Both the position numbers and the translations under genes were made by a program. Source: Qipengyuania spongiae (GTDB taxonomy: Bacteria; Pseudomonadota; Alphaproteobacteria; Sphingomonadales; Sphingomonadaceae). From it: a stretch of DNA of 64,000 bases. The stretch is from positions 134,501 through 198,500 of the forward strand of contig NZ_CP092471.1 of assembly GCF_026168555.1 (NCBI RefSeq), written 5' to 3'. Under the pieces are notes generated by a model. It had not been told where the DNA came from. It made no database searches and worked only from the letters and a program-made list of their open reading frames with translations. Shown in pieces: positions 1-64,000 of this stretch; the stretch's first letter is position 1, and every line of letters begins with the position of its first letter.

Positions 1-650
1 CGCTCGGGTTCCGCGCGGAACTGCTCGATCAGCGTCCGGTCACGGTCGAAGGCCAGCCGAACGAGGCGCGCGCGATGCAGATCGCCCGGGTCCGCGGTGC
101 GGATATGGCGGCCGGCGAGATCATCGAGACCGGCCGCGACCTCGACATCGCGGTTGCGACCGATGCGCTGATGGCCGTCCAGGCCGAGGACGGGACCGAA
201 GCCTATACCCGCCGCGGCGATCTCTCGATCTCGGCGACCGGCCTGCTCGTCAACGGCGAGGGGTTGCCGGTGCTCGGCGATGCGGGGCCGATCACCATTC
301 CGCCCGCAGGCATTCCCGGCATCTCGCCCGACGGCACGATCACCATCTCCAACCCCGCCGCGCCCGAACAGCCGCCTGCCGAGATCGGCCGGATCAAGCT
401 GGCGACATGGCAGGGCTCGCCCATCAGCAAGGGCCTCGACGGACTCTTCCGGGTCGAGGGCGGCGGCATCCTGCCGACCGACGAGGCGGCGACCGTGCAA
501 GTCGGCGCGCTCGAACAATCCAACGTCAAATCCACGCAAGTCCTGGTCGACATGATCGATGCGCAGCGCCTGTTCGCAATGCGCAGCAAGCTGATCTCGA
601 CCGCAGGCGAAATCGACGAAAGCGGCGCGCAGCTCATGCGCCTCGGCTAA
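1..650 (+). CDS. flgF: Flagellar proximal rod protein FlgF (5' truncated by window edge)
   Basis: Reading begins in frame at base 3 and runs 215 residues to a TAA, so about 30-35 N-terminal residues of a normal ~250-residue FlgF lie outside the window. The first visible residues (LGFRAELLDQ) match the N-terminal rod motif just after the usual ANNLAN segment. The C-terminal end (QSNVKSTQVLVDMIDAQRLF) is the conserved rod/hook C-terminal helix shared with FlgG. FlgF builds the proximal rod in the periplasm. It is followed 21 bases later by flgG and opens the visible part of an flg operon. Confidence 0.95.
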   Translation, partial: LGFRAELLDQRPVTVEGQPNEARAMQIARVRGADMAAGEIIETGRDLDIAVATDALMAVQAEDGTEAYTRRGDLSISATGLLVNGEGLPVLGDAGPITIPPAGIPGISPDGTITISNPAAPEQPPAEIGRIKLATWQGSPISKGLDGLFRVEGGGILPTDEAATVQVGALEQSNVKSTQVLVDMIDAQRLFAMRSKLISTAGEIDESGAQLMRLG

Positions 651-671
651 TCAAGGCAAGAGGATAGAACC

Positions 672-1460
672 ATGCCCACTTCCGCCCTTCAGGTCGCCCG
701 CACCGGGCTCGAGGCACAGGATGCGCGCATGCGCGTCATCGCCAACAACCTCGCCAATGTCGGCACCACCGGCTTCAAGCGCGACCGGGCGAACTTCGCC
801 ACGCTCGCCTATCAGGACGCGCGGGTCGCGGGCCAGCGTTCCTCGGGCGAGACGGCCTATGCCACCGGCCTCAACCTCGGCACCGGCGTCGCGGTCCAGT
901 CGACCAGCCAGATCATGACGCAGGGTGCGCTCAGCACCACGAACAACGCCTTCGACCTCGCGCTCGACGGTGAAGGCTATTTCCAGATCGAGATGCCCGG
1001 CGGCCGCATCGGCTACTCGCGTGCCGGCAATTTCACCCTGTCCGCCGAAGGTCAGCTCGTCACCCAGCTGGGCTATCCGGTCCAGCCGGCGATCACTGTG
1101 CCCGAAGGCGCCACCGCGATCGCGGTCTCGCCCGACGGCACCGTCTCGGCGACCCTTCCCGGAGAAGCCGAACCGGCCGAACTGGGTCAGATCCAGATCG
1201 CGCGCTTCACAAATCCGGCGGGCCTTCAGGCCCTCGGCGACAACTTCCTTGCCGAGACTGCGGCGAGCGGGGCGGCCGAACTGGCCCCGGCAGGCGAGAA
1301 CGGGCGCGGCAACATTCGCCAGGGAATGCTCGAGAGCTCGAACGTCAACATCGTCGAGGAGCTGGTCGAGATGATCGAATGCCAGCGAGCTTACGAAATC
1401 AGCTCGAAGATGGTCTCGGCCGTCGACGAGATGTTGCGCAACGCCAATCAGACGCTGTGA
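672..1460 (+). CDS. flgG: Flagellar distal rod protein FlgG
   Basis: A 262-residue protein, the standard FlgG length. The N-terminus carries the rod signature (VIANNLANVGTTGFKRD) and the C-terminus the matching helix (ESSNVNIVEELVEMIECQRAYE), which together form the coiled-coil core of rod and hook proteins. The middle shows the FlgG D1-type beta region (GYFQIEMPGGRIGYSRAGNF). It forms the distal rod and is exported by the flagellar type III apparatus, so there is no Sec signal. It lies between flgF and flgH in a co-directional operon. Confidence 0.96.
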   Translation: MPTSALQVARTGLEAQDARMRVIANNLANVGTTGFKRDRANFATLAYQDARVAGQRSSGETAYATGLNLGTGVAVQSTSQIMTQGALSTTNNAFDLALDGEGYFQIEMPGGRIGYSRAGNFTLSAEGQLVTQLGYPVQPAITVPEGATAIAVSPDGTVSATLPGEAEPAELGQIQIARFTNPAGLQALGDNFLAETAASGAAELAPAGENGRGNIRQGMLESSNVNIVEELVEMIECQRAYEISSKMVSAVDEMLRNANQTL

Positions 1461-1471
1461 GGACCCATCCG

Positions 1472-2137
1472 ATGACCACCCATCTTGCGACCCGTGTCGC
1501 AGCGCTGCCACTGGTGCTGGCCCTTGCCGCTTGCGGCACGGCCGCTTCGCGCCCCTACGGCTTCGAGCCTGCCCTGCCCTTGCCGCCGCCGGTCGATGTC
1601 GCACGCCACGCCGATGGCGCGATCTACCAGGCGACCTACGGCTATGCGCCGCTCTATTACGGCAACCGCGCCTCGCGCGTCGGGGATCCGCTGACCGTGG
1701 TCCTCGTGGAACGGACCCAGACCAGCAAATCGACCAGCGGCTCGACGCGGCGGGACGGCAATCTCGGCGTCACCCTGCCCGAATTCATCGGGATCGACGA
1801 CGCCGACCTTAATGCCGCCGCCCGCTCGTCGTTCAAAGGACAAGGCGATGCGTCGCAGGCCAGCTCGATCCGCGCGGACCTGACCGTCACCATTGCCGAA
1901 GTGCGGCCCAACGGCACCGCGTTGATCAGGGGGGAAAAGGTCATGCGCCTCAGCCAGGGCGACGAATGGGTGCAGCTCGCCGGGATCATCCGGCTGGCGG
2001 ACATCGATCAGGACAACCGCATACCCTCGATCAGGGTGGCCGATGCGCGCATCAGCTATTCGGGTGCGGGTTCGGTCCAGCAGGCCGGTCGCGAGGGCTG
2101 GCTGTCCCGCTTCTTCGGCGCGGTATCGCCTTTCTGA
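1472..2137 (+). CDS. flgH: Flagellar L-ring lipoprotein FlgH
   Basis: A 221-residue protein starting at ATG 1472. A longer in-frame reading from 1379 exists but would overlap flgG, and only the 1472 start places a lipoprotein signal at the N-terminus: a hydrophobic stretch ending in the lipobox LAAC with Cys21. The FlgH signature (YGNRASRVGDPLTVVLVE) and the C-terminal GxVRxxD-like region (IRLADIDQDNRIPSIRVADARI) are present. It forms the L-ring in the outer membrane. The stop TGA overlaps the flgI ATG by one base, suggesting coupled translation. Confidence 0.95.
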   Translation: MTTHLATRVAALPLVLALAACGTAASRPYGFEPALPLPPPVDVARHADGAIYQATYGYAPLYYGNRASRVGDPLTVVLVERTQTSKSTSGSTRRDGNLGVTLPEFIGIDDADLNAAARSSFKGQGDASQASSIRADLTVTIAEVRPNGTALIRGEKVMRLSQGDEWVQLAGIIRLADIDQDNRIPSIRVADARISYSGAGSVQQAGREGWLSRFFGAVSPF

Positions 2138-3246
2138 TGGCCCGCCAGATGCTCCGCCGCCTCGCCCTCATCCTCGCCGCGCTGATCGTCGCGCTGCCCG
2201 CACCGGCTGCTGCCGAACGCGTGCGCGATCTCGGCCAGTTCCAGTCGGTCCGCTCGAACCAGCTGACCGGCTACGGCATCGTCGTCGGCCTCGACGGGTC
2301 GGGCGACGACAATTTCGCCTATGCGACCCAGGCCATGCGCGGTGTTTCGGGCCGTCTCGGCCTACAGCTGCCGCCCGGCGTCAATCCGGCGCTCAAGAAC
2401 GCCGCCGCCGTCATCATCACCGCCGAACTGCCGGCCTTCGCCAAGCCGGGCCAGCGGATCGACGTGACCGTGTCCACCATGGGCAAGGCCAAGTCGCTGC
2501 GCGGCGGCGCGCTGATCATGAGCCCGCTCTACGGCGCGGACGGTCAGATCTACGCCATGGCGCAGGGCAATCTTGCCGTCGGTGGCCTTGGCGTGTCCGG
2601 ACAGGACGGATCCAAGCTGACCGTCAACGTGCCGACTGTCGGCCGCATCGCCGACGGCGCGACGGTCGAGCAGGCCGTGGCCAGCAATTTCGACTTCAGC
2701 GAGGTTCTGCGCTGGAACCTCTACAATGCCGACTTCATGACGATCTCGCGCGTTCGCGATGCAATCAACGGTGCCTATCCCGGCATGGCCCAGATCGAGG
2801 ACGGCGTGACGCTGGCCCTCATGCTGCCGCCCGGTGCCAACACCCGGGCCGAGATCATGGCCGGTATCGAGATGCTCGACGTCAGCCCGGCCGAACGCGC
2901 CGCGAAAGTCGTGATCAACAGCCGCACCGGGACGATCGTGATCTCCAGCGCGGTGCGCCTCGCGCCAGCCGCCATCAGCCATGGCAGCCTGGTCGTGCGA
3001 ATCGACGAGAATCCCCTCGTCGTCCAGCCCGAGCCCTTCTCGCGCGGACGGACCGCTCTCGAGCCCAACAGCACGATTTCGGCCCGACAGCAGGACAGCG
3101 TGGTTCAGGGCATCGGCCCGGGCGCATCGCTGGCCGAGGTGGTCGACGCGCTCAATGCGCTGGGTGCCAGTCCGGCCGACCTCGTCGCCATCCTCGAAGG
3201 CCTGAAGCAAGCCGGGTCGCTGACGGCCGAACTGGTGATCATATGA
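2137..3246 (+). CDS. flgI: Flagellar P-ring protein FlgI
   Basis: A 369-residue protein with a cleavable Sec signal (hydrophobic residues about 5-26, ending PAPAAA). The mature start ERVRDLGQFQSVRSNQL-TGYGIVVGL is diagnostic of FlgI. Conserved blocks SLRGGALIMSPLYGADG and VVINSRTGTIVI follow. It assembles the P-ring around the rod in the periplasm. The start at 2137 is chosen because it overlaps the flgH stop (TGATG) and exposes the signal peptide; the longer frame upstream is not supported. Confidence 0.96.
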   Translation: MARQMLRRLALILAALIVALPAPAAAERVRDLGQFQSVRSNQLTGYGIVVGLDGSGDDNFAYATQAMRGVSGRLGLQLPPGVNPALKNAAAVIITAELPAFAKPGQRIDVTVSTMGKAKSLRGGALIMSPLYGADGQIYAMAQGNLAVGGLGVSGQDGSKLTVNVPTVGRIADGATVEQAVASNFDFSEVLRWNLYNADFMTISRVRDAINGAYPGMAQIEDGVTLALMLPPGANTRAEIMAGIEMLDVSPAERAAKVVINSRTGTIVISSAVRLAPAAISHGSLVVRIDENPLVVQPEPFSRGRTALEPNSTISARQQDSVVQGIGPGASLAEVVDALNALGASPADLVAILEGLKQAGSLTAELVII

Positions 3247-3548
3247 CCTCCTATCCCATCAATATGGTCGGCGCGAAGCCTCTGTCGGACCGCGAGGCGG
3301 CACCCCTGCGCAAGGAATTGCGCGAGGCTGCCCAGCAGTTCGAAGCAGTCCTGCTGCGGCAGATGCTCGCCAGCGCGCGGAGCACCGATTTCGGCGGCAA
3401 CGACCTGTTCGGCGGCGAGAGCGACGACACGTTCCGCGAGATGCGCGACGCGCGCTTCGCCGAAGTCACCGCGCAGTCGGGCCAGCTCGGCTTCGCCACC
3501 GCGATCGAGAAACAGCTCGCCCGCTTCCTTCCCCAGGGTAACGACTGA
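3243..3548 (+). CDS. flgJ: Short FlgJ-type rod-binding protein
   Basis: A 101-residue protein starting at the ATGA that overlaps the flgI stop by four bases. Residues about 24-95 form the rod-binding domain (AAQQFEAVLLRQMLASAR, then FREMRDARFAE). The C-terminal muramidase domain of enterobacterial FlgJ is absent, as is common in alphaproteobacteria, so a separate lytic enzyme would have to open the peptidoglycan; none is seen in this window. The stop overlaps the flgK start by one base. Confidence 0.88.
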   Translation: MTSYPINMVGAKPLSDREAAPLRKELREAAQQFEAVLLRQMLASARSTDFGGNDLFGGESDDTFREMRDARFAEVTAQSGQLGFATAIEKQLARFLPQGND

Positions 3549-4888
3549 TGGCCTCAGACCTCCTCTCCATCGCCGTCAGCGGCGCACGCGCGGCACGCGG
3601 CGCGCTCGACGTGACGGCGCAGAACATCGCCAACGCATCGAGCGACGGCTATGTCCGCCGCAGCCTGCGGATCGAGGAGGTGGCCGCTTCGGGCGGCGCG
3701 GGCCGCGTCGGAGACATCTCGCTGTCCGGCGCGCGCATCGCCGAGATCCGTCGCAACGCCGACTCCTTCCTTCAGGGCGAAGTGCGCCGCACCTCGGGCG
3801 ATCTCGCGCGGGCGAACACCGAACTCAAGGGCCTGCGCAACATGGAAAGCGCGCTCGAGCAATCGGGCGTTTTCACCTCAATCGTCGAGTTCGAGGCCTC
3901 GCTCCAGCAGCTCGCCGGCAATCCGGTCGATCCCTCCCGCCGCGCCGCAGTGGTCGCCGAGGCCGAGACGCTTGCCAGCAAGTTGAACATCACCGCGTCG
4001 AGCTTCGATGCCGTCGGCGAAGGTCTGCGCTTCGAAGCCGAGGCGCAGGTGTCCGAAACCAATGTCATCGGCGGCGAACTCGCGCGCGTGAACCTCCGTC
4101 TGACCCGCGCGGGTGCCGGCAGCAGCGATCGTGCGGCCCTCCTCGACCAGCGCGATCTGCTGCTCGAACAACTATCTGAGATAACCTCGATCGCAACGAC
4201 GTTCGAAAAGGACGGAACGGTTGCCGTCTCGCTCGGCACGAACCCGCCCCGCAGCTTCGTCCAGGGCGGCAGCTCCAGTACGCTCACCTCCGCAACCGCC
4301 GCCGACGGGACTTTGAGCTTCGCCGTCAACGGCGAGACAATGACCCCGGGTTCGGGCAGCCTTGCCGGCGCTTCGCTGGCCTTGAGCGAACTCGCGAGCG
4401 TTCGCACCCGCCTCGACACACTCGCCGCCGGGATCGCCGATACGGTCAACAACGCGCAGGCCGCCGGCGTCACGCTGGACGGCGCGCAGGGCCAGCCGAT
4501 CTTCGCGGGCAACAGCGCGGGCAGCCTGCGCGTGGTAATGGACGAGGGGCGCGGCCTCGCCACGGCGCCGGCGGGCGCGGCGGCCGGAAGCCGCGACGAT
4601 GCCAACCTCACCGCGTTGCGCCAGTCGCTGGCCGCGCTCGACCCCGCCCAGCAATTGAGCGGGATGCTGTTCGACGTGTCGAGCAAGGTCGCCGGACGCA
4701 ACGTCACGCAGGGTGCCCTGCAGACCATCGCATCCTCCGCGCGTATTTCGCTGGAGGAACAGTCCGGCGTCGATCTCGACACCGAAGCCGCCAATCTCAT
4801 CCGCTTCCAGCAGGCGTTCCAGGCCTCGGGCCGCGCGATGCAGACGGCGAGCGACATTTTCGACACTCTTCTGGGGATCGGCCGATGA
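3548..4888 (+). CDS. flgK: Flagellar hook-associated protein FlgK (HAP1)
   Basis: A 446-residue protein. The N-terminus (LSIAVSGARAARGALDVTAQ followed by NIANASSDGYVRRSL) is the FlgK/FlgG-type rod-hook motif, and the C-terminus (EEQSGVDLDTEAANLIRFQQ) is the HAP1 C-terminal helix. It joins the hook to the filament. It overlaps flgJ by one base and flgL by four bases (ATGA), so translation of the three is likely coupled. Confidence 0.93.
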   Translation: MASDLLSIAVSGARAARGALDVTAQNIANASSDGYVRRSLRIEEVAASGGAGRVGDISLSGARIAEIRRNADSFLQGEVRRTSGDLARANTELKGLRNMESALEQSGVFTSIVEFEASLQQLAGNPVDPSRRAAVVAEAETLASKLNITASSFDAVGEGLRFEAEAQVSETNVIGGELARVNLRLTRAGAGSSDRAALLDQRDLLLEQLSEITSIATTFEKDGTVAVSLGTNPPRSFVQGGSSSTLTSATAADGTLSFAVNGETMTPGSGSLAGASLALSELASVRTRLDTLAAGIADTVNNAQAAGVTLDGAQGQPIFAGNSAGSLRVVMDEGRGLATAPAGAAAGSRDDANLTALRQSLAALDPAQQLSGMLFDVSSKVAGRNVTQGALQTIASSARISLEEQSGVDLDTEAANLIRFQQAFQASGRAMQTASDIFDTLLGIGR

Positions 4889-5796
4889 TCAATCTGAGCA
4901 CCGGAGCCTTCTACGAGCGCAGCGCCCGCCAGATCGGCGGGCTACGGGGCCAGGCGGAATCTCTGCAACAGCAGATCGGGACCGGCCAGCGGCTCGAGCG
5001 ATCCTCCGACGATCCGGTCGCCGCGGCGCGCTTGCGGATGCTTTCAAGACAGGAGCGGATCGCCACTGTCGATACGCGCAATTCGCAGCTCGCCCAGGCC
5101 GACCTCTCGCTGACCGACAAGACGCTGGGGTCGGTCGCGGACCTTGTCATCCGTGTTCGCGAGCTTGCCGTACAGGCCGGTGGCGCGGCGCTCAGCGAAG
5201 ATCAGCGCAAGACCATCGGCGTCGAGATCGCGAGCCTTCGCGAAAGCCTGATCGTCCTTTCCAACAGCCGCAACATCGCCGGCCAGGCGCTGTTCGGTGG
5301 CCAGTCCGCGGGTGCCGCCTATGTCGATGGCCCGGGCGGCGTACAGTTCGCAGGCACCGGCACGGTGACACCGCTGGAAATCGGCGAAGGCCAGTCGGTC
5401 GAACCGGCAATCACGGGCCCCGAAATCTTCGAATTCGCAGGCGCCAACGGGCCGACCGATCTCTTCGCCGTGCTCGGAAGTCTCGCCGCCGCGCTTACCG
5501 CTGGGGGGCAGACCGCGATGGAAGCCGGAACGGCCGCCCTCGCCGATCTCGATGCGGGTCTTGAAAAGGTCACCACTGCCCAGACCGTGGTCGGTTCGCG
5601 CCTCAACTGGATCGAGCTGATGGACGAACGGCGGGTCAACAACGCCGAACTGATGGCGGACGAGCGCGTCGATGTCGGGGGGGCCGACATCGCCGTCACT
5701 ATGAGCCGGTTACAGGAGACGCTGACCGTGCTCGAAGCGAGCCAGGCCAGTTTCGTCCGTCTCGCCAATCTCTCTCTCTTCTCCATGATCCGCTGA
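4885..5796 (+). CDS. flgL: Flagellar hook-associated protein FlgL (HAP3)
   Basis: A 303-residue flagellin-like junction protein. The N-terminal helix carries the flagellin-family pattern (QQIGTGQRLERSSDDPVAA) and the C-terminal helix (TMSRLQETLTVLEASQASFV) pairs with it. The middle is variable, as expected. It sits immediately after flgK with a four-base overlap. Length and position support FlgL rather than flagellin, since it lacks the long exposed D2/D3 domains. Confidence 0.92.
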   Translation: MINLSTGAFYERSARQIGGLRGQAESLQQQIGTGQRLERSSDDPVAAARLRMLSRQERIATVDTRNSQLAQADLSLTDKTLGSVADLVIRVRELAVQAGGAALSEDQRKTIGVEIASLRESLIVLSNSRNIAGQALFGGQSAGAAYVDGPGGVQFAGTGTVTPLEIGEGQSVEPAITGPEIFEFAGANGPTDLFAVLGSLAAALTAGGQTAMEAGTAALADLDAGLEKVTTAQTVVGSRLNWIELMDERRVNNAELMADERVDVGGADIAVTMSRLQETLTVLEASQASFVRLANLSLFSMIR

Positions 5797-5830
5797 TCGC
5801 GGCTCGCTACGATAATCAGGGGTTCTAGAA

Positions 5831-6694
5831 GTGTTCGCAGCAGCCGGCATCGTTATCCTGCTTCTCATGGTGTTCGGCGGATTCGCCCTGACCGGCGGTG
5901 CTCTCGGTCCCGTGATGCACGCGGTTCCGCACGAAATGCTGATCATCGGCGGCGCGGCGATCGGTGCGATCGTGGCGGGCAATTCGATGGACAGCCTCAA
6001 GGCGATCGGCCGCTCGTTCAAGCTCATCTTCAAGGGGCCGCAGCACACCAAGCAGGATCATATCGACGCGATCGCGCTGACCACCCAGCTGATGAAACTT
6101 CTCAAGAACGACGGCCCCGTCGCGCTGGAAAGCCACGTCACCGAACCGCAGAATTCGGCGATCTTCAGCGCCTATCCCAACCTCCTCAAGAACAAGCCGC
6201 TGATCGACCTGATCTGCGACACGCTGACGCTGCTCGTCGTCTCGTCCGGCACGCTCGAAACCCATGCGGTGGAAGAGGTGATGGACAACACCATGAAGAC
6301 CCACTTCCACGAACTGCATGAGCCGCAGCACGCGCTTCAAGGGCTGGCCGACGCTCTGCCGGCGCTGGGCATCGTCGCCGCCGTTCTGGGCGTCGTGAAG
6401 ACCATGGGCTCGATCGACCAGCCGCCAGAAGTTCTAGGCGGCATGATCGGCTCGGCGCTCGTCGGAACCTTCCTCGGCGTGCTGCTGGCCTATGGCATCG
6501 TCAGCCCGCTTGCGGGCCGGCTGAAGCAGGTGCTGGAGCATGACGAGCAGATCTTCCATGCGGTGAAGCAGGTGATCATCGCCTCGCTCTACGGCCATCC
6601 GCAGCCGCTGGTGGTGGAATCGGCGCGCTCCGGCCTCGGCCACCACGTCCGCCCGGGCCTGACCGAACTGCTCGACGCGCTCCGGGGCCGCTGA
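5831..6694 (+). CDS. motA: Flagellar stator protein MotA
   Basis: A 287-residue inner membrane protein starting at GTG 5831. Four membrane segments are visible: the N-terminal pair (residues about 4-28 and 34-53, with MLIIGGAAIGAIVAGNS) and a C-terminal pair around ALPALGIVAAVLGVVKTMG and MIGSALVGTFLGVLLAYGI, separated by the cytoplasmic loop that contacts FliG. The conserved prolines of the third segment are present. It forms the ion-conducting stator with MotB, whose gene follows after one base. Confidence 0.93.
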   Translation: MFAAAGIVILLLMVFGGFALTGGALGPVMHAVPHEMLIIGGAAIGAIVAGNSMDSLKAIGRSFKLIFKGPQHTKQDHIDAIALTTQLMKLLKNDGPVALESHVTEPQNSAIFSAYPNLLKNKPLIDLICDTLTLLVVSSGTLETHAVEEVMDNTMKTHFHELHEPQHALQGLADALPALGIVAAVLGVVKTMGSIDQPPEVLGGMIGSALVGTFLGVLLAYGIVSPLAGRLKQVLEHDEQIFHAVKQVIIASLYGHPQPLVVESARSGLGHHVRPGLTELLDALRGR

Positions 6695-6695
6695 C

Positions 6696-7520
6696 GTGGC
6701 GAGCCAGGCCGCGCGGAACGATCCCGCGCCGATCATCGTCAAGAAGATCACCGTGGTCGAGGGCGGCCATCATGGCGGCGCGTGGAAGGTGGCCTATGCC
6801 GACTTCGTGACCGCGATGATGGCATTCTTCCTCCTGCTCTGGCTGCTCGGCGCCACGACCGAGGACCAGCGCAAGGGACTGGCGGACTATTTCACGCCGA
6901 CGCTGGTCAAGACCAAGGAGCAGAGCGCAGGGTCGAACGGCCTACTCGGCGGCTCTTCGCTGACTGATGTCGACAGCTATCCCCATGCAGGCGGCCAGAC
7001 CGGGACCAAGACGCTGACGGTGCCGCGCGACGCGACCGGCGGCCCGAAGGAAGGCGCCGCGACCATCAAGCGCATTCAGGAGCGTGTGGTCGAAGCGATC
7101 GCCGAGAAGAAGAAGCTTCAGGAGCTGATGCGGCAGGTGCGGATGATCGACACCACGACCGGCATCCGCATCGATCTGGTCGACGATGCCAATTTCTCGA
7201 TGTTTTCGCTCGGCACGACGGTGCTGACGCCGGATGCGCGCGGGCTGCTCGACGTGGTGGCCGAGGCGATCCGGCCCGAGGGCGGCAAGATCACCGTGCG
7301 CGGACACACCGACTCACTCCAGTATCGGGACACGCGGTTGGTCAACAACTGGTCGCTGTCGGCCGGACGGGCGGAATCGACCCGCCAGACACTGATCCGT
7401 CACGGGATCGGGGCTGACCGTTTTCGCCGGATCGAAGGCGTCGCAGATACCGAACCGTTGATCGCCGACAATCTCTCCGACCCGCGCAACCGAAGGATCT
7501 CGATCTCGCTGGAGCATTGA
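6696..7520 (+). CDS. motB: Flagellar stator protein MotB
   Basis: A 274-residue protein beginning at GTG 6696, two bases after the motA stop. The single N-terminal membrane helix has the essential channel aspartate in AYADFVTAMMAFFLLLWLL. The plug and linker follow, then a C-terminal OmpA-like peptidoglycan-binding domain (ITVRGHTDSLQYRD, NWSLSAGRAESTRQTL, DPRNRRISISL). It anchors the stator to the cell wall. It closes the visible flagellar operon. Confidence 0.95.
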   Translation: MASQAARNDPAPIIVKKITVVEGGHHGGAWKVAYADFVTAMMAFFLLLWLLGATTEDQRKGLADYFTPTLVKTKEQSAGSNGLLGGSSLTDVDSYPHAGGQTGTKTLTVPRDATGGPKEGAATIKRIQERVVEAIAEKKKLQELMRQVRMIDTTTGIRIDLVDDANFSMFSLGTTVLTPDARGLLDVVAEAIRPEGGKITVRGHTDSLQYRDTRLVNNWSLSAGRAESTRQTLIRHGIGADRFRRIEGVADTEPLIADNLSDPRNRRISISLEH

Positions 7521-7554
7521 CCCGGCAGCAGTCGGCGGCACCGACCCGGCTTTG

Positions 7555-8871
7555 TCAGCGGCGCGCGGTCCGGGTCTGGCCGGTACGGGTTACCCGCCAG
7601 ACCGTGTTCGAGACATCGTCCGCGATCAGCAGCGCCCCGCGCGGTGCATCGAATGTCACGCCCACCGGGCGGCCGCGGGCATGGCCATCGTGCAGGAAAC
7701 CGGTCACCAGGTCGATCGGTCGGCCTGCGGGACGCCCGCCGCTGAACGGCACGAAGGCGACCTTGTAGCCCGAGGGATCGCTGCGGTTCCAGCTGCCGTG
7801 CTGTCCCACGAACGCCCCTTCGGAAAATGGACCGCCGAGCCCGCCCTCGGTCGCGAAATCGACGCCGAGCGCGGCGACATGCGAACCGAGCGCGTAGTCC
7901 GGCCGGATCGCGGTGCGGACAAGATCGGGACGGCGGGGCATCACGCGCGGATCGACGTTCTGACCCCAATAGCTGTAGGGCCAGCCATACCACCCGCCCT
8001 CGCGCACCGAGGTGAGATAGTCCGGAACCAGCTGCGGACCGATCTCGTCACGCTCGTTCACCACGGCCCATAGCTGGCCGGTCGCGGGATGGAAGGAAAG
8101 CGCGGTCGGATTGCGCAGGCCCGAGGCGTAGATGCGGCTGGCCCCGGTTGCCCGGTCGATCTCCCAGACGACGGCGCGGTTCTCCTCAACGTCCATCCCC
8201 CGCTCGCCGACATTGCTGTTCGAGCCGATCCCGACATAGAGCCGCGATCCGTCCGGGCTGGCCGTCATCGCCTTGGTCCAGTGGTGGTTGAGGACGGCGG
8301 GAAGCGGAGACAGCTCGCGTCCCGGCGCATCGATCCGGGTGGTTCCCTCGGTGTAGGGGAATTGCAGCAGACTGTCCTGATTGGCGACGTAAAGCGTGCC
8401 GTCGACGAAGGCGAGACCGTAAGGCGCGTTCAGCCCGTCGATGAAAGTGGTCTGGAGATCGGTCTGTCCGTCGCCGTCCTCGTCGCGCAGCAACGTGATC
8501 CGGTCACCGCCCTCGACCGAACTGGTCCCCCGCCCTTTCAGGATGCCGGCGATGATGTCCTTGGGCCGCATCGGCGGCGCGTATCCGCCGCGCCCCTCGG
8601 CCACCAGTATGTCGCCGTTGGGAAGAACCAGCGTCTGGCGCGGTATCTTGAGGTCGCGCGCGATGGGCATGACCCTGTAGCCTTCCGGCACGGTCGGCAG
8701 TTCGCCGTCCCATCCGACCGGCGTTGGAATTTCAAGGGTCGGCACGAGGGCGTCGCGCAGTTCGGGCAAGTCCGGATCGGCGCCTGTCTGCTCGAGCGAA
8801 GGGTCGATACTGGGCGCGCAGCCCGCGATGGCAAGCGCCAGTGCGCTGGCGAAGAACGCGGCAGTCTTCAT
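7555..8871 (-). CDS. PQQ-dependent sugar dehydrogenase / L-sorbosone dehydrogenase-like lipoprotein
   Basis: A 438-residue protein read from ATG 8871. A longer frame upstream overlaps the neighbouring gene and would bury the signal. The N-terminus is a lipoprotein signal with lipobox IAGC (Cys18). The rest is a soluble six-bladed propeller of the glucose/sorbosone dehydrogenase family (COG2133): LPNGDILVAEGRGGY, GLNAPYGLAFVDGTLYVANQ, HHWTKAMTASPDGSRLYVG, QHGSWNRSDPSGYKVAFVPF. The substrate is not predictable. The start overlaps the stop of the upstream membrane gene by four bases, so the pair is an operon and probably works together at the cytoplasmic or outer membrane. Confidence 0.82.
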   Translation of the reverse strand: MKTAAFFASALALAIAGCAPSIDPSLEQTGADPDLPELRDALVPTLEIPTPVGWDGELPTVPEGYRVMPIARDLKIPRQTLVLPNGDILVAEGRGGYAPPMRPKDIIAGILKGRGTSSVEGGDRITLLRDEDGDGQTDLQTTFIDGLNAPYGLAFVDGTLYVANQDSLLQFPYTEGTTRIDAPGRELSPLPAVLNHHWTKAMTASPDGSRLYVGIGSNSNVGERGMDVEENRAVVWEIDRATGASRIYASGLRNPTALSFHPATGQLWAVVNERDEIGPQLVPDYLTSVREGGWYGWPYSYWGQNVDPRVMPRRPDLVRTAIRPDYALGSHVAALGVDFATEGGLGGPFSEGAFVGQHGSWNRSDPSGYKVAFVPFSGGRPAGRPIDLVTGFLHDGHARGRPVGVTFDAPRGALLIADDVSNTVWRVTRTGQTRTARR

Positions 8872-9311
8872 CTCGCCCTCCCCGAAAGACCAATTCGCGA
8901 ATGGGCCAGAAAAGCGGCTGCGAAGGCCAGAACCGTACAGAGGATCGACAGGACCAGACCGAACGTTCCGACCGAATGCCAGCCATCGCGGGAATGCTGG
9001 AAACTGTCGAGCACACCGATCACGAACAGCACGACGAGAATGCCGGGATAGAACCAGGCCCGAGTGCCTCGCCCCCGTCCGGTTGCCGTCGCGATGATCG
9101 CCCAGGCGGCCACCACGCCGGTGAAAACATTTGCCCCGAACAGCAGCCAGGACGAGAAATTGGACCACTGGATCACCGCCGTGTTCAGATAGGCGATGTC
9201 CGACAGGAGGGCCGCTGGAAAGAGCGCAACCGGAAAGGCCAGCAATATCGCCTCGATTGCTCCGGCGGGCGAGCCTGTCGGCACGCGTTCAACGGTTCGT
9301 CCTGCCTTCAT
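8868..9311 (-). CDS. Small DUF2231-like membrane protein
   Basis: A 147-residue protein with four predicted membrane helices (about residues 20-40, 50-72, 88-105 and 120-140). The N-terminal part (AILLAFPVALFPAALLSDIA) resembles DUF2231 integral membrane proteins, often found beside periplasmic dehydrogenases or sorbosone dehydrogenase-like genes. A four-base ATGA overlap couples it to the downstream dehydrogenase lipoprotein. A role as membrane partner or electron acceptor is inference only. Confidence 0.7.
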   Translation of the reverse strand: MKAGRTVERVPTGSPAGAIEAILLAFPVALFPAALLSDIAYLNTAVIQWSNFSSWLLFGANVFTGVVAAWAIIATATGRGRGTRAWFYPGILVVLFVIGVLDSFQHSRDGWHSVGTFGLVLSILCTVLAFAAAFLAHSRIGLSGRAR

Positions 9312-9404
9312 GTGCGCTCCCGAGCCCCTGCCGACACATCGTGACGGCGAACAGATGTTGTGCGACCAATTTTTCGAACCGGCGATCCGCGCACCGGTTC
9401 CCCG

Positions 9405-10106
9405 TCACAGCCCGGCGAATTCCTCTCCGAGAGCCAGCGGACTTTCGAACTTTTCCTCTTCCGGCGCACCGACTGCCGGCTTCTCCCGGATGTGAAGATC
9501 GTTCTGCACGCAATCGACCAGAAAGGCGCCGAGATCGCCCATGCGGCAACGGAAAGCCAGTTCTGGAAGGAATTCCTCCTCGACCAGCAGGTCGCCCGAG
9601 GCGGGCTTGGCGATGAGCCATCCCGGACGCACCGCGGTCCAGCGAAGTCCGGGTCGTTCCTGGAGCACCGCCTCCATTTCCTTCATCTGTTCGAGGATGT
9701 TGTGCAGCGCCGGCACGACCGTCAGCTTGAACCATGTTGGCAGATTAGGCTGATCGATCACGAAGGCTGCGGAAATCACGGCGATCCGATCGATCCCGGC
9801 CCCCTCCATCCCGTCCAGAATATGGCGCGTGCCGTCCGTATAAAGCGGCGGTGGTGACAAGGCGTTGCCGGGCGAGAAACCGACGCCCAGCGTCGAGATC
9901 ACCGCGTCGCAACCTTCCATGGCTTCGGCAAGGCCGCCTTGCACCACGTCCGCCTGACGATAGGTCACGCCGTCGAGACGATCGGGCTCGTCGGGCAGCG
10001 CCCGGTCGATCGCGACCACCTCCAGCCCGGCGCGCAGGGCGTGCCTCACGGTTTCGCGACCGGTGGCTCCGCTGGCGCCGAACACTGCGATGCGTTTCTG
10101 GCTCAA
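9405..10106 (-). CDS. NAD(P)-binding (NmrA/SDR-type) oxidoreductase
   Basis: A 233-residue Rossmann-fold protein. The dinucleotide-binding glycine motif is at the N-terminus (IAVFGASGATGRETV, residues about 6-20). The later block GCDAVISTLGVGF fits the NmrA-like/atypical SDR family (often annotated NAD(P)H-binding protein). The start is a TTG at 10106; no ATG lies ahead of the glycine motif. It probably acts as a reductase or redox-sensing protein; the substrate is unknown. It stands alone on the minus strand, divergent from the oxidase block. Confidence 0.78.
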   Translation of the reverse strand: MSQKRIAVFGASGATGRETVRHALRAGLEVVAIDRALPDEPDRLDGVTYRQADVVQGGLAEAMEGCDAVISTLGVGFSPGNALSPPPLYTDGTRHILDGMEGAGIDRIAVISAAFVIDQPNLPTWFKLTVVPALHNILEQMKEMEAVLQERPGLRWTAVRPGWLIAKPASGDLLVEEEFLPELAFRCRMGDLGAFLVDCVQNDLHIREKPAVGAPEEEKFESPLALGEEFAGL

Positions 10107-10257
10107 TTTTTATACTCCTGGGGTCGGGCAAACCGGAAAAATTGTTGCGATTGGCCGTTTCCAAACCGCAATCGCGCCAGCTATGTTCCCCCGAATGCCG
10201 GACATTCCGCTGGTTCAGGTGGCCACGGCAGATTGATCCGTACGATTTGGGGAAGCG

Positions 10258-11025
10258 ATGCGAATGTTTGCCGGCAGCTATTGCGGAAGTCCGCCGAGCC
10301 TGGCGGAAGTCGCGACGCGCTGGAATTTCGATCCGGCCCTTCTAGCGGTTCTGGCCCTCGGGCTCGCGCTCAGCCTGCGGGCGGGCAACCGGCTGGCGAC
10401 CATCGGGATTGCGTTGCTCGCAATCGCTTTCGTCTCGCCTCTGTGCGCCGCGAGCGTGACGCTCTTCTCCGCCCGCGCCCTCCATCATCTGCTGCTGATC
10501 CTCGGCGCGCTGTGCTTCGCCATGGCAATGCGCGAGAGCGAAGCATCGAGCCGGCTCGCTCGCTCGCTCTTCCGGCAGCGCGTTCCGGTCGGCCCCGCGA
10601 CCATCGTCATGACCGCGGTGCTGTGGGGCTGGCACGTGCCATCGCTCTACGACGCCGCGCTGGCCGACATGCTGGTGTACTGGACGATGCAGCTCTCGAT
10701 CCTGGCTGCCTCTTTCGCCTTCTGGCTGGCCGTTCGCCGGGCGAGCGCGGTGGGCGCAGTGGGCGGGCTGCTCGGCGGGACGGTGCAGATGGGCTTTCTG
10801 AGCGCGCTGCTGACCTTTGCGGCCCAGCCTCTCTATCGCATTCACATCGCCGCCGCCCCATCCTGGGGAATATCGCCGCTGACCGATCAGCAGCTTGCCG
10901 GACTGATCATGTGGGTGGGTGGCATGGCGCCCTTCGCGATCGGCGCGGCTGCCAACGCCCGAAAGGCGTGGGCGCGCCAGAACGCGGCGCAGCCCGCCTC
11001 AATCGTCTCCCGGAACCCCGCCTGA
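10258..11025 (+). CDS. CtaG-family cytochrome c oxidase assembly membrane protein
   Basis: A 255-residue polytopic membrane protein with about seven hydrophobic segments. The motif set LFSARALHHLLLILGALCFAM and MTAVLWGWHVPSLYDAAL matches the caa3_CtaG family (DUF1404/CtaG), which assists copper delivery or assembly of terminal oxidases. A purine-rich site (ttgggg) lies seven bases before the ATG. It opens the plus-strand oxidase block (HemJ-like, CoxB, CoxA-C). It is not the Cox11-type CtaG; the two share only a name. Confidence 0.8.
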   Translation: MRMFAGSYCGSPPSLAEVATRWNFDPALLAVLALGLALSLRAGNRLATIGIALLAIAFVSPLCAASVTLFSARALHHLLLILGALCFAMAMRESEASSRLARSLFRQRVPVGPATIVMTAVLWGWHVPSLYDAALADMLVYWTMQLSILAASFAFWLAVRRASAVGAVGGLLGGTVQMGFLSALLTFAAQPLYRIHIAAAPSWGISPLTDQQLAGLIMWVGGMAPFAIGAAANARKAWARQNAAQPASIVSRNPA

Positions 11026-11026
11026 G

Positions 11027-11518
11027 ATGATCCTCTCGCTGGTCAAGGCGATCCATATCGCCGCGCTCATCATATGGTGCGCGGGGCTCGTGGGCTTGCC
11101 GCTGATGCTGAGCAAGCATGAAATCGGCGAAAACCAGGCGAGCTACAGCCAGTTGCGCCTGCTGACGCATCGCGCCTATTCCTATTTCGTCACGCCTGCG
11201 GCGATTATCGCCATTGCGGCGGGCACCGCGCTGATCTTCATAGCAAGCGCCTTCACTCTATGGATGTTCGTGAAGCTGCTCGCAGTCGGCGTGCTGGTTT
11301 CGCTTCACGCCTGGATCGGGCATCTGGTCGTGCTGATGAGCGAACGGCGCGGCCGCTATGCTCCGCGCAGCGCGCTTCCCACGCTTCTGCCGATCATGAT
11401 TGCGATGGTGGCGATCCTGTTCCTGGTGCTGGGCAAGCCCGCGCTGGAAAGCTTCGCGCCGGCCTGGCTCGCTCGGCCGCTCGGTCACGAACTTCCGGTC
11501 GACGAGACCCCGATTTGA
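11027..11518 (+). CDS. HemJ/CopD-like membrane protein
   Basis: A 163-residue protein with four membrane helices. The start at ATG 11027 lies one base after the preceding stop codon; a longer frame from 10919 is not credible. The first helix has the HemJ/CopD-style histidine pattern (VKAIHIAALIIWCAGLVGLP), a second histidine pair follows in LRLLTHRAYSYFV, and a third in SLHAWIGHLVV. The family includes the alternative protoporphyrinogen oxidase HemJ and copper-resistance CopD; heme or copper supply for the neighbouring oxidase is a reasonable inference. The last 34 bases overlap the convergent DUF2231 gene. Confidence 0.7.
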   Translation: MILSLVKAIHIAALIIWCAGLVGLPLMLSKHEIGENQASYSQLRLLTHRAYSYFVTPAAIIAIAAGTALIFIASAFTLWMFVKLLAVGVLVSLHAWIGHLVVLMSERRGRYAPRSALPTLLPIMIAMVAILFLVLGKPALESFAPAWLARPLGHELPVDETPI

Positions 11519-12033
11519 TATTCGAACACCAGCTTGCCCCCGTGCCATCCGGTGAATCCGGTAAAGCCTACGGCGAAGGCGGAGATCATGATGCCGAAGG
11601 GCAGCACGGCCTGTTCGTAACCGAGCAGCCGGAACCCCCAGTTCATGCCCAGGATCGACAGCAGCATCACCGCGATGATGAAATGCGTCCAGCTGGCTGC
11701 ACGCTGGCGGATCCCGGGCACGCTGAGCAGTTCCACCGTCCCGGTGACGCCGGCCAGCACGCCGAACAGGAACGCCATTCCGGCCGCCCACAATCCGGCA
11801 CGCGCCCAGAAGAGGTCGCCGGTCCACCAGTAGAAGACGTCCGCACCCAGCACGCAGGCGGTCAGCGCGATCGGAAAGGCGACCAGCATCGCGTGGAGTG
11901 GGTGACCCGCAAGAGCGATGCGCGATTCCAGCCGATGGAAGTTGGGCTGCTGTTCGATCGGATCGATCAGATCTTCCGGATCGGCCTCGACAAGCTCCTT
12001 CTCGGCAACCTTTTCGTGGGTCGTCTCGCTCAT
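11485..12033 (-). CDS. DUF2231 membrane protein, inverted within the oxidase block
   Basis: A 182-residue protein read from ATG 12033. Four membrane segments and the DUF2231 signature HPLHAMLVAFPIALTACVLG are visible, after a polar acidic N-terminus (residues 1-38). It lies antisense to the oxidase genes: its 3' end overlaps the HemJ-like gene by 34 bases, and its 5' end overlaps the likely coxB start. Longer minus-strand readings to 12753 are antisense to coxB and rejected. Function unknown; the family recurs near cytochrome and dehydrogenase genes. Confidence 0.75.
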   Translation of the reverse strand: MSETTHEKVAEKELVEADPEDLIDPIEQQPNFHRLESRIALAGHPLHAMLVAFPIALTACVLGADVFYWWTGDLFWARAGLWAAGMAFLFGVLAGVTGTVELLSVPGIRQRAASWTHFIIAVMLLSILGMNWGFRLLGYEQAVLPFGIMISAFAVGFTGFTGWHGGKLVFEYQIGVSSTGSS

Positions 12034-12723
12034 CGCATTCGTCCTTCGGGCAAGCGGGTCCGCTTCGCGGCCGCGATCTCTCTGGCATCTCCCCTTGCGG
12101 CCTGCGCGGGGTCCTTGTCCACCATCGATCCGGCGGGCCCCTCGGCATCGCGCGTGGCGAGCCTGTGGTGGTGGATGCTGGGCGGATCGGTGCTCCTGTC
12201 CGCGCTGGTCTTCGCGCTGCTGCTCGTCGCGCTTTTCCGGCGGGGCGTGGCGGACCGCGAGACGCCCGAGCGAAAGCGGGTCTGGATCGGCTGGCTCGGC
12301 CTCGGCATGCCGATCGCAGTGCTGATGGTCTTGCTGGCCTTCGCCCTCTGGGTCGGCGAACGCAATCTGCCGACCGGTCCCGCCGCCCGGACGATCGACG
12401 TGCGAGCCTACAATTACGGCTGGGAATTCTGTGACGAGGACAGTCGTTGCAGCGAAGGCGTGCTGCGGATCCCCGCCGGTCAGCCTGTCGATCTCGACAT
12501 CACTGCGAGCGACGTGATTCACAGCCTCTGGATCCCGCGCCTGGCGGGCAAGATGGACGCCATCCCCGGCCAGGTGAACCGCCTCAGGATCGAAGCGAGC
12601 ATGCCCGGGACCTACCAAGCGGTCTGCGCCGAATATTGCGGGGTCGGCCACGCCAATCATAGCTTCGTGGTAGAGGCTTACGATACGGACGAAAGCATCG
12701 CCCCGGGGGAAACGGCACCATGA
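12016..12723 (+). CDS. coxB: Cytochrome c oxidase subunit II (lipoprotein, atypical CuA motif)
   Basis: The most plausible start is GTG 12016 (235 residues); no ATG precedes the lipobox LAAC closely, so the start is uncertain. The N-terminus is a lipoprotein signal, followed by two membrane helices (SLWWWMLGGSVLLSALVFAL and MPIAVLMVLLAFALWV) and the periplasmic cupredoxin domain (YNYGWEF, DVIHSLWIPRLAGKMDAIPG). The CuA loop reads CAEYCGVGHANH: the two Cys and first His are in place, but the position normally held by the Met ligand (His+3) is His. It accepts electrons from cytochrome c. Its ATGA overlaps the coxA-C start. Confidence 0.88.
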   Translation: MGRLAHRIRPSGKRVRFAAAISLASPLAACAGSLSTIDPAGPSASRVASLWWWMLGGSVLLSALVFALLLVALFRRGVADRETPERKRVWIGWLGLGMPIAVLMVLLAFALWVGERNLPTGPAARTIDVRAYNYGWEFCDEDSRCSEGVLRIPAGQPVDLDITASDVIHSLWIPRLAGKMDAIPGQVNRLRIEASMPGTYQAVCAEYCGVGHANHSFVVEAYDTDESIAPGETAP

Positions 12724-15197
12724 AGGCGATCCGACTCCACCGCGATCTGACACGGATCTGGGGGAACGAGCCCGGCTGGCGCGGTGTCTTCAGCAGCGTC
12801 AGCCACACCGATCTGGGCAAGCGCTTCGTCGTCGCGGCGGCGGTCTTCTTCGGCATAGGCGGCGTGCTCGCCATGCTCATCCGTGCCCAGCTGGCGACGC
12901 CCGAAAGCGCCTTCGCCGGGCCGGAAGTCTATGGCCAGATCTTCACGATGCATGGCAGCATCATGATGTTCCTGTTCGCCATTCCCATGCTGGAAGGCCT
13001 GGCGATCTATCTGCTGCCCAAGATTCTGGGCGCGCGCGATCTTGCCTATCCGCGCCTGACCGCGCTCGGCTGGTGGTGCTATCTGTTCGGCGGCACGATC
13101 ATGATCCTCGCGCTTCTAGGCGGGGTCGCACCCGATGCGGGCTGGTTCCTCTATCCGCCGCTCTCTGGCAAGGAATACACGCCGGGCGTCAACTCCGACG
13201 TCTGGCTGCTCGGCATCACTTTCGTCGAGATATCGGCGATGTGCGCCGCGATCGAGATCGTGGTGACCATCCTCAAGTTCCGCGCGGCCAATATGGGCCT
13301 CACCAGAATGCCGATCATGGCCTGGTACCTGCTCGCGACCGCAGGGATGATGGTGTTCGGCTTCCCCCCGCTGATCCTCGGATCGATCCTGCTGGAGGTG
13401 GAGCGCGCCTTCGGCTGGCCGTTCTTCCAGCCCGAACTCGGCGGCTCGCCCCTGCTCTGGCAGCACCTCTTCTGGCTGTTCGGCCATCCGGAGGTCTACA
13501 TCATCTTCCTGCCGGCCGCGGGCGCGCTTTCGACCATCATCCCGGTGATGGCCCGCACCCCGCTGATCGGGTATGGCGCAATCGTGACCGCGGTGATGGC
13601 GCTCGCCTTTCTCAGCTTCGGGCTGTGGGTGCATCACATGTTCACGACCGGCATCCCGCACATGGCGCTGGGCTTCTTTTCCGCAGCATCGGTGCTGGTG
13701 GCGATCCCGACGGCAGTGCAGATCTTCGCCTGGAGCGGCACGATCTGGGCGGGGCGGCCGAAATTCACCCTGCCAATGTACTACGTCGTCGGCTTCTTCG
13801 TCGTTTTCGTGCTGGGCGGGCTTACCGGCGTGATGCTGGCCATCGTGCCGTTCGACAGCCAAGCGCACGACACCGCCTTCGTGACCGCGCATCTGCATTA
13901 TGTGCTGGTGGGCGGCTTCGTCTTCCCCATGCTGGCGGCGGCCTATTACTGGATGCCGCACGCGACGGGGCGCACGCGCGTCATGCGGCTGGGGATCGCG
14001 GCGTTCTGGCTGATCTTCATCGGCTTCAACCTGACCTTCCTGCACATGCACCTGACGGGCCTTCTGGGGATGCCGCGCCGGGTCTACACCTATCCGGCGG
14101 AAGCCGGGTGGACATGGCTCAACCTCATCTCCTCGGTCGGCAGCTTCATGCAGGCCTTCGGTTTCGGTCTGTTCGCGATCGACATCGCCCTTCAGCGGAG
14201 GATCGGCAATCACGCGCGGCGCGATCCGTGGGATGCCGAGACGCTGGAATGGGCCATGCCCATCCCGCCCACGCAGTACAATTTCGCCAGCCTGCCCACG
14301 GTCGACAGTCGCGAGCCGCTGACCGCCGACCGAAAGATCGGCGCGGGGCTCGCTGCGGGGACAGGCCTTCTCGGCCGCGCGATCGACAAACGGCGCGAGA
14401 CGCTGGCTGTCGACATGGTCACCGGCGCCCCCGAACACGTCGCGATCTTGCCGGGGCCGAGCCTGTTGCCGCTCTATACCGCGATGGTCATCGGTGGGTT
14501 CTTCCTGTCGATGCTGCTCAGCCTCTACTGGCTGGCTCCGGTCTTCGTCGTCGGCACAGCGATCATGGTCTGGCGCTGGGCGGGCACTACGGGAACAACT
14601 CGCGATCCCGGAATGGTCGACGTCGGTGGGGGACTGATGCTGCCGACCAATTTCGCAGTCGGGGGCAGCACGGCTTACTGGGGCAGCGTGCTCGCTTCGG
14701 CCGCGAACGGAACGTTGTTCGCATCCCTGATCTTCGGCTACTTCTTCCTCTGGGTGGTCGCGCCCAACTGGCCGCCGCCGGGCGAATACGGGGCCTATCT
14801 TCTCGAACCCGTACTGATCAGCGGGGGGGCCATCCTGGCCCTGTTCTGCGCGCGAATGGGAACCCGCAATTTCGCCCGTGCGCGGGTCGGCGCCATGGCG
14901 ACGGCGTTATACCTGACACTCATCGTTGCGGTGCTCCTGCTGTCCGGCCTGCGTCATTTGCCCGGCCCGACCGAACACGCCTATGCCGCCGTAGGCTGGA
15001 TGCTGACCAGCTACGCCATCTTCTCGGCCATGGTCGGCGCGCTGGTCCAGCTCTTCGCCAGCCATCGCGTTGCCAGCGGTCACGCCAGCGCGGAGCGGCC
15101 TCACGAGTTGCGGATCGCCTCCGTATGGAGCGACTACGGCGCGTATGTGGCGATCACCGTCGCCTGGCTGCTCGCCCTGTCGGGTGGTGCGGTATGA
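12720..15197 (+). CDS. Fused cytochrome c oxidase subunits I and III
   Basis: An 825-residue protein. Residues 1 to about 560 form subunit I with all key ligands: His78 (heme a, in MHGSIMMF), GHPEVY with His256 (CuB), Glu258 and Tyr260, His305-His306 (CuB), and HLH with His391 (heme a3) and His393 (heme a). GHPEVY marks an A1-type heme-copper oxidase. Residues from about 580 form a subunit III-like domain (YWGSVLASAANGTLFASLIF). Such CoxA-CoxC fusions accompany CtaG-like proteins in several alphaproteobacteria. It couples oxygen reduction to proton pumping in the inner membrane. Confidence 0.93.
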   Translation: MKAIRLHRDLTRIWGNEPGWRGVFSSVSHTDLGKRFVVAAAVFFGIGGVLAMLIRAQLATPESAFAGPEVYGQIFTMHGSIMMFLFAIPMLEGLAIYLLPKILGARDLAYPRLTALGWWCYLFGGTIMILALLGGVAPDAGWFLYPPLSGKEYTPGVNSDVWLLGITFVEISAMCAAIEIVVTILKFRAANMGLTRMPIMAWYLLATAGMMVFGFPPLILGSILLEVERAFGWPFFQPELGGSPLLWQHLFWLFGHPEVYIIFLPAAGALSTIIPVMARTPLIGYGAIVTAVMALAFLSFGLWVHHMFTTGIPHMALGFFSAASVLVAIPTAVQIFAWSGTIWAGRPKFTLPMYYVVGFFVVFVLGGLTGVMLAIVPFDSQAHDTAFVTAHLHYVLVGGFVFPMLAAAYYWMPHATGRTRVMRLGIAAFWLIFIGFNLTFLHMHLTGLLGMPRRVYTYPAEAGWTWLNLISSVGSFMQAFGFGLFAIDIALQRRIGNHARRDPWDAETLEWAMPIPPTQYNFASLPTVDSREPLTADRKIGAGLAAGTGLLGRAIDKRRETLAVDMVTGAPEHVAILPGPSLLPLYTAMVIGGFFLSMLLSLYWLAPVFVVGTAIMVWRWAGTTGTTRDPGMVDVGGGLMLPTNFAVGGSTAYWGSVLASAANGTLFASLIFGYFFLWVVAPNWPPPGEYGAYLLEPVLISGGAILALFCARMGTRNFARARVGAMATALYLTLIVAVLLLSGLRHLPGPTEHAYAAVGWMLTSYAIFSAMVGALVQLFASHRVASGHASAERPHELRIASVWSDYGAYVAITVAWLLALSGGAV

Positions 15198-15505
15198 TCG
15201 CGCTCGTCCGCATGGTTTCGGGTCTGATTCTCTGGGCGGGAGCGTTCAGCGTGCTCTACGCGCTGCACGGGCTAGGCTGCTCGCTGGGATGGACCGATGT
15301 CGTCGCTTTCGGTCTTACGCAGGCGAAAGCCGCGCTGATCGCGACTTGGGGCAGCCTGATCGTCGCACACGCGCTCCTAGTAGCCTGGCTGCGGCGCTCT
15401 CGGGAAACGCAGATCGACCGGATTGCAATAGCGATCGGATGGATCGGGCTTTTCGCCACCCTCGTCGGCGGTTTCCCGGTGTTCGCGATATCGAGCTGCG
15501 TCTGA
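15194..15505 (+). CDS. Small three-helix membrane protein of the oxidase operon
   Basis: A 103-residue protein starting at the ATGA overlapping the coxA-C stop. It has three hydrophobic helices (about residues 8-28, 42-64, 76-98) and no recognised catalytic motif. The tight coupling suggests an accessory subunit or assembly factor of the oxidase, by position only. It resembles the short membrane genes that follow fused coxA-C genes in related operons, but I do not recognise a named family. Confidence 0.65.
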   Translation: MIALVRMVSGLILWAGAFSVLYALHGLGCSLGWTDVVAFGLTQAKAALIATWGSLIVAHALLVAWLRRSRETQIDRIAIAIGWIGLFATLVGGFPVFAISSCV

Positions 15506-15610
15506 TCGAAATACTCACGGAGCAGCGTGACGCTCATACCGGACGATGCCTCGTTCTTTCAAAAGGTTGACATCCTTTGCAAGAATGCCGAACCCGGTGG
15601 GGGGGACCGA

Positions 15611-16162
15611 ATGGCTGATCGTCGAGCAAGGTTGACAGCAGAACTTACGGCGGTCGCTGCGGGAAACCGCGGCTCGCTGGAGCGAGTCTACGAAATGACC
15701 TCGGCAAAGCTGTTCGGCACGATCCTTCGCATCGTCCGTCGCCGCGACGTGGCCGAAGACGTTCTGCAGGAAGTCTACGTCAAAGTCTGGCGGCGCGCGG
15801 GCCGTTACGATCCCGAAAAGGGTAGCCCCATTACCTGGCTATCCACCATCGCGCGAAATTCCGCATTGAACGATGTCCGCACAAACGGTCGGCGCGAAGA
15901 AATCGCCGAGGACGTGTTTCCCGAGGTCGTGGACACCCAGATCGTCGCTGCCGACGACTGGCTCTGTGCAGAGCAGGAAAACGCAGCATTGGCGGAGTGT
16001 CTTGAAGAACTCAAAGACGATCATCGCCGGACAATCAAAATGGCCTTTTTCGAGGGGCTGTCTCACTCGGAGCTGTGCGAACGGTGCGATGTCCCTCTGG
16101 GGACTCTGAAAAGCTGGATCAGGCGCGGCCTGGCCCGACTGAAGAGCTGTCTCGATGAATGA
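15611..16162 (+). CDS. ECF sigma factor (RpoE/SigK-like)
   Basis: A 183-residue protein. ATG 15611 has a G-rich Shine-Dalgarno stretch (gggggg) immediately upstream; a frame from 15527 is longer but lacks such a site. Region 2 is visible (LFGTILRIVRRRDVAEDVLQ, EVYVKVWRRAGRYDPEKGSP, with ITWLSTIARNSALNDVR) and region 4 ends the protein (FFEGLSHSELCERCDVPLGT followed by LKSWIRRGLARLK). It directs RNA polymerase to stress promoters and is encoded with its anti-sigma gene, overlapping by eight bases. Confidence 0.9.
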   Translation: MADRRARLTAELTAVAAGNRGSLERVYEMTSAKLFGTILRIVRRRDVAEDVLQEVYVKVWRRAGRYDPEKGSPITWLSTIARNSALNDVRTNGRREEIAEDVFPEVVDTQIVAADDWLCAEQENAALAECLEELKDDHRRTIKMAFFEGLSHSELCERCDVPLGTLKSWIRRGLARLKSCLDE

Positions 16163-16898
16163 TCGGATAGACCTCGACGAAGACGATCCTCGCATCCTTG
16201 CGGGCGAACTCGCGCTCGGCGTGCTCGAAGGCGAGGAGCTCGCAAGGGCACGGCGCCTTCAGCTCGAGGACCGTGACTTCGCTCGAGAGGTGGAATGCTG
16301 GGAATATCGCCTGGGAGGGATGAGCGAAGCCGCTGGCCAGTTCGCTCCCTCGTCGTCGGTTTGGCCCGCCATCCTGGCCCGCATCGATGCGGAAGCCACC
16401 GAGAGACCGGAGGCGCTCCCCCTGCCACCGGCATCGCGCTGGAATTTGGCGGCTCTTGCTGCGAGCGCGATCATGGCTTTGGCTGGCGTGCTGTTTTTCC
16501 TCGCCGCCCCCAGAACGCCGGTTCCTCAGCCGCAGCAACAGCCCGCTGCCGAAGCGCTCCAGAGCCAATTGGTGGTTCAGCTGCGTGACGAGCAAACCGG
16601 GCGGAGCCTCGTGGCCGCTGTCGGCATCGAGAGCGGCCGGCTCGCCCTTCGCGTAGCCGACCTGAAACCCGGCGATGGGCAACGGCCGGAGCTTTGGGCG
16701 ATCCCGGAGGGAGGCACGCCGGTTTCGCTCGGACCGATCCCGTCGTCCGGATCGTTCAAACGCGCCCTGTCCGAAGCCGAAACCCGGCTTCTAGTACCGG
16801 GATCGACGCTTGCCGTCACGTTCGAGGATGATCTCGTGCAGCGTCACGAAAGCCCGACCCTCCCCATCCTGCTGTCCGGACCGCTCGACCGGATCTAG
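16155..16898 (+). CDS. Membrane anti-sigma factor (RskA-type)
   Basis: A 247-residue protein. The cytoplasmic N-terminus (ILAGELALGVLEGEELARAR) is the anti-sigma domain typical of RskA-like partners of SigK-type sigma factors. One membrane helix spans residues about 97-118, and the periplasmic C-terminal domain (DLKPGDGQRPELWAIPEGGT) is the RskA C-terminal fold. It would hold the adjacent sigma factor inactive until a periplasmic signal triggers release. The eight-base overlap with the sigma gene supports stoichiometric production. Confidence 0.87.
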   Translation: MNDRIDLDEDDPRILAGELALGVLEGEELARARRLQLEDRDFAREVECWEYRLGGMSEAAGQFAPSSSVWPAILARIDAEATERPEALPLPPASRWNLAALAASAIMALAGVLFFLAAPRTPVPQPQQQPAAEALQSQLVVQLRDEQTGRSLVAAVGIESGRLALRVADLKPGDGQRPELWAIPEGGTPVSLGPIPSSGSFKRALSEAETRLLVPGSTLAVTFEDDLVQRHESPTLPILLSGPLDRI

Positions 16899-17135
16899 AT
16901 TGAACAGCCGAACGCGCGAATTCGGCAAATTTGAACGCCGAATGAACTTTTTTTCGCGCCAAGTGCATCCAATCTCCATTGCGGCGGGTAGCTCCTCCTG
17001 CCTTCGGGCATCAAATCCCGTTGGCAGCCGAGAACCGCAGGTTTTCGCGCAGCTTTACGAGATGTCCAAGCATCCGCTGTGGAAGAGGATAACTGCGTCG
17101 ATCGGCTTTCTGGTCCACATGGAAAGGAAAGCACT

Positions 17136-19523
17136 TTGTACAGCAAGACCCAAAAAACACTCGCGGCAACACTGCTAGCGGGCACCGCCATGTTCGCATT
17201 TGCCGGAACGGCACACGCGGATCCGACGCCGGAATGCAACGATTCCGATACCAATGCGACCGAGTGCGGCTCCAATTCGGTAGCGACGAGCGCAGGGGCG
17301 ACCGCGATCGGCAACGGTGCGACCGCCGATGGCGTCGATGCCCTCGCGATTGGCAGTGACGATGCCGGCGCAGCCCCCGCGACCGCCACGGGCCCTTCGA
17401 CAAGCGCAGTCGGCGGCGAGAGCGTAGCCACCGGACCGGGCGCCACCGCCTTTGGCTGGCAGTCGTCGGCTACAGCAGAGCGTTCGCACGCCTTGGGACA
17501 TCTTGCCAATGCATCGGGCGTTCGCTCGCTGGCCGTGGGCGAGGCGGCAAATGCGGCCGGTTCCGGCTCTGTCGCGCTCGGTAATCAGGCCAATTCGGGC
17601 TCCTTCGCTTCGGATACCGTAGCGATCGGCAACGGAGCTTCGATCGGCTTCGCCAACGCCGGAAGCATCGCCATCGGCGGTTCCTCGAGCACGGGCGGTC
17701 AAGGCGCTACGGCCGTGGGTCAGAATGCCTCGGCGGCGGGCGGATCGTCCACCGCGCTCGGCATGGATGCGAGCGCTTCCAACATCTTCGCCACTGCCAC
17801 GGGCAGCGGCGCGACGGCATCGAATGCGTTCAGCGCCGCATACGGATCGCGCTCCGTCGCATCGGGCCTCGGCTCGACGGCGGTGGGCGACTCGGCTTCC
17901 GCAACTGGGGGCAACTCCACTGCCGTGGGTAGCGTAGCCAGCGCCGGCGACAACTCCGCGGCCCTGGGCACGCGCGCTGCGGCCGACGGTGCGAATTCCA
18001 TCGCGATCGGCAGCAACGCGACCGCAGTCAGCGACAATTCGACTGCGATCGGCAATTTCGCTTCGGCGGACGGTGTCGACGCCCTTGCTGTCGGCGACAA
18101 TACGACCGCCACCGGAAACTCGACCACAGCGGTGGGCGGCGAATCCGTCGCGACCGGACCGGGAGCGACCGCCTATGGCTGGCAGAGCCAGGCGAATGCC
18201 GAGCGTTCGCATGCCTTCGGTCATCTCGCGCAGACAAACGGCTTTGCCGCCACGGCCGTGGGTGAAGCTGCTGCCGCGCAAGGGCGCGGAGGCATCGCGA
18301 TCGGTGGCAACACCGACGGCGGCGCTTTCGGGGCGCTCGCAACCGACGACGCCGGCATCGCCCTTGGCAGCGATGCCGAAGCCCGGCAGGTCGGCGCGAT
18401 CTCGATCGGTAGCGATGGTGACGGCGATGGCGACGGCGCCGTAGCCGATGGTGTCGACGCTCTGGCGCTCGGCGCGGACGCGATGGCGATGGGCAATTCC
18501 ACGACCGCACTTGGCGGAGAAAGCCTCGCGAACACGCCCGGCGCCTCGGCCTTCGGCTGGCAGTCGCAAGCTACGGGCGACATGGCCACGGCAGTAGGCC
18601 ACCAGTCAACCGCATCCGGAGCGCAGAGCTTTGCCGGCGGCGAAGATTCGGTCGCGTCGGGCAGCAATGCCATCGCGATCGGCAACACCGCTCAAGCCAC
18701 CGGCGGAGATTCAATCGCCATCGGCGGCAACCGCGACGGAGCCGATGGCGCTTCGACGATTGCCAGCGGGCCGTCAACGACTGTGGTCGGCGGACAGTCC
18801 TCGGCCGTGGGTGCTGGAGCAACCGCCTATGGCTGGCGGGCCAATGCGACCGCCGAACGGGCCACGTCGCTCGGCCACCTCTCGACGGCATCGGGCGTGC
18901 GTTCGGTTGCGGTTGGCGAGGCTGCGGCCGCAACCGGTGACGGGGCAGTGGCTCTCGGCAACGAGTCCGTCGCATCGGGGGCCAACTCGGTGGCGATCGG
19001 CAACGGCGCAGTGGCCGCGAATGACGGCCAGGTCGTCGTCGCCTCGCTCGACACGAGCACTACCTCGCAGATGGGACCGTTGGCATTCGTCACGGCCGAC
19101 GCGAACGGAACGCTGGGCGTCAGCACGTCGGCGGGAACGACCAATCTGGCCAGCTTCAGCGCCGTCCAGGCCAACAGCGCCGCGATCGGTCGCAACTCGA
19201 TGCTGATCGCCGACAACGCGTCGGCCATCACCGATCTGCAGAACCGTCAGACGGCGCTGTTCGATCTGGCCCAGCAAAACAGCGTCGAGGCGCGCCGGGC
19301 AAACGAAGGCGTCGCCATGGCCCTCGCCATGGAATCGCCGATCATCATGCCCGGCAAGAGAGTCGGTGTCGCCGGCGGGTTCGGTTACTTCAACGATCGC
19401 GTGGCAGGTTCCGCGTCGCTCGGCTTGCGCGTGAGCGAAAGCACCGTTGTCACCGGCGGGTTCGGCGTCGGTTTCGACTCCGGTGAAGTGGGCGCCCGCG
19501 CAGGTTTCCAGGCTTCCTGGTAG
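17136..19523 (+). CDS. Trimeric autotransporter adhesin (YadA-like head, YadA anchor)
   Basis: About 795 residues. The chosen start is TTG 17136, preceded by aaggaaag; it places YSKTQKTLAATLLAGTAMF at the very N-terminus as a signal peptide ending AHA. An in-frame start at 17079 would add 19 polar residues. The passenger is a run of YadA-head/Hep_Hag repeats (pattern AIGxxAxAxG), with four larger modules containing G(E/Q)S-A-GxxAxGWxxxAxAERxxxxGHL, near residues 92, 332, 460 and 550. A short stalk-like segment with DLQNRQTALFDLAQ precedes the C-terminal anchor, which ends in an aromatic residue (QASW). It is a surface adhesin secreted by type Vc export. A strong terminator follows. Confidence 0.88.
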   Translation: MYSKTQKTLAATLLAGTAMFAFAGTAHADPTPECNDSDTNATECGSNSVATSAGATAIGNGATADGVDALAIGSDDAGAAPATATGPSTSAVGGESVATGPGATAFGWQSSATAERSHALGHLANASGVRSLAVGEAANAAGSGSVALGNQANSGSFASDTVAIGNGASIGFANAGSIAIGGSSSTGGQGATAVGQNASAAGGSSTALGMDASASNIFATATGSGATASNAFSAAYGSRSVASGLGSTAVGDSASATGGNSTAVGSVASAGDNSAALGTRAAADGANSIAIGSNATAVSDNSTAIGNFASADGVDALAVGDNTTATGNSTTAVGGESVATGPGATAYGWQSQANAERSHAFGHLAQTNGFAATAVGEAAAAQGRGGIAIGGNTDGGAFGALATDDAGIALGSDAEARQVGAISIGSDGDGDGDGAVADGVDALALGADAMAMGNSTTALGGESLANTPGASAFGWQSQATGDMATAVGHQSTASGAQSFAGGEDSVASGSNAIAIGNTAQATGGDSIAIGGNRDGADGASTIASGPSTTVVGGQSSAVGAGATAYGWRANATAERATSLGHLSTASGVRSVAVGEAAAATGDGAVALGNESVASGANSVAIGNGAVAANDGQVVVASLDTSTTSQMGPLAFVTADANGTLGVSTSAGTTNLASFSAVQANSAAIGRNSMLIADNASAITDLQNRQTALFDLAQQNSVEARRANEGVAMALAMESPIIMPGKRVGVAGGFGYFNDRVAGSASLGLRVSESTVVTGGFGVGFDSGEVGARAGFQASW

Positions 19524-19560
19524 CCCGAAGCGGTCTGCATAATCCTGTGGACCAGGATGG

Positions 19561-19589
19561 GGGCGGGTGCTTCGGCATCCGCCCTTTTT
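19561..19589 (+). terminator. Rho-independent terminator of the adhesin gene
   Basis: A ten-pair stem (GGGCGGGTGC with GCATCCGCCC, one G-T wobble) closes a TTCG tetraloop and is followed by five T residues. It lies 37 bases after the adhesin stop and reads in the plus direction. The opposite strand lacks a T run, so it is not expected to terminate the convergent kinase gene efficiently. Confidence 0.88.
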
Positions 19590-19598
19590 CGTTCGCGG

Positions 19599-20759
19599 TT
19601 AAATCTCCGCTATGGCGCTGACGCCGTCCCAGGAAATTGCAGGCAGTCGAACCTCGAAGGTACTGCCTTCACCCGGAAGGCTTTTCTGCAACTGTATCTC
19701 TCCGCCGTGCAGTTCGACCAGCTGCTTTACCAGGGCCAGTCCGATACCCAGCCCGTCCCCGACCACGCCGAGTCCGTTATCCGACTGTTCGAACATGTCG
19801 AATATCCGGGTCTGCTGTTCGGGCGGGATGCCGATGCCGTTATCCGATATCTCGATGATCGCATGTCCATCGCTGCTCGAGACCCTGACGGCGATCTCCC
19901 CGCCCTTGGGCGTGTATCGGGCCGCGTTGCCCACGATATTGCTGACGATCTGGATGAAGCGCGCCCGGTCTGCTTCCAGCGTAATCGGCTTGTCGGGCAT
20001 TTCGACCACCAGCCGATGGTTCGCCGCCGCGATGGCCGGCCCGGCAAGGTCCAGAGCGGACGGAAGCACCTCGTCCATGCGGATGGTCTCTTTTTTCAGC
20101 GAGATCTTGCCGCGTTCGATCCGGTTGATGTCAAGCAGATCGTCCACCAGACGGGTCACATGGGCGAGGTTCTGCCGCATCGACAGGCGAACCTGGCTGG
20201 CATCGGTACCGCTCTGGCAACGATCGAGAATGTTGAGGCCTGAGGAAAGCACCGCCAGCGGATTGCGCAATTCGTGGGCCAAAACTGCCAGAAACCGGTT
20301 TTTCTGCTGGTCGGCGGCTTGCAAGGCGGCGCTGAGGCTTGCCAGCTCGTCGCGTTGCGCCACGATCTGCCGGCGCTGGTTGTAGAGATCGAGGAACACG
20401 TCCGACTTGGACCGCAGAATGTCCGCCTCGATCGGCTTCTGGATGAAGTCGACCGCCCCCGCCTCGTAACCGCGAAACCGGCGCGAAGCGTCCGCTGTAC
20501 CGGCCGTGACGAAGATGATCGGGATATGCCGCGAGCGATCGTTGGCGCGCATGAATTCCGCAAGCTCGAAACCATCCATGCCCGGCATCTGCACATCGAG
20601 CAGAGCAAGGGCGTATTCGTTGCCCAGCATAAGTTCGAGCGCTTCCTCGCCGCTGCTCGCCTTGTGGAGCGCCAATCCATCGCGCGCGAGCAAGGCCTCT
20701 AGCGCCAGAAGGTTTTCCGGGAGATCGTCGACCAGCAAGAATTTGGCGGGCTCGGTCAT
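19599..20759 (-). CDS. REC-histidine kinase (response receiver fused to sensor kinase)
   Basis: A 386-residue soluble protein read from ATG 20759. An N-terminal receiver domain holds the phospho-acceptor Asp55 (LLDVQMPGMDG) and Lys108 (FIQKPI). A short coiled coil (residues 126-155) leads to the HisKA domain with His162 (LAHELRNPLAV) and a HATPase_c domain with N box, G1 and G2 motifs (ISDNGIGIP, GDGLGIGLALVK). Receiver-first kinases act as phosphorelay intermediates. It is the last gene of the signalling operon and overlaps cheB by four bases. Confidence 0.9.
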   Translation of the reverse strand: MTEPAKFLLVDDLPENLLALEALLARDGLALHKASSGEEALELMLGNEYALALLDVQMPGMDGFELAEFMRANDRSRHIPIIFVTAGTADASRRFRGYEAGAVDFIQKPIEADILRSKSDVFLDLYNQRRQIVAQRDELASLSAALQAADQQKNRFLAVLAHELRNPLAVLSSGLNILDRCQSGTDASQVRLSMRQNLAHVTRLVDDLLDINRIERGKISLKKETIRMDEVLPSALDLAGPAIAAANHRLVVEMPDKPITLEADRARFIQIVSNIVGNAARYTPKGGEIAVRVSSSDGHAIIEISDNGIGIPPEQQTRIFDMFEQSDNGLGVVGDGLGIGLALVKQLVELHGGEIQLQKSLPGEGSTFEVRLPAISWDGVSAIAEI

Positions 20760-21322
20760 CCTTCGATCATCGCTTGCAGCACCGGGGCCAGGTCTTCCAG
20801 CGCCATCGTCCGGGCGCCAGGGCATGCGACGCGAGCCGCTTCGGGCATGGTCGCCACCTCGGCCGTGGCCGGATCCTGCACGAAGCCGAAACCGCCCGCC
20901 TCGCAGACGGCCCTGAGGCCCTGGGCGCCATCATGGTTCGCGCCCGTCAGGATGATGGCAGCAAGCGCCGGCCCGAAAGCGTCGGCCGCCGTCTCGAACA
21001 GGACGTCGATCGCCGGGCGGGAATGGTTGATCGTCTCGTCGGAAGACAGCGCGAGGGTTTCGTCCGCTTCCACCAGCAGATGATAATCGGGCGGCGCAAA
21101 GTAGATCGTGCCCGGCACGAGCGGCTCCTTGTCCTCCGCTTCCTTTACCGGAAGAGCGCATTTGCGCGCGAAGAGATCGACGAGAGCGTTGTCTTTCTTG
21201 GGCGGAATATGGACGACCACCATGACCGGCACCGGGAACCCCACGGGAAGTCCCGGCAGCATCTGCGAGAGCGCCTGAACCCCTCCGGCAGAGGCGCCGA
21301 TGACCACAGCGCGCACGCTCAT
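20756..21322 (-). CDS. cheB: CheB methylesterase domain protein lacking a receiver
   Basis: A 188-residue protein, about the size of the CheB catalytic domain alone. The serine hydrolase motif GASAGG gives Ser11; HIPP gives His38; LTGANHDGA gives Asp131, completing the Ser-His-Asp triad. The N-terminal receiver that normally gates CheB is absent, so activity must be controlled otherwise, perhaps by the linked kinases. It removes methyl groups from chemoreceptor glutamates or an analogous target. It overlaps cheR and the REC-kinase gene by four bases each. Confidence 0.9.
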   Translation of the reverse strand: MSVRAVVIGASAGGVQALSQMLPGLPVGFPVPVMVVVHIPPKKDNALVDLFARKCALPVKEAEDKEPLVPGTIYFAPPDYHLLVEADETLALSSDETINHSRPAIDVLFETAADAFGPALAAIILTGANHDGAQGLRAVCEAGGFGFVQDPATAEVATMPEAARVACPGARTMALEDLAPVLQAMIEG

Positions 21323-22143
21323 CGCAATTTCCTCCGGTAGATTTTTTCCTCGCGAACGAATTCGGAGAATAGATTGGCATGGGTGGAGAAGCGGAGGCTC
21401 TCCTTCGATCCGATCCCGAGGAAACCGCCGCGGGCCAGCGATTCCCCGAACAGCCCGACAACGCGATCCTGCAACTCGCGATCGAAATAGATGAGGACGT
21501 TGCGGCACGAGATCAGATGCATCTCGCCGAACGCGGCGTCGGTTACCAGGCTGTGATCGGAGAATACCGTGCGTTCGCGCAGGGATTTGTCAAACACCGC
21601 CCGATTGTAATTGGCAGTGTAGTGTTCGGACAACGATGTATGGCCGCCGGACAGCTGGTGGTTCTCGGTGAAAAGCCGGATGCGGTCGAGCGGATAGACG
21701 CCGGCCTGCGCCGCTCTCAGCGCGGCCGGATTTATGTCGGTCGCGTAGAAGATTGTCCGCTCCGCCAGACCTTCCTCGGCGAAAAGGATCGCCAGCGAAT
21801 AAAGCTCCTCGCCATGGCTGCAGCCGGCAACCCAGACCTTCAGCGAGGGATAGGTGCGCAGATGCGGAACCACCTTCTCGCGCAGCGCCCGGAAGTAGGA
21901 AGGATCACGAAACATCTCGCTCACCTGCACCGTGAGGAAGTTCAGCAGTTGCGGCAGGATCGTTTCGTCATGGAGGACGGCGGACTGGATTTCCGAGATG
22001 CTGTCATAGCCCCATTGCTGGCGTGCCTGAAGCAGACGGCGCTTGATCGAGGCGCGGGCATAGTGCCGGAAATCGTAGTGGTAATGACGATACACCGCGT
22101 CCAGCAGAAGCTGGATTTCGATATCCTCGATGCTTTCGTTCAT
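21319..22143 (-). CDS. cheR: CheR-type protein-glutamate methyltransferase
   Basis: A 274-residue protein. The N-terminal helical domain is followed by the SAM-binding CheR core (VWVAGCSHGEELYSLAI, FYATDINPAALRAAQAGVYP, ISCRNVLIYFDRELQ). Start at ATG 22143, which overlaps the stop of the hybrid kinase; an in-frame start four codons upstream would overlap more. Its partner CheB is encoded next. No methyl-accepting chemotaxis receptor is in the window, so these may modify something other than a classical receptor; this is inference. Confidence 0.91.
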   Translation of the reverse strand: MNESIEDIEIQLLLDAVYRHYHYDFRHYARASIKRRLLQARQQWGYDSISEIQSAVLHDETILPQLLNFLTVQVSEMFRDPSYFRALREKVVPHLRTYPSLKVWVAGCSHGEELYSLAILFAEEGLAERTIFYATDINPAALRAAQAGVYPLDRIRLFTENHQLSGGHTSLSEHYTANYNRAVFDKSLRERTVFSDHSLVTDAAFGEMHLISCRNVLIYFDRELQDRVVGLFGESLARGGFLGIGSKESLRFSTHANLFSEFVREEKIYRRKLR

Positions 22144-25100
22144 CACCGGGGCATCCATACGCGCACCAGCGAGAGCAGTTTGTCGACGTCGATCGGCTTG
22201 GCCATGTAATCGTTCGCGCCCGCATCGATGCATTTCTGCTGATCGTCGGGCATCGCCTTTGCCGTGAGCATCACGATCGGCAGCTTGCGCCATTGCGACT
22301 GCTCGCGAATGGCACGGGTAGCGGTCAGCCCGTCCATTACCGGCATCATCACGTCCATGAGCACGAGGTCGATAGCCTTGTCCGGGTGGCCCTCGACTTC
22401 GGCCAGGACGTCGAGCGCCTCCTGCCCGTTGCGCGCGATCCGCGTCAGCGCCCCACGCGGCTCCAGAACGCTTGTCAGCGAATAGACGTTGCGCACGTCG
22501 TCCTCGACGATGAGGATACGCCGGCCTTCGAGCGCGGCGTCGCGGTGGCGGGCCTTCTCGATCATCTGGCGCTGTTCGGGCGGGAGTTCCGCGACGACCC
22601 GGTGGAGGAACAGTGAAACCTCGTCGAGCAGGCGCTCTGGCGACTTCGCGCCCTTGATGATGATTGAGCTCGAATAACGACGCAGGCGCTGCTCTTCCTC
22701 GGCGGACAGGTCCCGCCCAGTATAGACGATCACCGGTGGAAGCGGGCCTTCCCCTTCCTCGCTCAACGTTTCCAGCAAGGTGAATCCGGATGCGTCGGGG
22801 AGAGAGAGATCGAGGACCATGCAGTCGTACTGATTCTCGCGCAGTTCCTCGAGACATTCGGCCGCGGTGCCGACGCCGACCGTCTCCACGTCCTGCGATC
22901 CGAGGAGCTGGCCCACCGCCTCGCGCTGGACCCTGTCGTCTTCCACGATGAGCACCCGGCGCATGCGCGAGGCCAGTTTCTGCTGAAGCCCCGAAAGAAC
23001 CTCCGCCAATCGTTCGCGCGGAGCAGGTTTCTCGAGAAAGCCGACCGCCCCCAACGCCAGAGCGCTCTGACTCTGATCGGAACCCGAGATGACGTGGATA
23101 GGGATATGCCGCGTCTCTTCCTGGTGTTTCAGACGGTCGAGCACGGTGAGGCCCGATTGGTCGGGCAGGCCGATATCGAGGACGATCGCGCTCGGCCGGT
23201 ATTCGCGGGCAAGGTCGATCGCCTCCTGCGCTGTCCCGGCGACGATGCACTGGAACCCCATCTCGCGCGACAGGTCGCACACGATACCGGCGAAGGCCGT
23301 GTCGTCCTCGATCACGAGCAGGAGGCGCTTGCCCTCGGCAAGGGCGTCGCGATCGTCGTCGAGCATGGCGTGCGTAGCGGGGGCGGATCCTGGCTTACCG
23401 GGCGCAGGCACGGCCACGGGCGGGGGGCTCGTCTCGTCCCGCGCGATCGGCGAAGCCTGGCGTGCGGCGACTCCGGCGGGATCGTAGGCGCGCGGCACAC
23501 ACACTACGAAAGTGCTGCCCTTGCCCTCCTCGCTCTCGAGCCGGATCGTTCCGCCGAGCAGACGGACCAGCTCGCGCGAGATGGACAGGCCCAGGCCTGT
23601 TCCGCCGAACTTGCGACTGATCGTTCCGTCCGCTTGCTGGAAAGCTTCGAAGATCGCCTCGCGCTGGGCTTCCGCGATGCCGATGCCGGTGTCGGCCACC
23701 GCAAGCTCCACGGTGTCCTCCGATCCGGACGAGATGGTCAGGGACACCCGCCCCTTCTCGGTGAATTTGAGGGCATTCGAGAGCAGGTTCTTAAGCACCT
23801 GCTCCAGCCGCATCCGGTCGGTTTCGAGCGAACGCGGCGCATCGGGAGCCAGCGCGATCTCGAGGGCCAGTCCGCGCTGCTCGGCCACGGGTTCGAACAT
23901 CTTGCGCAGGTCGGCGGCGAGCCGCTCGGTGGCGACCGGGGCAGCTTCGATCTCCACATGGCCCGCCTCGATCTTGGACAGGTCGAGGATATCGTTGATG
24001 AGGGTGAGGAGATCATTGCCCGAGGATTCGATCGTGCGGGCGAACTTGACCTGATCCTTCGACAGATTGCCGTCGGCGTTGTCGGCCAGCAGCTTGGACA
24101 GGATCAGCAGTGAATTGAGCGGCGTGCGCAATTCGTGGCTCATATTAGCCAGGAAATCGGACTTGTACTGGCTCGCCTGCTCCAGTTCGCGCGCCTTCAG
24201 TTCGAGCGAGGAGGCCGCGCGGCTCAACTCGTCGCGCTGGCCTTCCAGCGTCTGCGCCTGTTCTTCCAGCTGGCTATTTGTCTGTTCCAGTTCGACCTGT
24301 TGCAGTTCGAGGCGGGCCTGCGATTCCTTGAGCGCGTTGCCCTGTTCCTCGAGCTCCTCGTTGGAGACACGCAGTTCCTCGCTCTGCGCCTGCAATTCAC
24401 CGGCCTGCCGCTGCGTTTCCTCCAGCGCATCCTGCAACCGCTCGCGAAAGCGCGCGGAACGCAGCGCCGTGCCGAGGGACCCGGAAATGGTCTCGAGCAG
24501 CTCGCGTACGCGATCGTCGACCTCGTCGAAAAAGCCCAGTTCGACCACTGCGTTCACGCGACCGTCCATGAAAGCGGGCGCGACCACGAGATGCCGCGGT
24601 GCCTCGCTGCCGAGCGCCGAGCCGATCTTGAGGTAGCCAGCAGGAAGATTGGACAGCGTGGTCGCGCGGGCATCGGCCGCGACTTTCCCCAGCAACCCTT
24701 CTCCCATGGCGAAGGTTTCCGGCACATCGGCTGCATCGGGTACGCCCAGCACGGCCGTGCGGTTGAAGACCCCGCCCTCGCCCTTGAACAGCGCCCCCGC
24801 GCTGGCTCCGGTCCTTTCCGCCAGGAACGCGAGCACGGCGGCCGAAAGCTGGGGCACGGTCTTCTCGCCGCGCATGGCTTCGCCCAGTTCGACCTGCGCG
24901 GTCTGCAGCCAGCGCTGGCGCTCGCGGGTGCGGTTCGTCCGCGCCAGCAGAATGAAGATGGCGATCGTCAGGGCGATGCCAATGAGGCTGGTCACCACCG
25001 CGCTGACGACTGCGGTCCGGGATACTGCGGCGAGTTCGGCAACGCGCTGCTGGCGCTCGCGCAATTCCTCGCGCTTCATCTGCGCCAGTTGCTCGCGGAT

Positions 25101-25583
25101 CGTGTCCATCGCGATCTTGCCGCGATCGCCTTCGGTCAGTTCGATCGCCTGTGCGATGCCTTCGTCACGCCGCGTCAGGATCGCGCCTTCCGAAAAGCGC
25201 AGCTTGTCCTCTATGGAAGAGCGGAGCGCATCGACATTGTCGCGCTGGACATTGTTTTCCTGCGTCAGCGTCTCCAGCGCCGCCAGGTTCTGGCGCGCGG
25301 CGCGGACCCCGTCATAATACGGCTCGAGATAGATGCCGTCGCCAGTGAGGAGATAGCCGCGCTGGCCGGTTTCCGCATCCAGAGCCGAGACAAGCAGATC
25401 GTCCAGCGTGGTGAGCACTTCGTGGGTATTGCGAATACTCGCTTCGTTCTCGCGCATGTCCAGCACGTTGAAATAAGCGATGAAGGCACTGATCAGGAAG
25501 AATCCGATGCCGATCAGCAGACCGACAACCGACCACCCCGTCGTAGAATCGCGGAGCCCCCGCATAGTCGTTGTATTTGGCAA
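22143..25583 (-). CDS. Hybrid histidine kinase: CHASE3-GAF-coiled coil-HisKA-HATPase-REC-REC-REC
   Basis: A 1146-residue protein. Two membrane helices (about residues 18-38 and 190-213) flank a CHASE3-type sensor (DLLVSALDAETGQRGYLLTG). A GAF-like domain (about 245-370) and a long Gln/Glu-rich coiled coil (about 375-470) follow. HisKA has His483 (MSHELRTPLN). HATPase_c is followed by three receivers with Asp803, Asp925 and Asp1077. The start is TTG 25583 with a GAAGGG site upstream; ATG 25565 is the alternative. It heads an operon with cheR, cheB and a REC-kinase. Similar kinases tie envelope signals to biofilm or motility; the output here is unknown. Confidence 0.92.
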   Translation of the reverse strand: MPNTTTMRGLRDSTTGWSVVGLLIGIGFFLISAFIAYFNVLDMRENEASIRNTHEVLTTLDDLLVSALDAETGQRGYLLTGDGIYLEPYYDGVRAARQNLAALETLTQENNVQRDNVDALRSSIEDKLRFSEGAILTRRDEGIAQAIELTEGDRGKIAMDTIREQLAQMKREELRERQQRVAELAAVSRTAVVSAVVTSLIGIALTIAIFILLARTNRTRERQRWLQTAQVELGEAMRGEKTVPQLSAAVLAFLAERTGASAGALFKGEGGVFNRTAVLGVPDAADVPETFAMGEGLLGKVAADARATTLSNLPAGYLKIGSALGSEAPRHLVVAPAFMDGRVNAVVELGFFDEVDDRVRELLETISGSLGTALRSARFRERLQDALEETQRQAGELQAQSEELRVSNEELEEQGNALKESQARLELQQVELEQTNSQLEEQAQTLEGQRDELSRAASSLELKARELEQASQYKSDFLANMSHELRTPLNSLLILSKLLADNADGNLSKDQVKFARTIESSGNDLLTLINDILDLSKIEAGHVEIEAAPVATERLAADLRKMFEPVAEQRGLALEIALAPDAPRSLETDRMRLEQVLKNLLSNALKFTEKGRVSLTISSGSEDTVELAVADTGIGIAEAQREAIFEAFQQADGTISRKFGGTGLGLSISRELVRLLGGTIRLESEEGKGSTFVVCVPRAYDPAGVAARQASPIARDETSPPPVAVPAPGKPGSAPATHAMLDDDRDALAEGKRLLLVIEDDTAFAGIVCDLSREMGFQCIVAGTAQEAIDLAREYRPSAIVLDIGLPDQSGLTVLDRLKHQEETRHIPIHVISGSDQSQSALALGAVGFLEKPAPRERLAEVLSGLQQKLASRMRRVLIVEDDRVQREAVGQLLGSQDVETVGVGTAAECLEELRENQYDCMVLDLSLPDASGFTLLETLSEEGEGPLPPVIVYTGRDLSAEEEQRLRRYSSSIIIKGAKSPERLLDEVSLFLHRVVAELPPEQRQMIEKARHRDAALEGRRILIVEDDVRNVYSLTSVLEPRGALTRIARNGQEALDVLAEVEGHPDKAIDLVLMDVMMPVMDGLTATRAIREQSQWRKLPIVMLTAKAMPDDQQKCIDAGANDYMAKPIDVDKLLSLVRVWMPR

Positions 25584-25662
25584 AGTTCTCGACCCTTCAG
25601 GGAATTCTTCTGGCCATAATGAGACGAACCTTCGAAAAGCAACCGATATCGAGGCCCCCCAT

Positions 25663-25917
25663 ATGGAATGCAGGTGGCGGAACCACGCATTCGTGCAGGT
25701 CGAATGCCATCACTGGCCGGCGACGCGTCTTCCGGAAACGCTCGACGCGTCCGAAGCCATCGCAGGAGCGATCCTCGACGCAGCCGAGCGCGTTCGGCGC
25801 GATGTGGTGGCAGGCGGGTTCGGCAAACTTCAGACTCTCGGCGGTCACGTTTTCCCCGCCTGTTCGACGGCATCGTCCCTGAGTGGTCTGGATCGAGAAC
25901 CAGTGGACCTCTCGTGA
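25663..25917 (+). CDS. Possible small hypothetical protein
   Basis: An 84-residue frame from ATG 25663. The central part (ASEAIAGAILDAAERVRRDV) has amphipathic helix character and the neighbours' GC-rich third positions, but the ends look less protein-like and no family is recognised. A weak purine site (gagg) lies about ten bases upstream of the ATG. It is divergent from the hybrid kinase. It may equally be a chance frame. Confidence 0.25.
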   Translation: MECRWRNHAFVQVECHHWPATRLPETLDASEAIAGAILDAAERVRRDVVAGGFGKLQTLGGHVFPACSTASSLSGLDREPVDLS

Positions 25918-25933
25918 AATCTAGCTTAAGCTG

Positions 25934-25989
25934 GCATTCTGTAACTTGAGCGTTCGAGGCAGCATTCTGTAACTTGAGCGTTCGAGGCA
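25934..25989. repeat. Two perfect tandem copies of a 28-base unit
   Basis: The unit beginning gcattctgtaacttgagc and ending gttcgaggca occurs twice back to back with no mismatch (25934-25961 and 25962-25989). It lies in the gene-poor region and is unlike the surrounding GC-rich sequence. Its origin is not clear: strand-slippage duplication or part of a dispersed repeat family are both possible. Confidence 0.9.
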
Positions 25990-26384
25990 GACAGTCCCTT
26001 CCCGGCCCGACGAAAGCCAATGGTTTCGACTTGTATCTCTCGCGACCTTTACCGCATCTCTACGCCGCTGCGCTCGAGCCCAACGCCTGGCCGTGCTTCG
26101 TGAAGGAAGTGCCGATGCTGACCCGGGCGTCGAATCCGGAAAAGTCGGGCTAGTTGGTGACGAGCCGCACGGCGCCCGCCTGCGAACTCGCGGACGGCGT
26201 GCTAGAATAGGGGCGATCGATTGATCGGTCATGGCCTCCTCGGTCAGCGGTGCGATCTACCCAGCTCTCCCGGCCCGCCAGGCTTAGCCAGCTTTTCCGA
26301 CATTCTTCGCTTTCGCCGGCCAAGCCCTTGCGCAATCCGGCCGGATCGTTTGCGGTCTGCGGCCGATCGGTCGCGGACTTCCTT

Positions 26385-27047
26385 TCAATCGCGATCGGGC
26401 GCACCAAGCGGGAAATAATCGCGATAGGCCCGCGCACCATCGACGCAGCGCGCGACCGCTGGAAGGGCAAGGATTTCGGCGCGATAGGCAGCGAGGTTCG
26501 GGCAATGGTCCGGAATGCGCTCGATCCAGTCGCCGTAGAACAGCGCTGGGGCCGCGGCGCAGGTGACGAGGGTGACATGCGGGCGCAGCGGAAGATCGTC
26601 GAACCGTTCCTCGATCCAACGATAGGCGCGCAGCAGCCCGGTCTTTCCCGCCTCGACCTGCGCCGGATCGGGGTTGTCGCGGTCGGCGATGAAAGCGTTC
26701 ACCACAAGTTGCGCGCTGCCCATGACGTAATTGTCGAACACCCGGTCGAGCATGCGGAGATCCACGGCGGTGGCTGGATGGTCCGGGATCAGCTTGGCAG
26801 GGCTTGGGTGATGGACGGCAAGATACTCGACGATCGCGGTTGCCTCTATGATGACCGCGTCGCCATCGACCAGCACCGGGAATTTGCCCGCGGGATGCGC
26901 GAACTGTACGAACGCGATGTTTTCCGATCCGCCTGGTTGAGAAGGATCGACTTCGCGGAACTCGAACTCGGTTACGTTGGCGTAGAGCGGGATCAGCGCC
27001 TTCCAAGTGTAGGACGAGAAAGGGTGCCCGTAGAGGACGAGGCTCAC
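26385..27047 (-). CDS. Glutathione S-transferase family protein
   Basis: A 220-residue protein with an N-terminal thioredoxin-like GST domain (LVLYGHPFSSYTWKALIPLY, then AGKFPVLVDGDAVIIEATAI) and an all-helical C-terminal domain. The catalytic region has Ser-Ser-Tyr near residues 11-13. It is the last gene of a minus-strand cluster of GST, VOC and RibD-like genes, overlapping the RibD-like gene by four bases. Likely role: conjugation or reduction of small electrophiles; the substrate is unknown. Confidence 0.85.
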   Translation of the reverse strand: MSLVLYGHPFSSYTWKALIPLYANVTEFEFREVDPSQPGGSENIAFVQFAHPAGKFPVLVDGDAVIIEATAIVEYLAVHHPSPAKLIPDHPATAVDLRMLDRVFDNYVMGSAQLVVNAFIADRDNPDPAQVEAGKTGLLRAYRWIEERFDDLPLRPHVTLVTCAAAPALFYGDWIERIPDHCPNLAAYRAEILALPAVARCVDGARAYRDYFPLGAPDRD

Positions 27048-27718
27048 CAGCTGCCCTCCTCGATACGCGCACGGCGCGCCTTTTCGCGGTCGCTGGTCGC
27101 AGGCTCAGGCGCCTCGTCGGGATAGGGCGGCAGCGTGCCGGCGGGGCGATAATGCGCGATGATAGTGCCCTGCTCGGTCACATGGTGGTCGGTCATCTCG
27201 AGCCGCTCGGTTGGCGTGCCGTCGCCGAACAGTCGCTTGCCGCTGCCGAGGATCACGGGATAGATCATGGTGATCAGTTCGTCGATCAGTCCAGCTGCCA
27301 ACAGTGCGGGGTAGATCGTGCTCGATCCCTGTATAACGATCCGCGGGCCGTTCCCCTCCTTTATCCGCGCGAGATCCTCGAGCGAAGCCAGGCGGTGGCT
27401 GTTCGCCCATGAGAGGTCGGGCTCGCCACGCGACAGGACGTATTTGTTCGCCCTGGTAAAAGCTTCGCCCATGCCCGCCTCCTCGCCTTCGACATAGGGC
27501 CAGTAGGCGGCGAAGATGTCGTAGGTCCGCCGGCCGAGCAGCAGGTCGTAATCGCCGTCGAACAGCGTGCCAAGCGTCTCGCCCACTGCATCGTCCCAGA
27601 ACTTGAACACCCAGCCGCCTTGATCGAAGCCGCCGGTCGGGTCCTCGGTCGGCCCGCCGGGCCCCTGCATTACGCCGTCAAGTGAGAGGAACGCCGCCCC
27701 AGTGATCTTGCGCGCCAT
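27044..27718 (-). CDS. Dihydrofolate reductase / RibD C-terminal family protein
   Basis: A 224-residue protein. It starts MARKITGAAFLSLDGVMQGP, the usual opening of the YwjB/RibD-C reductase family, followed by LLLGRRTYDIFAAYWP and a nucleotide-site block (RIVIQGSSTIYPALLAAGLI). These proteins bind NADPH, but true folate or riboflavin roles are not implied; most members are uncharacterised. It sits two bases downstream of a decayed gene and overlaps the following GST gene by four bases. Confidence 0.85.
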   Translation of the reverse strand: MARKITGAAFLSLDGVMQGPGGPTEDPTGGFDQGGWVFKFWDDAVGETLGTLFDGDYDLLLGRRTYDIFAAYWPYVEGEEAGMGEAFTRANKYVLSRGEPDLSWANSHRLASLEDLARIKEGNGPRIVIQGSSTIYPALLAAGLIDELITMIYPVILGSGKRLFGDGTPTERLEMTDHHVTEQGTIIAHYRPAGTLPPYPDEAPEPATSDREKARRARIEEGSW

Positions 27719-27719
27719 A

Positions 27720-27954
27720 TCAGCAATCCCGGATCAAGGCTTTAATCGCCGCATCGTCGATCTTCATCATCTGCATCATCGCCTTATAAACGCGTTTGCG
27801 CACGCTTTCGTCGGGATGGCCGAGCCCGTCCATCAGAACGCGTGGAACGATCTGCCAGCGCATCCGCGAATGCGTCGACCGGTCGCTCGTAGCTGCCGAA
27901 ACGGGCCCTGGCGCGCTGCTTGTGCAGGGAGGCGGCGTCGGAGAAGTCGCCCAT
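27720..27954 (-). pseudogene. Decayed PhnB/VOC-type gene tail with frameshift
   Basis: Reading from ATG 27954 gives a credible start (MGDFSDAASLHKQRARARFG, then SYERPVDAFADA) that runs off into Arg-rich sequence. From about base 27858 the sense continues in another frame as WQIVPRVLMDGLGHP, then MMQMMKIDDAAIKALI, to a stop at 27720. That second part is the typical C-terminal tail of PhnB-like VOC proteins. Joining the two needs one base removed near 27858-27862. The N-terminal VOC fold is missing too. The tail alone could be read from ATG 27863 (47 residues). I regard it as a remnant. Confidence 0.6.
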
Positions 27955-27958
27955 CGGT

Positions 27959-28765
27959 CTATTCCTTTCTCGGCCCCACCAGGCCGAAGGCGGCGCCCTG
28001 CGGATCGATGCAATGGACCGAATATTCGCCGCCGGGTATCTCATGGACTCCGCCATCGAGCGATCCGCCACCGTCCGTCACGGCCTGCGCCGCGCGATCG
28101 ATATCCTCGACGCCGAAATAATATTGCCAGCGGGAACCATGCATGTCCGGCATCAGCGGCATGACCGCACCGATCATGCCGTCGCCGTGGTAGAGGAACT
28201 GGTATTCGCCCAGCTCGCCCATCGGCATCGCGCCGTCCTGCCGCCAGCCGAGCAGTTCGCCGTAGAGCGCGATGGCGGCGGTGGGATCGGAGGTTTGCAG
28301 CTCGTTCCAGCGAACGTGCTGCGCCTTGTCGTAGCTGAACACGTCGCTTTGCGCATCGGGCTGGTCGGGGGGCGGGGCCGGGTCCATCAGGTAGATCGGG
28401 GCGCCCTGCGGATCGGTGAGGAAGGCCATGCGGCCCACGCCTTCCATGCTGTGCGGTTCGATGAAGATCGTTCCGCCTGCCTCGACCATCCGCGCCGCCG
28501 AGGCATCGACGTCGGGCGTATGGACATATCCGAACCAGCCAGGCTCGGCACCGCCATCGCGCATCTCCTGAGACAGCACGAGCGCGCCGCCTGCGAACCC
28601 GCCTTCGCTGCGGCCGATCATGCGGTAATCGACCTCGCCGCCCGGAGCAGAGCCTTCTTCCGCGATCTCCCAGCCGACCACGGCGCGGTAGAACTCGCGC
28701 GCCGCATCGATGTCCGTGGTCATCAGTTCGTACCAGACGAAGCCGCCGCGTTCCTCACCCGCCAT
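27959..28765 (-). CDS. Two-domain VOC (glyoxalase/bleomycin-resistance fold) protein
   Basis: A 268-residue protein with two VOC repeats. The first has FVWYELMTTDIDAAREFYRA and ends near FLTDPQGAPIYLMD; the second begins HVRWNELQTSDPTAAIALYG and ends SVHCIDPQGAAFGLVG. This tandem arrangement is common in actinobacterial and alphaproteobacterial stress proteins. The substrate is unknown. It lies in a tight minus-strand cluster under a divergent HxlR regulator, between a DUF1428 gene and the PhnB-tail remnant. Confidence 0.87.
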   Translation of the reverse strand: MAGEERGGFVWYELMTTDIDAAREFYRAVVGWEIAEEGSAPGGEVDYRMIGRSEGGFAGGALVLSQEMRDGGAEPGWFGYVHTPDVDASAARMVEAGGTIFIEPHSMEGVGRMAFLTDPQGAPIYLMDPAPPPDQPDAQSDVFSYDKAQHVRWNELQTSDPTAAIALYGELLGWRQDGAMPMGELGEYQFLYHGDGMIGAVMPLMPDMHGSRWQYYFGVEDIDRAAQAVTDGGGSLDGGVHEIPGGEYSVHCIDPQGAAFGLVGPRKE

Positions 28766-28768
28766 GGC

Positions 28769-29125
28769 TCAGGTCTCCTTCCAGACGAGCGGTTCGAAGC
28801 TGCCATAAATCATCCGCTTGCCGTCGAACGGCATTTCGCCAAATGCTTCCATCCGGGGATCCGACATCATCTTCTCATGGCTCTCATCGGCGGTCGCCTT
28901 GTCGGGCCAGGTAACCCAGCTGAAGACGATCTTCTCGCCGTCCTCGGCCTTCGTCGCGCGGCGGAAATCGGTGGTGTGGCCATCCTTCACGTCGGCCTCC
29001 CAGCACTCAACCTGAGCGGTTGCGCCGAAATCCTTGACGATGTCCCAGAATTTCTCGGCCGTTTCCCTATAGGCCTCCTTGTTGCCTTCGGGCACGGCGA
29101 GCACGAAACCGTTGACGTACACCAT
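28769..29125 (-). CDS. DUF1428 family protein
   Basis: A 118-residue protein from ATG 29125, preceded by an excellent site (aaggagagga). It starts MVYVNGFVLAVPEGNKEAYR and carries the DUF1428 hallmarks VECWEADVKDG, FSWVTWPDK and FDGKRMIYGSFEPLV. Members are small dimeric ferredoxin-like proteins of unknown function that recur with VOC and GST genes. Its first 139 bases are overlapped in another frame by the extended end of the upstream GST. Confidence 0.88.
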   Translation of the reverse strand: MVYVNGFVLAVPEGNKEAYRETAEKFWDIVKDFGATAQVECWEADVKDGHTTDFRRATKAEDGEKIVFSWVTWPDKATADESHEKMMSDPRMEAFGEMPFDGKRMIYGSFEPLVWKET

Positions 29126-29835
29126 TCCTCTCCTTGCGATTGACCCATATCGGACGGAAACCCCATGTCGCCGGGGCCGTGACCGGCGAAGTTGGCGCAT
29201 TGTTCGGCCAGCGCCTCGCAATAAGCGGGGCGGGCAAGGCAGCGGTCGCGCCAAGTGACGAGATCGGGATGGCCGTCCAGCATGTCGGTATGGCCGACGA
29301 TCTTCATGACGGAGGCCATCATCAGGTCAGCGATCGTGAAATCGTCGCCGACCAGCCATTCGCGTGAACCGAGCGCATTGGCCAGTGCCTCGATCTGCTT
29401 GGCCGCGAGGGGTTCGGCGAACGCGCGATATTTCCCGGCCATCTCCTTGTCCTCCATGAAGAAATCGGCGATCGCGATTTCCATGAGGTAAGGTTCGAGC
29501 GAGTTGAGGGCTGCGAAAAACCAGCTCCGCACCACCGCCCTTTCGTCCGCGCCCTGGCCGAGATACCTCTCCGATCGCTGGGCAATATCAAGGACGATCG
29601 CACCGCTCTCGAACAGGGTAGGTCGCCCTTCCTCGCGCAGGGCCGGAACCTGGCCGAAGGGTTGCACTTGGCGGTATTCGGCGCTCTGCTGCACCTGCGG
29701 ATCGATCAGGTCGACCGCATAGTCCCAGCCGACTTCCCTCAGCATCCAGCGAACGCGCAGGTCCCGCACCTGCCCCTGGGCGAAAGGTGGCACCCATTTG
29801 AACGCACTGACGGTCAGGGCGCCGGGGCGGCTCAC
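28987..29835 (-). CDS. Glutathione S-transferase with abnormal run-on C-terminus
   Basis: A 282-residue frame from GTG 29835, which overlaps the stop of the VOC gene by four bases (GTGA). The N-terminal thioredoxin-like domain (FGQVPALREEGRPTLFESGA) and the helical C-terminal domain (WLVGDDFTIADLMMASVMKI) are clear up to about residue 230. After FAGHGPGDMGF no stop is met, and the frame runs a further ~50 residues across the DUF1428 start, giving low-quality sequence. A lost stop or small frameshift near 29150 is likely; the GST domain itself appears intact. Confidence 0.75.
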   Translation of the reverse strand: MSRPGALTVSAFKWVPPFAQGQVRDLRVRWMLREVGWDYAVDLIDPQVQQSAEYRQVQPFGQVPALREEGRPTLFESGAIVLDIAQRSERYLGQGADERAVVRSWFFAALNSLEPYLMEIAIADFFMEDKEMAGKYRAFAEPLAAKQIEALANALGSREWLVGDDFTIADLMMASVMKIVGHTDMLDGHPDLVTWRDRCLARPAYCEALAEQCANFAGHGPGDMGFPSDMGQSQGEEWCTSTVSCSPCPKATRRPIGKRPRNSGTSSRISAQPLRLSAGRPT

Positions 29836-30257
29836 TTCGCATCTCCGCAAGCCGACTCGTCGAGCCAGTGCGGTTCCCAGATATGCCCGTCGGGATCGGC
29901 GAAGTCGCGGCCGTACATGAAGTCGTGTTCCTGGGCCGGATTGACGTCGGCCGTGCCGCCATGTGCGTCTGCGGCTTCGACCATAGCGTCCACCGCGACA
30001 CGGTCGGGCAGGCTCAGGGCCACCATCACCTGCGCGCTACGGTTCGCATCGGGTATATCCTTCGTGGTGAAGGTCTTCCACTTGTCGTGCGTGAGCAGCA
30101 TGACGAACAGCCGGTCCCCGAAGCTGAGCGCGGCGGCGGTCTCGTCGGTGAAGTTCGGTTCGGGCCGGAACCCGATGGCAGCGTAGAATGCCGCAGAGCG
30201 ATCGAGATCGGCCACGGGAAAGTTCAGGAAAACCTTGGGCGAATGCGATTCCGGCAT
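29832..30257 (-). CDS. VOC family protein
   Basis: A 141-residue single-domain VOC protein (VFLNFPVADLDRSAAFYAAI at the N-terminus, FADPDGHIWEPHW near the end with a metal-site Glu). It resembles the YyaH/lactoylglutathione lyase-like group often annotated as extradiol dioxygenase-like. It is the first gene of the minus-strand cluster divergent from the HxlR regulator, and overlaps the following GST gene by four bases. Confidence 0.87.
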   Translation of the reverse strand: MPESHSPKVFLNFPVADLDRSAAFYAAIGFRPEPNFTDETAAALSFGDRLFVMLLTHDKWKTFTTKDIPDANRSAQVMVALSLPDRVAVDAMVEAADAHGGTADVNPAQEHDFMYGRDFADPDGHIWEPHWLDESACGDAK

Positions 30258-30315
30258 CGGCGGAGCTCCTCGGCAAGACCTCGACTCGGGCCCTTGAACC
30301 GTGTGAACCCGAAGC

Positions 30316-30328
30316 TTACCTTAGGCAA
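30316..30328. promoter_or_regulatory. Imperfect palindrome in the divergent HxlR/VOC promoter region
   Basis: The 13-base element TTACCTTAGGCAA has dyad symmetry with one mismatched pair and lies directly before the HxlR regulator ATG (30331), in the 73-base gap between divergent genes. HxlR-family dimers bind short inverted repeats, so this is a candidate operator for autoregulation and control of the VOC/GST cluster. It is a short motif, so chance occurrence is possible. Confidence 0.35.
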
Positions 30329-30330
30329 CT

Positions 30331-31014
30331 ATGAAGTTACGAAAAGAAACCAATCCACCGCATTCTGGGCACGGCAGGTGGTATGCCGACGCTTGCGGAA
30401 CCGCTTTCGGAATGGAATTGATCGGTGAGCGGTGGTCGTTGCTGGTTGTTCGCGAACTCATGTTTGGTCCGCGTCGCTTCTCCGACCTTCGCGCGAGCCT
30501 GCCCGGCATTTCCGCTAAAGTTCTGACAGAACGCTTGGCAGGCCTGGAGAACGCGGGCGTCCTCACCCGCCGCAAGCTGCCGCCGCCTATTTCCGCGCAC
30601 GCCTACGAACTCACTCTCTGGGGCTATGCTGCCGAACCACTCATCCAGGAACTCGGCCGCTGGGCCGCCATGTCGTCGCAGCACGATCCCACGCTGCAGC
30701 TCTCGCCGGTCAGCTTCATGCTGTCCTTGCGCACGATGCTCGACAAGGAGGCGGCGAAGGGCTGGAACGTCCGCATCGGCTTTCGCTTTCCCGAAGTCGG
30801 TTTCGTAGCTGAGGTGAAGGACGGGGAAATGCCGGTCCGGCGCGAGGAGCCGGAGGACTGTGACGCGACCTTCGTCGCGCCATCGGGTCCGTCGCTGGCG
30901 GCGATGTTCTACGTCGGAATGGCGGCCGCGGAGGTGGGCGTGACAGTTCAGGGCGCGCACGAGGCGGCCGAGAGGTTCGTGGCTCTTTTCAGCCTCCCGG
31001 AAAAAATCGGGTGA
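30331..31014 (+). CDS. HxlR-family transcriptional regulator with SCP2-like C-terminal domain
   Basis: A 227-residue protein. The HxlR winged helix spans residues about 15-110 (IGERWSLLVVRELMFGPRRF, then LPGISAKVLTERLAGLENAG). The longer C-terminal part (FRFPEVGFVAEVKDGEMPVR, FVALFSLPEKIG) resembles a sterol-carrier/SCP2-like ligand domain seen in some HxlR proteins, suggesting effector sensing. It is transcribed away from the VOC-GST-DUF1428-RibD cluster, which it probably controls. Confidence 0.9.
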   Translation: MKLRKETNPPHSGHGRWYADACGTAFGMELIGERWSLLVVRELMFGPRRFSDLRASLPGISAKVLTERLAGLENAGVLTRRKLPPPISAHAYELTLWGYAAEPLIQELGRWAAMSSQHDPTLQLSPVSFMLSLRTMLDKEAAKGWNVRIGFRFPEVGFVAEVKDGEMPVRREEPEDCDATFVAPSGPSLAAMFYVGMAAAEVGVTVQGAHEAAERFVALFSLPEKIG

Positions 31015-31731
31015 GCGCCTGAATTTGCGTGGGGAGCGGGACGCACGCCGCCCACCGTTGCCTCGATGCAATCAGACGCCGATAACGCTGAATTGTAGAT
31101 TTTGCCGGTCAGTCGGCCGCGGCCAAAGCACATCTCTTACGCCGGCGCCGTGCCCCAGCGTGTCTCTCGAACTGGCTGCCTTGTGCAAGACCGACCCGAC
31201 TCGAGTTGCGATGGCAGGCGAAGATCGTGCTAACCTCCATGCGCATCATGTCCCTGACGCACGGCCGCGGGCTCGCCGCACCGCCGCCGCCATCAAGCGG
31301 GCCTCCGGCACCGCCTGACACTTTCTGCAAATCCGGTGCGCTTCTGCGCGCCATCATGCGTTTGTCATGACATTTCCCAGGCATTTCCGAATTCGTTCGC
31401 CGCGTGCGCTATGGTGCGTCGGCTCTAGCCCGGTTGTCCTCGCGAATTCTTGCCGAACCCGGCCATGCGTCCGCTCTCGCGCGTTCCGATAAGCCCATGA
31501 TCACCGTTACCAGCCCCCCCCCGGAAAGCCGCGAGTTGCCATCGCTCGAAACGCGGCCGTTTGGCGTATCGATGGTTTGCGACCAGATCGCCGCGATCAG
31601 TGCGATCAACATGTATGTTTTGACATGAGGGACTTAGGACGGTTTCACCGGCGAATTTAAAATGACTGAAAAGGCGTGTTTGTGGCGGCGAATGCTCGCT
31701 CGACGCGTTAGTCCTATGCTAAACTAGGTTA
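31015..31731. other. 717-base intergenic region without a convincing gene
   Basis: Short frames exist on both strands, but none has a recognisable domain, a good ribosome site, or consistent coding character. The last third becomes AT-richer just before the polysaccharide pyruvyl transferase gene (31620-31730), which fits a promoter for the exopolysaccharide cluster, though no clear -35/-10 pair stands out. No RNA gene or repeat was seen. Confidence 0.5.
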
Positions 31732-33051
31732 ATGTCCGTTTATTGGCGAAGCCTATGGCTCCTTTCAAAGACGTGTACTGGCGTTCGCGTCAAGGCGCGC
31801 GATCGGAGTGCCTCGAGGGGATCGCTGGTGTTGCCGCGAATTGAAATACTTGGGCCATGGCTGCACAATCGCGGCGACGAATTGATGCTGCTGTCGGTTA
31901 TCGAACAATTTCGCGACCGTGCCGTAATCGGCGTTTCGTCCAACCTGGGCCTGAATGAATTTCCGACCTATCCCGAGCTCTTTAAAATAAAGAGCTACGC
32001 GAACACCTCGGCGCTGCTCAATGATTTCCTGCAGGGCGCTTTTCGTGAAGGGGTGCGTAAGGTTCGGGACAATGTCTATCTGGCGCACCGCAGCGACGAT
32101 GATCTGAGCGACAGGGGGTGGGTGCGCGAAGGCTCGCTCGATCTTTTGCTCGACGCCTCTGGATACGGGTATGGAGACCCCTGGTCTCTCTGGCGCACGC
32201 GAAAGAGGGCGGAATACTACGTACGGCTCAAACAACAGGGCACCCGGATAGTGGTTCTGCCGCAGGCCTTCGGGCCGTTCGAGGATCCGGAAAAAACGGC
32301 CGCGACCCGGGATTTGATGAGCCAGTGCGACGTGATCTACGCGCGCGACGAATTATCGCGCGGTCATCTCGAGCAACTCGGGTTCGCGCAAGGTCCGCGG
32401 ATCCTGGAAGCGCCCGATATAACGACTATTTTGGCCGCCCATGGACACGAGATAGAGGAAGATTGGTCCGATGCGGTCGCTATCGTTCCCAACGCCCGAA
32501 TGCTCGACAGAACGTCGTCTTCCGTCAGTCAGGCCTATCCTGACTTCATCCTGCGCATCGCGAGAGAAATTCTCCGTAAGGGTGCGCGTCCGGTGCTGGT
32601 CGTTCACGAGGCCAACGACTTCGAATTGGCAAGCGACCTGCGGGCCGAGATCGGAACCGGCGAGATAGTCGACCGGAATGCGATCGAGACCAAGGCCATC
32701 CTCGGTGCGGCGAAGGCGGTCGTTTCCTCGCGCTATCATGCCTGCGTCAGTTCTCTGTCCCAGGGGGTGCCGACGATCGGCACGTCCTGGCACTACAAAT
32801 ACAAGATGTTGTTCCGCGACTATGGTTGCGAGGACCTGCTGCTCGATACGGGCGCTGGCGAACAGGAGCTTCGTCACGCGGTCGATCGCATTACCGAACG
32901 CAGGCCAACCATGGATCTTGCCAATAATCTCGTCGAGGCGGCGCGTGCACAGAAGTTTCGGGTGGAATCCATGTGGGCTGATATCCATTCGATGCTGACA
33001 GGAAATGCACGGTTGAATGGACAGGCGCCGAAGAGGCACGATTCGAAATAG
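31732..33051 (+). CDS. Polysaccharide pyruvyl transferase family protein
   Basis: A 439-residue protein. It has the family's N-terminal motif (GPWLHNRGDELMLLSVIEQF), the central VVLPQAFGPFEDPEKT and the C-terminal block SRYHACVSSLSQGVPTIGTS with W-H-Y-K-Y-K, typical of CsaB/WcaK-like enzymes that add pyruvate ketals from phosphoenolpyruvate to sugars. An alternative start is the GTG just before LPRIEILGP; residues 1-30 are poorly family-like. It is the first gene of an exopolysaccharide cluster, followed by a flippase. Confidence 0.87.
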   Translation: MSVYWRSLWLLSKTCTGVRVKARDRSASRGSLVLPRIEILGPWLHNRGDELMLLSVIEQFRDRAVIGVSSNLGLNEFPTYPELFKIKSYANTSALLNDFLQGAFREGVRKVRDNVYLAHRSDDDLSDRGWVREGSLDLLLDASGYGYGDPWSLWRTRKRAEYYVRLKQQGTRIVVLPQAFGPFEDPEKTAATRDLMSQCDVIYARDELSRGHLEQLGFAQGPRILEAPDITTILAAHGHEIEEDWSDAVAIVPNARMLDRTSSSVSQAYPDFILRIAREILRKGARPVLVVHEANDFELASDLRAEIGTGEIVDRNAIETKAILGAAKAVVSSRYHACVSSLSQGVPTIGTSWHYKYKMLFRDYGCEDLLLDTGAGEQELRHAVDRITERRPTMDLANNLVEAARAQKFRVESMWADIHSMLTGNARLNGQAPKRHDSK

Positions 33052-33111
33052 AAGACGGCAAAGCCATCGCTCGTATTGGACGAGCCGGAAAGGCAAGGTT
33101 GCGCGGCGCAC

Positions 33112-34617
33112 ATGACAGGCACGAAAAAACTGTTACTGAAAGGCGCTGGCTGGATGGCTCTGGCCCGGGCCGTGGTCAACGCGATCGCCTTCGTGAGCAC
33201 GCTGGTTCTCGCGCGCATTCTGGTACCGGAGGATTTCGGGCTGGTCGCCATTGCGGAAGCCTTTGCGGTCATTCTCGCCTCCTTGACCGAACTCTCACTG
33301 GCCAATGCGCTGATCCGGCACGATGAGCCGGAAGAGCACCACTTCCACACGGTCTGGACGCTCAACTTTACGCGAGCCGCGATCCTTGCCGCGGCGATGG
33401 CCGCGCTCGCGATCCCCGTGGCATCCCTTTACGGTGATCCCCGGCTGGGACCGATCCTGTTCGTGCTGGCGGCGAGCACGCTCCTGAGCGGTGCCGAAAA
33501 TCCCAAGCTCGTCCATTTCGAGCGCAATTTGATCTTCCGTCAGGAGTTCGTGCTCAATGTCGGCGCGAAGCTGCTGTCCTTCATCGTCGCGATCACCGTC
33601 GCGCTGCTGTTTCGATCGTACTGGGCTCTGGTTTTGGGCGCGGCGGCGGCGGTCGTGGCGCGGGTCACGCTGTCCTATGTGCTGATCGGCTATCGCCCAA
33701 GACCGAGCCTTGCGGGTTACCGGGAGCTCTTGTCCTTCTCGATCTGGCTGACCTTCGCCGAAGGTATCCAGACGATCAACAACCGTTCCGTGCCTCTTGC
33801 CATCGGTTTTTTCGTCAGCCCGGCAAGTCTCGGCCAGTACACGATGGGCGTTCGGCTCGCGCAGATGCCGATCACTCAGGGAATTGCACCGCTTCGCAGA
33901 ACGCTGTTCCCGGCTTTTTCCCGGATCAGGCACGATGCCGCGCGTCTTCGGGCAGCCTATGGGAGAGCGCAGGCCTATCTGTGTACGGTCGCCTTTCCCG
34001 TCGCCTGCGGCCTCGCAGTGCTCGCCGAGCCGCTGGTCCGTACTCTGATAGGCGAGAAATGGTTGCCCGCCGTACCGATCCTTCAGGTGCTGTCGGTTAC
34101 TGCTGCGCTGGAGATCATGGAGAACACCAATGCGCTCGCCATGGCGCTCGACCGTACAAAAGACCTGTTCATGCGCAATCTGCGGGTTTTTTTCGTGCGC
34201 ATTCCGCTCATCGTGGCAGGCGCCTTGGCGGGCGATCGCATCGGGATCGGTATCGTGATGGGGGTGGTGATCGGCCGATCGGCCGCCTCGGTCCTGAACA
34301 TGGTCTGGAACATGCAGCTCGTTCGCAGCGCCATCGCCGTGCCGCTTCGCGCTCAGCTGGCGCGGGGCTTGCGACCGGCGATCGCAAGCATTGTGATGGT
34401 GGGTTGCGTTTGGGCTATGGTGGGTCTCGGTCCCGCATTGAGCGAAGGTGCCGAGGCCGTCGCCTGGTTGTCGATATTCGCGGCCTGCGGCGCTGCGATC
34501 TACGCCCTTGCGTTGGGGTCGGTCTGGTTGGTCGCGGGAAAACCGGACGGGCCCGAAAGCGAGGTCATCGCTCTTGTAGGTGGACTTATCCGCAAACGGC
34601 GCGAACGACGCCTCTGA
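33112..34617 (+). CDS. Wzx/MOP-type polysaccharide flippase
   Basis: A 501-residue membrane protein with about 12-14 helices. The N-terminus (GAGWMALARAVVNAIAFVST, LVLARILVPEDFGLVAIAEA) is typical of the lipopolysaccharide O-unit/EPS translocase group (MOP superfamily, WzxC-like). ATG 33112 is chosen over a TTG at 33076 because the extra residues are polar and not conserved. It would move lipid-linked oligosaccharide units across the inner membrane. It ends seven bases from the convergent glycosyltransferase gene. Confidence 0.87.
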   Translation: MTGTKKLLLKGAGWMALARAVVNAIAFVSTLVLARILVPEDFGLVAIAEAFAVILASLTELSLANALIRHDEPEEHHFHTVWTLNFTRAAILAAAMAALAIPVASLYGDPRLGPILFVLAASTLLSGAENPKLVHFERNLIFRQEFVLNVGAKLLSFIVAITVALLFRSYWALVLGAAAAVVARVTLSYVLIGYRPRPSLAGYRELLSFSIWLTFAEGIQTINNRSVPLAIGFFVSPASLGQYTMGVRLAQMPITQGIAPLRRTLFPAFSRIRHDAARLRAAYGRAQAYLCTVAFPVACGLAVLAEPLVRTLIGEKWLPAVPILQVLSVTAALEIMENTNALAMALDRTKDLFMRNLRVFFVRIPLIVAGALAGDRIGIGIVMGVVIGRSAASVLNMVWNMQLVRSAIAVPLRAQLARGLRPAIASIVMVGCVWAMVGLGPALSEGAEAVAWLSIFAACGAAIYALALGSVWLVAGKPDGPESEVIALVGGLIRKRRERRL

Positions 34618-34644
34618 CGCAGGCTAGCCTGAGGCAAGCCTGCG
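34618..34644. terminator. Hairpin at the convergent gene ends
   Basis: An eight-pair perfect stem (CGCAGGCT with AGCCTGCG) encloses an eleven-base loop, exactly between the convergent flippase and glycosyltransferase genes. There is no T run on either strand, so intrinsic termination is doubtful. A mRNA 3'-end stabiliser or bidirectional pause site is possible. Confidence 0.35.
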
Positions 34645-36522
34645 GATGGCCAGTGGCGCGAGGCGCGTGAGCAACCAGCGATAGGTGTAGGGCGCCAATG
34701 GTCTGCGGGCCAACGCCTTGGCGGCGAGCAGGCTGGCGTTCCGCATCGATCCACCAGTTTGCTCAAGCTCGCGTTCTGCGCTGTTGAGCAGGTACAGGTG
34801 GTCGAAGCCCGCGCGTTGCATGTCGGCTGCGTAGCGTTCGAACAGCATCGCGCGTGCCTTGCGGTTCTTCGCATAGTTGCGCGAAACCCGGAGGGAGCCG
34901 GCTTCTCCTGTAGTGTCTGCAGCGTCATGATAGCGGATGAGCGGCCGAGGGACGCAATCGATCTCGAAGAAGCGGGCGATCCTGATCCACAAATCGTAAT
35001 CCTCCGCGGCCGGCAGGCGGGTATCGAAACCGCCTACAGTGTCGAACACCTCCCGCCGGATCATTGCTGAAGAGCCGCCCCCGTGCAGCACGTTACGCAT
35101 CAAGAGCTGGGTGAAGACGGAGCTGCCGATCTCCGGAACATCCACGCGGCGTTCGCCATCCCGGTAAACCGTCTCGACCCCGGTTATCGCCATTCCCACC
35201 CTTGCAGACGATTGACGAAAGAGATCGACCTGCCCGGCAAGCTTGTCCTCGAACCACAAATCGTCGGAATCGAGAAAGGCGATAAGGGAACCGCGCGCCT
35301 CGGCGATCCCGCGATTGCGTGCGGCGCTCGGCCCGCGATTCTGGGGGAGCTGGACGAGACGCACCCGCGAATCCTCGATTTCGCGAATGAGGGACGGGGT
35401 TCCGTCGGTCGATCCATCGTCGACCACGAGCAGTTCGAAGTTCCGGTAAGTCTGCGAAAGCACGCTTTCGACGCTCGGCAGCAATGTCGATACACGATTG
35501 AAAGTCGGGACGATGACGGTGACCAGGGGATCGCCGATAACGGGAGCTTCCTGTCGATCGGGTCGCTCCGCGATCGTACTCACTTCGCGGCCGCCGCGCG
35601 CGAGCGAAATCTTTTTTCCGAATCTGTCGGAAGCCAGGGAGAATTGAACGCCACCATGCCGCAACGGCGCGGACAAGGGGCTGCGGGCGTCGCGGTATTT
35701 CTGGATTCGCTTCTGGCACCTCCGGGCCTCGCGGGACGCGTGAGCGCCGCAATCGTGAGCGATGGCGGCATACGCTTCTTCCAGAGAAGCGGCGTAGCGC
35801 CTTACCGCTCCGCGGAATTGGATGCGGTGCGCGATCCGGTCGATCACCTGGATGCGGGACCGGATACCTCGCTCGCTCGCCCGTCGGGCGGACAGGGAGA
35901 CCTTGCCGTCGGGAAGGCGCCGGTAGAATGCCGCGCCTTCGCTGGTCCGGACCAGTCGGTTGCCGGCGACGAAGCCGCGCATCATCACGTCGCCGTCCTG
36001 ATTCATCCCGATCTCGGGATCCCACCCTCCGCTGCGCTCGAAAGCGGTGCGCGACCACAGAACCGAACAGGGTGGATGGTACCATCCCGTCAGCCAGGCG
36101 GCGAGATCGTCCTGCCCCGGGCGGCGCGGAGGACAGGAAGCAGGAGCGACGATCCACGCCTCGCCTTCATATTCGTAGCGATACCAAGGGCAGCAGCCGA
36201 CGTTTCCACCTCCGCCCGCCAGCGCCTCTTCCAGCGCGTGGAGCGCATCAGGAGCAAGCAGATCGTCCGCATCCATGAACATGATCGCGTCGCCCGAACA
36301 TCGCTCATATCCTGCGGTCCGCGCTGCCGGCGCGCCCTTTTCCGGCACGTCGATCAAACGCACGGTTTGGCCGAACGACTGCGCAATGTTCCGGCTGCCA
36401 TCGCTCGATCCGTTGTCCGCGACAATGATCTCGTCGGGCTGCCGCGACTGGTTGAGCAGCGACCGGATGGCGACGCCGAGATAGTCCTCTGCATCGAGGC
36501 AGGGGATGATTACCGAAATCAT
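34624..36522 (-). CDS. Two-domain family 2 glycosyltransferase
   Basis: A 632-residue protein with two GT2 (GT-A fold) catalytic domains. Domain one (residues 1 to about 240) starts ISVIIPCLDAEDYLGVAIRS and has the DXD-type motif MFMDADD (residues 82-88). Domain two (from about 335) starts VTVIVPTFNRVSTLLPSVES and has FLDSDDLWFEDK. A basic linker of about 90 residues separates them. Each half could add a different sugar to the exopolysaccharide repeat. Its ATG overlaps the stop of the GT61 gene by four bases. Confidence 0.9.
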   Translation of the reverse strand: MISVIIPCLDAEDYLGVAIRSLLNQSRQPDEIIVADNGSSDGSRNIAQSFGQTVRLIDVPEKGAPAARTAGYERCSGDAIMFMDADDLLAPDALHALEEALAGGGGNVGCCPWYRYEYEGEAWIVAPASCPPRRPGQDDLAAWLTGWYHPPCSVLWSRTAFERSGGWDPEIGMNQDGDVMMRGFVAGNRLVRTSEGAAFYRRLPDGKVSLSARRASERGIRSRIQVIDRIAHRIQFRGAVRRYAASLEEAYAAIAHDCGAHASREARRCQKRIQKYRDARSPLSAPLRHGGVQFSLASDRFGKKISLARGGREVSTIAERPDRQEAPVIGDPLVTVIVPTFNRVSTLLPSVESVLSQTYRNFELLVVDDGSTDGTPSLIREIEDSRVRLVQLPQNRGPSAARNRGIAEARGSLIAFLDSDDLWFEDKLAGQVDLFRQSSARVGMAITGVETVYRDGERRVDVPEIGSSVFTQLLMRNVLHGGGSSAMIRREVFDTVGGFDTRLPAAEDYDLWIRIARFFEIDCVPRPLIRYHDAADTTGEAGSLRVSRNYAKNRKARAMLFERYAADMQRAGFDHLYLLNSAERELEQTGGSMRNASLLAAKALARRPLAPYTYRWLLTRLAPLAIRRLASG

Positions 36523-37724
36523 GCGATCTGGCGAAGAGAGCGCACGACCGACGCGACGTCCACCGTCAGATCGCGATCGAGGGGATGGTCAGCCTTTCCC
36601 GCGCGCGCATGCAGAAGCGCGTAGTTCAGTCCCAGGGCGGACGACAATGCGTAGAAATTGGGGTTTGGAAAGCCAGGATCGGCGATTTCCAGGACGTGGC
36701 CGCCTGCCGGACAGAAGATCATGTTGGTCAGCCCTGCACCATGCGGTGCGACCAGGATGCGCGTCTGTTGCATCAGTTCCACCTGTTGCTCGAACTCGAG
36801 ATCCTCCATCAGGAAACGTTCGAACCCCAGCAACCGTAAAACGGGCCACAGCTCGTCTTCGTTGACGAGTTTGCGACCTCGCGAATTGCGACGGCTGATG
36901 AAAATCTTGCGAGTGGGTTCTTCCGATCCGGCAAAAGCCGCGCGAACCGAATTGACGAGATCCGGCGCAAACCGATCGGTGCCAACGAAACGCAGATCAT
37001 CAATCTCGAGCGGATCGTCGAAGGAGAACGTCCGATAGTCTTCCGGTTCGATACCGATCATCCGCATGGAGTGGTCCATGACCTTGGTCCGGCGCTCGGG
37101 AAGCACCAGTCCGTCGACCTCGTTGCGGTTCTTGAGCAGGAGCAGCTTGGGCAGATGGGCGGTCAACCAGTGCGAGTGATTGTGATAGGCGCGCTCCCAG
37201 ATCCACATTGCCCGCCCAAGGCGCCGTCCGCATCTGCCGGACGCGCTCGCCTCTGCATGCAGAGGGCGATAGGACGTCTCGCGTGCTTCGATCGATTGCC
37301 CGTCGGGGCCGATCATGGCGGGGAAGAAATCACCCTTGTCCGGAGTCGTGGCAAAGACCATCCGCATGTCGGCGAGCCCCGCGATATAGGTCTCGCTCAC
37401 CCGATAATTCGGCACGTCGCGGATGGCGTAGCCCCACAGTGCGCCTTGCGCGGATAGATCGCCTTTCGTCATGTTTCGCGGCAGCGGATAGCTTTCCGTG
37501 TAGGCACCTCTTACGATTTCAAGCGATGCCCGGTCGTCGGGCTGACGCGCGACATATTCGAACAAAGGCTCCCGGCGTCGCCAGCGCCAGCCGAACAGCT
37601 GCGGCGGAATGCCATACCGGATCGCGCGTTCGGGCATTTTCCTGATGTGCCAGAGCGCGGAATAGCCAGCACTGCGCAGCGTCTCCAGCGGAGCTGCGCT
37701 GTCGGTAGAGAATGATCCTTGCAT
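36519..37724 (-). CDS. Family 61 glycosyltransferase (DUF563)
   Basis: A 401-residue protein. The C-terminal half carries GT61/DUF563 hallmarks: KIFISRRNSRGRKLVNEDEL, FEQQVELMQQTRILVAPHGA and GLTNMIFCPAGGHVLEIADP. The N-terminal half is variable. It probably adds a sugar such as xylose or a related residue to the exopolysaccharide, but acceptor and donor cannot be told. It lies between the GT4 and double GT2 genes in the same orientation. Confidence 0.86.
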   Translation of the reverse strand: MQGSFSTDSAAPLETLRSAGYSALWHIRKMPERAIRYGIPPQLFGWRWRRREPLFEYVARQPDDRASLEIVRGAYTESYPLPRNMTKGDLSAQGALWGYAIRDVPNYRVSETYIAGLADMRMVFATTPDKGDFFPAMIGPDGQSIEARETSYRPLHAEASASGRCGRRLGRAMWIWERAYHNHSHWLTAHLPKLLLLKNRNEVDGLVLPERRTKVMDHSMRMIGIEPEDYRTFSFDDPLEIDDLRFVGTDRFAPDLVNSVRAAFAGSEEPTRKIFISRRNSRGRKLVNEDELWPVLRLLGFERFLMEDLEFEQQVELMQQTRILVAPHGAGLTNMIFCPAGGHVLEIADPGFPNPNFYALSSALGLNYALLHARAGKADHPLDRDLTVDVASVVRSLRQIA

Positions 37725-37735
37725 ACTGCCGCCCC

Positions 37736-38881
37736 TCAGCCGACCAGATCGCGGTAAAGGCGTTCGAACCGTTCGGCGTTCGCGTCGCTGGAATAAGCGA
37801 GTGCTCTCGTCCGTGCTTCAATCCCTTTCCGCGTTCTCGATTTCGCATCGCTAGAAAGTGCGGCTATCGCCATCGCCAGATCCGATGGCGCTTCAGGGGG
37901 GACGATCAGGCCGGCACTGCCCAGCGCGGCCGGGACACCCCCGACATTCGTTGCAACGCAAGGAAGTCCGCAGGACATCGCTTCGATTAGCGCCAGCGGC
38001 AACCCCTCGCTTCGTGAGGGAAGTACGAAGATGTCGGCTTCCCGCAACTGGCACCTGACCTTGTCGGGTTCCAGATCACCGCGAAAGCTCACGCGGTCGC
38101 CAAGCCCGAGCTTTCGCGAAACTTTCTCCAATTCGCCGCGCAGTTCTCCATCGCCGATCAGGACGAGCCGAAGCGAATACCCCCGTCCGGTCAGATCCGC
38201 GAGCGCTTCCAGCAGTATATCCTGGCCCTTCACAGGATGGAGGCGCCCGACGCAGACGAGCCTGATCGCCTGATCGTCCGGATCGCGCGACGGGGCTTTC
38301 GAAGGGGCGAAATAATCGATGTCGATTCCGTTTGGCACCACCGCGATCTCGTCTCGAGGTATGCCGGAAAGCTCGTGCGCGGCTTCGGCCAGGTCCTGCG
38401 ACACGGTGCTGACCGCATCCGCTTCGCGAAGGAAGCGGGAGAGGAAAGGTTTCTCGTCGGGCCAGCTGCGAAGGAGATCGCTGCCATGGGCCGTTAGCAC
38501 CAGCTTGTAGCCGAACAAGCGTCGCAACAGCAGGAAGTGATAGATGCGATGCGTCACGAAATGGACGTGGACGATATCCGGGCGCGCCCGGAGCAGCGCT
38601 CGGAACACGCGCCATGCCGAGGGCAGATGAACCAGACGACGCGGCATTGTCTGGCGCCCCACCGAACGCAGGTGCAGGCGCATCAGGCTGCGGTCGGATC
38701 GCAAGGTGCCGGTGGCCTCGCTCCAGTACGCGGAAAGACGATGCCCCCTCTGGATGAGCTTGGCGGCCAGACTTTCGGTCATAGTCTGTACGCCGCCGGG
38801 ATGTGTCGCATCGACACATACATAGAAGAAGATGCGCAGCGGAGCGCCATCCGACCCGGTCGAAGCGCGCTTGCCGCTCAT
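37736..38881 (-). CDS. Family 4 glycosyltransferase
   Basis: A 381-residue GT-B protein. ATG 38881 is chosen because it overlaps the upstream stop by four bases; an 11-residue extension (Pro/Glu-rich) is possible but lies inside the neighbour. Motifs: THPGGVQTMTESLAAKLIQR, VVPNGIDIDYFAPS, VCVGRLHPVKGQDILLEALA and the EX7E-type SRSEGLPLALIEAMSCGLPC. A retaining sugar transferase acting on nucleotide sugar and lipid carrier in the cytoplasm is likely. Confidence 0.9.
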   Translation of the reverse strand: MSGKRASTGSDGAPLRIFFYVCVDATHPGGVQTMTESLAAKLIQRGHRLSAYWSEATGTLRSDRSLMRLHLRSVGRQTMPRRLVHLPSAWRVFRALLRARPDIVHVHFVTHRIYHFLLLRRLFGYKLVLTAHGSDLLRSWPDEKPFLSRFLREADAVSTVSQDLAEAAHELSGIPRDEIAVVPNGIDIDYFAPSKAPSRDPDDQAIRLVCVGRLHPVKGQDILLEALADLTGRGYSLRLVLIGDGELRGELEKVSRKLGLGDRVSFRGDLEPDKVRCQLREADIFVLPSRSEGLPLALIEAMSCGLPCVATNVGGVPAALGSAGLIVPPEAPSDLAMAIAALSSDAKSRTRKGIEARTRALAYSSDANAERFERLYRDLVG

Positions 38882-39963
38882 CCCGTGACGCGGTTCCGGT
38901 TCCGGTTCTGGCAAATCGCTGTGCGGCTGGCCGCCACGATCCTGTCCAGCAGGACGTCCTCGCGAAATTCGGTCCGCTGCGCGTGTTCGAAAGCGGCTTT
39001 CGACAATTTGTCATAGACCTCGGGATCGGTCACGATCGACTGCACTGCCTTGCGCCACTCGTCACGCGGGGCCGTGGGGGGCAGCAGCAGGCCACCCGGA
39101 CCCACTGCTTCCGGCAGTCCGCCCACGGCACTGGCGACGATCGGAATTCCGCTGACCTGCGCTTCGGATGCCACGCGACCCCAAGCCTCGTTCCAGCGAC
39201 TGGGGGCGATAACCAGTTTGGTCTGGCGATAGATCGACGCCATGTTGTTGGTCGGTTCACGCACCGTGACGTTTCCGCATTCCCTTTCCACGGCTCGCAG
39301 TTTTTCTTCGTCCTCTCGGTTGAGCGACCATGCCTTGACGAACAGGAATTCCTCGTTGGGCAGATCCCTGGCAAGATCGAATGCAATGTCGCGCCCCTTG
39401 CACGGGTGGGGATTGATGAAAGTGATATACTGCCGGCTGCTCTCGACGCGATACTGATCGGCTGCGATCATGGGCGGGATTACGAGCGCACTGACTCCAT
39501 GCATCTCAGCCGCATAGTCCGCGGTGAACTGCGAGTTCGCGATGAAAACATCGGCGGAGCCGTTCAGAATGCCGCCCATATCGTCCTGCTCGACATTACG
39601 GAGATATACGATTCGAGCCACACCGGTGTGCGCGAAGGCATTCCCCATCCTGGCAGGCAATCCGGAAAAAGCCATGATCACGTCCGGGGCGAAACGCCGC
39701 ATCACCTCGTCGGCGCAGGTCCACGGGAACCAGCCTCGATAGACGGGATATCCAAGCGCACAGTCGCGGACCAGACCATCCGAACGCAATTTCAGAGCGA
39801 CCCGCTTTCCAAACCCGAAAACTCCCACCCCCGCCAGCCCGGCAAGGACCGCGGCCTCGTGACCGCGCACGACCATAGCCAGCGCCATTTCGTGCATGCT
39901 GGACTGCGCCCCGCCGCGAATTTCCGGCATGTACGGATGCGCCGTAGCGAGCAGCAGCTTCAT
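38878..39963 (-). CDS. Family 4 glycosyltransferase
   Basis: A 361-residue GT-B protein starting at ATG 39963 (MKLLLATAHPYMPEIRGGAQ); a 16-residue upstream extension is rejected because this start fits the family exactly. The central NPHPCKGRDIAFDLARDLPN and the C-terminal APSRWNEAWGRVASEAQVSG with EX7E-like residues support GT4. It is the first gene of the minus-strand glycosyltransferase operon (GT4-GT4-GT61-GT2/GT2), which faces the pyruvyltransferase/flippase pair. Confidence 0.88.
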   Translation of the reverse strand: MKLLLATAHPYMPEIRGGAQSSMHEMALAMVVRGHEAAVLAGLAGVGVFGFGKRVALKLRSDGLVRDCALGYPVYRGWFPWTCADEVMRRFAPDVIMAFSGLPARMGNAFAHTGVARIVYLRNVEQDDMGGILNGSADVFIANSQFTADYAAEMHGVSALVIPPMIAADQYRVESSRQYITFINPHPCKGRDIAFDLARDLPNEEFLFVKAWSLNREDEEKLRAVERECGNVTVREPTNNMASIYRQTKLVIAPSRWNEAWGRVASEAQVSGIPIVASAVGGLPEAVGPGGLLLPPTAPRDEWRKAVQSIVTDPEVYDKLSKAAFEHAQRTEFREDVLLDRIVAASRTAICQNRNRNRVTG

Positions 39964-40351
39964 CGCAGAGCCCCCAAAACCCTTCGCGCTAACGTGACAG
40001 AAGAATGTCACGTCAGGATTCGATACTCTGGAGCTTGCTAGGAGGAGGATGGTGCCTGGTTCGATATAGTACGTTAACAGATCGTAAATCTTCTCTGGAC
40101 TCAGGCATTTCGAATGCGGATCCCACTTGGTCGATAGGTCTTCGAAGGATAGCGCGCCGGTTCTCGAATGCCCTCATTTCGCCATGGAAGTTCGATGGAA
40201 ATGCAGATGAAGATCGGCGTCACCAAGCCAAGCACCAACCAGGGGTGCCAACCCCCGCTTGTGCCCGTGCCGAAGTGCCATCCGTGCTGTCGGCCTTCCG
40301 TCTAGTCATCACATCTCTCTGGCTCGTAAAGATTGCCTTCCCGGTCCGGCA

Positions 40352-40924
40352 GCTGATCGCGGAGCGCGAGCGCGGCGAAGCCCTGATGCGCCTCAAGGAG
40401 AACGAACAGCGTCTGCGCGCGCTGGTCGCCGCGAGTTCCGACATGATTTACGCCATGAGCCCGGACTGGGTGGAGATGCGCCAGCTCGACGGCCGCGGCT
40501 TCCTTGCGAACACCGATGCGCCGAGCGTTCAATGGCTCGACGAATATCTCCTGCCGGAGGATTACGCCACCGTACGCGCGGCTGTGGACGAGGCGATCGC
40601 GGCAGGAAAGGCCGCGCCACGCTGGCACTGTCGTTGCTCCTGCACGAGCTTGCCACCAATGCCCCCAAGCATGGCGCATTGAGTGTGCCGGACGGGCATG
40701 TGTCCGTGACCTGGAAACGGGACGGCGACGCAGAAGATGCGGATCTTACTCTGCGCTGGGCGGAACGCGGCGGGCCACCTGCGGTGGAGCCCGTGCGCAA
40801 GGGCTTCGGCTCGCGCATCATCCGTATGGGCCTGTCCGGATCGGGCGGGACTGAGCTGCGCTATGGTTCCGAAGGTCTGACCGCCGAAATGACGGCGACA
40901 GCATCCCAATTGAAACAGGCGTGA
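40352..40924 (+). pseudogene. Decayed HWE-type sensor histidine kinase
   Basis: The first part (ERERGEALMRLKENEQRLRA, LVAASSDMIYAMSPDW) is a PAS domain typical of HWE kinases and runs to about 40610. The second part, in another frame from about 40612, begins with the HWE N-box (LLLHELATNAPKHGALSVPD) and ends with the ATP-lid/G-box region (KGFGSRIIRMGLSGSGGTEL) at a TGA. The end of the PAS and the whole HWE phosphoacceptor region are missing between them, so an internal deletion plus frameshift inactivates the gene. Sense strand plus; followed by a matching receiver pseudogene. Confidence 0.8.
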
Positions 40925-40938
40925 AACGCAGTCGGTTC

Positions 40939-41325
40939 ATGGATCAGCGACAGCTGTAAAAAGATCCCATTCTCGTTATCGAGGACGAGCCGGTTCTTCG
41001 GCTCGATGGGATCGCGATGGTCGAGAATGCCGGGTTCGAAGCCGTTGAGGCGTTTGATGTGGATGACGCGATCCGCATCCTCGAATCGCGCACCGATATC
41101 CGGATCGTCTACATGGATCTCGACATGCCTCGCGGTATTCCGGGCATTGAACTGGCCGCGACCATACGTGATCGCTGGCCTCCGATCGCGATCATCCTGA
41201 TCGCGGCGATGTTTAAAGAGAAGAATCCCACTCTGTGGGATCGCGCCGAATTCTTCGCCAAGCCGTTCCGGCGCGGCGATGTCCTCGCCTCGATCGAACG
41301 GCTGATGGAAAGCCAAACGGCCTGA
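40939..41325 (+). pseudogene. Single-domain response regulator with in-frame stop codon
   Basis: The frame starts ATG GAT CAG CGA CAG CTG and then hits TAA at 40957-40959, but continues in the same frame as a complete receiver: KDPILVIEDEPVLRLDGIAM, then IRIVYMDLDMPRGIPGIELA with the phospho-acceptor Asp, and FFAKPFRRGDVLASI. Such small receivers normally pair with HWE kinases. With the adjacent kinase also broken, this is a dead two-component module. Reinitiation at ATG 41017 would make only a truncated domain. Confidence 0.8.
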
Positions 41326-41432
41326 GGGAATAGAAGTCTGCTTCGCTTTTCCTGCCACCACGACGGGACGGTGAGGAGCCGGGCCAACTCCAGTCATTCT
41401 ATGAGTCGGTGAAATAGCGCGAGGGCAGCGCT

Positions 41433-43910
41433 TCACTCCTGCGCTATCGCGATTAGCTTCGAGCGAGCTTCTTTAATTCGCCTAACCAAGCCGGGCGGAA
41501 TTTCGGTTCCGTAGCTCTTGCGGAAGTTCGTTTCCGAGAAGTCCAGCGCCGCCAAGAGGTCTTGCGCGGCGGCGCGGGCGGCTTGTGCGTCCGTGCTGCC
41601 GACGTGGTCGATCCAGACCGGCTGGGTGTGCGCGAAATGCGTGTAGGACATCACCGGCCATGCGGTCTCGCCGCCGACCGCGCGCGCCGCGACCCATCCG
41701 CCGACGGGCAGGTCAACCGATCCGCGATAGGTGTGCTGGCCTTTGCCCTCGAACCCTTCCAGCGTCTGGACGACGATGCCGTTGACCAGGATTTCGACCC
41801 GGTCGACGGCACCGACACTGATGAGGTCGAGCGACCAGTCCCGCGTCCCGCTGCCGATGACACCGCCCGGCGCCTCGCCGTCGATCGCGAACAGGATCGC
41901 GGGGCCGGTCGTGACGAAGCCCCGGCCATCGCGAACCTGTTCGACCGCGGCGGAATACCCCTTGGCAGCACCAGTCGCGGGAACATAGGACCGCGCCGTG
42001 CCGATGGCAGGGAGGCGGTAGAAATTCGCCATCATGTCCGTGCCCGATGTCACCGGCATCGCGCGGCCGATATTGAGGAAGCGATACCAAGCCTGCGCGG
42101 TGCCAAGCGGGCTGGTCCACTGGCAGACGAGTTCGAGCCCGATGCCGTCCGACAGCACCCCGTCGATCACCAGTTCCTGCGGCAGCGGGTTCGCCGCGAG
42201 ATCCGCGAACGGATCGGTATCCCCGCCGACCGGATGGACATAGGTCGCCAGCGCGCCCTGCGCCTTGGCGAACGGGTTCACCAGTCCGTTGTGAAGATCG
42301 CGATTGCCATAGACCGGCACGTTCGGGCCGAAGAACCACGGCTGAAACGCGGTGGTGGCGCCGATCATCCCGATGTGGCCGTGATAGTCGGAACCTACCT
42401 CCTGCGTCAGCCAGGCGGTCGTGCCATCGGAAGCCGAGGCCTTCTGCCCGATCCGGTCCGCATCGATGAAGCGATTATACTGGTTCCAGGCCATCGGCGC
42501 GCCATAGTCCAGGTCCTCCCCCCGCATCGGCAGGAGCAGATCGGGCAAGGCCAACTCGTTGACTCCGCTGCCATTGAGATGCGTATGATAATCAGCCGAC
42601 ACGTAGCCGGCCTCATGCGCGTCCCAGATCCGTTCAACGTCCAGCGCGGCATCGGTCTCTCGCCCAGCAACGACGCGCACTGTTTTCGCCTCCGGCAAGG
42701 AAAAAGGGCCGTGTGTCGCCACGATGCGGTATTCGCCCGCCGGGACATTCAGTTTGGTGGCACGGTCGATGTAGAAATAGACCGGTCCGTTCTGGTTGTC
42801 GACGAAGGTCGACCCGGCGGGGTTCGTGACCGGATGCCCATCGGCGCGCGTGATCGACACTCTCGCAGCGATCGGCGCGGAAGTCTCGGCGCTGCCGTCG
42901 CTCTCGTCCGCGCCGCGCACGGCAATCGCCAGATCACCCATGCCGGTGCCGTAATCCCATCTGGCGACGCGAACCTCTTCGGGTGTGCCGCCGGCCGCGC
43001 CGATCCGCATCAGGTGGAACTGCTGCTGCGCGTCGGCCTCGACAAAATAGACGTGCGATCCGTCCGCAGACCATGCGGGGAACAGCGCTTTCTTGTCGGG
43101 CTGGGTCAGCCAGCGCGGATAGGCCGGTCGATCGACGTCCATGACCGCCAGGCGGACCATATTGCCTTCGCCCACACCGTAGACGATGGCGCGCTCCGTC
43201 GGATGCACATCCGGGCTTAGATGTGCCATCCAGCCTTGCTGGAACAGGACTTCGCCCTCGTCGATGTCGCCTGGCGTGTCCGATGCGGGACGCAGATCGC
43301 GAATACGAACACCCTGCCCCGGACCTGCTGCCTCCTGATATACCAGCCTGCCGTCCGCCAGGGTCCGGGCCGCTCGCGCTACCCTGGACCCCTTCGTCAG
43401 TTGCTCGTCGGCCCCGGTGGCCAGATCGCGTTTCCACAGATCGAGGTTCCCGGCGCGAGCCGAGGTATAGAGCAGCCCCTTGCCGTCGCGCGTGAACTCG
43501 GGATCGAGATCGATGGCCGATGTATCGATGGTCAGCAGCTGCTTGCCTTCGCGCGTGATTACGACGATGCCGGTGTCCGATCCCTCGTCCCGCACGAACG
43601 CGATATGCTGGCCGTCGGGTGACCAGCGCGGGCGGGAATCGATGCCGCCGGCATTGGTCAGTCGCCGCGCGACGCCGCTGTCGATATCCAACAGCCAAAG
43701 CCAACCCTGATGCGCGAAGGCGAGGGTTTTCCCGTCTGGCGAAGGCGCCGGATAGACCGGCCCTGAAGACAGGATCGGGAGATGCTCCTGCTCCAGATAA
43801 AGCTGGTGCCCATACCCCTCGACCTCGGGATAGTGCCGCTCCCACTGCGCAGACGCAGGGACGGACACGATGGCAAGAGCAAGAGCGAGCAGCGGCGAGA
43901 GAGATTTCAT
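41433..43910 (-). CDS. CehA/McbA-type metallohydrolase with PD40 propeller and PHP domain
   Basis: An 825-residue exported protein from ATG 43910, with a Sec signal (LLALALAIVSVPASA). The first ~400 residues are TolB/PD40-like propeller repeats (PAPSPDGKTLAFAHQ, SRPRWSPDGQHIAFVRDEGS). The second half is a CehA/McbA-type PHP domain: GYVSADYHTHLNGSG, GSDYHGHIGMIG and TSGTDMMANFYRLP supply the metal ligands. A longer upstream reading is not supported. The substrate is unknown; members hydrolyse esters or carbamates. It is a single-gene unit on the minus strand. Confidence 0.86.
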   Translation of the reverse strand: MKSLSPLLALALAIVSVPASAQWERHYPEVEGYGHQLYLEQEHLPILSSGPVYPAPSPDGKTLAFAHQGWLWLLDIDSGVARRLTNAGGIDSRPRWSPDGQHIAFVRDEGSDTGIVVITREGKQLLTIDTSAIDLDPEFTRDGKGLLYTSARAGNLDLWKRDLATGADEQLTKGSRVARAARTLADGRLVYQEAAGPGQGVRIRDLRPASDTPGDIDEGEVLFQQGWMAHLSPDVHPTERAIVYGVGEGNMVRLAVMDVDRPAYPRWLTQPDKKALFPAWSADGSHVYFVEADAQQQFHLMRIGAAGGTPEEVRVARWDYGTGMGDLAIAVRGADESDGSAETSAPIAARVSITRADGHPVTNPAGSTFVDNQNGPVYFYIDRATKLNVPAGEYRIVATHGPFSLPEAKTVRVVAGRETDAALDVERIWDAHEAGYVSADYHTHLNGSGVNELALPDLLLPMRGEDLDYGAPMAWNQYNRFIDADRIGQKASASDGTTAWLTQEVGSDYHGHIGMIGATTAFQPWFFGPNVPVYGNRDLHNGLVNPFAKAQGALATYVHPVGGDTDPFADLAANPLPQELVIDGVLSDGIGLELVCQWTSPLGTAQAWYRFLNIGRAMPVTSGTDMMANFYRLPAIGTARSYVPATGAAKGYSAAVEQVRDGRGFVTTGPAILFAIDGEAPGGVIGSGTRDWSLDLISVGAVDRVEILVNGIVVQTLEGFEGKGQHTYRGSVDLPVGGWVAARAVGGETAWPVMSYTHFAHTQPVWIDHVGSTDAQAARAAAQDLLAALDFSETNFRKSYGTEIPPGLVRRIKEARSKLIAIAQE

Positions 43911-44177
43911 TTCGACAGCATATCGGCCGGACGCGCGAATAGCTACTTTTGACCGCCAAGTCAGGTAGCTGGCGCAGCAACAGACCGACAAGGATCAGCG
44001 CCAAACCTGCCCGCTGCGTTTTATCGCAGTTAAATCGGTTAACACTATCCCGGCGACTGATAGCTGCCAGGCAGCTCCGGGTCCAAATTCGTCACGCAGT
44101 CTGACAAGAGGGCTGACGGTCAGGCAAGCTGAACCGTTCAAAAAACTTCGCTGCAAAACCGCAAGCTGTGTCGAGCT

Positions 44178-45638
44178 CTAGGCCGCGACTGTTTGTTCCG
44201 ACTGCCTGATAGGCCCTCTTGCCGCCGGCCCGAATGAAAGCGCTACCGCCAGCGAGGCGAGGGGGCTCAGCCAGCAGAACAACGCCCAGGGCGCATAGGC
44301 AAGCGTCGGCACGCCCAGCGTGCTGGCCATGAACACGGCCGAGACCGTCCACGGCATCAGCGGCTCGGTAACGGTGACCGAGTCCTCGATCGTGCGCGAG
44401 AGGTTCTCGGGAGCCAAGTCGCGATCGGCATAGGGTCTGCGAAACAATCCGCCGACGACCAGCGCGGTGACCCCGCCATGGCTCGTCATCGCAACCATGA
44501 TCGCGCCTGCCGCCATGGTCGCCGCGATAAGGCTGGCGACCGAACCGACCAAGCGTAGCAGCGCGTCCAGCAATCGCTCCAGCGCGCCCGAAACGGCCAT
44601 TCCTGCCGCCAGCAGGAAGGCCGCGAAGATGAACAGCAGCGTGCCCGCCATGGACGTGAGGCCGCCGCGGTCGAGCAGGTTGATGATTGTCGGGGCGAGC
44701 GTCCGTCCGGGCAACACCGTTCCGGAATCGAACCCGTTGACGAAACTCGCCATCGCCTGCGCCGGAGCGAAGCCCTGGTGGATTACGCCGATGGCGAGGG
44801 CGAGCACTGCGGATCCCAGAATCACCAGCGCCGGGGGCTTGCGCAATGCGATGCCGACAAGCGCGACCGCCAGCGGTAGAGCCTCGATCGGCCCTAAAAT
44901 GAAAGCAGAGCCGAGTTCGTCGCGGATTGTCGCGGTATTGGCTGCTGCCGCGCCCGAAGCGGTGGCACCGGTAAGGCCCATCGCCGCAAACACCACCAGA
45001 GCGATCAGCGCGGACGGCACGCTGGTCCACATCATATGCCGGATATGAGCGTAGAGCTCCGCCCCCGCCCCGATCGCCGAAATGTTGGTCATGTCCGAGA
45101 GCGGCGAGAGCTTGTCCCCCAGATACGCGCCCGAGAGAACGGCACCCGCGATGGGCGCTAGCGGAACCTGCATCGCCGCCGCCGCACCCATCAGCGCGAC
45201 GCCGATCGTGCCCGCAGAACCCCACGAGGTGCCCGAGATCAGCGACATGAGCGCGGTCGCCACGAAGGCGGTCAGCGCCATGTAGTTCGGGTCGATGAGG
45301 TCGATGCCGAGCACCACGAGCAGCGGGATGGTGCCCCCGAACATCCAGCTGCCGATGAGGGCGCCGATGCTGAGCAGAATCAATATCGCGGGAAAGGCCT
45401 CGGCGATCTGCCGCGCGGTCTCGTCCTGCATCGCGGCCCATCCCGTACCGGCATGGCGCGCGACGAGCCCCGCCACGGCGGCGGCGAACAGGATCGAAAG
45501 CAGCAGGGCATCGCCGTCCGTGCCGATGGTCGCCATCGCCACTCCGATGGCGCCGAACAGCGCAACGATCGGCAGCAGCGCCAGCCCGAGCGGCAAGCGC
45601 CGCGGCGGCGGCAGCGTCCCTACGTAATCATGTGTCAT
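44178..45638 (-). CDS. NhaC-family Na+/H+ antiporter
   Basis: A 486-residue membrane protein with about 11-12 helices. Conserved NhaC blocks are visible: SLISGTSWGSAGTIGVALMG, GAVLSGAYLGDKLSPLSDMT and MTSHGGVTALVVGGLFRRPY. It would exchange sodium (or a small organic substrate such as lactate/malate in MleN-like members) for protons. Its ATG overlaps the stop of the Cys/Met PLP enzyme gene by four bases, so transport may be linked to that amino acid pathway; this is inference. Confidence 0.87.
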   Translation of the reverse strand: MTHDYVGTLPPPRRLPLGLALLPIVALFGAIGVAMATIGTDGDALLLSILFAAAVAGLVARHAGTGWAAMQDETARQIAEAFPAILILLSIGALIGSWMFGGTIPLLVVLGIDLIDPNYMALTAFVATALMSLISGTSWGSAGTIGVALMGAAAAMQVPLAPIAGAVLSGAYLGDKLSPLSDMTNISAIGAGAELYAHIRHMMWTSVPSALIALVVFAAMGLTGATASGAAAANTATIRDELGSAFILGPIEALPLAVALVGIALRKPPALVILGSAVLALAIGVIHQGFAPAQAMASFVNGFDSGTVLPGRTLAPTIINLLDRGGLTSMAGTLLFIFAAFLLAAGMAVSGALERLLDALLRLVGSVASLIAATMAAGAIMVAMTSHGGVTALVVGGLFRRPYADRDLAPENLSRTIEDSVTVTEPLMPWTVSAVFMASTLGVPTLAYAPWALFCWLSPLASLAVALSFGPAARGPIRQSEQTVAA

Positions 45639-46789
45639 GCCAGCGCCTGCTCAAGGTCGGCGACGAGGGCATCGGCGCCTTCCAGGCCGATGGACAGGCG
45701 GAGCAGCCCTGCCGGTATGCGCGGTGGCACCTCGCTGGCCGGCTCGCGCTTGTGCCCGGTTATGACAAGGCTCTCCGCGCCACCCCAGCTCACCGCCTTG
45801 CCGAACAGCTTCAGGTGGTTGGCGACCGCCATCGCCCGTGCGAGGCTGCCGTCCGCCAGCTCGAAGGAGAACAGCCCCGAATGGCCGCGCCAATTGCGAG
45901 GCATCGTCGCCTCCAGCCCCAGCTGCGGATGGAACACGCGCGAGACCGCGGAGTGTCCCGCCAGATACCGCGCTACAGTCAACGCGTCGGCATGATGCTG
46001 GCGTAGCCGCACCGGCAGGCTCATCAGCCCGCGCAGGAACAGAAAAGCATCGAATGGCGCCATCACCGCGCCCAGCAGCATGTAGGCGTCGTAGAAAATC
46101 CGCTCGATCCGTTCGGCAGGCCCCAGCAGCGCGCCGCCCAGCGCATCGCTATGCCCGCCGATATATTTGGTGCAGGAATGGATCACGAAATCGATGCCGA
46201 GTTCCATCGGCTTCTGCAGCAGCGGGGTCGCCACCGTGTTGTCGAGCGCGGTAAGGATCGACCTTTCGCGCGCGAGCGCGGCGATGCCGGGCAGGTCGGC
46301 CACGCCGAAGAGCATCGAGCCGGGGCTTTCGACATAGATCAGCCGCGTCTCTTCGCGCAGCAGCGGAGCGATCGCTGCGACATCACCGGCGAAGGTCTGG
46401 TCGTGAAGGATGCCGAAATCCTCGAGCCGCCGGGCCAGCTCCAGCGTCGGGCCATAGATGTCGCCGACGAACAGCACACGGTCGCCAGCCTTGAGCAGCC
46501 CGAACAACAACGCCCCGATCGCGCCCATGCCCGATGCGAAGCATTTGCACGCCTCGGCCCGCTCCAGCTTGGCGAGAGTGCGCTCCAGCGCCTTCACCGT
46601 CGGGTTCGTGCCGCGCGAATAGGTGCTGACGATGTGTTCGCGCGCAAGGTCGCGGTGCAACTCCTCCATCGTCGCCTTTCGGAACAGCGAGGCCTGCGCG
46701 ATCGGCGGCAGAACCGCGCCGCCATGCTCAGCAACGTCGTCGCCAGCACGCAAACAGATCTGTATGTCGAGAGGATCGAATTCGATCAT
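45635..46789 (-). CDS. Cys/Met metabolism PLP-dependent enzyme (cystathionine gamma-synthase/beta-lyase family)
   Basis: A 384-residue protein from ATG 46789; longer upstream frames are not family-like. The PLP site is Lys208 (IHSCTKYIGGHSD), with Asp183 (ALDNTVATP) pairing with the pyridine nitrogen and the phosphate-binding SGMGAIGALLF. YSRGTNPTVKALERTLAKLE is the expected N-terminal block. Family members cleave or form C-S bonds in cysteine/methionine metabolism; beta-lyase or gamma-synthase cannot be told apart here. Co-transcribed with the NhaC antiporter. Confidence 0.88.
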   Translation of the reverse strand: MIEFDPLDIQICLRAGDDVAEHGGAVLPPIAQASLFRKATMEELHRDLAREHIVSTYSRGTNPTVKALERTLAKLERAEACKCFASGMGAIGALLFGLLKAGDRVLFVGDIYGPTLELARRLEDFGILHDQTFAGDVAAIAPLLREETRLIYVESPGSMLFGVADLPGIAALARERSILTALDNTVATPLLQKPMELGIDFVIHSCTKYIGGHSDALGGALLGPAERIERIFYDAYMLLGAVMAPFDAFLFLRGLMSLPVRLRQHHADALTVARYLAGHSAVSRVFHPQLGLEATMPRNWRGHSGLFSFELADGSLARAMAVANHLKLFGKAVSWGGAESLVITGHKREPASEVPPRIPAGLLRLSIGLEGADALVADLEQALA

Positions 46790-47124
46790 GGAACAGCCTT
46801 GATTGGAACGAACGGCGGCACAAGCCATGCGCCAGTCGGTCATTGGCGTCAAAGCCGCGATGGGCTGAGAGGGCGGGCTCGGAGATTTCCCGCGGCATTT
46901 CGGCCGGCAACGCAGGTCGTTCGATCGAGGCTCTGAGCCATGATGGCATGGCAGCGGTGAACCGCCCCCTATCAGAAGGCGTTCATGTTCGAGCGATAGG
47001 CGATGCCATTTCTGGCACACCCGCGGAATTGAAGCTGGCTAGCCGAACGCCGGATCAGTTCTGACCCGCGATAGCTAGCCCACCGTTCTGGACGCCGCCC
47101 GCGAGCAGTCCTAACGGGCAGCGC
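46790..47124. other. 335-base intergenic region
   Basis: This gap lies between the divergent Cys/Met enzyme gene and a small plus-strand ORF. I looked for a SAM-type riboswitch upstream of the Cys/Met gene and saw none of the SAM-I or SAM-II core motifs. A 73-residue plus frame (46843-47064) has no recognisable features. Nothing else is supported. Confidence 0.4.
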
Positions 47125-47331
47125 ATGAGCATTCTTGCGACGATCATGAACACCGCCACTGGCCGCCCTATCCAGAAAATGTCCTTCGGTCGGATGCCCA
47201 AGCCTTGGGCAAGCTTCAATCTGGAGACCGGCGAACTCGTCACCGCCGAGCGGATCGATGTCGGCAAGCCAGCGCCGGGCAAATTCGTCGCCCCGGTGGA
47301 GGTCTGGGTCACGCTCAAGCCGAAGGGTTAG
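47125..47331 (+). CDS. Small hypothetical protein upstream of the Hsp70-like gene
   Basis: A 68-residue frame (starting MSILATIMNTATGRPIQKMS and ending VEVWVTLKPKG) that ends four bases before the Hsp70-like start. The sequence is protein-like with normal codon use (PKPWASFNLETGELVTAERI) but no family is recognised, and the ribosome site is weak. The tight spacing suggests it is co-transcribed with the chaperone-like gene. Confidence 0.45.
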   Translation: MSILATIMNTATGRPIQKMSFGRMPKPWASFNLETGELVTAERIDVGKPAPGKFVAPVEVWVTLKPKG

Positions 47332-47335
47332 TCCG

Positions 47336-48658
47336 ATGCCGGTAACCACCCCCAAGCCAGCCGCTCGCGCGATCGGGATCGATTTCGGAACGACCAACTC
47401 CGTCATCGCAACCGCTCATGCGGACGGGAGCACGGCGCTGGTGAATTTCGCCGCGCCGGGTGGTCCTTCCGACGTCTTCCGGTCGGCACTCTGTTTCTGG
47501 CAGGACGATGCGATGCGCGGCGGCCTGGGACACGAGGCGGGGCCATGGGCCATCGCCGAGTTTCTCGATTTCCCAGAAGGCAGTCGCTTCATCCAGTCGT
47601 TCAAGTCGCTCGCTGCGGATTCCCTGTTCGAGACCGCGAGCCTGTTCGACAAGCGGCTGCGGTTCGAGGAACTGGGCCAGATCTTCTTGTCGCATCTGGT
47701 CGCGCATGCAGGCGACGCACTGATCGATCTGCCCGACAGGGTCGTCGTGGGCCGACCGGTGCGCTACGCTGGCGCGCGTCCCGATCCGAGACTGGCCCAC
47801 GCGCGTTACGATGCGATGTTCGCCGCACTCGGCGCTGACGTCCACTATGTCTACGAGCCGATGGGCGCAGCTTATGGCTTTGCTTCACGGCTCGATGAAC
47901 CCGCAACGTTGCTCGTGGCCGATTTCGGCGGCGGGACGAGCGATTTTTCGGTCGTTCGCGTCGCCGAGCGCGGCGCGCCGCGGCGCTGCTTGCCGCTGGG
48001 CTCGGCCGGTATCGGTATCGCCGGCGACACGTTCGACTACCGGATCATGGACCACCTCGTATTGCCGTTGCTCGGCAAGGGCGGAAGCTACCGCTCTTTT
48101 GACAAAGTGCTTGAGATTCCGGGCGGACATTATGCCGACTTCGGAGACTGGTCGCGCCTTGCCCTGATGCGAAACCGGCGAACGCTCGCCGAACTGTCGC
48201 GATTGCAGCGCAGTGCGACCGATCCCGCAGCGATCGCGCGCATGATCGCGGTTATCGAAGGCGAACTGGGCTATGCGCTTTACGATGCCATAGGACAGGT
48301 GAAACGCGCTCTATCCAGTGAAACACAGGCGGAATTCGTATTCGACGCTCCGGGCCTGAGGATCGAGGCGCAGGTCGAGCGCCGGGAATTCGAAAGCTGG
48401 ATGGCCGAGGACCTCCAGCGCATCGCCCTGACAGTCGATGCTGCGCTGGACCGGGCCGGTGTTGCCCCCGATCAGATCGACCACGTTTTTCTGACGGGCG
48501 GATCCTCGCAGATCCCGGCGGTGCGCCGGCTGTTCGAGCAACGCTTCGGTGAAAGCCGGATCGTGCGGGGGGATGAGCTTACGTCCATCGCCCACGGTCT
48601 GGGGTTGATGGCTGCCGGGGCCGATCTTGCCGATTGGGTGATCGAGGACGAGGTATAG
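47336..48658 (+). CDS. Hsp70-family protein (YegD-like)
   Basis: A 440-residue protein. The actin-like ATPase is clear: IGIDFGTTNSVIATAHADGS (phosphate 1), VADFGGGTSDFSVVRVAE (phosphate 2) and FLTGGSSQIPAVRRLFEQRF (adenosine). Length matches YegD-like Hsp70 paralogues, which lack the substrate-binding and lid domains of DnaK. ATG 47336 is chosen over a longer upstream reading. The role in vivo is not known; no DnaJ or GrpE is nearby. Confidence 0.88.
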   Translation: MPVTTPKPAARAIGIDFGTTNSVIATAHADGSTALVNFAAPGGPSDVFRSALCFWQDDAMRGGLGHEAGPWAIAEFLDFPEGSRFIQSFKSLAADSLFETASLFDKRLRFEELGQIFLSHLVAHAGDALIDLPDRVVVGRPVRYAGARPDPRLAHARYDAMFAALGADVHYVYEPMGAAYGFASRLDEPATLLVADFGGGTSDFSVVRVAERGAPRRCLPLGSAGIGIAGDTFDYRIMDHLVLPLLGKGGSYRSFDKVLEIPGGHYADFGDWSRLALMRNRRTLAELSRLQRSATDPAAIARMIAVIEGELGYALYDAIGQVKRALSSETQAEFVFDAPGLRIEAQVERREFESWMAEDLQRIALTVDAALDRAGVAPDQIDHVFLTGGSSQIPAVRRLFEQRFGESRIVRGDELTSIAHGLGLMAAGADLADWVIEDEV

Positions 48659-48883
48659 TCATCAGAGGCGCGTTTCTTAGTGAGAGCCATGGCACGTATC
48701 TCTAACCCGACTAAGGACTGCTCACTCCGCCCCGCCTTGTGATTGAAGCAAAGGCCACAGATCAGGCCAGGCCGGCCAGAAGATGACGGTCTGACGGCGT
48801 GCCGTCCGTCTCACTGCGCGCGCGCGGAAAGCCGCGACGCCGCGGACTGCCGTCAGTTTCGGCAGCGCCAACAGGCTTGATAC
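48659..48883. other. Gene-free spacer after the Hsp70-like gene
   Basis: No coding frame, hairpin with a T run, or RNA gene stands out. It contains inverted short GC-rich words (gacggcgtgccgtccgtc) that could form a hairpin near 48794-48811, without a terminator tail. It leads into the PadR-related pseudogene on the minus strand. Confidence 0.3.
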
Positions 48884-49343
48884 CTAACCTACGATGGCAC
48901 TACCGCCGTAGCCGACAATCGGCGTCGGATAATTTCCGGGGGCCGCCGCAATTATCGCAGCGAACCAGGCTGCGCCGAAAATGACATAGATCGCACGATT
49001 GCCAGCCCGCCAAGGCTTACCCAACGGGCCGCACCTTCGACCTCGGAGCCGAAAACTGCGGTCGCTAGAAGCCCACCCGCCATTGCGATGATGGCTACGC
49101 CCTGCTTGCCATCGGCCGTCAGCCGGTAGGCATGTCGCGGCGGCCGTCCTCTTTCAGCCGACTGCTGCCATTCCGCTTTGAGATAGTCCTGCGACCCCAG
49201 ACGGATCGGAAGCGGATAGAGCGTGCCGGATTTACTTCGGCGAGCCGAGCCAGTTCATAGCCGTGAGACCATTGGCCCCTGGCATCCAGGAGGACGGCAA
49301 GAACCGTCCGGGGACGAGATGAGAGCGCGCGCGATCAAGTCAT
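48884..49343 (-). pseudogene. Decayed PadR-family regulator with membrane-protein tail
   Basis: Reading the minus strand from about 49320, the frames give RPRTVLAVLLDARGQWSHGY then ELARLAEV, which is a PadR winged-helix start. Near 49230 the frame must change, after which SGTLYPLPIRLGSQDYLKAE and RGRPPRHAYRLTADGKQ complete the PadR domain. A further frame change is followed by GKPWRAGNRAIYVIFGAAWF and IVGYGGSAIVG with a stop at 48884, a membrane-helix tail. The presumed start ATG 49343 is followed by ACT TGA. Several lesions, so inactive. Confidence 0.75.
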
Positions 49344-49682
49344 GCACATTAAAATCTACCTACATGGATTTAGCGTTAAGTGCGGTCGTGAGGCCGCGCA
49401 AAGCCGTCTCCCCCTGCCCTTTGTGCTGGTAGAACCTGGGCCGGTTCCGGACTGTCTGTTTTCGAGTGATCAAGCGCGAGAAGCGGACGCTCGTTTATGC
49501 ACATGGACGAGCCGAGAACACCCGCACAAGGACAATCGCATGGCCTCCGGAGCGTTCGAGTTCGGCCGTTCGTATAGTATCGAATCTAGAGTGTTGTCGC
49601 TTGGTTCCTAATGTTCCCCCAGACGATACGAGCGCCGCGTTGCCTTAACGGGTCGTCGTTAGTGCGCGCGTGGTCATCCTGA
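49344..49682. other. Intergenic region before the prolyl oligopeptidase gene
   Basis: About 340 bases between the PadR-like remnant and the 3' end of the peptidase gene. Short plus-strand frames (69-89 residues) lack domains or ribosome sites. The sequence is less GC-rich than its neighbours. Nothing else is supported; part of it may be the old promoter of the decayed regulator. Confidence 0.35.
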
Positions 49683-51824
49683 CTATCGATCTTGTATTTC
49701 CTGCGGGGCAGCTTGAACCAGCATCCCATTCTGTGCGGCCCATGCGAAGGCGTACTGGTCGGCGATTTCCTCGCGCCGCACATCCTCCGCACTACCGATG
49801 CCGTGGCCAGCCCGCGTATCGCCACGCAGGTAAATCGGTGCATCGGGCCATTTCGCGCGGGCGCGGGCGACCCACTTGGCGGTCATCCACGGGGCGACGC
49901 GGTTGTCGTTTAGACCAATCACCATCATCGTTGGCGGTAACGAAGCTGCACTAGGGATCATCTGATAGGCGTCCATCGCGACCAAATCACGGAACTGGTG
50001 TGGATCAGCGGGATTGCCCATCTCATCGAATTGATTGGCGCCGTTCTCCGCCACACCGATCCGACTGGCGTTTACAACCCCGACCCCGGTGATCATCGCG
50101 CCGAATGGCTTCGGATCGCGCAGCGCGGCGGTGGGCACCAGCGTGCCGCCCATGCTCGCGCCGGTGATCAGCGGACCCTGTTCGGGCGCGACACCAGCCC
50201 TGGTGAGCGCGTTCGCGCACGCTGCGAGATCCTCCATGCCGCGCGGCTTGCTGGGTCCGCGCCCGCCTTCGTGCCACTCGCGCCCGCGTTCGCCGCCGCC
50301 TCGCGTGCCGCAATAGGCGACCGCGCCGCCCTTATCGAGCCAGGCCATGATGTTGCGGTCGTAGGCGGGGAACACTGTGTCGAAGCCGTAACCGCCATAC
50401 GCCTCGACGATAGTCGGGGTGCGCCCCAACGCACCCTCGCGCCGCAGCATCACCATCGGAACGCGCGTGCCATCCGCGCTGGTTGCTTCCATGCGCCTAA
50501 CAGTCATCTCGGCCGCGCCATCCCATATCTGCGAAGCGATCCCCGTCTCGATCAACCTACCGCCGCGCGCCTCGAAGATCGTAACGCCGTTCGTCCACCC
50601 GGTCAGCGGGAAGGCGATCCCGTGACCATCTTCGGTGGCGTCGATCCCGAAGCTGAAGCCTTCGAATGGCAGCGCGATCTCGCGCGCAGGGCCGCGCCCG
50701 CCGGGAAGATAGAGCAACCGACTGGCACCGTCGCGCGACGCGAGGACGTAAAGCCCCGTAACGTCAAATCGCATCTGCTTGATCAGCAGATCGGGCGCAC
50801 CCGCCAACACCTCTTCGCCTTCGCCCTTCTGGCCGTCTGCGGAGAGCGGGTAGCGCATGATCGATCCCGCTCCGTTGTCCTTCGTCGTCAGCAGATAGAG
50901 GAGATTGCCCGAGATTTCCGCAGCGCCAACTTGGTCGTCGAGCGTCGCGACCTCTGTCCAGCGCGGCTTCCCTGCAAGCAGCGCCCCGGTCGGCGAGACG
51001 AAGAACGCGTTATCGGCGCGTGCGCTTGCCGCCGTTCCTACCGCGAAGGGCTGTCCCGGTCGGACAGAGACGAGGGCGGCGTTCTGCGGCGCCACCGTCA
51101 TGCCGTTGCCCATCACCGCTACCGGCTCACCGCCATCGAGCGGCGCCACGAAGGCTGTTGCCCCACGCATGGGATCACCGTCGATCGGCGTCGCCAGCAG
51201 CTGCGTGTAGAGCAACTGATCCTTGCCGACGAATTCGACCGGGTCGTCGCCCCAGATGCGCTCGATCGGCGCTGCTATTTCCCGCCCACTGGCGATATCG
51301 TAGATATGAGTAGTGCCCATTTCGGATCCGGCATTCGACACCTGCACCGAAGCTCGCGTGCAATCGGGTGACATCGCTACGGCGCCGAAGCTTGCGAGTT
51401 CGCTTCCGCCAACCTGCGCGGGATCGAGGAACAGCCGCTCCTGCCCGCCGCGCCGCAGATAGAGCTTGGCGAGCCGGTCCTGCGCGCCGGTACGCTTGAC
51501 GAGGATGGTGTCGCCGCACACCGCGCCGCCACCGATCCGGTCGAGACTGGAGGAGATTTCGGTCAATCGCTGTAGGAACCATGCGCGTTCGGGAAGCGCA
51601 TCGAGCATGGCGCGGGTGCGCACGTTCTCGCGTTCCACGAATGCCAGCATCTCGGCCTGGTTGGCCGGGTCTTCCATCCAGCGATATTCGTCTTCGAGCG
51701 TGATGCCGTGGACTGTCTCGGTCAGAGGCACGGAGCGGACCTGCGGAGGCGCATCTGCCGAAACGGGGCCTTGCGTCAGCGCCAGTGAGGAAACGAACAG
51801 AGCGAGGTGTGCGGCGTATCTCAT
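49683..51824 (-). CDS. Exported prolyl oligopeptidase family serine peptidase (S9A)
   Basis: A 713-residue protein with a Sec signal (residues 1-24). The N-terminal beta-propeller starts after DEYRWMEDPANQAEMLAFVE, typical of S9A. The hydrolase domain has Ser557 in GASMGG (the family usually shows GGSNGG), Asp640 in GLNDNRVAPWM and His674 in RAGHG. Conserved YGGYGFDTVFPAYDRNIMAW precedes the nucleophile. It should cleave proline-containing peptides in the periplasm. It follows the esterase gene on the same strand after 30 bases. Confidence 0.87.
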   Translation of the reverse strand: MRYAAHLALFVSSLALTQGPVSADAPPQVRSVPLTETVHGITLEDEYRWMEDPANQAEMLAFVERENVRTRAMLDALPERAWFLQRLTEISSSLDRIGGGAVCGDTILVKRTGAQDRLAKLYLRRGGQERLFLDPAQVGGSELASFGAVAMSPDCTRASVQVSNAGSEMGTTHIYDIASGREIAAPIERIWGDDPVEFVGKDQLLYTQLLATPIDGDPMRGATAFVAPLDGGEPVAVMGNGMTVAPQNAALVSVRPGQPFAVGTAASARADNAFFVSPTGALLAGKPRWTEVATLDDQVGAAEISGNLLYLLTTKDNGAGSIMRYPLSADGQKGEGEEVLAGAPDLLIKQMRFDVTGLYVLASRDGASRLLYLPGGRGPAREIALPFEGFSFGIDATEDGHGIAFPLTGWTNGVTIFEARGGRLIETGIASQIWDGAAEMTVRRMEATSADGTRVPMVMLRREGALGRTPTIVEAYGGYGFDTVFPAYDRNIMAWLDKGGAVAYCGTRGGGERGREWHEGGRGPSKPRGMEDLAACANALTRAGVAPEQGPLITGASMGGTLVPTAALRDPKPFGAMITGVGVVNASRIGVAENGANQFDEMGNPADPHQFRDLVAMDAYQMIPSAASLPPTMMVIGLNDNRVAPWMTAKWVARARAKWPDAPIYLRGDTRAGHGIGSAEDVRREEIADQYAFAWAAQNGMLVQAAPQEIQDR

Positions 51825-51854
51825 GGCAAGCTCTCCTTGGATCGATGACGCGGG

Positions 51855-52745
51855 TTAGTCGCTCGACTGCAGCGCGAACCGGGCGATGAAATCGATCACC
51901 GCATCGCCGTTCGGCGTGCCGGGCGTGACGATGTCGAAATGGTTGGCGTCGGGCGGATCGAGCACTGCGACGGTATCGCCGCTGGCCCGCGCCGCATCGA
52001 TATAAGGCTGCATGAGGTCGCCAAGGGAGCCGCCGACGCTAAGTTGGCGGATACCCAGCGGCAGGTGGTCGATGGGTGAAGCGATGGCGTATTCAGCCGG
52101 TCGTTCAGCAGGCGTTCCGCCCATCAGCGGCACGATGACTGGCTGCCCACCGCATACCTGGGCGTCGATGCCGATGAAGGGCACGAGCGCCCCCGGCCCG
52201 TCGATCGCCACCACGCTGACGGGTGCGATTTTAGTTGCGGACCAAGGCTCCGGTAGCCGGGAGCGCGAGGCAGCCCACAAGGCCAAGTGTGCGCCCGCCG
52301 AATGGCCGACGATCGTCACGCGGCCGAGATCGAGATCATACCGCGCCGCGACCTCGGCCAGCTTGTCGACTGCGGCCGCGACGTCCTCGAACGTGCCCGG
52401 CCAGCCGCCGCCTTCGTTGCCGATGCGGCGATACTCGATGTTCCAAGTGGCAAAGCCCCGCTTGCCTAGCGCATCCGCAACGCTGGAGAAGTTCTTGCGG
52501 CCATCCACGCTTGCCATCCAGCAACCGCCGTGAACGAGGATCGCGACCGGGAACGGTCCAGCGCCATCGGGCAGCCGCAGATCGGCGACCTGCTCCGCAT
52601 CCGCGCCGTAGGCGATCGTCTCCACCGGTGTCGAAGCGGCCGCACCCGCCTGCTTGTAGGCAATGATCGGTTCCTGCGCGAAACCCGCAGCCGGAACCGA
52701 CAATGCGAGAAGCGCAGCTGTTGCCGTGAAAAGCGCGTGCTTCAT
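51855..52745 (-). CDS. Exported alpha/beta hydrolase (BD-FAE/esterase-like)
   Basis: A 296-residue protein with a Sec signal ending GFAQ. The oxyanion motif HGGCW is at 72-76, the nucleophile Ser149 in GHSAG, and Asp and His later (DPPDANHFD). This arrangement fits the kynurenine formamidase/feruloyl-esterase-like group of alpha/beta hydrolases. The substrate is unknown. It lies upstream of the prolyl oligopeptidase gene and divergent from an AraC-type regulator that may control both. Confidence 0.85.
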   Translation of the reverse strand: MKHALFTATAALLALSVPAAGFAQEPIIAYKQAGAAASTPVETIAYGADAEQVADLRLPDGAGPFPVAILVHGGCWMASVDGRKNFSSVADALGKRGFATWNIEYRRIGNEGGGWPGTFEDVAAAVDKLAEVAARYDLDLGRVTIVGHSAGAHLALWAASRSRLPEPWSATKIAPVSVVAIDGPGALVPFIGIDAQVCGGQPVIVPLMGGTPAERPAEYAIASPIDHLPLGIRQLSVGGSLGDLMQPYIDAARASGDTVAVLDPPDANHFDIVTPGTPNGDAVIDFIARFALQSSD

Positions 52746-52904
52746 GTCAGCTACTCCAGGACAGCGCCGTCGATACCTTTGTGCGAGCGGCGATTATTGT
52801 ATCTGCGCGCCATCGCGGACGTATTGGCGGCGCAATTCACCGCTTCCTCTTACAATCCGTCGGGTGTATCCGTTTGCCCGTATCGCCGCAGGGGATAGTG
52901 TGCG

Positions 52905-53747
52905 ATGGCTTTCGAACTGCAATTCCGCGTTCCGCCGCCCGCCCTCCGCGAAATCTTGGCGTTCGACTACGTCCTGCGCAGCGATGCGGGGGTAGTGGAA
53001 GACCAGCTCAACGCGCTGCTGCCGCAGTTCCACTGGATAGCTGAGGGAGCTTTCTTCTACGACGATGCGGACGGTGTGCTGCAGCCGTGTCCACGCACCG
53101 CGATCGTCGGCATGAGCATGCGGGCGCCGCGGATTAGGGTCGCCGGGCCGGCCACGATCGTCGGGGTCGGCTTCCTACCGCGCGGATGGGTGCAGACGAC
53201 GGGGTTACCGGCGGCGCTATGCACCGACTCGATCCAGCCGGGCGAACTTGCCGCGCCTGACCTCGCGGCAGGGTTCGCGCTCCTCGACCCGCGCCGGTCC
53301 GCGGATGAGTTGATAGAACTCGCCTTCGGGCTCATCGCGCGCAACTTGATGCCCCCCGAACCGGGGCTTGCAAGAACTATTGCGGCGATTGACCTGTGGC
53401 TGGTCAATAACGGGCGCGATGTCGACCTCCTCGCCGATCGCACCGGCATTTCGCATCGTCAGCTGAACCGCGTGGTGCTGCGCACGCACGGGGCGTCGCT
53501 CAAGTCGCTCGGCACAAAGTTCCGCACGCTACGCGTTGCATCCAGGCTCGCAACGGGCGAAGCTACACACTGGAGCGCTGCGGTGGCGGACGAGTTCTAC
53601 GACCAGCCGCATCTTATCCGCAATTTCCGCCGCTTCATTGGCACCACGCCGCACGCCTTCGTCAGCCCCGACGGTTCGCTCAACCGTTCGATCATGCGAC
53701 AGCGACTCGCCCTACGGCCAGACAACGCGCTGGCTGGGTGGAGTTGA
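52905..53747 (+). CDS. AraC-family transcriptional regulator
   Basis: A 280-residue protein. The N-terminal ~170 residues form a DUF6597-like/ligand-type domain (LREILAFDYVLRSDAGVVED), and the C-terminal HTH is at about residues 175-260 (LADRTGISHRQLNRVVLRTH, then VADEFYDQPHLIRNFRRFIG with the usual F-Y-D-Q-x-H-x-x-R pattern of the second helix). It is divergent from the esterase/peptidase pair with a 159-base gap, so control of those genes is plausible. Confidence 0.87.
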   Translation: MAFELQFRVPPPALREILAFDYVLRSDAGVVEDQLNALLPQFHWIAEGAFFYDDADGVLQPCPRTAIVGMSMRAPRIRVAGPATIVGVGFLPRGWVQTTGLPAALCTDSIQPGELAAPDLAAGFALLDPRRSADELIELAFGLIARNLMPPEPGLARTIAAIDLWLVNNGRDVDLLADRTGISHRQLNRVVLRTHGASLKSLGTKFRTLRVASRLATGEATHWSAAVADEFYDQPHLIRNFRRFIGTTPHAFVSPDGSLNRSIMRQRLALRPDNALAGWS

Positions 53748-54078
53748 TCGCTGGATCGATTGCCGCGATGATGACAAGCCCGTCACACCCCTCCAGCGCA
53801 AAACTTAAATTACTGGCGAGAGACACTCTAGCTGTTTGCGTTAAAGGATCTCCAATTGGGAGAGGCGCCAAACGGACACCGTTAAACTTCGGACCTAATC
53901 CATACGATGTCGTTCGAGGTACTCTACGTGCAGCCGAGAACTAGGTGTTCATTCATTTTGAGAGGGAACTGGGCCGGTTTCAGCGATACAAGGTAAAAAG
54001 CGTAAGTTCGGCTTAATCGTCAGTGATCATTAGCATTTCCTGACTAAGTTCGTCTCGCTGCTCCTTGTATCGTAACCG
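53748..54078. other. 331-base intergenic region between AraC-type and ppx genes
   Basis: The sequence becomes AT-richer from about 53810 to 54075. A 68-residue frame (53738-53944) overlaps the regulator's end and lacks supporting features. No terminator hairpin with a T run was seen, although the genes on either side are convergent. Nothing further is supported. Confidence 0.4.
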
Positions 54079-55617
54079 TTATCGCAACAATTCTTCATCC
54101 TGTTCATCCTGTTCATCGAAAATGAACACGTCAATCTCTGTCTTCGGCGACAGACCGAGCCAGTCGGCGAGCATTTCGAGATCGCGTTCAACCGGCCAGG
54201 TAAACAGCGCAGCGCGCGACTTGTCGAGCCGCAGGACTAAGCTTCTCTTCTTCGCTCGCAAGGCGCTAGTCGTCAGCGAAACCTTTGAAGAGGCGCCGAG
54301 CTGGCGCGCTAGCCGAAAGGCGAGGCCCCAGCCGACCGCTTCGCGCAGATCGTCGTCGCCCGCGAGCATTCGCAGCGTATCGGGCAGCGCGATCCGCCCG
54401 AGGCTTCCGAACAGGGCGGCGCAGATCATCGCCCTGCCGCGCGCATCGATCCACACCCAGCGCTTGTCGAGCGCCCATTCGGTCGCGTAATTGACGCGCA
54501 GATTGGGTTCCACCCGGTGCAGCGCGATCGCCAGCTGTCCGGCGGCCAGGCGGAGCCGCTCGCTGCTCTCTCCGTCGCCATGTGCCATATCGGCAGTCCA
54601 GGCGGCGAGGAGGGCAGCATCTGTGATCGTGGCGTGGCGCTGGACGGCAAAGGCGCTGATCCCGGCGATCAGCGGATCGCGCGATTTCTCCAGCGGATCG
54701 AGCCGGTCGTAGAGCAGCCCTTCGCGCAGGCCCCACGAGGAAAAGACCAATTTTTCCGGCCGCAATTCCTTCAGCATGACTCGCAGCAGCGCGGCGGCGT
54801 CGGGCAGTTTCTCAGCCCGCATGGCGGAGACGCCGCGAACATCAGTCAGCCTCGCCGGCTTGCTGCGGACGAGCTGCGCGGCGAGCGCGTCGGCCTCCTC
54901 CGCGCCCAGTTCGAAACCGTGCGGGTCGGTCAGCGGATAATCGCTCGACCGCATCGCAAAGGAAGCGAAGGCGCGCCAGGTGCCGCCAACGAGGTAAAGC
55001 GGTTCGCCCATGCTGGGCGTCCACTGCGCCCCGGTCAGCATATCGGCAACGCGGCGGCGGAAATGGTCCTTTTCGCGCAGGGCCGCGAGCCGCAGCGTGC
55101 CGAGCGGCAGGCTGATCCCGTCCTGACACTCCCCGCCCTCGATCCGGATCAGCTCGAGGCTTCCTCCGCCAAGATCGGCCACCGTGCCGCGCGCATCGCG
55201 AAAGGCGGAGATGACGCCCAGCGCCGACAGCCGCGCCTCTTCGGACCCTTCCAGCAACCGCACCGCGAACCCGGCCTCGGCCGCGCGGCGCAGCAGTTCC
55301 GGCCCGTTCGTGGCATCGCGCGCGGCGGCCGTCGCCACCGCATCGACCTGCTCGATGCCGAGATCGTCGACGATATGACGATAACGGGCGAGCGCGGCGA
55401 TCGCCTCGTCCATCGCCTCGTCCGGGATCGCCCCGCCATTGGCGTCGAGCGCCTTGCCGAGCTGGGGGGCGACCTTCTCGTTCCACAGCGTCACCGGCGC
55501 GCGCAGCGGCCCGCCATAGATTACCAGCCGGACAGTGTTCGATCCGATGTCGATCACCGCGCGGCGCGGCAGCGGGCGTTCGGCGCGCGGGCGGCGCGAT
55601 GGCGCGTGGCCGTTCAA
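54079..55617 (-). CDS. ppx: Exopolyphosphatase / guanosine pentaphosphatase (Ppx/GppA)
   Basis: A 512-residue protein starting at TTG 55617, which overlaps the ppk stop (TTGA). ASKHA-fold motifs are present: AVIDIGSNTVRLVIYGG at the N-terminus and TVADLGGGSLELIRIEGG. The C-terminal HD-like helical half is longer than in simple Ppx enzymes. It ends with a run rich in Asp/Glu (FDEQDEQDEELL). It degrades polyphosphate or pppGpp. Coupled to ppk, it would set polyphosphate level. Confidence 0.9.
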   Translation of the reverse strand: MNGHAPSRRPRAERPLPRRAVIDIGSNTVRLVIYGGPLRAPVTLWNEKVAPQLGKALDANGGAIPDEAMDEAIAALARYRHIVDDLGIEQVDAVATAAARDATNGPELLRRAAEAGFAVRLLEGSEEARLSALGVISAFRDARGTVADLGGGSLELIRIEGGECQDGISLPLGTLRLAALREKDHFRRRVADMLTGAQWTPSMGEPLYLVGGTWRAFASFAMRSSDYPLTDPHGFELGAEEADALAAQLVRSKPARLTDVRGVSAMRAEKLPDAAALLRVMLKELRPEKLVFSSWGLREGLLYDRLDPLEKSRDPLIAGISAFAVQRHATITDAALLAAWTADMAHGDGESSERLRLAAGQLAIALHRVEPNLRVNYATEWALDKRWVWIDARGRAMICAALFGSLGRIALPDTLRMLAGDDDLREAVGWGLAFRLARQLGASSKVSLTTSALRAKKRSLVLRLDKSRAALFTWPVERDLEMLADWLGLSPKTEIDVFIFDEQDEQDEELLR

Positions 55618-57806
55618 GACGGTTTCCGCATCAGGCTGAGTTCGGGCACGTCATGCTCCTCGATCGCGGCGCCGCGGCCGGACAGGGACGGATTGCTCAT
55701 GAAATAGTCGTGGCAGTTGAAGCCGTCCTCGCCAATGGTCTGGCGCAGATATTCGCCGTCGGGCATCAGCTTCCAGCTGCGTTCGGTGTCGAGGATGTTG
55801 GCCAGCATCACCTGTTCCAGCACCTGGTCATGCACGGTCCGGTTGGCGATCGGCACGGCGACCTCGACCCGGCGGGTGAGATTGCGGCCCATCGCATCGG
55901 CCGATGTGATGAACACCTTCGCCTCCTCGTTCGGAAGCATCGCGCCATTGCCGAACACCCAGATGCGGCTGTGTTCGAGGAAGCGGCCGATGATCGACTT
56001 GACGGTGATGTTGTCCGACAGGCGGGGAACCCCGGCTCGCAGCGAGCAGATGCCGCGCACCACCAGCACCACCTGCACGCCCGCCTGGCTCGCCTCGTAG
56101 AGCCGGTCGATCGTGCCCTTCTCGGTCAGCGAGTTCATCTTGAGCCAGATCGCCGCCGGCCTGCCTTCGCGGGCATTCGCCGTCTCCGCCTCGATCAGGG
56201 CGTAGAGCCGCTCGCGCAGGTCCAGCGGCGAGATCGCCAGATGTTCCATTTCGTGCGGTTCGACATAGCCGGTGATGTAGTTGAACACTTTCGCCGCGTC
56301 CCGGCCATAGGCCGCATCGGCGGTGAAGTAGCTGAGATCGGTATAGATCTTGGCGTTGACCGGGTGGTAATTCCCGGTGCCGAAATGGCAGTAGGTGCGA
56401 TAGCCTTCTTCCTCGCGGCGCACGATCAGGCTGACCTTGGCGTGAGTCTTCAGCTCGAGGATGCCGTAGATCACCTGCACCCCGGCGCGTTCCAGCTCGC
56501 TCGCCCAGCGCAGATTGCGTTCCTCGTCGAAGCGGGCCTTCAGCTCGACCACGGCGGTCACCGCCTTGCCGTTCTGCGCGGCGTCGATCAGCGCGGCGAT
56601 CACCGGCGACTGGTCGCCCGCGCGGTAGAGCGTCTGCTTGATCGAGACGACGGACGGATCGTGCGCCGCCTGCTGGAGGAAATCGACCACCACGTCGAAG
56701 CTTTCGAAGGGGTGGTGGATGACAATGTCCTTCTCGCGGATCGCGGCGAAGCAGTCGCCGTCATGCTCGAGCACGCGTTCGGGATAGCGCGGGGCGAAGG
56801 GCGTGAACTTGAGGTCGGGCCGCGGCTCGTCGCAGATCGCGTCGAGATCGTGGAGGCCCAGCATTCCTGCGGACTTCACCACCATCGCCGCCTCGATGTC
56901 GAAGCAGTCGCGCAGCAGCGTCTCGGCCGCCGGATCGCAATCGTCGTCGAGTTCGAGCAGCACCGCGCGGCCCCGGCGGCGGCGCTGGATCGCGCTGCGG
57001 AACACGCGCACCAGGTCCTCGGCCTCTTCCTCCACCTCCATGTCGCTATCGCGCAGGACGCGGAAATGCCCGTCGCCCAGGATCTCGAAGCCGGGGAAGA
57101 GCAGCGCCGCGTATTCCACGATCAGTTTCTCGATCGCGACATAGATCGCCTTCCGGCCCGGCACGCGGACGAAGCGCGGGGCGCCGCTGGGGATGAGCAC
57201 CATCTCCATCAGCTCGGGCAGGGGGGCGGGCCGCGCGACGCGGAAGATCAGCCCCATGCCGAGGTTCTGGACGAAGGGGAAGGGATGGCTCGGATCGATC
57301 GCCTGCGGGGTGATCAGCGGCAGGATGTCGCTTTCGAAATAGGCGCGGCACCAGGCCTGTTTCTTCTCCGACAGCTCGGCGATGTCGGGGATCTGGATGC
57401 CCTCGGCGTCGAGTTCGCGGCGCAGCGCCGCCAGCGCTTTCTGCTGGCGTTTCTCCAGCGCGACGACCTTCTTGCGGATCGCGGCGAGCTGCTGGCGCGG
57501 GGTGCGGCCCTCGATCGAGGTTTCCTCGATGCCCCGGCTCGCCAGCCCCTCCAGCCCGGCGATGCGGATCATGGTGAATTCGTCGAGATTGCTCGCCGAG
57601 ATCGAGAGGAAGCGCAGCCGCTCGAGCAGCGGGAAGCGCTCCTCCTCCGCCTCGGCCAGCACGCGGCTGTTGAAGGCGAGCCAAGACAACTCGCGATTGA
57701 AATACCGCTCTTGCGGAGTTTCGTGCGAGCCATCCGAAACTTCGGTTGGCTCGGGATTTGCCCCGGGCGCGTTCGTGGGTCCGGCCCGGCTTTCTCGCGT
57801 TCTCAT
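55614..57806 (-). CDS. ppk1: Polyphosphate kinase 1
   Basis: A 730-residue protein from ATG 57806 (GTG 57818 is an alternative). PPK1 blocks are clear: NRELSWLAFNSRVLAEAEEE, PFPFVQNLGMGLIF, SIKQTLYRAGDQSPVIAALI, and the phosphohistidine region ELKTHAKVSLIVRREEEGYR with HFGTGNYHPVNAKIYTDLSY. It makes polyphosphate from ATP at the membrane. Overlap with ppx by four bases (TTGA) places synthesis and breakdown in one operon. Confidence 0.94.
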   Translation of the reverse strand: MRTRESRAGPTNAPGANPEPTEVSDGSHETPQERYFNRELSWLAFNSRVLAEAEEERFPLLERLRFLSISASNLDEFTMIRIAGLEGLASRGIEETSIEGRTPRQQLAAIRKKVVALEKRQQKALAALRRELDAEGIQIPDIAELSEKKQAWCRAYFESDILPLITPQAIDPSHPFPFVQNLGMGLIFRVARPAPLPELMEMVLIPSGAPRFVRVPGRKAIYVAIEKLIVEYAALLFPGFEILGDGHFRVLRDSDMEVEEEAEDLVRVFRSAIQRRRRGRAVLLELDDDCDPAAETLLRDCFDIEAAMVVKSAGMLGLHDLDAICDEPRPDLKFTPFAPRYPERVLEHDGDCFAAIREKDIVIHHPFESFDVVVDFLQQAAHDPSVVSIKQTLYRAGDQSPVIAALIDAAQNGKAVTAVVELKARFDEERNLRWASELERAGVQVIYGILELKTHAKVSLIVRREEEGYRTYCHFGTGNYHPVNAKIYTDLSYFTADAAYGRDAAKVFNYITGYVEPHEMEHLAISPLDLRERLYALIEAETANAREGRPAAIWLKMNSLTEKGTIDRLYEASQAGVQVVLVVRGICSLRAGVPRLSDNITVKSIIGRFLEHSRIWVFGNGAMLPNEEAKVFITSADAMGRNLTRRVEVAVPIANRTVHDQVLEQVMLANILDTERSWKLMPDGEYLRQTIGEDGFNCHDYFMSNPSLSGRGAAIEEHDVPELSLMRKPS

Positions 57807-58519
57807 CGTAGGAGGCACCGTAAGCAGCGCGCAACTTCGGTGCCAGCGCAGAAGGACATGGTCAAACCAGTGTTAGACAATGTCGGGGCGAGAGGAGATC
57901 TAATCGAAAACGGTCGCATGGAGATACACGCCGGCTTAGCCTTAAACGGAGCCTTCTACGATTTCCGCTCGCGGACGGTGATCAGCTTAGCGCGTCGTCT
58001 CGAACAGCTTGCGCAGCAGATCGCTATCGCGGAACCCCGCAGAACTACGCCGTTCCAGCGGAGAAATACAATAGACTACCGATATTCGATTTGATCAGGG
58101 ACTGTTTGGCGCCCCATAGAGGACAAAGATGGGCACTCAAATCGTTGGACAATTTTGCGGCCACGACCTTAATCGCATCGATTTTCACAAGCCAATGACC
58201 GCTTTTGGGTCGGGAAACTGTCCGCAGTGTGAGACCCTCAGATGGCAAAGCGGACATTTGGAAGATCCACCCGTGAACAACAGGTTCGGCGAACACCGCT
58301 CTATATAGTTAGCGATGGATAGCGAAACGCTGCGCGGCACTTTTTCCAGAATGCATGGACCCGGCGGCAGCATATCCGGTAAATTCCCGATGTGGGGATT
58401 TGCCCATCCGCAAAGCAGCACGAAAGCGCGTGCGTTACCTCTTCGAACGGCTTCCAGCGAGGGAAGCAAGAGGGGCAGGCATCACAGCCGATGACTGTGC
58501 CGTTTCAAGGAGAAATGAT
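57807..58519. other. Region between ppk and the amyloid-like locus
   Basis: About 710 bases. It contains one possible small gene (57858-58094) and then about 425 bases without a supported gene before the secreted Asn-rich protein. The stretch near 58290-58320 is AT-rich (ctatatag) and could hold a promoter. A purine-rich site (aaggaga) lies just before the ATG at 58520. No clear Fnr/FixK box (TTGAT-N4-ATCAA) was found. Confidence 0.4.
57858..58094 (+). CDS. Possible small hypothetical protein
   Basis: A 78-residue frame with a good ribosome site (gaagga) seven bases before ATG 57858. The middle (MEIHAGLALNGAFYDFRSRT, then ISLARRLEQLAQQIAIAE) looks like a folded or helical peptide, and the end is basic. 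No family is recognised. It is divergent from ppk. It may be a real small protein or chance. Confidence 0.4.
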   Translation: MVKPVLDNVGARGDLIENGRMEIHAGLALNGAFYDFRSRTVISLARRLEQLAQQIAIAEPRRTTPFQRRNTIDYRYSI

Positions 58520-59035
58520 ATGCGCAAGATCGTAACCGCCACCGCTGTCGCTGCCATCGCTCTCGGCGTGGGCATGCCGGCCGCGGCTCAGGAAACCAAT
58601 GGACCGACCAACACGACGATCAACAGCACGATGGACGATGACAATGTCATCGTGAACGATCTGCTCGATCTCGTCGCGACCGACAATTCGGCCGATCAGG
58701 ACAATGATGGCAACGGCTCGTATAACGGCAACTCGCTGAGTTTCATCGCTGCCACCCAAACGCTGAGCGCGGTGAACACCAACAGCGAGATGGACGAACT
58801 GGTCGATCTCGACGGTGAGGACGAATCGGATACCCCGGTCGGCTACAACAGCGGCAACAACGTCGTCCGCGACAATGCGTTCGCTGCCTTTGCCGGCATT
58901 AACAACGCTGCGTGGAACACGGGCATCAACGCCAATACGCAAGCGGCGACCAACATCGCGGCTCAAGGCACCGTAAACTTCGGCGTGGGCGGAAGCTCCG
59001 CTGCGGATGGCGGCGCTGGCGGCGGCGAAGACTGA
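58520..59035 (+). CDS. Secreted Asn-rich Fap-like amyloid subunit candidate
   Basis: A 171-residue protein from ATG 58520, with ribosome site aaggaga and a Sec signal ending AAAQ (residue 24). The mature part is rich in Asn, Asp, Ala and Gly. Residues 118-142 carry the pattern DNAxAxFxGxxN then NTGxxxNxQA, shared with the next gene; Asn/Gln-regular motifs of this kind are typical of FapB/FapC functional amyloids. The Gly-rich end (GGAGGGED) is acidic. It is the first gene before a C39 peptidase and a coiled-coil barrel protein, the usual Fap partners. Homology to FapB/C is inferred from context and motif, not from close sequence match. Confidence 0.68.
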   Translation: MRKIVTATAVAAIALGVGMPAAAQETNGPTNTTINSTMDDDNVIVNDLLDLVATDNSADQDNDGNGSYNGNSLSFIAATQTLSAVNTNSEMDELVDLDGEDESDTPVGYNSGNNVVRDNAFAAFAGINNAAWNTGINANTQAATNIAAQGTVNFGVGGSSAADGGAGGGED

Positions 59036-59050
59036 TCCGACCATGCGAGT

Positions 59051-59078
59051 GCAGGGCTCCCCGTCATGGGAGCCCTGC
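59051..59078 (+). promoter_or_regulatory. Intercistronic hairpin after the first amyloid-like gene
   Basis: A perfect eleven-pair stem (GCAGGGCTCCC with GGGAGCCCTGC) closes a six-base loop (cgtcat), 15 bases after the stop of the first secreted protein and 25 bases before the next ATG. There is no T run, so it may be an mRNA stabiliser or leaky terminator that lifts expression of the first gene over the rest of the operon. Confidence 0.7.
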
Positions 59079-59103
59079 TACACTCCTTTCGGAGGCGTTC
59101 GTT

Positions 59104-59535
59104 ATGAAGAAGAAAATTACCTCCACATTCGCATTCGCCGTCTTCGGGCTGGCGATCCTTGGTTCACCCGTCGTCGCGCAGAGTAGCCAAGCGCTGTCGC
59201 CGGATCGAGCAAAAGGCCAGACCGCGCCGTCGACAATCCAGGACGAAGCGAAGACTCCCGACCCAGCATCGCCTGCGGACTCTACCGATCTGCCGGTATT
59301 GCTCGGGGCGACCGAACTCGAGACCGAGCGAGGTCGCGCGACCATCGTTCTTAATCAGCAGGATATCGAGGGCGTCGTATCCGACAACGTTCTCGGCGAT
59401 TATGCGGCCGGAGATATTTCGTTGTCCGACAATGCCCTGGCGAACTTCAGCGGCGTCGGCAATTTTCTCTTCAACACCGGTGCTCAGAACAACCTGCAAG
59501 CGGGGATGACGCTGACCATCACGATAGAGAACTGA
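59104..59535 (+). CDS. Secreted Fap-like protein with degenerate double-glycine-type motif
   Basis: A 143-residue protein with a Sec signal ending VVAQ (about residue 26) and a Ser/Pro/Asp-rich linker (30-60). Residues 62-78 (DLPVLLGATELETERGR) align with the leader of the protein encoded at 60302: Leu at -12, Glu-Leu at -8/-7, Gly at -2, but Arg at -1. Residues 109-133 carry the same DNAxAxFxGxxN/NTGxxxNxQA motif as the previous gene. It is a second subunit or nucleator candidate. ATG 59104 has ggaggc upstream. Confidence 0.65.
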   Translation: MKKKITSTFAFAVFGLAILGSPVVAQSSQALSPDRAKGQTAPSTIQDEAKTPDPASPADSTDLPVLLGATELETERGRATIVLNQQDIEGVVSDNVLGDYAAGDISLSDNALANFSGVGNFLFNTGAQNNLQAGMTLTITIEN

Positions 59536-59538
59536 CCC

Positions 59539-60291
59539 ATGTCGAAACCACCCCGCCGTCGCGTCCTCATCGCAGCCCCCCTCGCGACGGCGCTCCTCGC
59601 CTCCGCTGTTTCGGCATCCGCGCAAGTGCGCCTACAGCACGACAGCGGAGGCACTTTTGACGTGGCGGTCATGAGCTGGTGGGAGATACCCTTCAGGAGT
59701 GTTGTGCGACAGAGATACGATTTCAGTTGCGGATCGGCTGCGATAGCGACGCTGCTTACCTATCACTACGATCGATCGGTTAGCGAGCGCGACGCCTTTA
59801 CCGCTATGTGGCAAGTCGGCGATCGCGACGAAATTCGCAAGCGGGGGTTCTCTCTGCTTGATATGCGATCCTACCTCATTTCGCTCGGTTACGAAGCAGA
59901 GGGCTTCCGTCTTACCGTCGATCAGCTTGCCAAGGTCAGGAGACCGCTGATCGCGCTCATCGACCTTCACGGTTACAAGCATTTCGTGGTCATTAAGGGC
60001 ATGCGCGGCGATCGCGTGCTTACCGGGGATCCTACGTTGGGATTGACGGAATATGCGGCCGACGATTTCGCCAAGCATTGGGAAGGCGTCGCTCTCGCGG
60101 TCATGAGGACTCCGGACCGCGTCCTGCCGACCTACAACCTTTCCGGTGACTGGGGCCCATGGTCCCGCGCGCCAATCGAGCAGGGTGGAGCTTTGCGCGT
60201 CGCGTCCAGTGACCTCACCAATGATTTGCCGCCGGACTACCAGATCACACCCGAGATGCTGATCCCCGTTCGCATCGGCACGGTGGAGTAG
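59539..60291 (+). CDS. Periplasmic C39-family cysteine peptidase (FapD-like)
   Basis: A 250-residue protein with a Sec signal (hydrophobic residues 9-25, ending SASA) and no ABC transporter or membrane domain. The C39 catalytic set is visible: oxyanion Gln58 and Cys64 in RQRYDFSCGSAAIATLL, His148 in HGYKHFVVIKG, Asp164 in LTGDPTLG. Free-standing exported C39 peptidases are the FapD type, needed for amyloid export in Pseudomonas Fap systems. It lies three bases after the preceding secreted protein gene and ten bases before a protein with a canonical double-glycine leader, a natural substrate. Confidence 0.85.
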   Translation: MSKPPRRRVLIAAPLATALLASAVSASAQVRLQHDSGGTFDVAVMSWWEIPFRSVVRQRYDFSCGSAAIATLLTYHYDRSVSERDAFTAMWQVGDRDEIRKRGFSLLDMRSYLISLGYEAEGFRLTVDQLAKVRRPLIALIDLHGYKHFVVIKGMRGDRVLTGDPTLGLTEYAADDFAKHWEGVALAVMRTPDRVLPTYNLSGDWGPWSRAPIEQGGALRVASSDLTNDLPPDYQITPEMLIPVRIGTVE

Positions 60292-60301
60292 GAGACACGC
60301 T

Positions 60302-60874
60302 GTGAAACGGACTTTCGAATGCTCTTTGTTGGCTACGGTCTTGATCTTGGCGAGCACACCAGATCCTCTTCATGCACAGAGCGACGATCTCCCCCAAATC
60401 CTGACCGAGAGCGAGCTAGCGGAAGCGCGAGGGGGTTTCGTGGTTGCGGGTATGGAAATTCGGCTCGGCGCCGATCTGCGCACCTACCTCAACGGCGAAC
60501 TCGCCTTGCGAACGACCATCAGTTGGGAAGACGATGGTCCCAAAACGGACCAATGGGTCTCGGCCACGCTCGCGCCCGCATCGGCCCTGGCGATCGGAGG
60601 CATCCTGGCGAACGGGAACCTCGCGCTGAACGTGAACGGCCAGCCGATGTTTCTGGCGAACGAGGGGCAGACGGCGCTCCTCCAACGGACTGATGGCCAA
60701 ATCCAGAATGTGGCGTTCAACACCGCGAGCGGGATCGATCTACGGCAGGAAGCCGACATCTCTCTGGCCGTGGCGAACTATCAGATGTTTCGCGATGCGA
60801 TGGCGCCGGCAATTCTCATGTCGGGGCTCGGAGATGCCATTTCGCACGCCGCAATCGGGGCGACAGCTCCCTGA
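60302..60874 (+). CDS. Secreted protein with Sec signal followed by canonical double-glycine leader
   Basis: A 190-residue protein starting at GTG 60302 (recorded as Met). The Sec signal ends about LHAQ (residue 26). The following segment LPQILTESELAEARGG fits the double-glycine leader rule: Leu34 (-12), Thr35 (-11), Glu38-Leu39 (-8/-7), Gly44-Gly45 (-2/-1), although -4 is Ala. The rest is rich in Leu, Asn and Gly with beta-like alternation (LNGELALRTTISWE, NGNLALNVNGQPMFLANEGQ). A substrate of the adjacent C39 peptidase is the obvious inference. It may be a FapE/FapC-like minor subunit. It converges with the barrel gene, five bases apart. Confidence 0.68.
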   Translation: MKRTFECSLLATVLILASTPDPLHAQSDDLPQILTESELAEARGGFVVAGMEIRLGADLRTYLNGELALRTTISWEDDGPKTDQWVSATLAPASALAIGGILANGNLALNVNGQPMFLANEGQTALLQRTDGQIQNVAFNTASGIDLRQEADISLAVANYQMFRDAMAPAILMSGLGDAISHAAIGATAP

Positions 60875-60879
60875 TCTTC

Positions 60880-62169
60880 TCAAAACGTGATCGGAAAGCG
60901 GAGGGTAACGCCGAGATCGGGAGCATCTTCGGTCACTCCAAATTCGAACGATGCGTTCGCCGTAACCCGTTCCGTCAGGCGATAGGACATGCCGAAGGTC
61001 AATGATCCGACCTGAAGGCGATCGGACCGCTCCACAGCACCGCCGATTTCGGTTTCCGTGGGCATGATGTAATTGTGCCGATAGCCGAGAGAGAAGGAGA
61101 ACCGCGGATTGAGTGCAAATCCGAACCCCAGCGATCCACTGATGGAATCGCCGGGATCGACATGACCGATGGGAGCCCCACCGACCACCCGATCGATGTC
61201 CCGACCGATGTTATAAAGGTAGCTGACTCCACCGAAGATCACGACAGGATCGGAAGGCAGCAGCATGCTGATGCTGGGCTGAATGCCCCAGAATCCTGAG
61301 CCTGTCGTAAGTCCGGTTGCGACGCCGAACTCGTCGTAGCCGATATCGAACGGGCCTTTTCCGGTATCGCTTTTGACCCGCAAGCCACCCACCCAGATCG
61401 GACGCTGGCCACGCTGATGGTTCAATTGATATCGAACGGAAAATTCGGCATCGCCCACACCGCTCTCGGACAAGTTGATTTCGCGCACGATGCCCTGTTC
61501 ACGTTGCTGGGCGACCGAGATGCGATCGTTGCGATAAAGCAGCGGCACGCGTGCCTCGATCTCCAGGCGCGAGCTGAGACCATACCGCACCGCAATCGTT
61601 TCGATCAAAGTATCCCGGCGGGCACGGCTGGCCTCGATCAGACCGATCTGGATGCCCGGGACGAGTTCGAACCCCCGGAACACCAAGCGATCGTTTGCGG
61701 AGTTTACATACTGAAAGCTTGGCTCGATTACCAATAGACCTGGCCGCGAAAGAACGCCTTGCTCCTGAGGGACTGCGGCGACCGCCGGACGTTGCGAGAT
61801 TTCTTCGGGCGGTGCTTCACCCACCGGTTGGACGGGAGGTGTATCCTGAGAAGCTGGCACCGATTCCGGAGTTACCGCCTGCGCTGCGATCGCGACGCCT
61901 CGGCCGCGCAAGGTCACCAGATCGTCGCTTGCTAGCAAGTTGGGATCTGTCGCGATCAGCGTTCGCAACCTGGTCAGTTCGGCTTCCTGCTGCGCCAGTC
62001 TCTCATCCTGCTCGTCCAGGCGTTGTGCCTGTTGCTGGATCAGGATGCGCAGCTGGTCCAGTTCCTGACTTGTCTCCTGCGCGAAAGCCGGCGTGCCGAC
62101 GACGATGCAGGTGATGGCGCCGCTTGACAGCAATGCAAGCCGCGCAAAGTTGCGGTGTTTCCTCATCAT
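60880..62169 (-). CDS. Outer-membrane barrel with N-terminal coiled coil (FapF-like exporter)
   Basis: A 429-residue protein. After a signal peptide (ending AFAQ) comes a coiled coil (residues about 34-72: LDQLRILIQQQAQRLDEQDE), then a Pro/Gln/Glu-rich linker (about 95-140), then a beta-barrel of about 290 residues ending in Phe (LRFPITF), the usual outer-membrane insertion signal. This order - coiled-coil plug, linker, roughly 12-strand barrel - is that of FapF, the trimeric amyloid exporter. Assignment rests on architecture and neighbourhood. It is 19 bases downstream of a Crp/Fnr gene. Confidence 0.75.
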   Translation of the reverse strand: MMRKHRNFARLALLSSGAITCIVVGTPAFAQETSQELDQLRILIQQQAQRLDEQDERLAQQEAELTRLRTLIATDPNLLASDDLVTLRGRGVAIAAQAVTPESVPASQDTPPVQPVGEAPPEEISQRPAVAAVPQEQGVLSRPGLLVIEPSFQYVNSANDRLVFRGFELVPGIQIGLIEASRARRDTLIETIAVRYGLSSRLEIEARVPLLYRNDRISVAQQREQGIVREINLSESGVGDAEFSVRYQLNHQRGQRPIWVGGLRVKSDTGKGPFDIGYDEFGVATGLTTGSGFWGIQPSISMLLPSDPVVIFGGVSYLYNIGRDIDRVVGGAPIGHVDPGDSISGSLGFGFALNPRFSFSLGYRHNYIMPTETEIGGAVERSDRLQVGSLTFGMSYRLTERVTANASFEFGVTEDAPDLGVTLRFPITF

Positions 62170-62188
62170 GCCTTCCCCTCCAGGTTCT

Positions 62189-62830
62189 TCAGGCGACGAG
62201 CTGTTCGTGATCTGGAGTCGGTTCGTATTCGACCAATTGCTCCAGTCTCGCTCGATCGCTGATTCGGATCAGATCGGGTCTTTCGAGTTGGAAATATCCT
62301 CGTCGGGCGAGGTCGCAGATCGACCGGCTTACGGTGTGCATGGTAAGGCCTAAATGGTCCGCCAAGTCCTGCCGCGACATCGGCAGGTGAAGCGTCTCGG
62401 TGTGCCCATCATAGCGCGAGAAGTTCAGCAGGAACGCCGCAACGCGATCGGATGCGTGGGTGTAGCTGAACAGACGGATCGTGCCTTCGACAGCTTCCAT
62501 CGCTCGGCGCAACGCGGGATGGGGTGTGTTGATATGGATAGGCGAGGTCGTGTCATCGAAGGCCACCTCAAAGGTGTGCCTCTTCAGACGAACATCGGTG
62601 AGCGCTTCGGCGGAGAATTGTCGCAGGCCAATGCCGAACCCGAAAGCATCGCCCGGGCCGACGAAGCGGGAAACCTGTCGGCGGCCGTCGCCGAAATAGT
62701 GGCAGAGGGCGATGAAGCCATCGGTGACTTCATACCACCCGTCCCTGGTGTCCCCCTGTCGATAGGCGGACTGGCCTTTGGAAAGGTCGAAAACGTTGAT
62801 CGGGAAATTCGGTGCTTCTCTCGAAATCAT
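62189..62830 (-). CDS. Crp/Fnr-family transcriptional regulator (FixK-like, no Fe-S cysteines)
   Basis: A 213-residue protein from ATG 62830. An N-terminal cyclic-nucleotide-binding-type fold (YRQGDTRDGWYEVTDGFIAL, VSRFVGPGDAFGFGIG) is followed by the Crp/Fnr helix-turn-helix (MSRQDLADHLGLTMHTVSRS at about 145-175). The Fnr N-terminal cysteine cluster is lacking, as in FixK proteins. It is upstream of, and likely co-transcribed with, the FapF-like gene, and divergent from fixJ, which often activates fixK-type genes. Confidence 0.85.
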   Translation of the reverse strand: MISREAPNFPINVFDLSKGQSAYRQGDTRDGWYEVTDGFIALCHYFGDGRRQVSRFVGPGDAFGFGIGLRQFSAEALTDVRLKRHTFEVAFDDTTSPIHINTPHPALRRAMEAVEGTIRLFSYTHASDRVAAFLLNFSRYDGHTETLHLPMSRQDLADHLGLTMHTVSRSICDLARRGYFQLERPDLIRISDRARLEQLVEYEPTPDHEQLVA

Positions 62831-63114
62831 GCTTGTCTCCAGTCTGATGACGGCGACTCGGTTCGTTCTTCGGGAAAGGGTAGAAGCCTGACAAAGCAGG
62901 AACATCCGTATATGTCCGAATGCCTGCATCGGCCCCGACATGATTGAGATCGGGGATGCGATAGAGTATAGCTCACGGCGCAAGTGAGAGAGATTTGCGC
63001 TTTTGTGAATTCGCAAACGGGCCGAAGGTTTTCCGGTCTATAAGGATTCGAGGATTTCCGCGGAACCGGGCAGCGTCTGAAAAGAACCGGCGGTCGTCTC
63101 CAGTGGGGGGCATC

Positions 63115-63738
63115 ATGGAAAGAGCATCCGTCGAGCGCTCGGGCGCCGTCATTCAACTGGTCGATGATGATCATGCGGTCAGGCGGTCGCAGGCCGTCTT
63201 GCTGCGATCTCTCGGCTACAAAGTGCAGACATGGGTCGACGGGGAGAGCTTTCTTCGGGCTGCTCCATCATTGGGGCCGTCCTGCCTACTCCTCGATCTT
63301 GCGATGCCGAGAGTGGATGGCCTCAAGGTCCAGGCGGAGATGCAGTCTCGCGGCATCCATTGGCCGATCATCTTCCTTTCCGGCACCGCCGACATCCCCC
63401 ACGCCGTAGAAGCCGTGAAGCGCGGGGCGTTGCAATTTCTCGTCAAACCAACTCCGACCGACGAACTTTCGGCGGCTCTGGATGTCGCGCTCGAACATCT
63501 TTCAACGTCGGCCACAAGGCCGAACGGAGAAGCCGCCAAGACGAGGCTTGCTCGCCTTACGAAGCGCGAAAACGATGTTTTGCAGGGCCTGGTTGAAGGC
63601 CTGCCCAACAAAACGATTGCTTACGATCTGGGAATCAGCCCGCGAACGATCGAGGCGCATCGAGCGAACATCATGAAAAAGCTGGAGGCGCCGACATTCG
63701 CGCATGCACTCAAAACCGTCTTCGAGGCTCATCAATGA
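63115..63738 (+). CDS. fixJ: FixJ-family response regulator
   Basis: A 207-residue protein from ATG 63115 (longer upstream frames are not family-like). Receiver domain with Asp61 (LLLDLAMPRVDGLK) and Lys111 (FLVKPTPTDEL), then a LuxR-type helix-turn-helix (LTKRENDVLQGLVEGLPNKT, SPRTIEAHRANIMKKLEAP). It is paired by a four-base ATGA overlap with a FixL-type kinase. In rhizobia FixJ activates fixK; here the divergent Crp/Fnr gene next to the barrel gene is the likely target. Confidence 0.9.
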   Translation: MERASVERSGAVIQLVDDDHAVRRSQAVLLRSLGYKVQTWVDGESFLRAAPSLGPSCLLLDLAMPRVDGLKVQAEMQSRGIHWPIIFLSGTADIPHAVEAVKRGALQFLVKPTPTDELSAALDVALEHLSTSATRPNGEAAKTRLARLTKRENDVLQGLVEGLPNKTIAYDLGISPRTIEAHRANIMKKLEAPTFAHALKTVFEAHQ

Positions 63739-64000
63739 ATTTCGCAGCGGAAAGGAACACCCGCAAGCTCCTGGCTTCCAGCGAAGCGCAGTTGCGATCG
63801 ATCCTTGCGACATCTCCTAGCGCGATGGTGGTCATCGACGAATGGGGAGTAATTTGCGCGTTCAGCGCTGCGGCGGAAACGATGTTCGGGTTCCGAGCGA
63901 ATGAAGTTCTCGGTCGGAACGTTAACGTCCTCATGCCGCAGCCGAATTCGACCTCGCACGACGGATATATTCGAAACTATCTTACCAGTGGCGAGCCACA
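63735..64000 (+). CDS. fixL: FixL-type PAS heme sensor kinase (3' truncated by window edge)
   Basis: The first 88 residues of a larger protein. A helical N-terminus leads into a PAS domain (RSILATSPSAMVVIDEWGVI, FSAAAETMFGFRANEVLGRN, VNVLMPQPNSTSHDGYI). His75 in HDGYI matches the proximal heme ligand of FixL (His200 in Bradyrhizobium FixL), so it should bind heme and sense oxygen. The distal-pocket Arg206 position appears to be Asn81, with Arg80 beside it. The kinase domain lies outside the window. Coupled to fixJ by ATGA. Confidence 0.85.
   Translation, partial: MNFAAERNTRKLLASSEAQLRSILATSPSAMVVIDEWGVICAFSAAAETMFGFRANEVLGRNVNVLMPQPNSTSHDGYIRNYLTSGEP

Follow-up and report, generated by a model that had tools for sequence, protein, structure and literature searches.

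Positions 58520–62169 of the analysed window, a stretch of 64,000 nucleotides from Qipengyuania spongiae (contig NZ_CP092471.1, 134,501–198,500), encode three secreted proteins (A, B and E), a C39 protease and a helix-plus-barrel protein, raising the question of whether they form a Fap-type functional-amyloid secretion system and which proteins its protease would cut. In Pseudomonas, mutation of the FapD active site blocks FapC secretion, and among the Fap proteins FapE alone is reported to be completely processed at its N-terminus (PMC5557850). The authors of that 2017 study regarded FapE as the likeliest FapD target and still called the target unclear; a 2018 paper terms it "undetermined", and a 2025 review refers to what FapD "is thought to process". 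A 2013 survey described the Fap system as restricted to certain classes, with the Alphaproteobacteria outside them, and FapA as often missing.

Judged from its sequence, the locus is a Fap-like variant: it is related to the Fap machine of Pseudomonas but has diverged from it and departs from the canonical operon. We consider it likely that it represents a divergent Fap-type fibre-secretion system in which leaders of E and B are the FapD sites, with cleavage and amyloid formation as predicted steps.

Components and layout of the locus

The five genes that a sequence-only reading had proposed as a compact Fap-like locus are all in place, and the FapD and FapF matches exceed chance (4.8e-44 and 5e-40, respectively). 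A, B, the C39 protein, E and the barrel protein carry Sec-type N-termini, assigned by eye and with a crude script; the corresponding background counts, based on our own crude signal score and gene calling, are approximate.

The C39 protein (59539..60291, plus strand, 250 aa) matched the NCBIfam family C39_FapD with an E-value of 4.8e-44 at 150 bits, against a curated cut-off of 330 bits, as well as Pfam C39 (2.3e-19) and, in the PDB, LahT (4.6e-7). The PDB and NCBIfam searches used the window protein alone, whereas the alignment comparing FapD with PCAT1 includes canonical members. Residues Q58, C64, H148 and D164 are invariant in the FapD family alignment A5 (39/39), and by its sequence the protein is a FapD-type protease with intact catalytic residues, in line with its earlier description as an exported, stand-alone FapD-like enzyme. 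In our reading of the alignment, FapD carries a basic residue at one of the two hydrophobic leader-contact positions of PCAT1, which counts against the processing model given below. The gene adjoins secreted proteins in the relatives examined, within the Sphingomonadales and beyond; a lack of such neighbours had been named beforehand as evidence against a Fap-like locus.

The barrel protein (60880..62169, minus strand, 429 aa) comprises a signal, a helix at 29–74, a linker and a barrel at 146–424. Its residues 20–429 matched the NCBIfam FapF model (E-value of 5e-40, 138 bits against a curated cut-off of 700 bits), and FapF was the sole match among PDB sequences at E ≤ 0.1 (2.5e-31). The structural model reached a pLDDT of 84.9 with the long N-terminal helix at 29–74, and a fold search with it returned FapF chains as the top 18 matches (1.2e-24), followed by the COG4313 channel 4rl8 (1.8e-14); the alignments underlying model and fold search include canonical members, whereas the NCBIfam and PDB sequence searches used the window protein alone. 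The protein is thus a FapF-type pore whose N-terminal domain is helical, as its proposed coiled-coil-plus-barrel architecture had suggested.

A (58520..59035, plus strand, 171 aa), the candidate fibre subunit, is Asn/Asp-rich, with 15% N and 11% D in the mature protein. B (59104..59535, plus strand, 143 aa) is a short secreted subunit, and B-type proteins occur in 45 of 66 FapD rows. The two had been described as Asn-rich proteins with a shared motif: the shared part holds, as their C-terminal modules are homologous in a single profile–profile comparison (probability 94.3, E-value of 1.9e-8), and A is N-rich, but B is only mildly so. In A the module (NAFAAFAG...NTG...Q) spans approximately 58850..58990, with limits set by eye, and is common to B and to a second locus of the genome. 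The subunits had also been judged unlike Pseudomonas FapB/FapC in sequence, consistent with the result that none of 87 A/B proteins matched canonical Fap repeat profiles at E ≤ 0.01; all rows except L111 were kept as targets in this test. In the reverse direction the Fap repeat gave 2/28 matches, compared with 0/140 for shuffles. Strings such as NAFxxx[SA]G, with the next G nine residues later, are alike in both groups, yet the profile tests fail, and we therefore rejected homology of the A/B module with the canonical repeats and regard the likeness as resemblance only.

E (60302..60874, plus strand, GTG start, 190 aa), proposed earlier as a further secreted protein, resembles FapE only in a stretch of some 50 positions that surrounds its leader. 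A homolog search recovered 18 proteins at E ≤ 0.01, E itself included. Its match to the canonical FapE profile (probability 96.4, E-value of 1.1e-9) is confined to these positions, namely the leader and the next ~20 residues, and the NCBIfam FapE model matched weakly (E-value of 0.04). FapE-type proteins span 103–449 aa. The model of E (pLDDT 79) gave no fold-search match at E ≤ 0.001.

The locus is a Fap-like variant rather than the canonical operon because neither FapA nor the FapB/FapC repeat was detected, which fits the "divergent or undescribed variant" suggested at the outset; for FapA, no match to a family of that name was obtained among the seven ORFs scanned against Pfam and NCBIfam. 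Nor do the genes form a single co-directional operon, the barrel gene lying on the minus strand. Upstream of it, likewise on the minus strand, lies a Crp/Fnr regulator of FixK-like type (62189..63016; Pfam, and NCBIfam FixK at 8.2e-26), whose stop is 19 nt from the barrel gene start, and the two are probably co-transcribed. This arrangement, already noted by the sequence-only reading, proved in our survey of gene order to be a recurring sub-type: of 29 loci with an opposite-strand fapF, 19 have a Crp/Fnr gene directly upstream of it. Its divergent neighbour on the other strand, a FixJ-like response regulator (62995..63738, plus strand; NCBIfam FixJ 2.8e-53), is inconsistently present in relatives and a candidate member at most. 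FixK-type boxes (TTGAT-N4-ATCAA) were considered as a control element and rejected, with 18 matches in the window compared with 13.1 expected and 14 of 100 shuffles reaching as many; no listed match precedes A or the barrel gene, and the closest one, at 62259, falls within the Crp/Fnr gene.

The genome holds a second Fap-like copy with all genes on one strand. Across 397 Sphingomonadales genomes, FapF was found in 56 and FapD in 57, with all 56 shared by our own reading of the two lists, and E-type proteins occur in 38, every one within the 56 FapF genomes. Counting against the Fap-type reading, the barrel gene lies ~81 kb from fapD in one genome (G301).

A double-glycine-type leader in FapE-type and B-type proteins

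Downstream of their Sec signals, E and B carry a leader of the C39 double-glycine type, which probably marks both for cutting by FapD. The leader of E, LTESELAEARGG (60401..60436, plus strand; positions −12 to −1), fits L(−12)xxxE(−8)L(−7)xxxxG(−2)G(−1) exactly, with a predicted FapD cut after G45, and its profile score is 29.1, whereas none of 109 background proteins exceeds 7.7. B shows the same pattern with R at −1 in LGATELETERGR (59302..59337, plus strand), a predicted FapD site that scores 6.8, with one of the 109 background proteins scoring higher, and that falls in the same alignment column as other B-type leaders. For the B leader of the second locus, five of the 109 score higher. A has no leader motif and scores at background level.

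The strict motif L...RG[GRK][FYLMW] is present in 56/64 FapE-type proteins, with a looser form in the remaining 8, and in one of 159 background ORFs, itself a second FapE. After clustering at 50% identity, RG[GRK] is kept in 43/45 FapE-type representatives, and R43 does not vary in the E alignment (A4), where L39, G44 and G45 are conserved to at least 90%. The published C39 consensus, which comes from the work on PCAT1 (PMC6959990) and was applied in a form that allows alternative hydrophobic and acidic residues, is matched by 26/63 FapE-type and 17/45 B-type proteins, and by 0/69 A, FapB and FapC proteins (0/41, 0/14 and 0/14, respectively) and 0/195 background proteins; the Fisher values of 1e-18 and 2e-14 for these counts ignore the relatedness of the proteins. 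Against the leader reading, B-type leaders are often degenerate, 28/45 failing the published consensus, and a fully relaxed pattern is unspecific (38/195 background proteins against 29 expected). The background sets of 159 and 195 differ in filters and sources. L074 duplicates the L112 locus and is excluded where counts read 63 or 65; no E was recovered from L043, at a contig end, or from L044; L034 was excluded from the A-type set and L111 from FapB/FapC in the published-consensus count; and the tree excluded L008, L010, L011, L012, L043 and L074. "Canonical" denotes L097–L110; of these, L109 and L110 were picked because they scored high with FapF, and the others are FapE-model matches.

In most divergent loci GG closes the motif, and canonical FapE carries R or K at −1 in 14/14. 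The latter speaks against the predicted cut, given the GG specificity of PCAT1, for which its narrow cleft accounts (PMC6959990), and the bond cut may differ in canonical FapE. The reported FapE data show no peptides over the first ~70 residues, which extends beyond the motif end near residue 40. A test by covariation between FapD and the −1 residue was dropped, as G and R/K separate almost cleanly at one deep branch, with exceptions in L019 and L111, which amounts to one or two events.

A related motif, LASDDLVTLRGRG (61897..61935, minus strand), lies in the helix–barrel linker of the FapF-like protein and, with a score of 4.9, is a possible further FapD site. Leader-related patterns precede the barrel in 11/42 or 18/42 FapF proteins, with at most 4 in any of 500 shuffles, and are absent from many, such as L097 and L099. 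Some canonical FapA proteins contain a leader-like stretch in mid-protein, for example LGDADFARVSGG in L099; FapA appears as unprocessed in the reported mass spectrometry data (PMC5557850).

FapE had already been suspected as the target of FapD; what is new is a named predicted site within it and B as an added candidate substrate. In the literature covered, mostly open-access main texts including PMC5557850, PMC6173800, PMC12822426 and PMC3792158, we found no description of the FapE leader site.

A processing model and its alternatives

In the scheme we favour, A, B, E, the C39 protein and the barrel would leave the cytoplasm by Sec. FapD would recognise the leaders of E and B (L−12, E−8, L−7, then RGG or RGR) by analogy with bacteriocin C39 domains and cut after the double-glycine position, releasing mature E and B, which may permit or seed the passage of A, the Asn/Asp-rich subunit, through FapF; A would then assemble into surface fibres, and the FixK-like regulator could couple pore production to a physiological signal. 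More tentatively, and with a good deal less confidence, one periplasmic double-glycine protease might mature not only FapE-type and B-type proteins at the N-terminal leader but also FapF at the linker between coiled coil and pore, thereby licensing the cargo and opening or resetting the pore. Bacteriocin-style leader processing, which in ABC exporters takes place on the cytoplasmic side, would in that case have been relocated to the periplasm, where it would run an amyloid exporter.

Instead of being cut at the double glycine, the motif could serve in docking or targeting, either to FapD acting as a chaperone or to the coiled coil of FapF, and the essential cut would then lie elsewhere, such as in the FapF linker. 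The linker motifs described above fit this idea, as do the suspicion of the PMC5557850 authors that the FapF linker is a FapD site, the R/K at −1 in canonical FapE and the fact that some C39-like domains function without catalysis (PMC5557850). We nevertheless consider it unlikely, since the catalytic residues are invariant (39/39) and catalysis is required in Pseudomonas, N-terminal processing has been reported for FapE among the Fap proteins (both PMC5557850), GG ends the motif in most divergent loci and many FapF proteins are devoid of the linker motif.

Double-glycine leaders and C39 peptidases are also the hallmark of bacteriocin export (PMC6959990), so that the locus might serve contact killing, its precursors being cut and released as antibacterial peptides. 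This appears highly improbable for a stand-alone C39 protein with a Sec-type N-terminus, with no ABC exporter among the seven genes scanned, Sec-type signals preceding the leaders of E and B, a FapF-like pore and E-type proteins of 103–449 aa. Least probable, and already disfavoured, is a barrel that acts as an uptake channel of the COG4313/phenol-degradation type among unrelated secreted proteins. It would account for the Pfam PF13557 match (2.3e-5) and for 4rl8 as the next structural match, but FapF is the better match by sequence, where COG4313 gave none at E ≤ 0.1, and by structure, the N-terminus is long and helical and FapD co-occurs; the barrel does not fall into an unrelated transporter family, the adverse outcome that the sequence-only reading had named.

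With leader processing by FapD as the preferred reading, the conserved FapE leader provides a likely cut site and residues to mutate, and B defines a class of short subunit as second candidate substrate. The leader finding links amyloid secretion with the world of double-glycine proteases, and the Crp/Fnr-linked sub-type recurs in Alphaproteobacteria, a class outside the range of the 2013 survey.

Comparison with known systems

Like Pseudomonas Fap (FapA–F), the locus has an exported FapD-type C39 protease, a FapF-type barrel whose N-terminal domain is helical, N-rich subunits that are secreted and a FapE-type protein whose N-terminal leader is of the same kind; the genes also follow the order subunits–D–E. 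It differs in that FapA and the FapB/FapC repeats were not detected at the locus, in having a short leader-bearing B in the place of canonical FapC, in a barrel gene that runs the other way, downstream of a Crp/Fnr gene, and in the G at −1 of the E leader, where canonical FapE has R/K.

The Fil "putative pilus" system has its home in Acinetobacter. Of its components, FilB, a C39 protease (7.9e-35), and FilC, an outer-membrane protein (7e-20), belong to the same superfamilies, but the FapD and FapF models fit better (4.8e-44 and 5e-40) and no further Fil component was matched. Equivalence with FilB/FilC was rejected, the scores lying far below the curated cut-offs, as do the Fap scores.

With the PCAT/AMS exporters PCAT1, LahT and ComA, the locus has in common the C39 domain, its catalytic residues and the leader consensus L−12, E−8, L−7, G−2 and G−1. 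The leaders bound to PCAT1 and LahT are reported as helical at −10 to −4 (PMC6959990), and a helix is predicted at the same positions of E (residues 36–42). In contrast to these exporters, the locus has a free-standing peptidase, presumably in the periplasm, and no ABC transporter was seen among the genes scanned; the substrates would cross by Sec first, with a presumed exit via FapF.

Genes and family matches of the window locus

The five genes of the window locus are all present as open reading frames within the span that the sequence-only reading had given: the secreted proteins A (58520–59035, +) and B (59104–59535, +), a C39 protease (59539–60291, +), a further secreted protein E (60302–60874, +) and, on the opposite strand as described there, the barrel gene (60880–62169, −), with the linked Crp/Fnr gene (62189–63016) ending 19 nt upstream of it. 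The protease matched the NCBIfam FapD model (4.8e-44, 150 bits; model cut-off 330) better than FilB (7.9e-35), the residues Q58, C64, H148 and D164 are invariant in all 39 proteins of the FapD alignment, and a search of PDB sequences with the protease alone matched LahT (4.6e-7) and PCAT1, two double-glycine exporters, in their C39 domains. Likewise, the barrel protein matched FapF (5e-40, 138 bits, almost full length; model cut-off 700) better than FilC (7e-20), and FapF crystal structures were its only matches among PDB sequences (best 2.5e-31, residues 142–429). Its AlphaFold2 model, built on an alignment of 42 with canonical FapF among them, reached a mean pLDDT of 84.9, exhibiting a long helix (29–74), a short helix (83–90) and a barrel starting at 146. 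The first 18 Foldseek matches of this model were FapF chains (best 1.2e-24), followed by a COG4313 channel (1.8e-14), which argues against an unrelated transporter family and supports the proposed FapF-like barrel protein.

Neither A nor B matched a Pfam or NCBIfam family (E≤1), and E gave only a marginal match to NCBIfam FapE (0.04, residues 8–59). Most A-type proteins contain much N, D and S but little K/R (15% N, 11% D and 1% K+R in window A), and their C-terminal end is a module common to B. In agreement with the proposed unlikeness to FapB/FapC, profile tests gave no statistical support for a kinship of A and B to Fap repeats, and we therefore name the locus Fap-like and do not count it among canonical Fap systems. 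Altogether, the earlier reading is correct in substance.

Between helix and barrel the window FapF carries LASDDLVTLRGRG. The patterns [LIVMF]..[LIVMF]RG and [LIVMF]...R[GA].G precede the barrel in 11 and 18 of 42 FapF proteins (≤4 each in 500 shuffles; 2/42 and 0/42 within the barrel part), an enrichment weaker than it appears because the FapF members are related; neither was found in this linker of canonical L097 and L099. The GC content of the locus, 59.8% against 63.7% for the whole window, is no proof of transfer, since three of the 19 20-kb stretches sampled from the genome lie at 59.3–60.4%. A FixK-like regulator has as neighbours (62189–64000 and L136 1–1484) a FixJ-like response regulator, another response regulator and a sensor kinase whose PAS and kinase parts were assigned by eye; the barrel gene may be controlled by oxygen or redox state.

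Double-glycine-type leaders in E- and B-type proteins

We examined 66 rows, comprising scan loci (40 FapD loci in the genome-contig scan), the two own-genome loci and loci from genome searches (65 distinct, L074 being the same as L112). The product of the next gene downstream of fapD, found in 64 of them, carries past its Sec-type signal the motif [LVI]-x3-E-L-x3-R-G-[GRK]-[FYL], with variants. Its strict form L...RG[GRK][FYLMW] occurs in 56/64 E-type proteins, a looser one in seven and RGGI in L035, compared with one of 159 signal-bearing ORFs of these loci that lie >3.5 kb away from fapD, this one being a second FapE in L100. RG[GRK] is kept in 43 of 45 representatives at 50% identity.

The reported substrate consensus of PCAT1 is L(-12)xxxE(-8)L(-7)xxxxG(-2)G(-1), where -10 to -4 form a helix docking on the peptidase and L-7 and L-12 are important for binding (PMC6959990). 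Searched with hydrophobic and acidic alternatives, this pattern was present in 26/63 E-type and 17/45 B-type proteins and in none of the A-type (0/41), FapB (0/14), FapC (0/14) or background proteins (0/195), with <1 match per set after shuffling. The E-type matches all belong to the divergent lineage (26/49; canonical FapE 0/14), and 10/14 canonical FapE fit once the last G is swapped for R or K. A fully relaxed pattern is unspecific, matching 38/195 background proteins where 29 were expected (E-type 60/63, B-type 31/45, A-type 0/41, FapB 3/14, FapC 1/14).

With a leader profile trained without both own-genome loci, window E (LTESELAEARGG, followed by F) scored 29.1 against a maximum of 7.7 in 109 same-genome background proteins, and E of the second copy 23.1. 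Window B (LGATELETERGR, followed by A) scored 6.8, with one of the 109 higher, and B of the second locus −0.4, with five higher. Over all loci, B-type proteins exceeded the background maximum in 22/45 and the 95% level in 37/45 cases; the respective values were 0/42 and 1/42 for A-type, 0/15 and 2/15 for canonical FapB, and 0/15 for both in canonical FapC. Profile comparison joined E-type and canonical FapE only over the leader and ~20 following residues (Prob 96.4, E 1.1e-9). E was modelled by AlphaFold2 at pLDDT 79 (leader blocks 73): helix 36–42 corresponds to positions -10 to -4, and F46, the residue that would directly follow the predicted cut, opens the first strand.

The fap genes of L100 (8001–8327, 12269–12703) and L102 (1410–1754) have additional small secreted proteins next to them, whose similar leaders (DLASIRGRFA, DLERVVGRYV, NLQKVTGRGI) are followed by a shared LWDE stretch. 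Canonical FapA (L097, L099, L104) shows a roughly leader-like mid-protein stretch, clearest in L099 (LGDADFARVSGG).

Proposed export and cutting

We infer a scheme in which the proteins would be exported by Sec, FapD would then cut the predicted leaders of E and B, and A would leave via FapF. For Pseudomonas, the active-site Cys of FapD is reported as required for FapC secretion, FapD as periplasmic and FapE as devoid of N-terminal peptides in mass spectra; FapE is favoured as target, with FapF also considered, and the authors call the matter unclear (PMC5557850, PMC6173800). A 2025 review names FapE and FapF as the proteins that FapD "is thought to process" (PMC12822426). As the idea of FapE cutting by FapD is already in print, the addition here is a proposed site and how it relates to double-glycine leaders. 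The 2017 paper, which gives a pattern around GG, states that a canonical C39 sequence is absent from Fap proteins; the upstream L-12, E-8, L-7 spacing suggests the opposite. Two observations speak against a simple cut by FapD at this site: canonical FapE has R/K at -1, and FapE peptides are reported missing to ~residue 70, past the motif. The FapD-cutting scheme yields a testable proposal of what FapD cuts and at which site.

Distribution, lineages and known Fap operons

Among 397 Sphingomonadales genomes, FapF (E≤1e-15) was detected in 56 and FapD (E≤1e-20) in 57; all 56 hold both (lists matched by eye), and G020 is the sole FapD-only genome. Its minimal locus (L137 4670–6578) encodes a secreted protein of 111 aa containing LDDVQLDALTAG and a FapD-like protease; a third protein, missed by the FapF model, looks by eye like a coiled-coil protein of the outer-membrane type. 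The fapD and barrel genes are not always adjacent (~81 kb apart in G301, ~6 kb in L013). E-type alignment searches recovered 38 Sphingomonadales genomes, every one within the 56 (G258 and G278 marginal). With the system in 2 of 22 listed genomes of the window's own genus, the distribution looks patchy. The second own-genome locus, L003 (C1 ~2.373–2.378 Mb; 2854–7956 of L003), runs on a single strand from a long DNS-repeat protein through B-type, FapD and E-type to FapF; its 568-aa DNS/GNDNS-repeat protein is likely the main subunit. L100 (G481 contig 78, first 13 kb) holds a tandem pair of fap clusters, with FapD and FapE in each and one FapF detected.

In a FapD tree of 59 rows, canonical FapD, including four loci of the window's family, separated from the divergent lineage to which the window locus belongs and which covers Sphingomonadales, Caulobacteraceae, Rhodospirillales, Lysobacter, Ectothiorhodospiraceae and one Nitrospirota bin. 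Of the 62 distinct loci in which both fapD and the barrel gene were located, 29 have the barrel gene on the opposite strand, and 19 of these 29 (hand count) have a Crp/Fnr gene directly upstream of it (within ~40 nt). Fifteen of the 19 are in the tree, all inside one 18-row clade of Sphingomonadales and Brevundimonas (support 100/97); the remaining four are near-copies omitted from it. The opposite-strand barrel with linked Crp/Fnr gene is a recurring alphaproteobacterial sub-type.

A 2018 review describes homologs of fapD lying next to those of fapF in five further phyla (PMC6173800), and NCBIfam already has FapD and FapF models; as far as our literature searches show, three things are new: the site in the leader, a B subunit that carries such a leader, and the opposite-strand sub-type with its linked Crp/Fnr gene. 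Canonical-type fap genes, with FapF above 320 bits in 19 loci of the Sphingomonadales search, occur in the window's own family (L105, L106, L109, L110, loci L045–L063), although a 2013 survey confined Fap to Beta-, Gamma- and Deltaproteobacteria. Compared with the fapABCDEF gene set, these canonical-type sphingomonad operons have an added ~200-aa secreted protein, encoded between fapE and fapF (L105 5940–6542, L109 4852–5442, L110 5266–5880).
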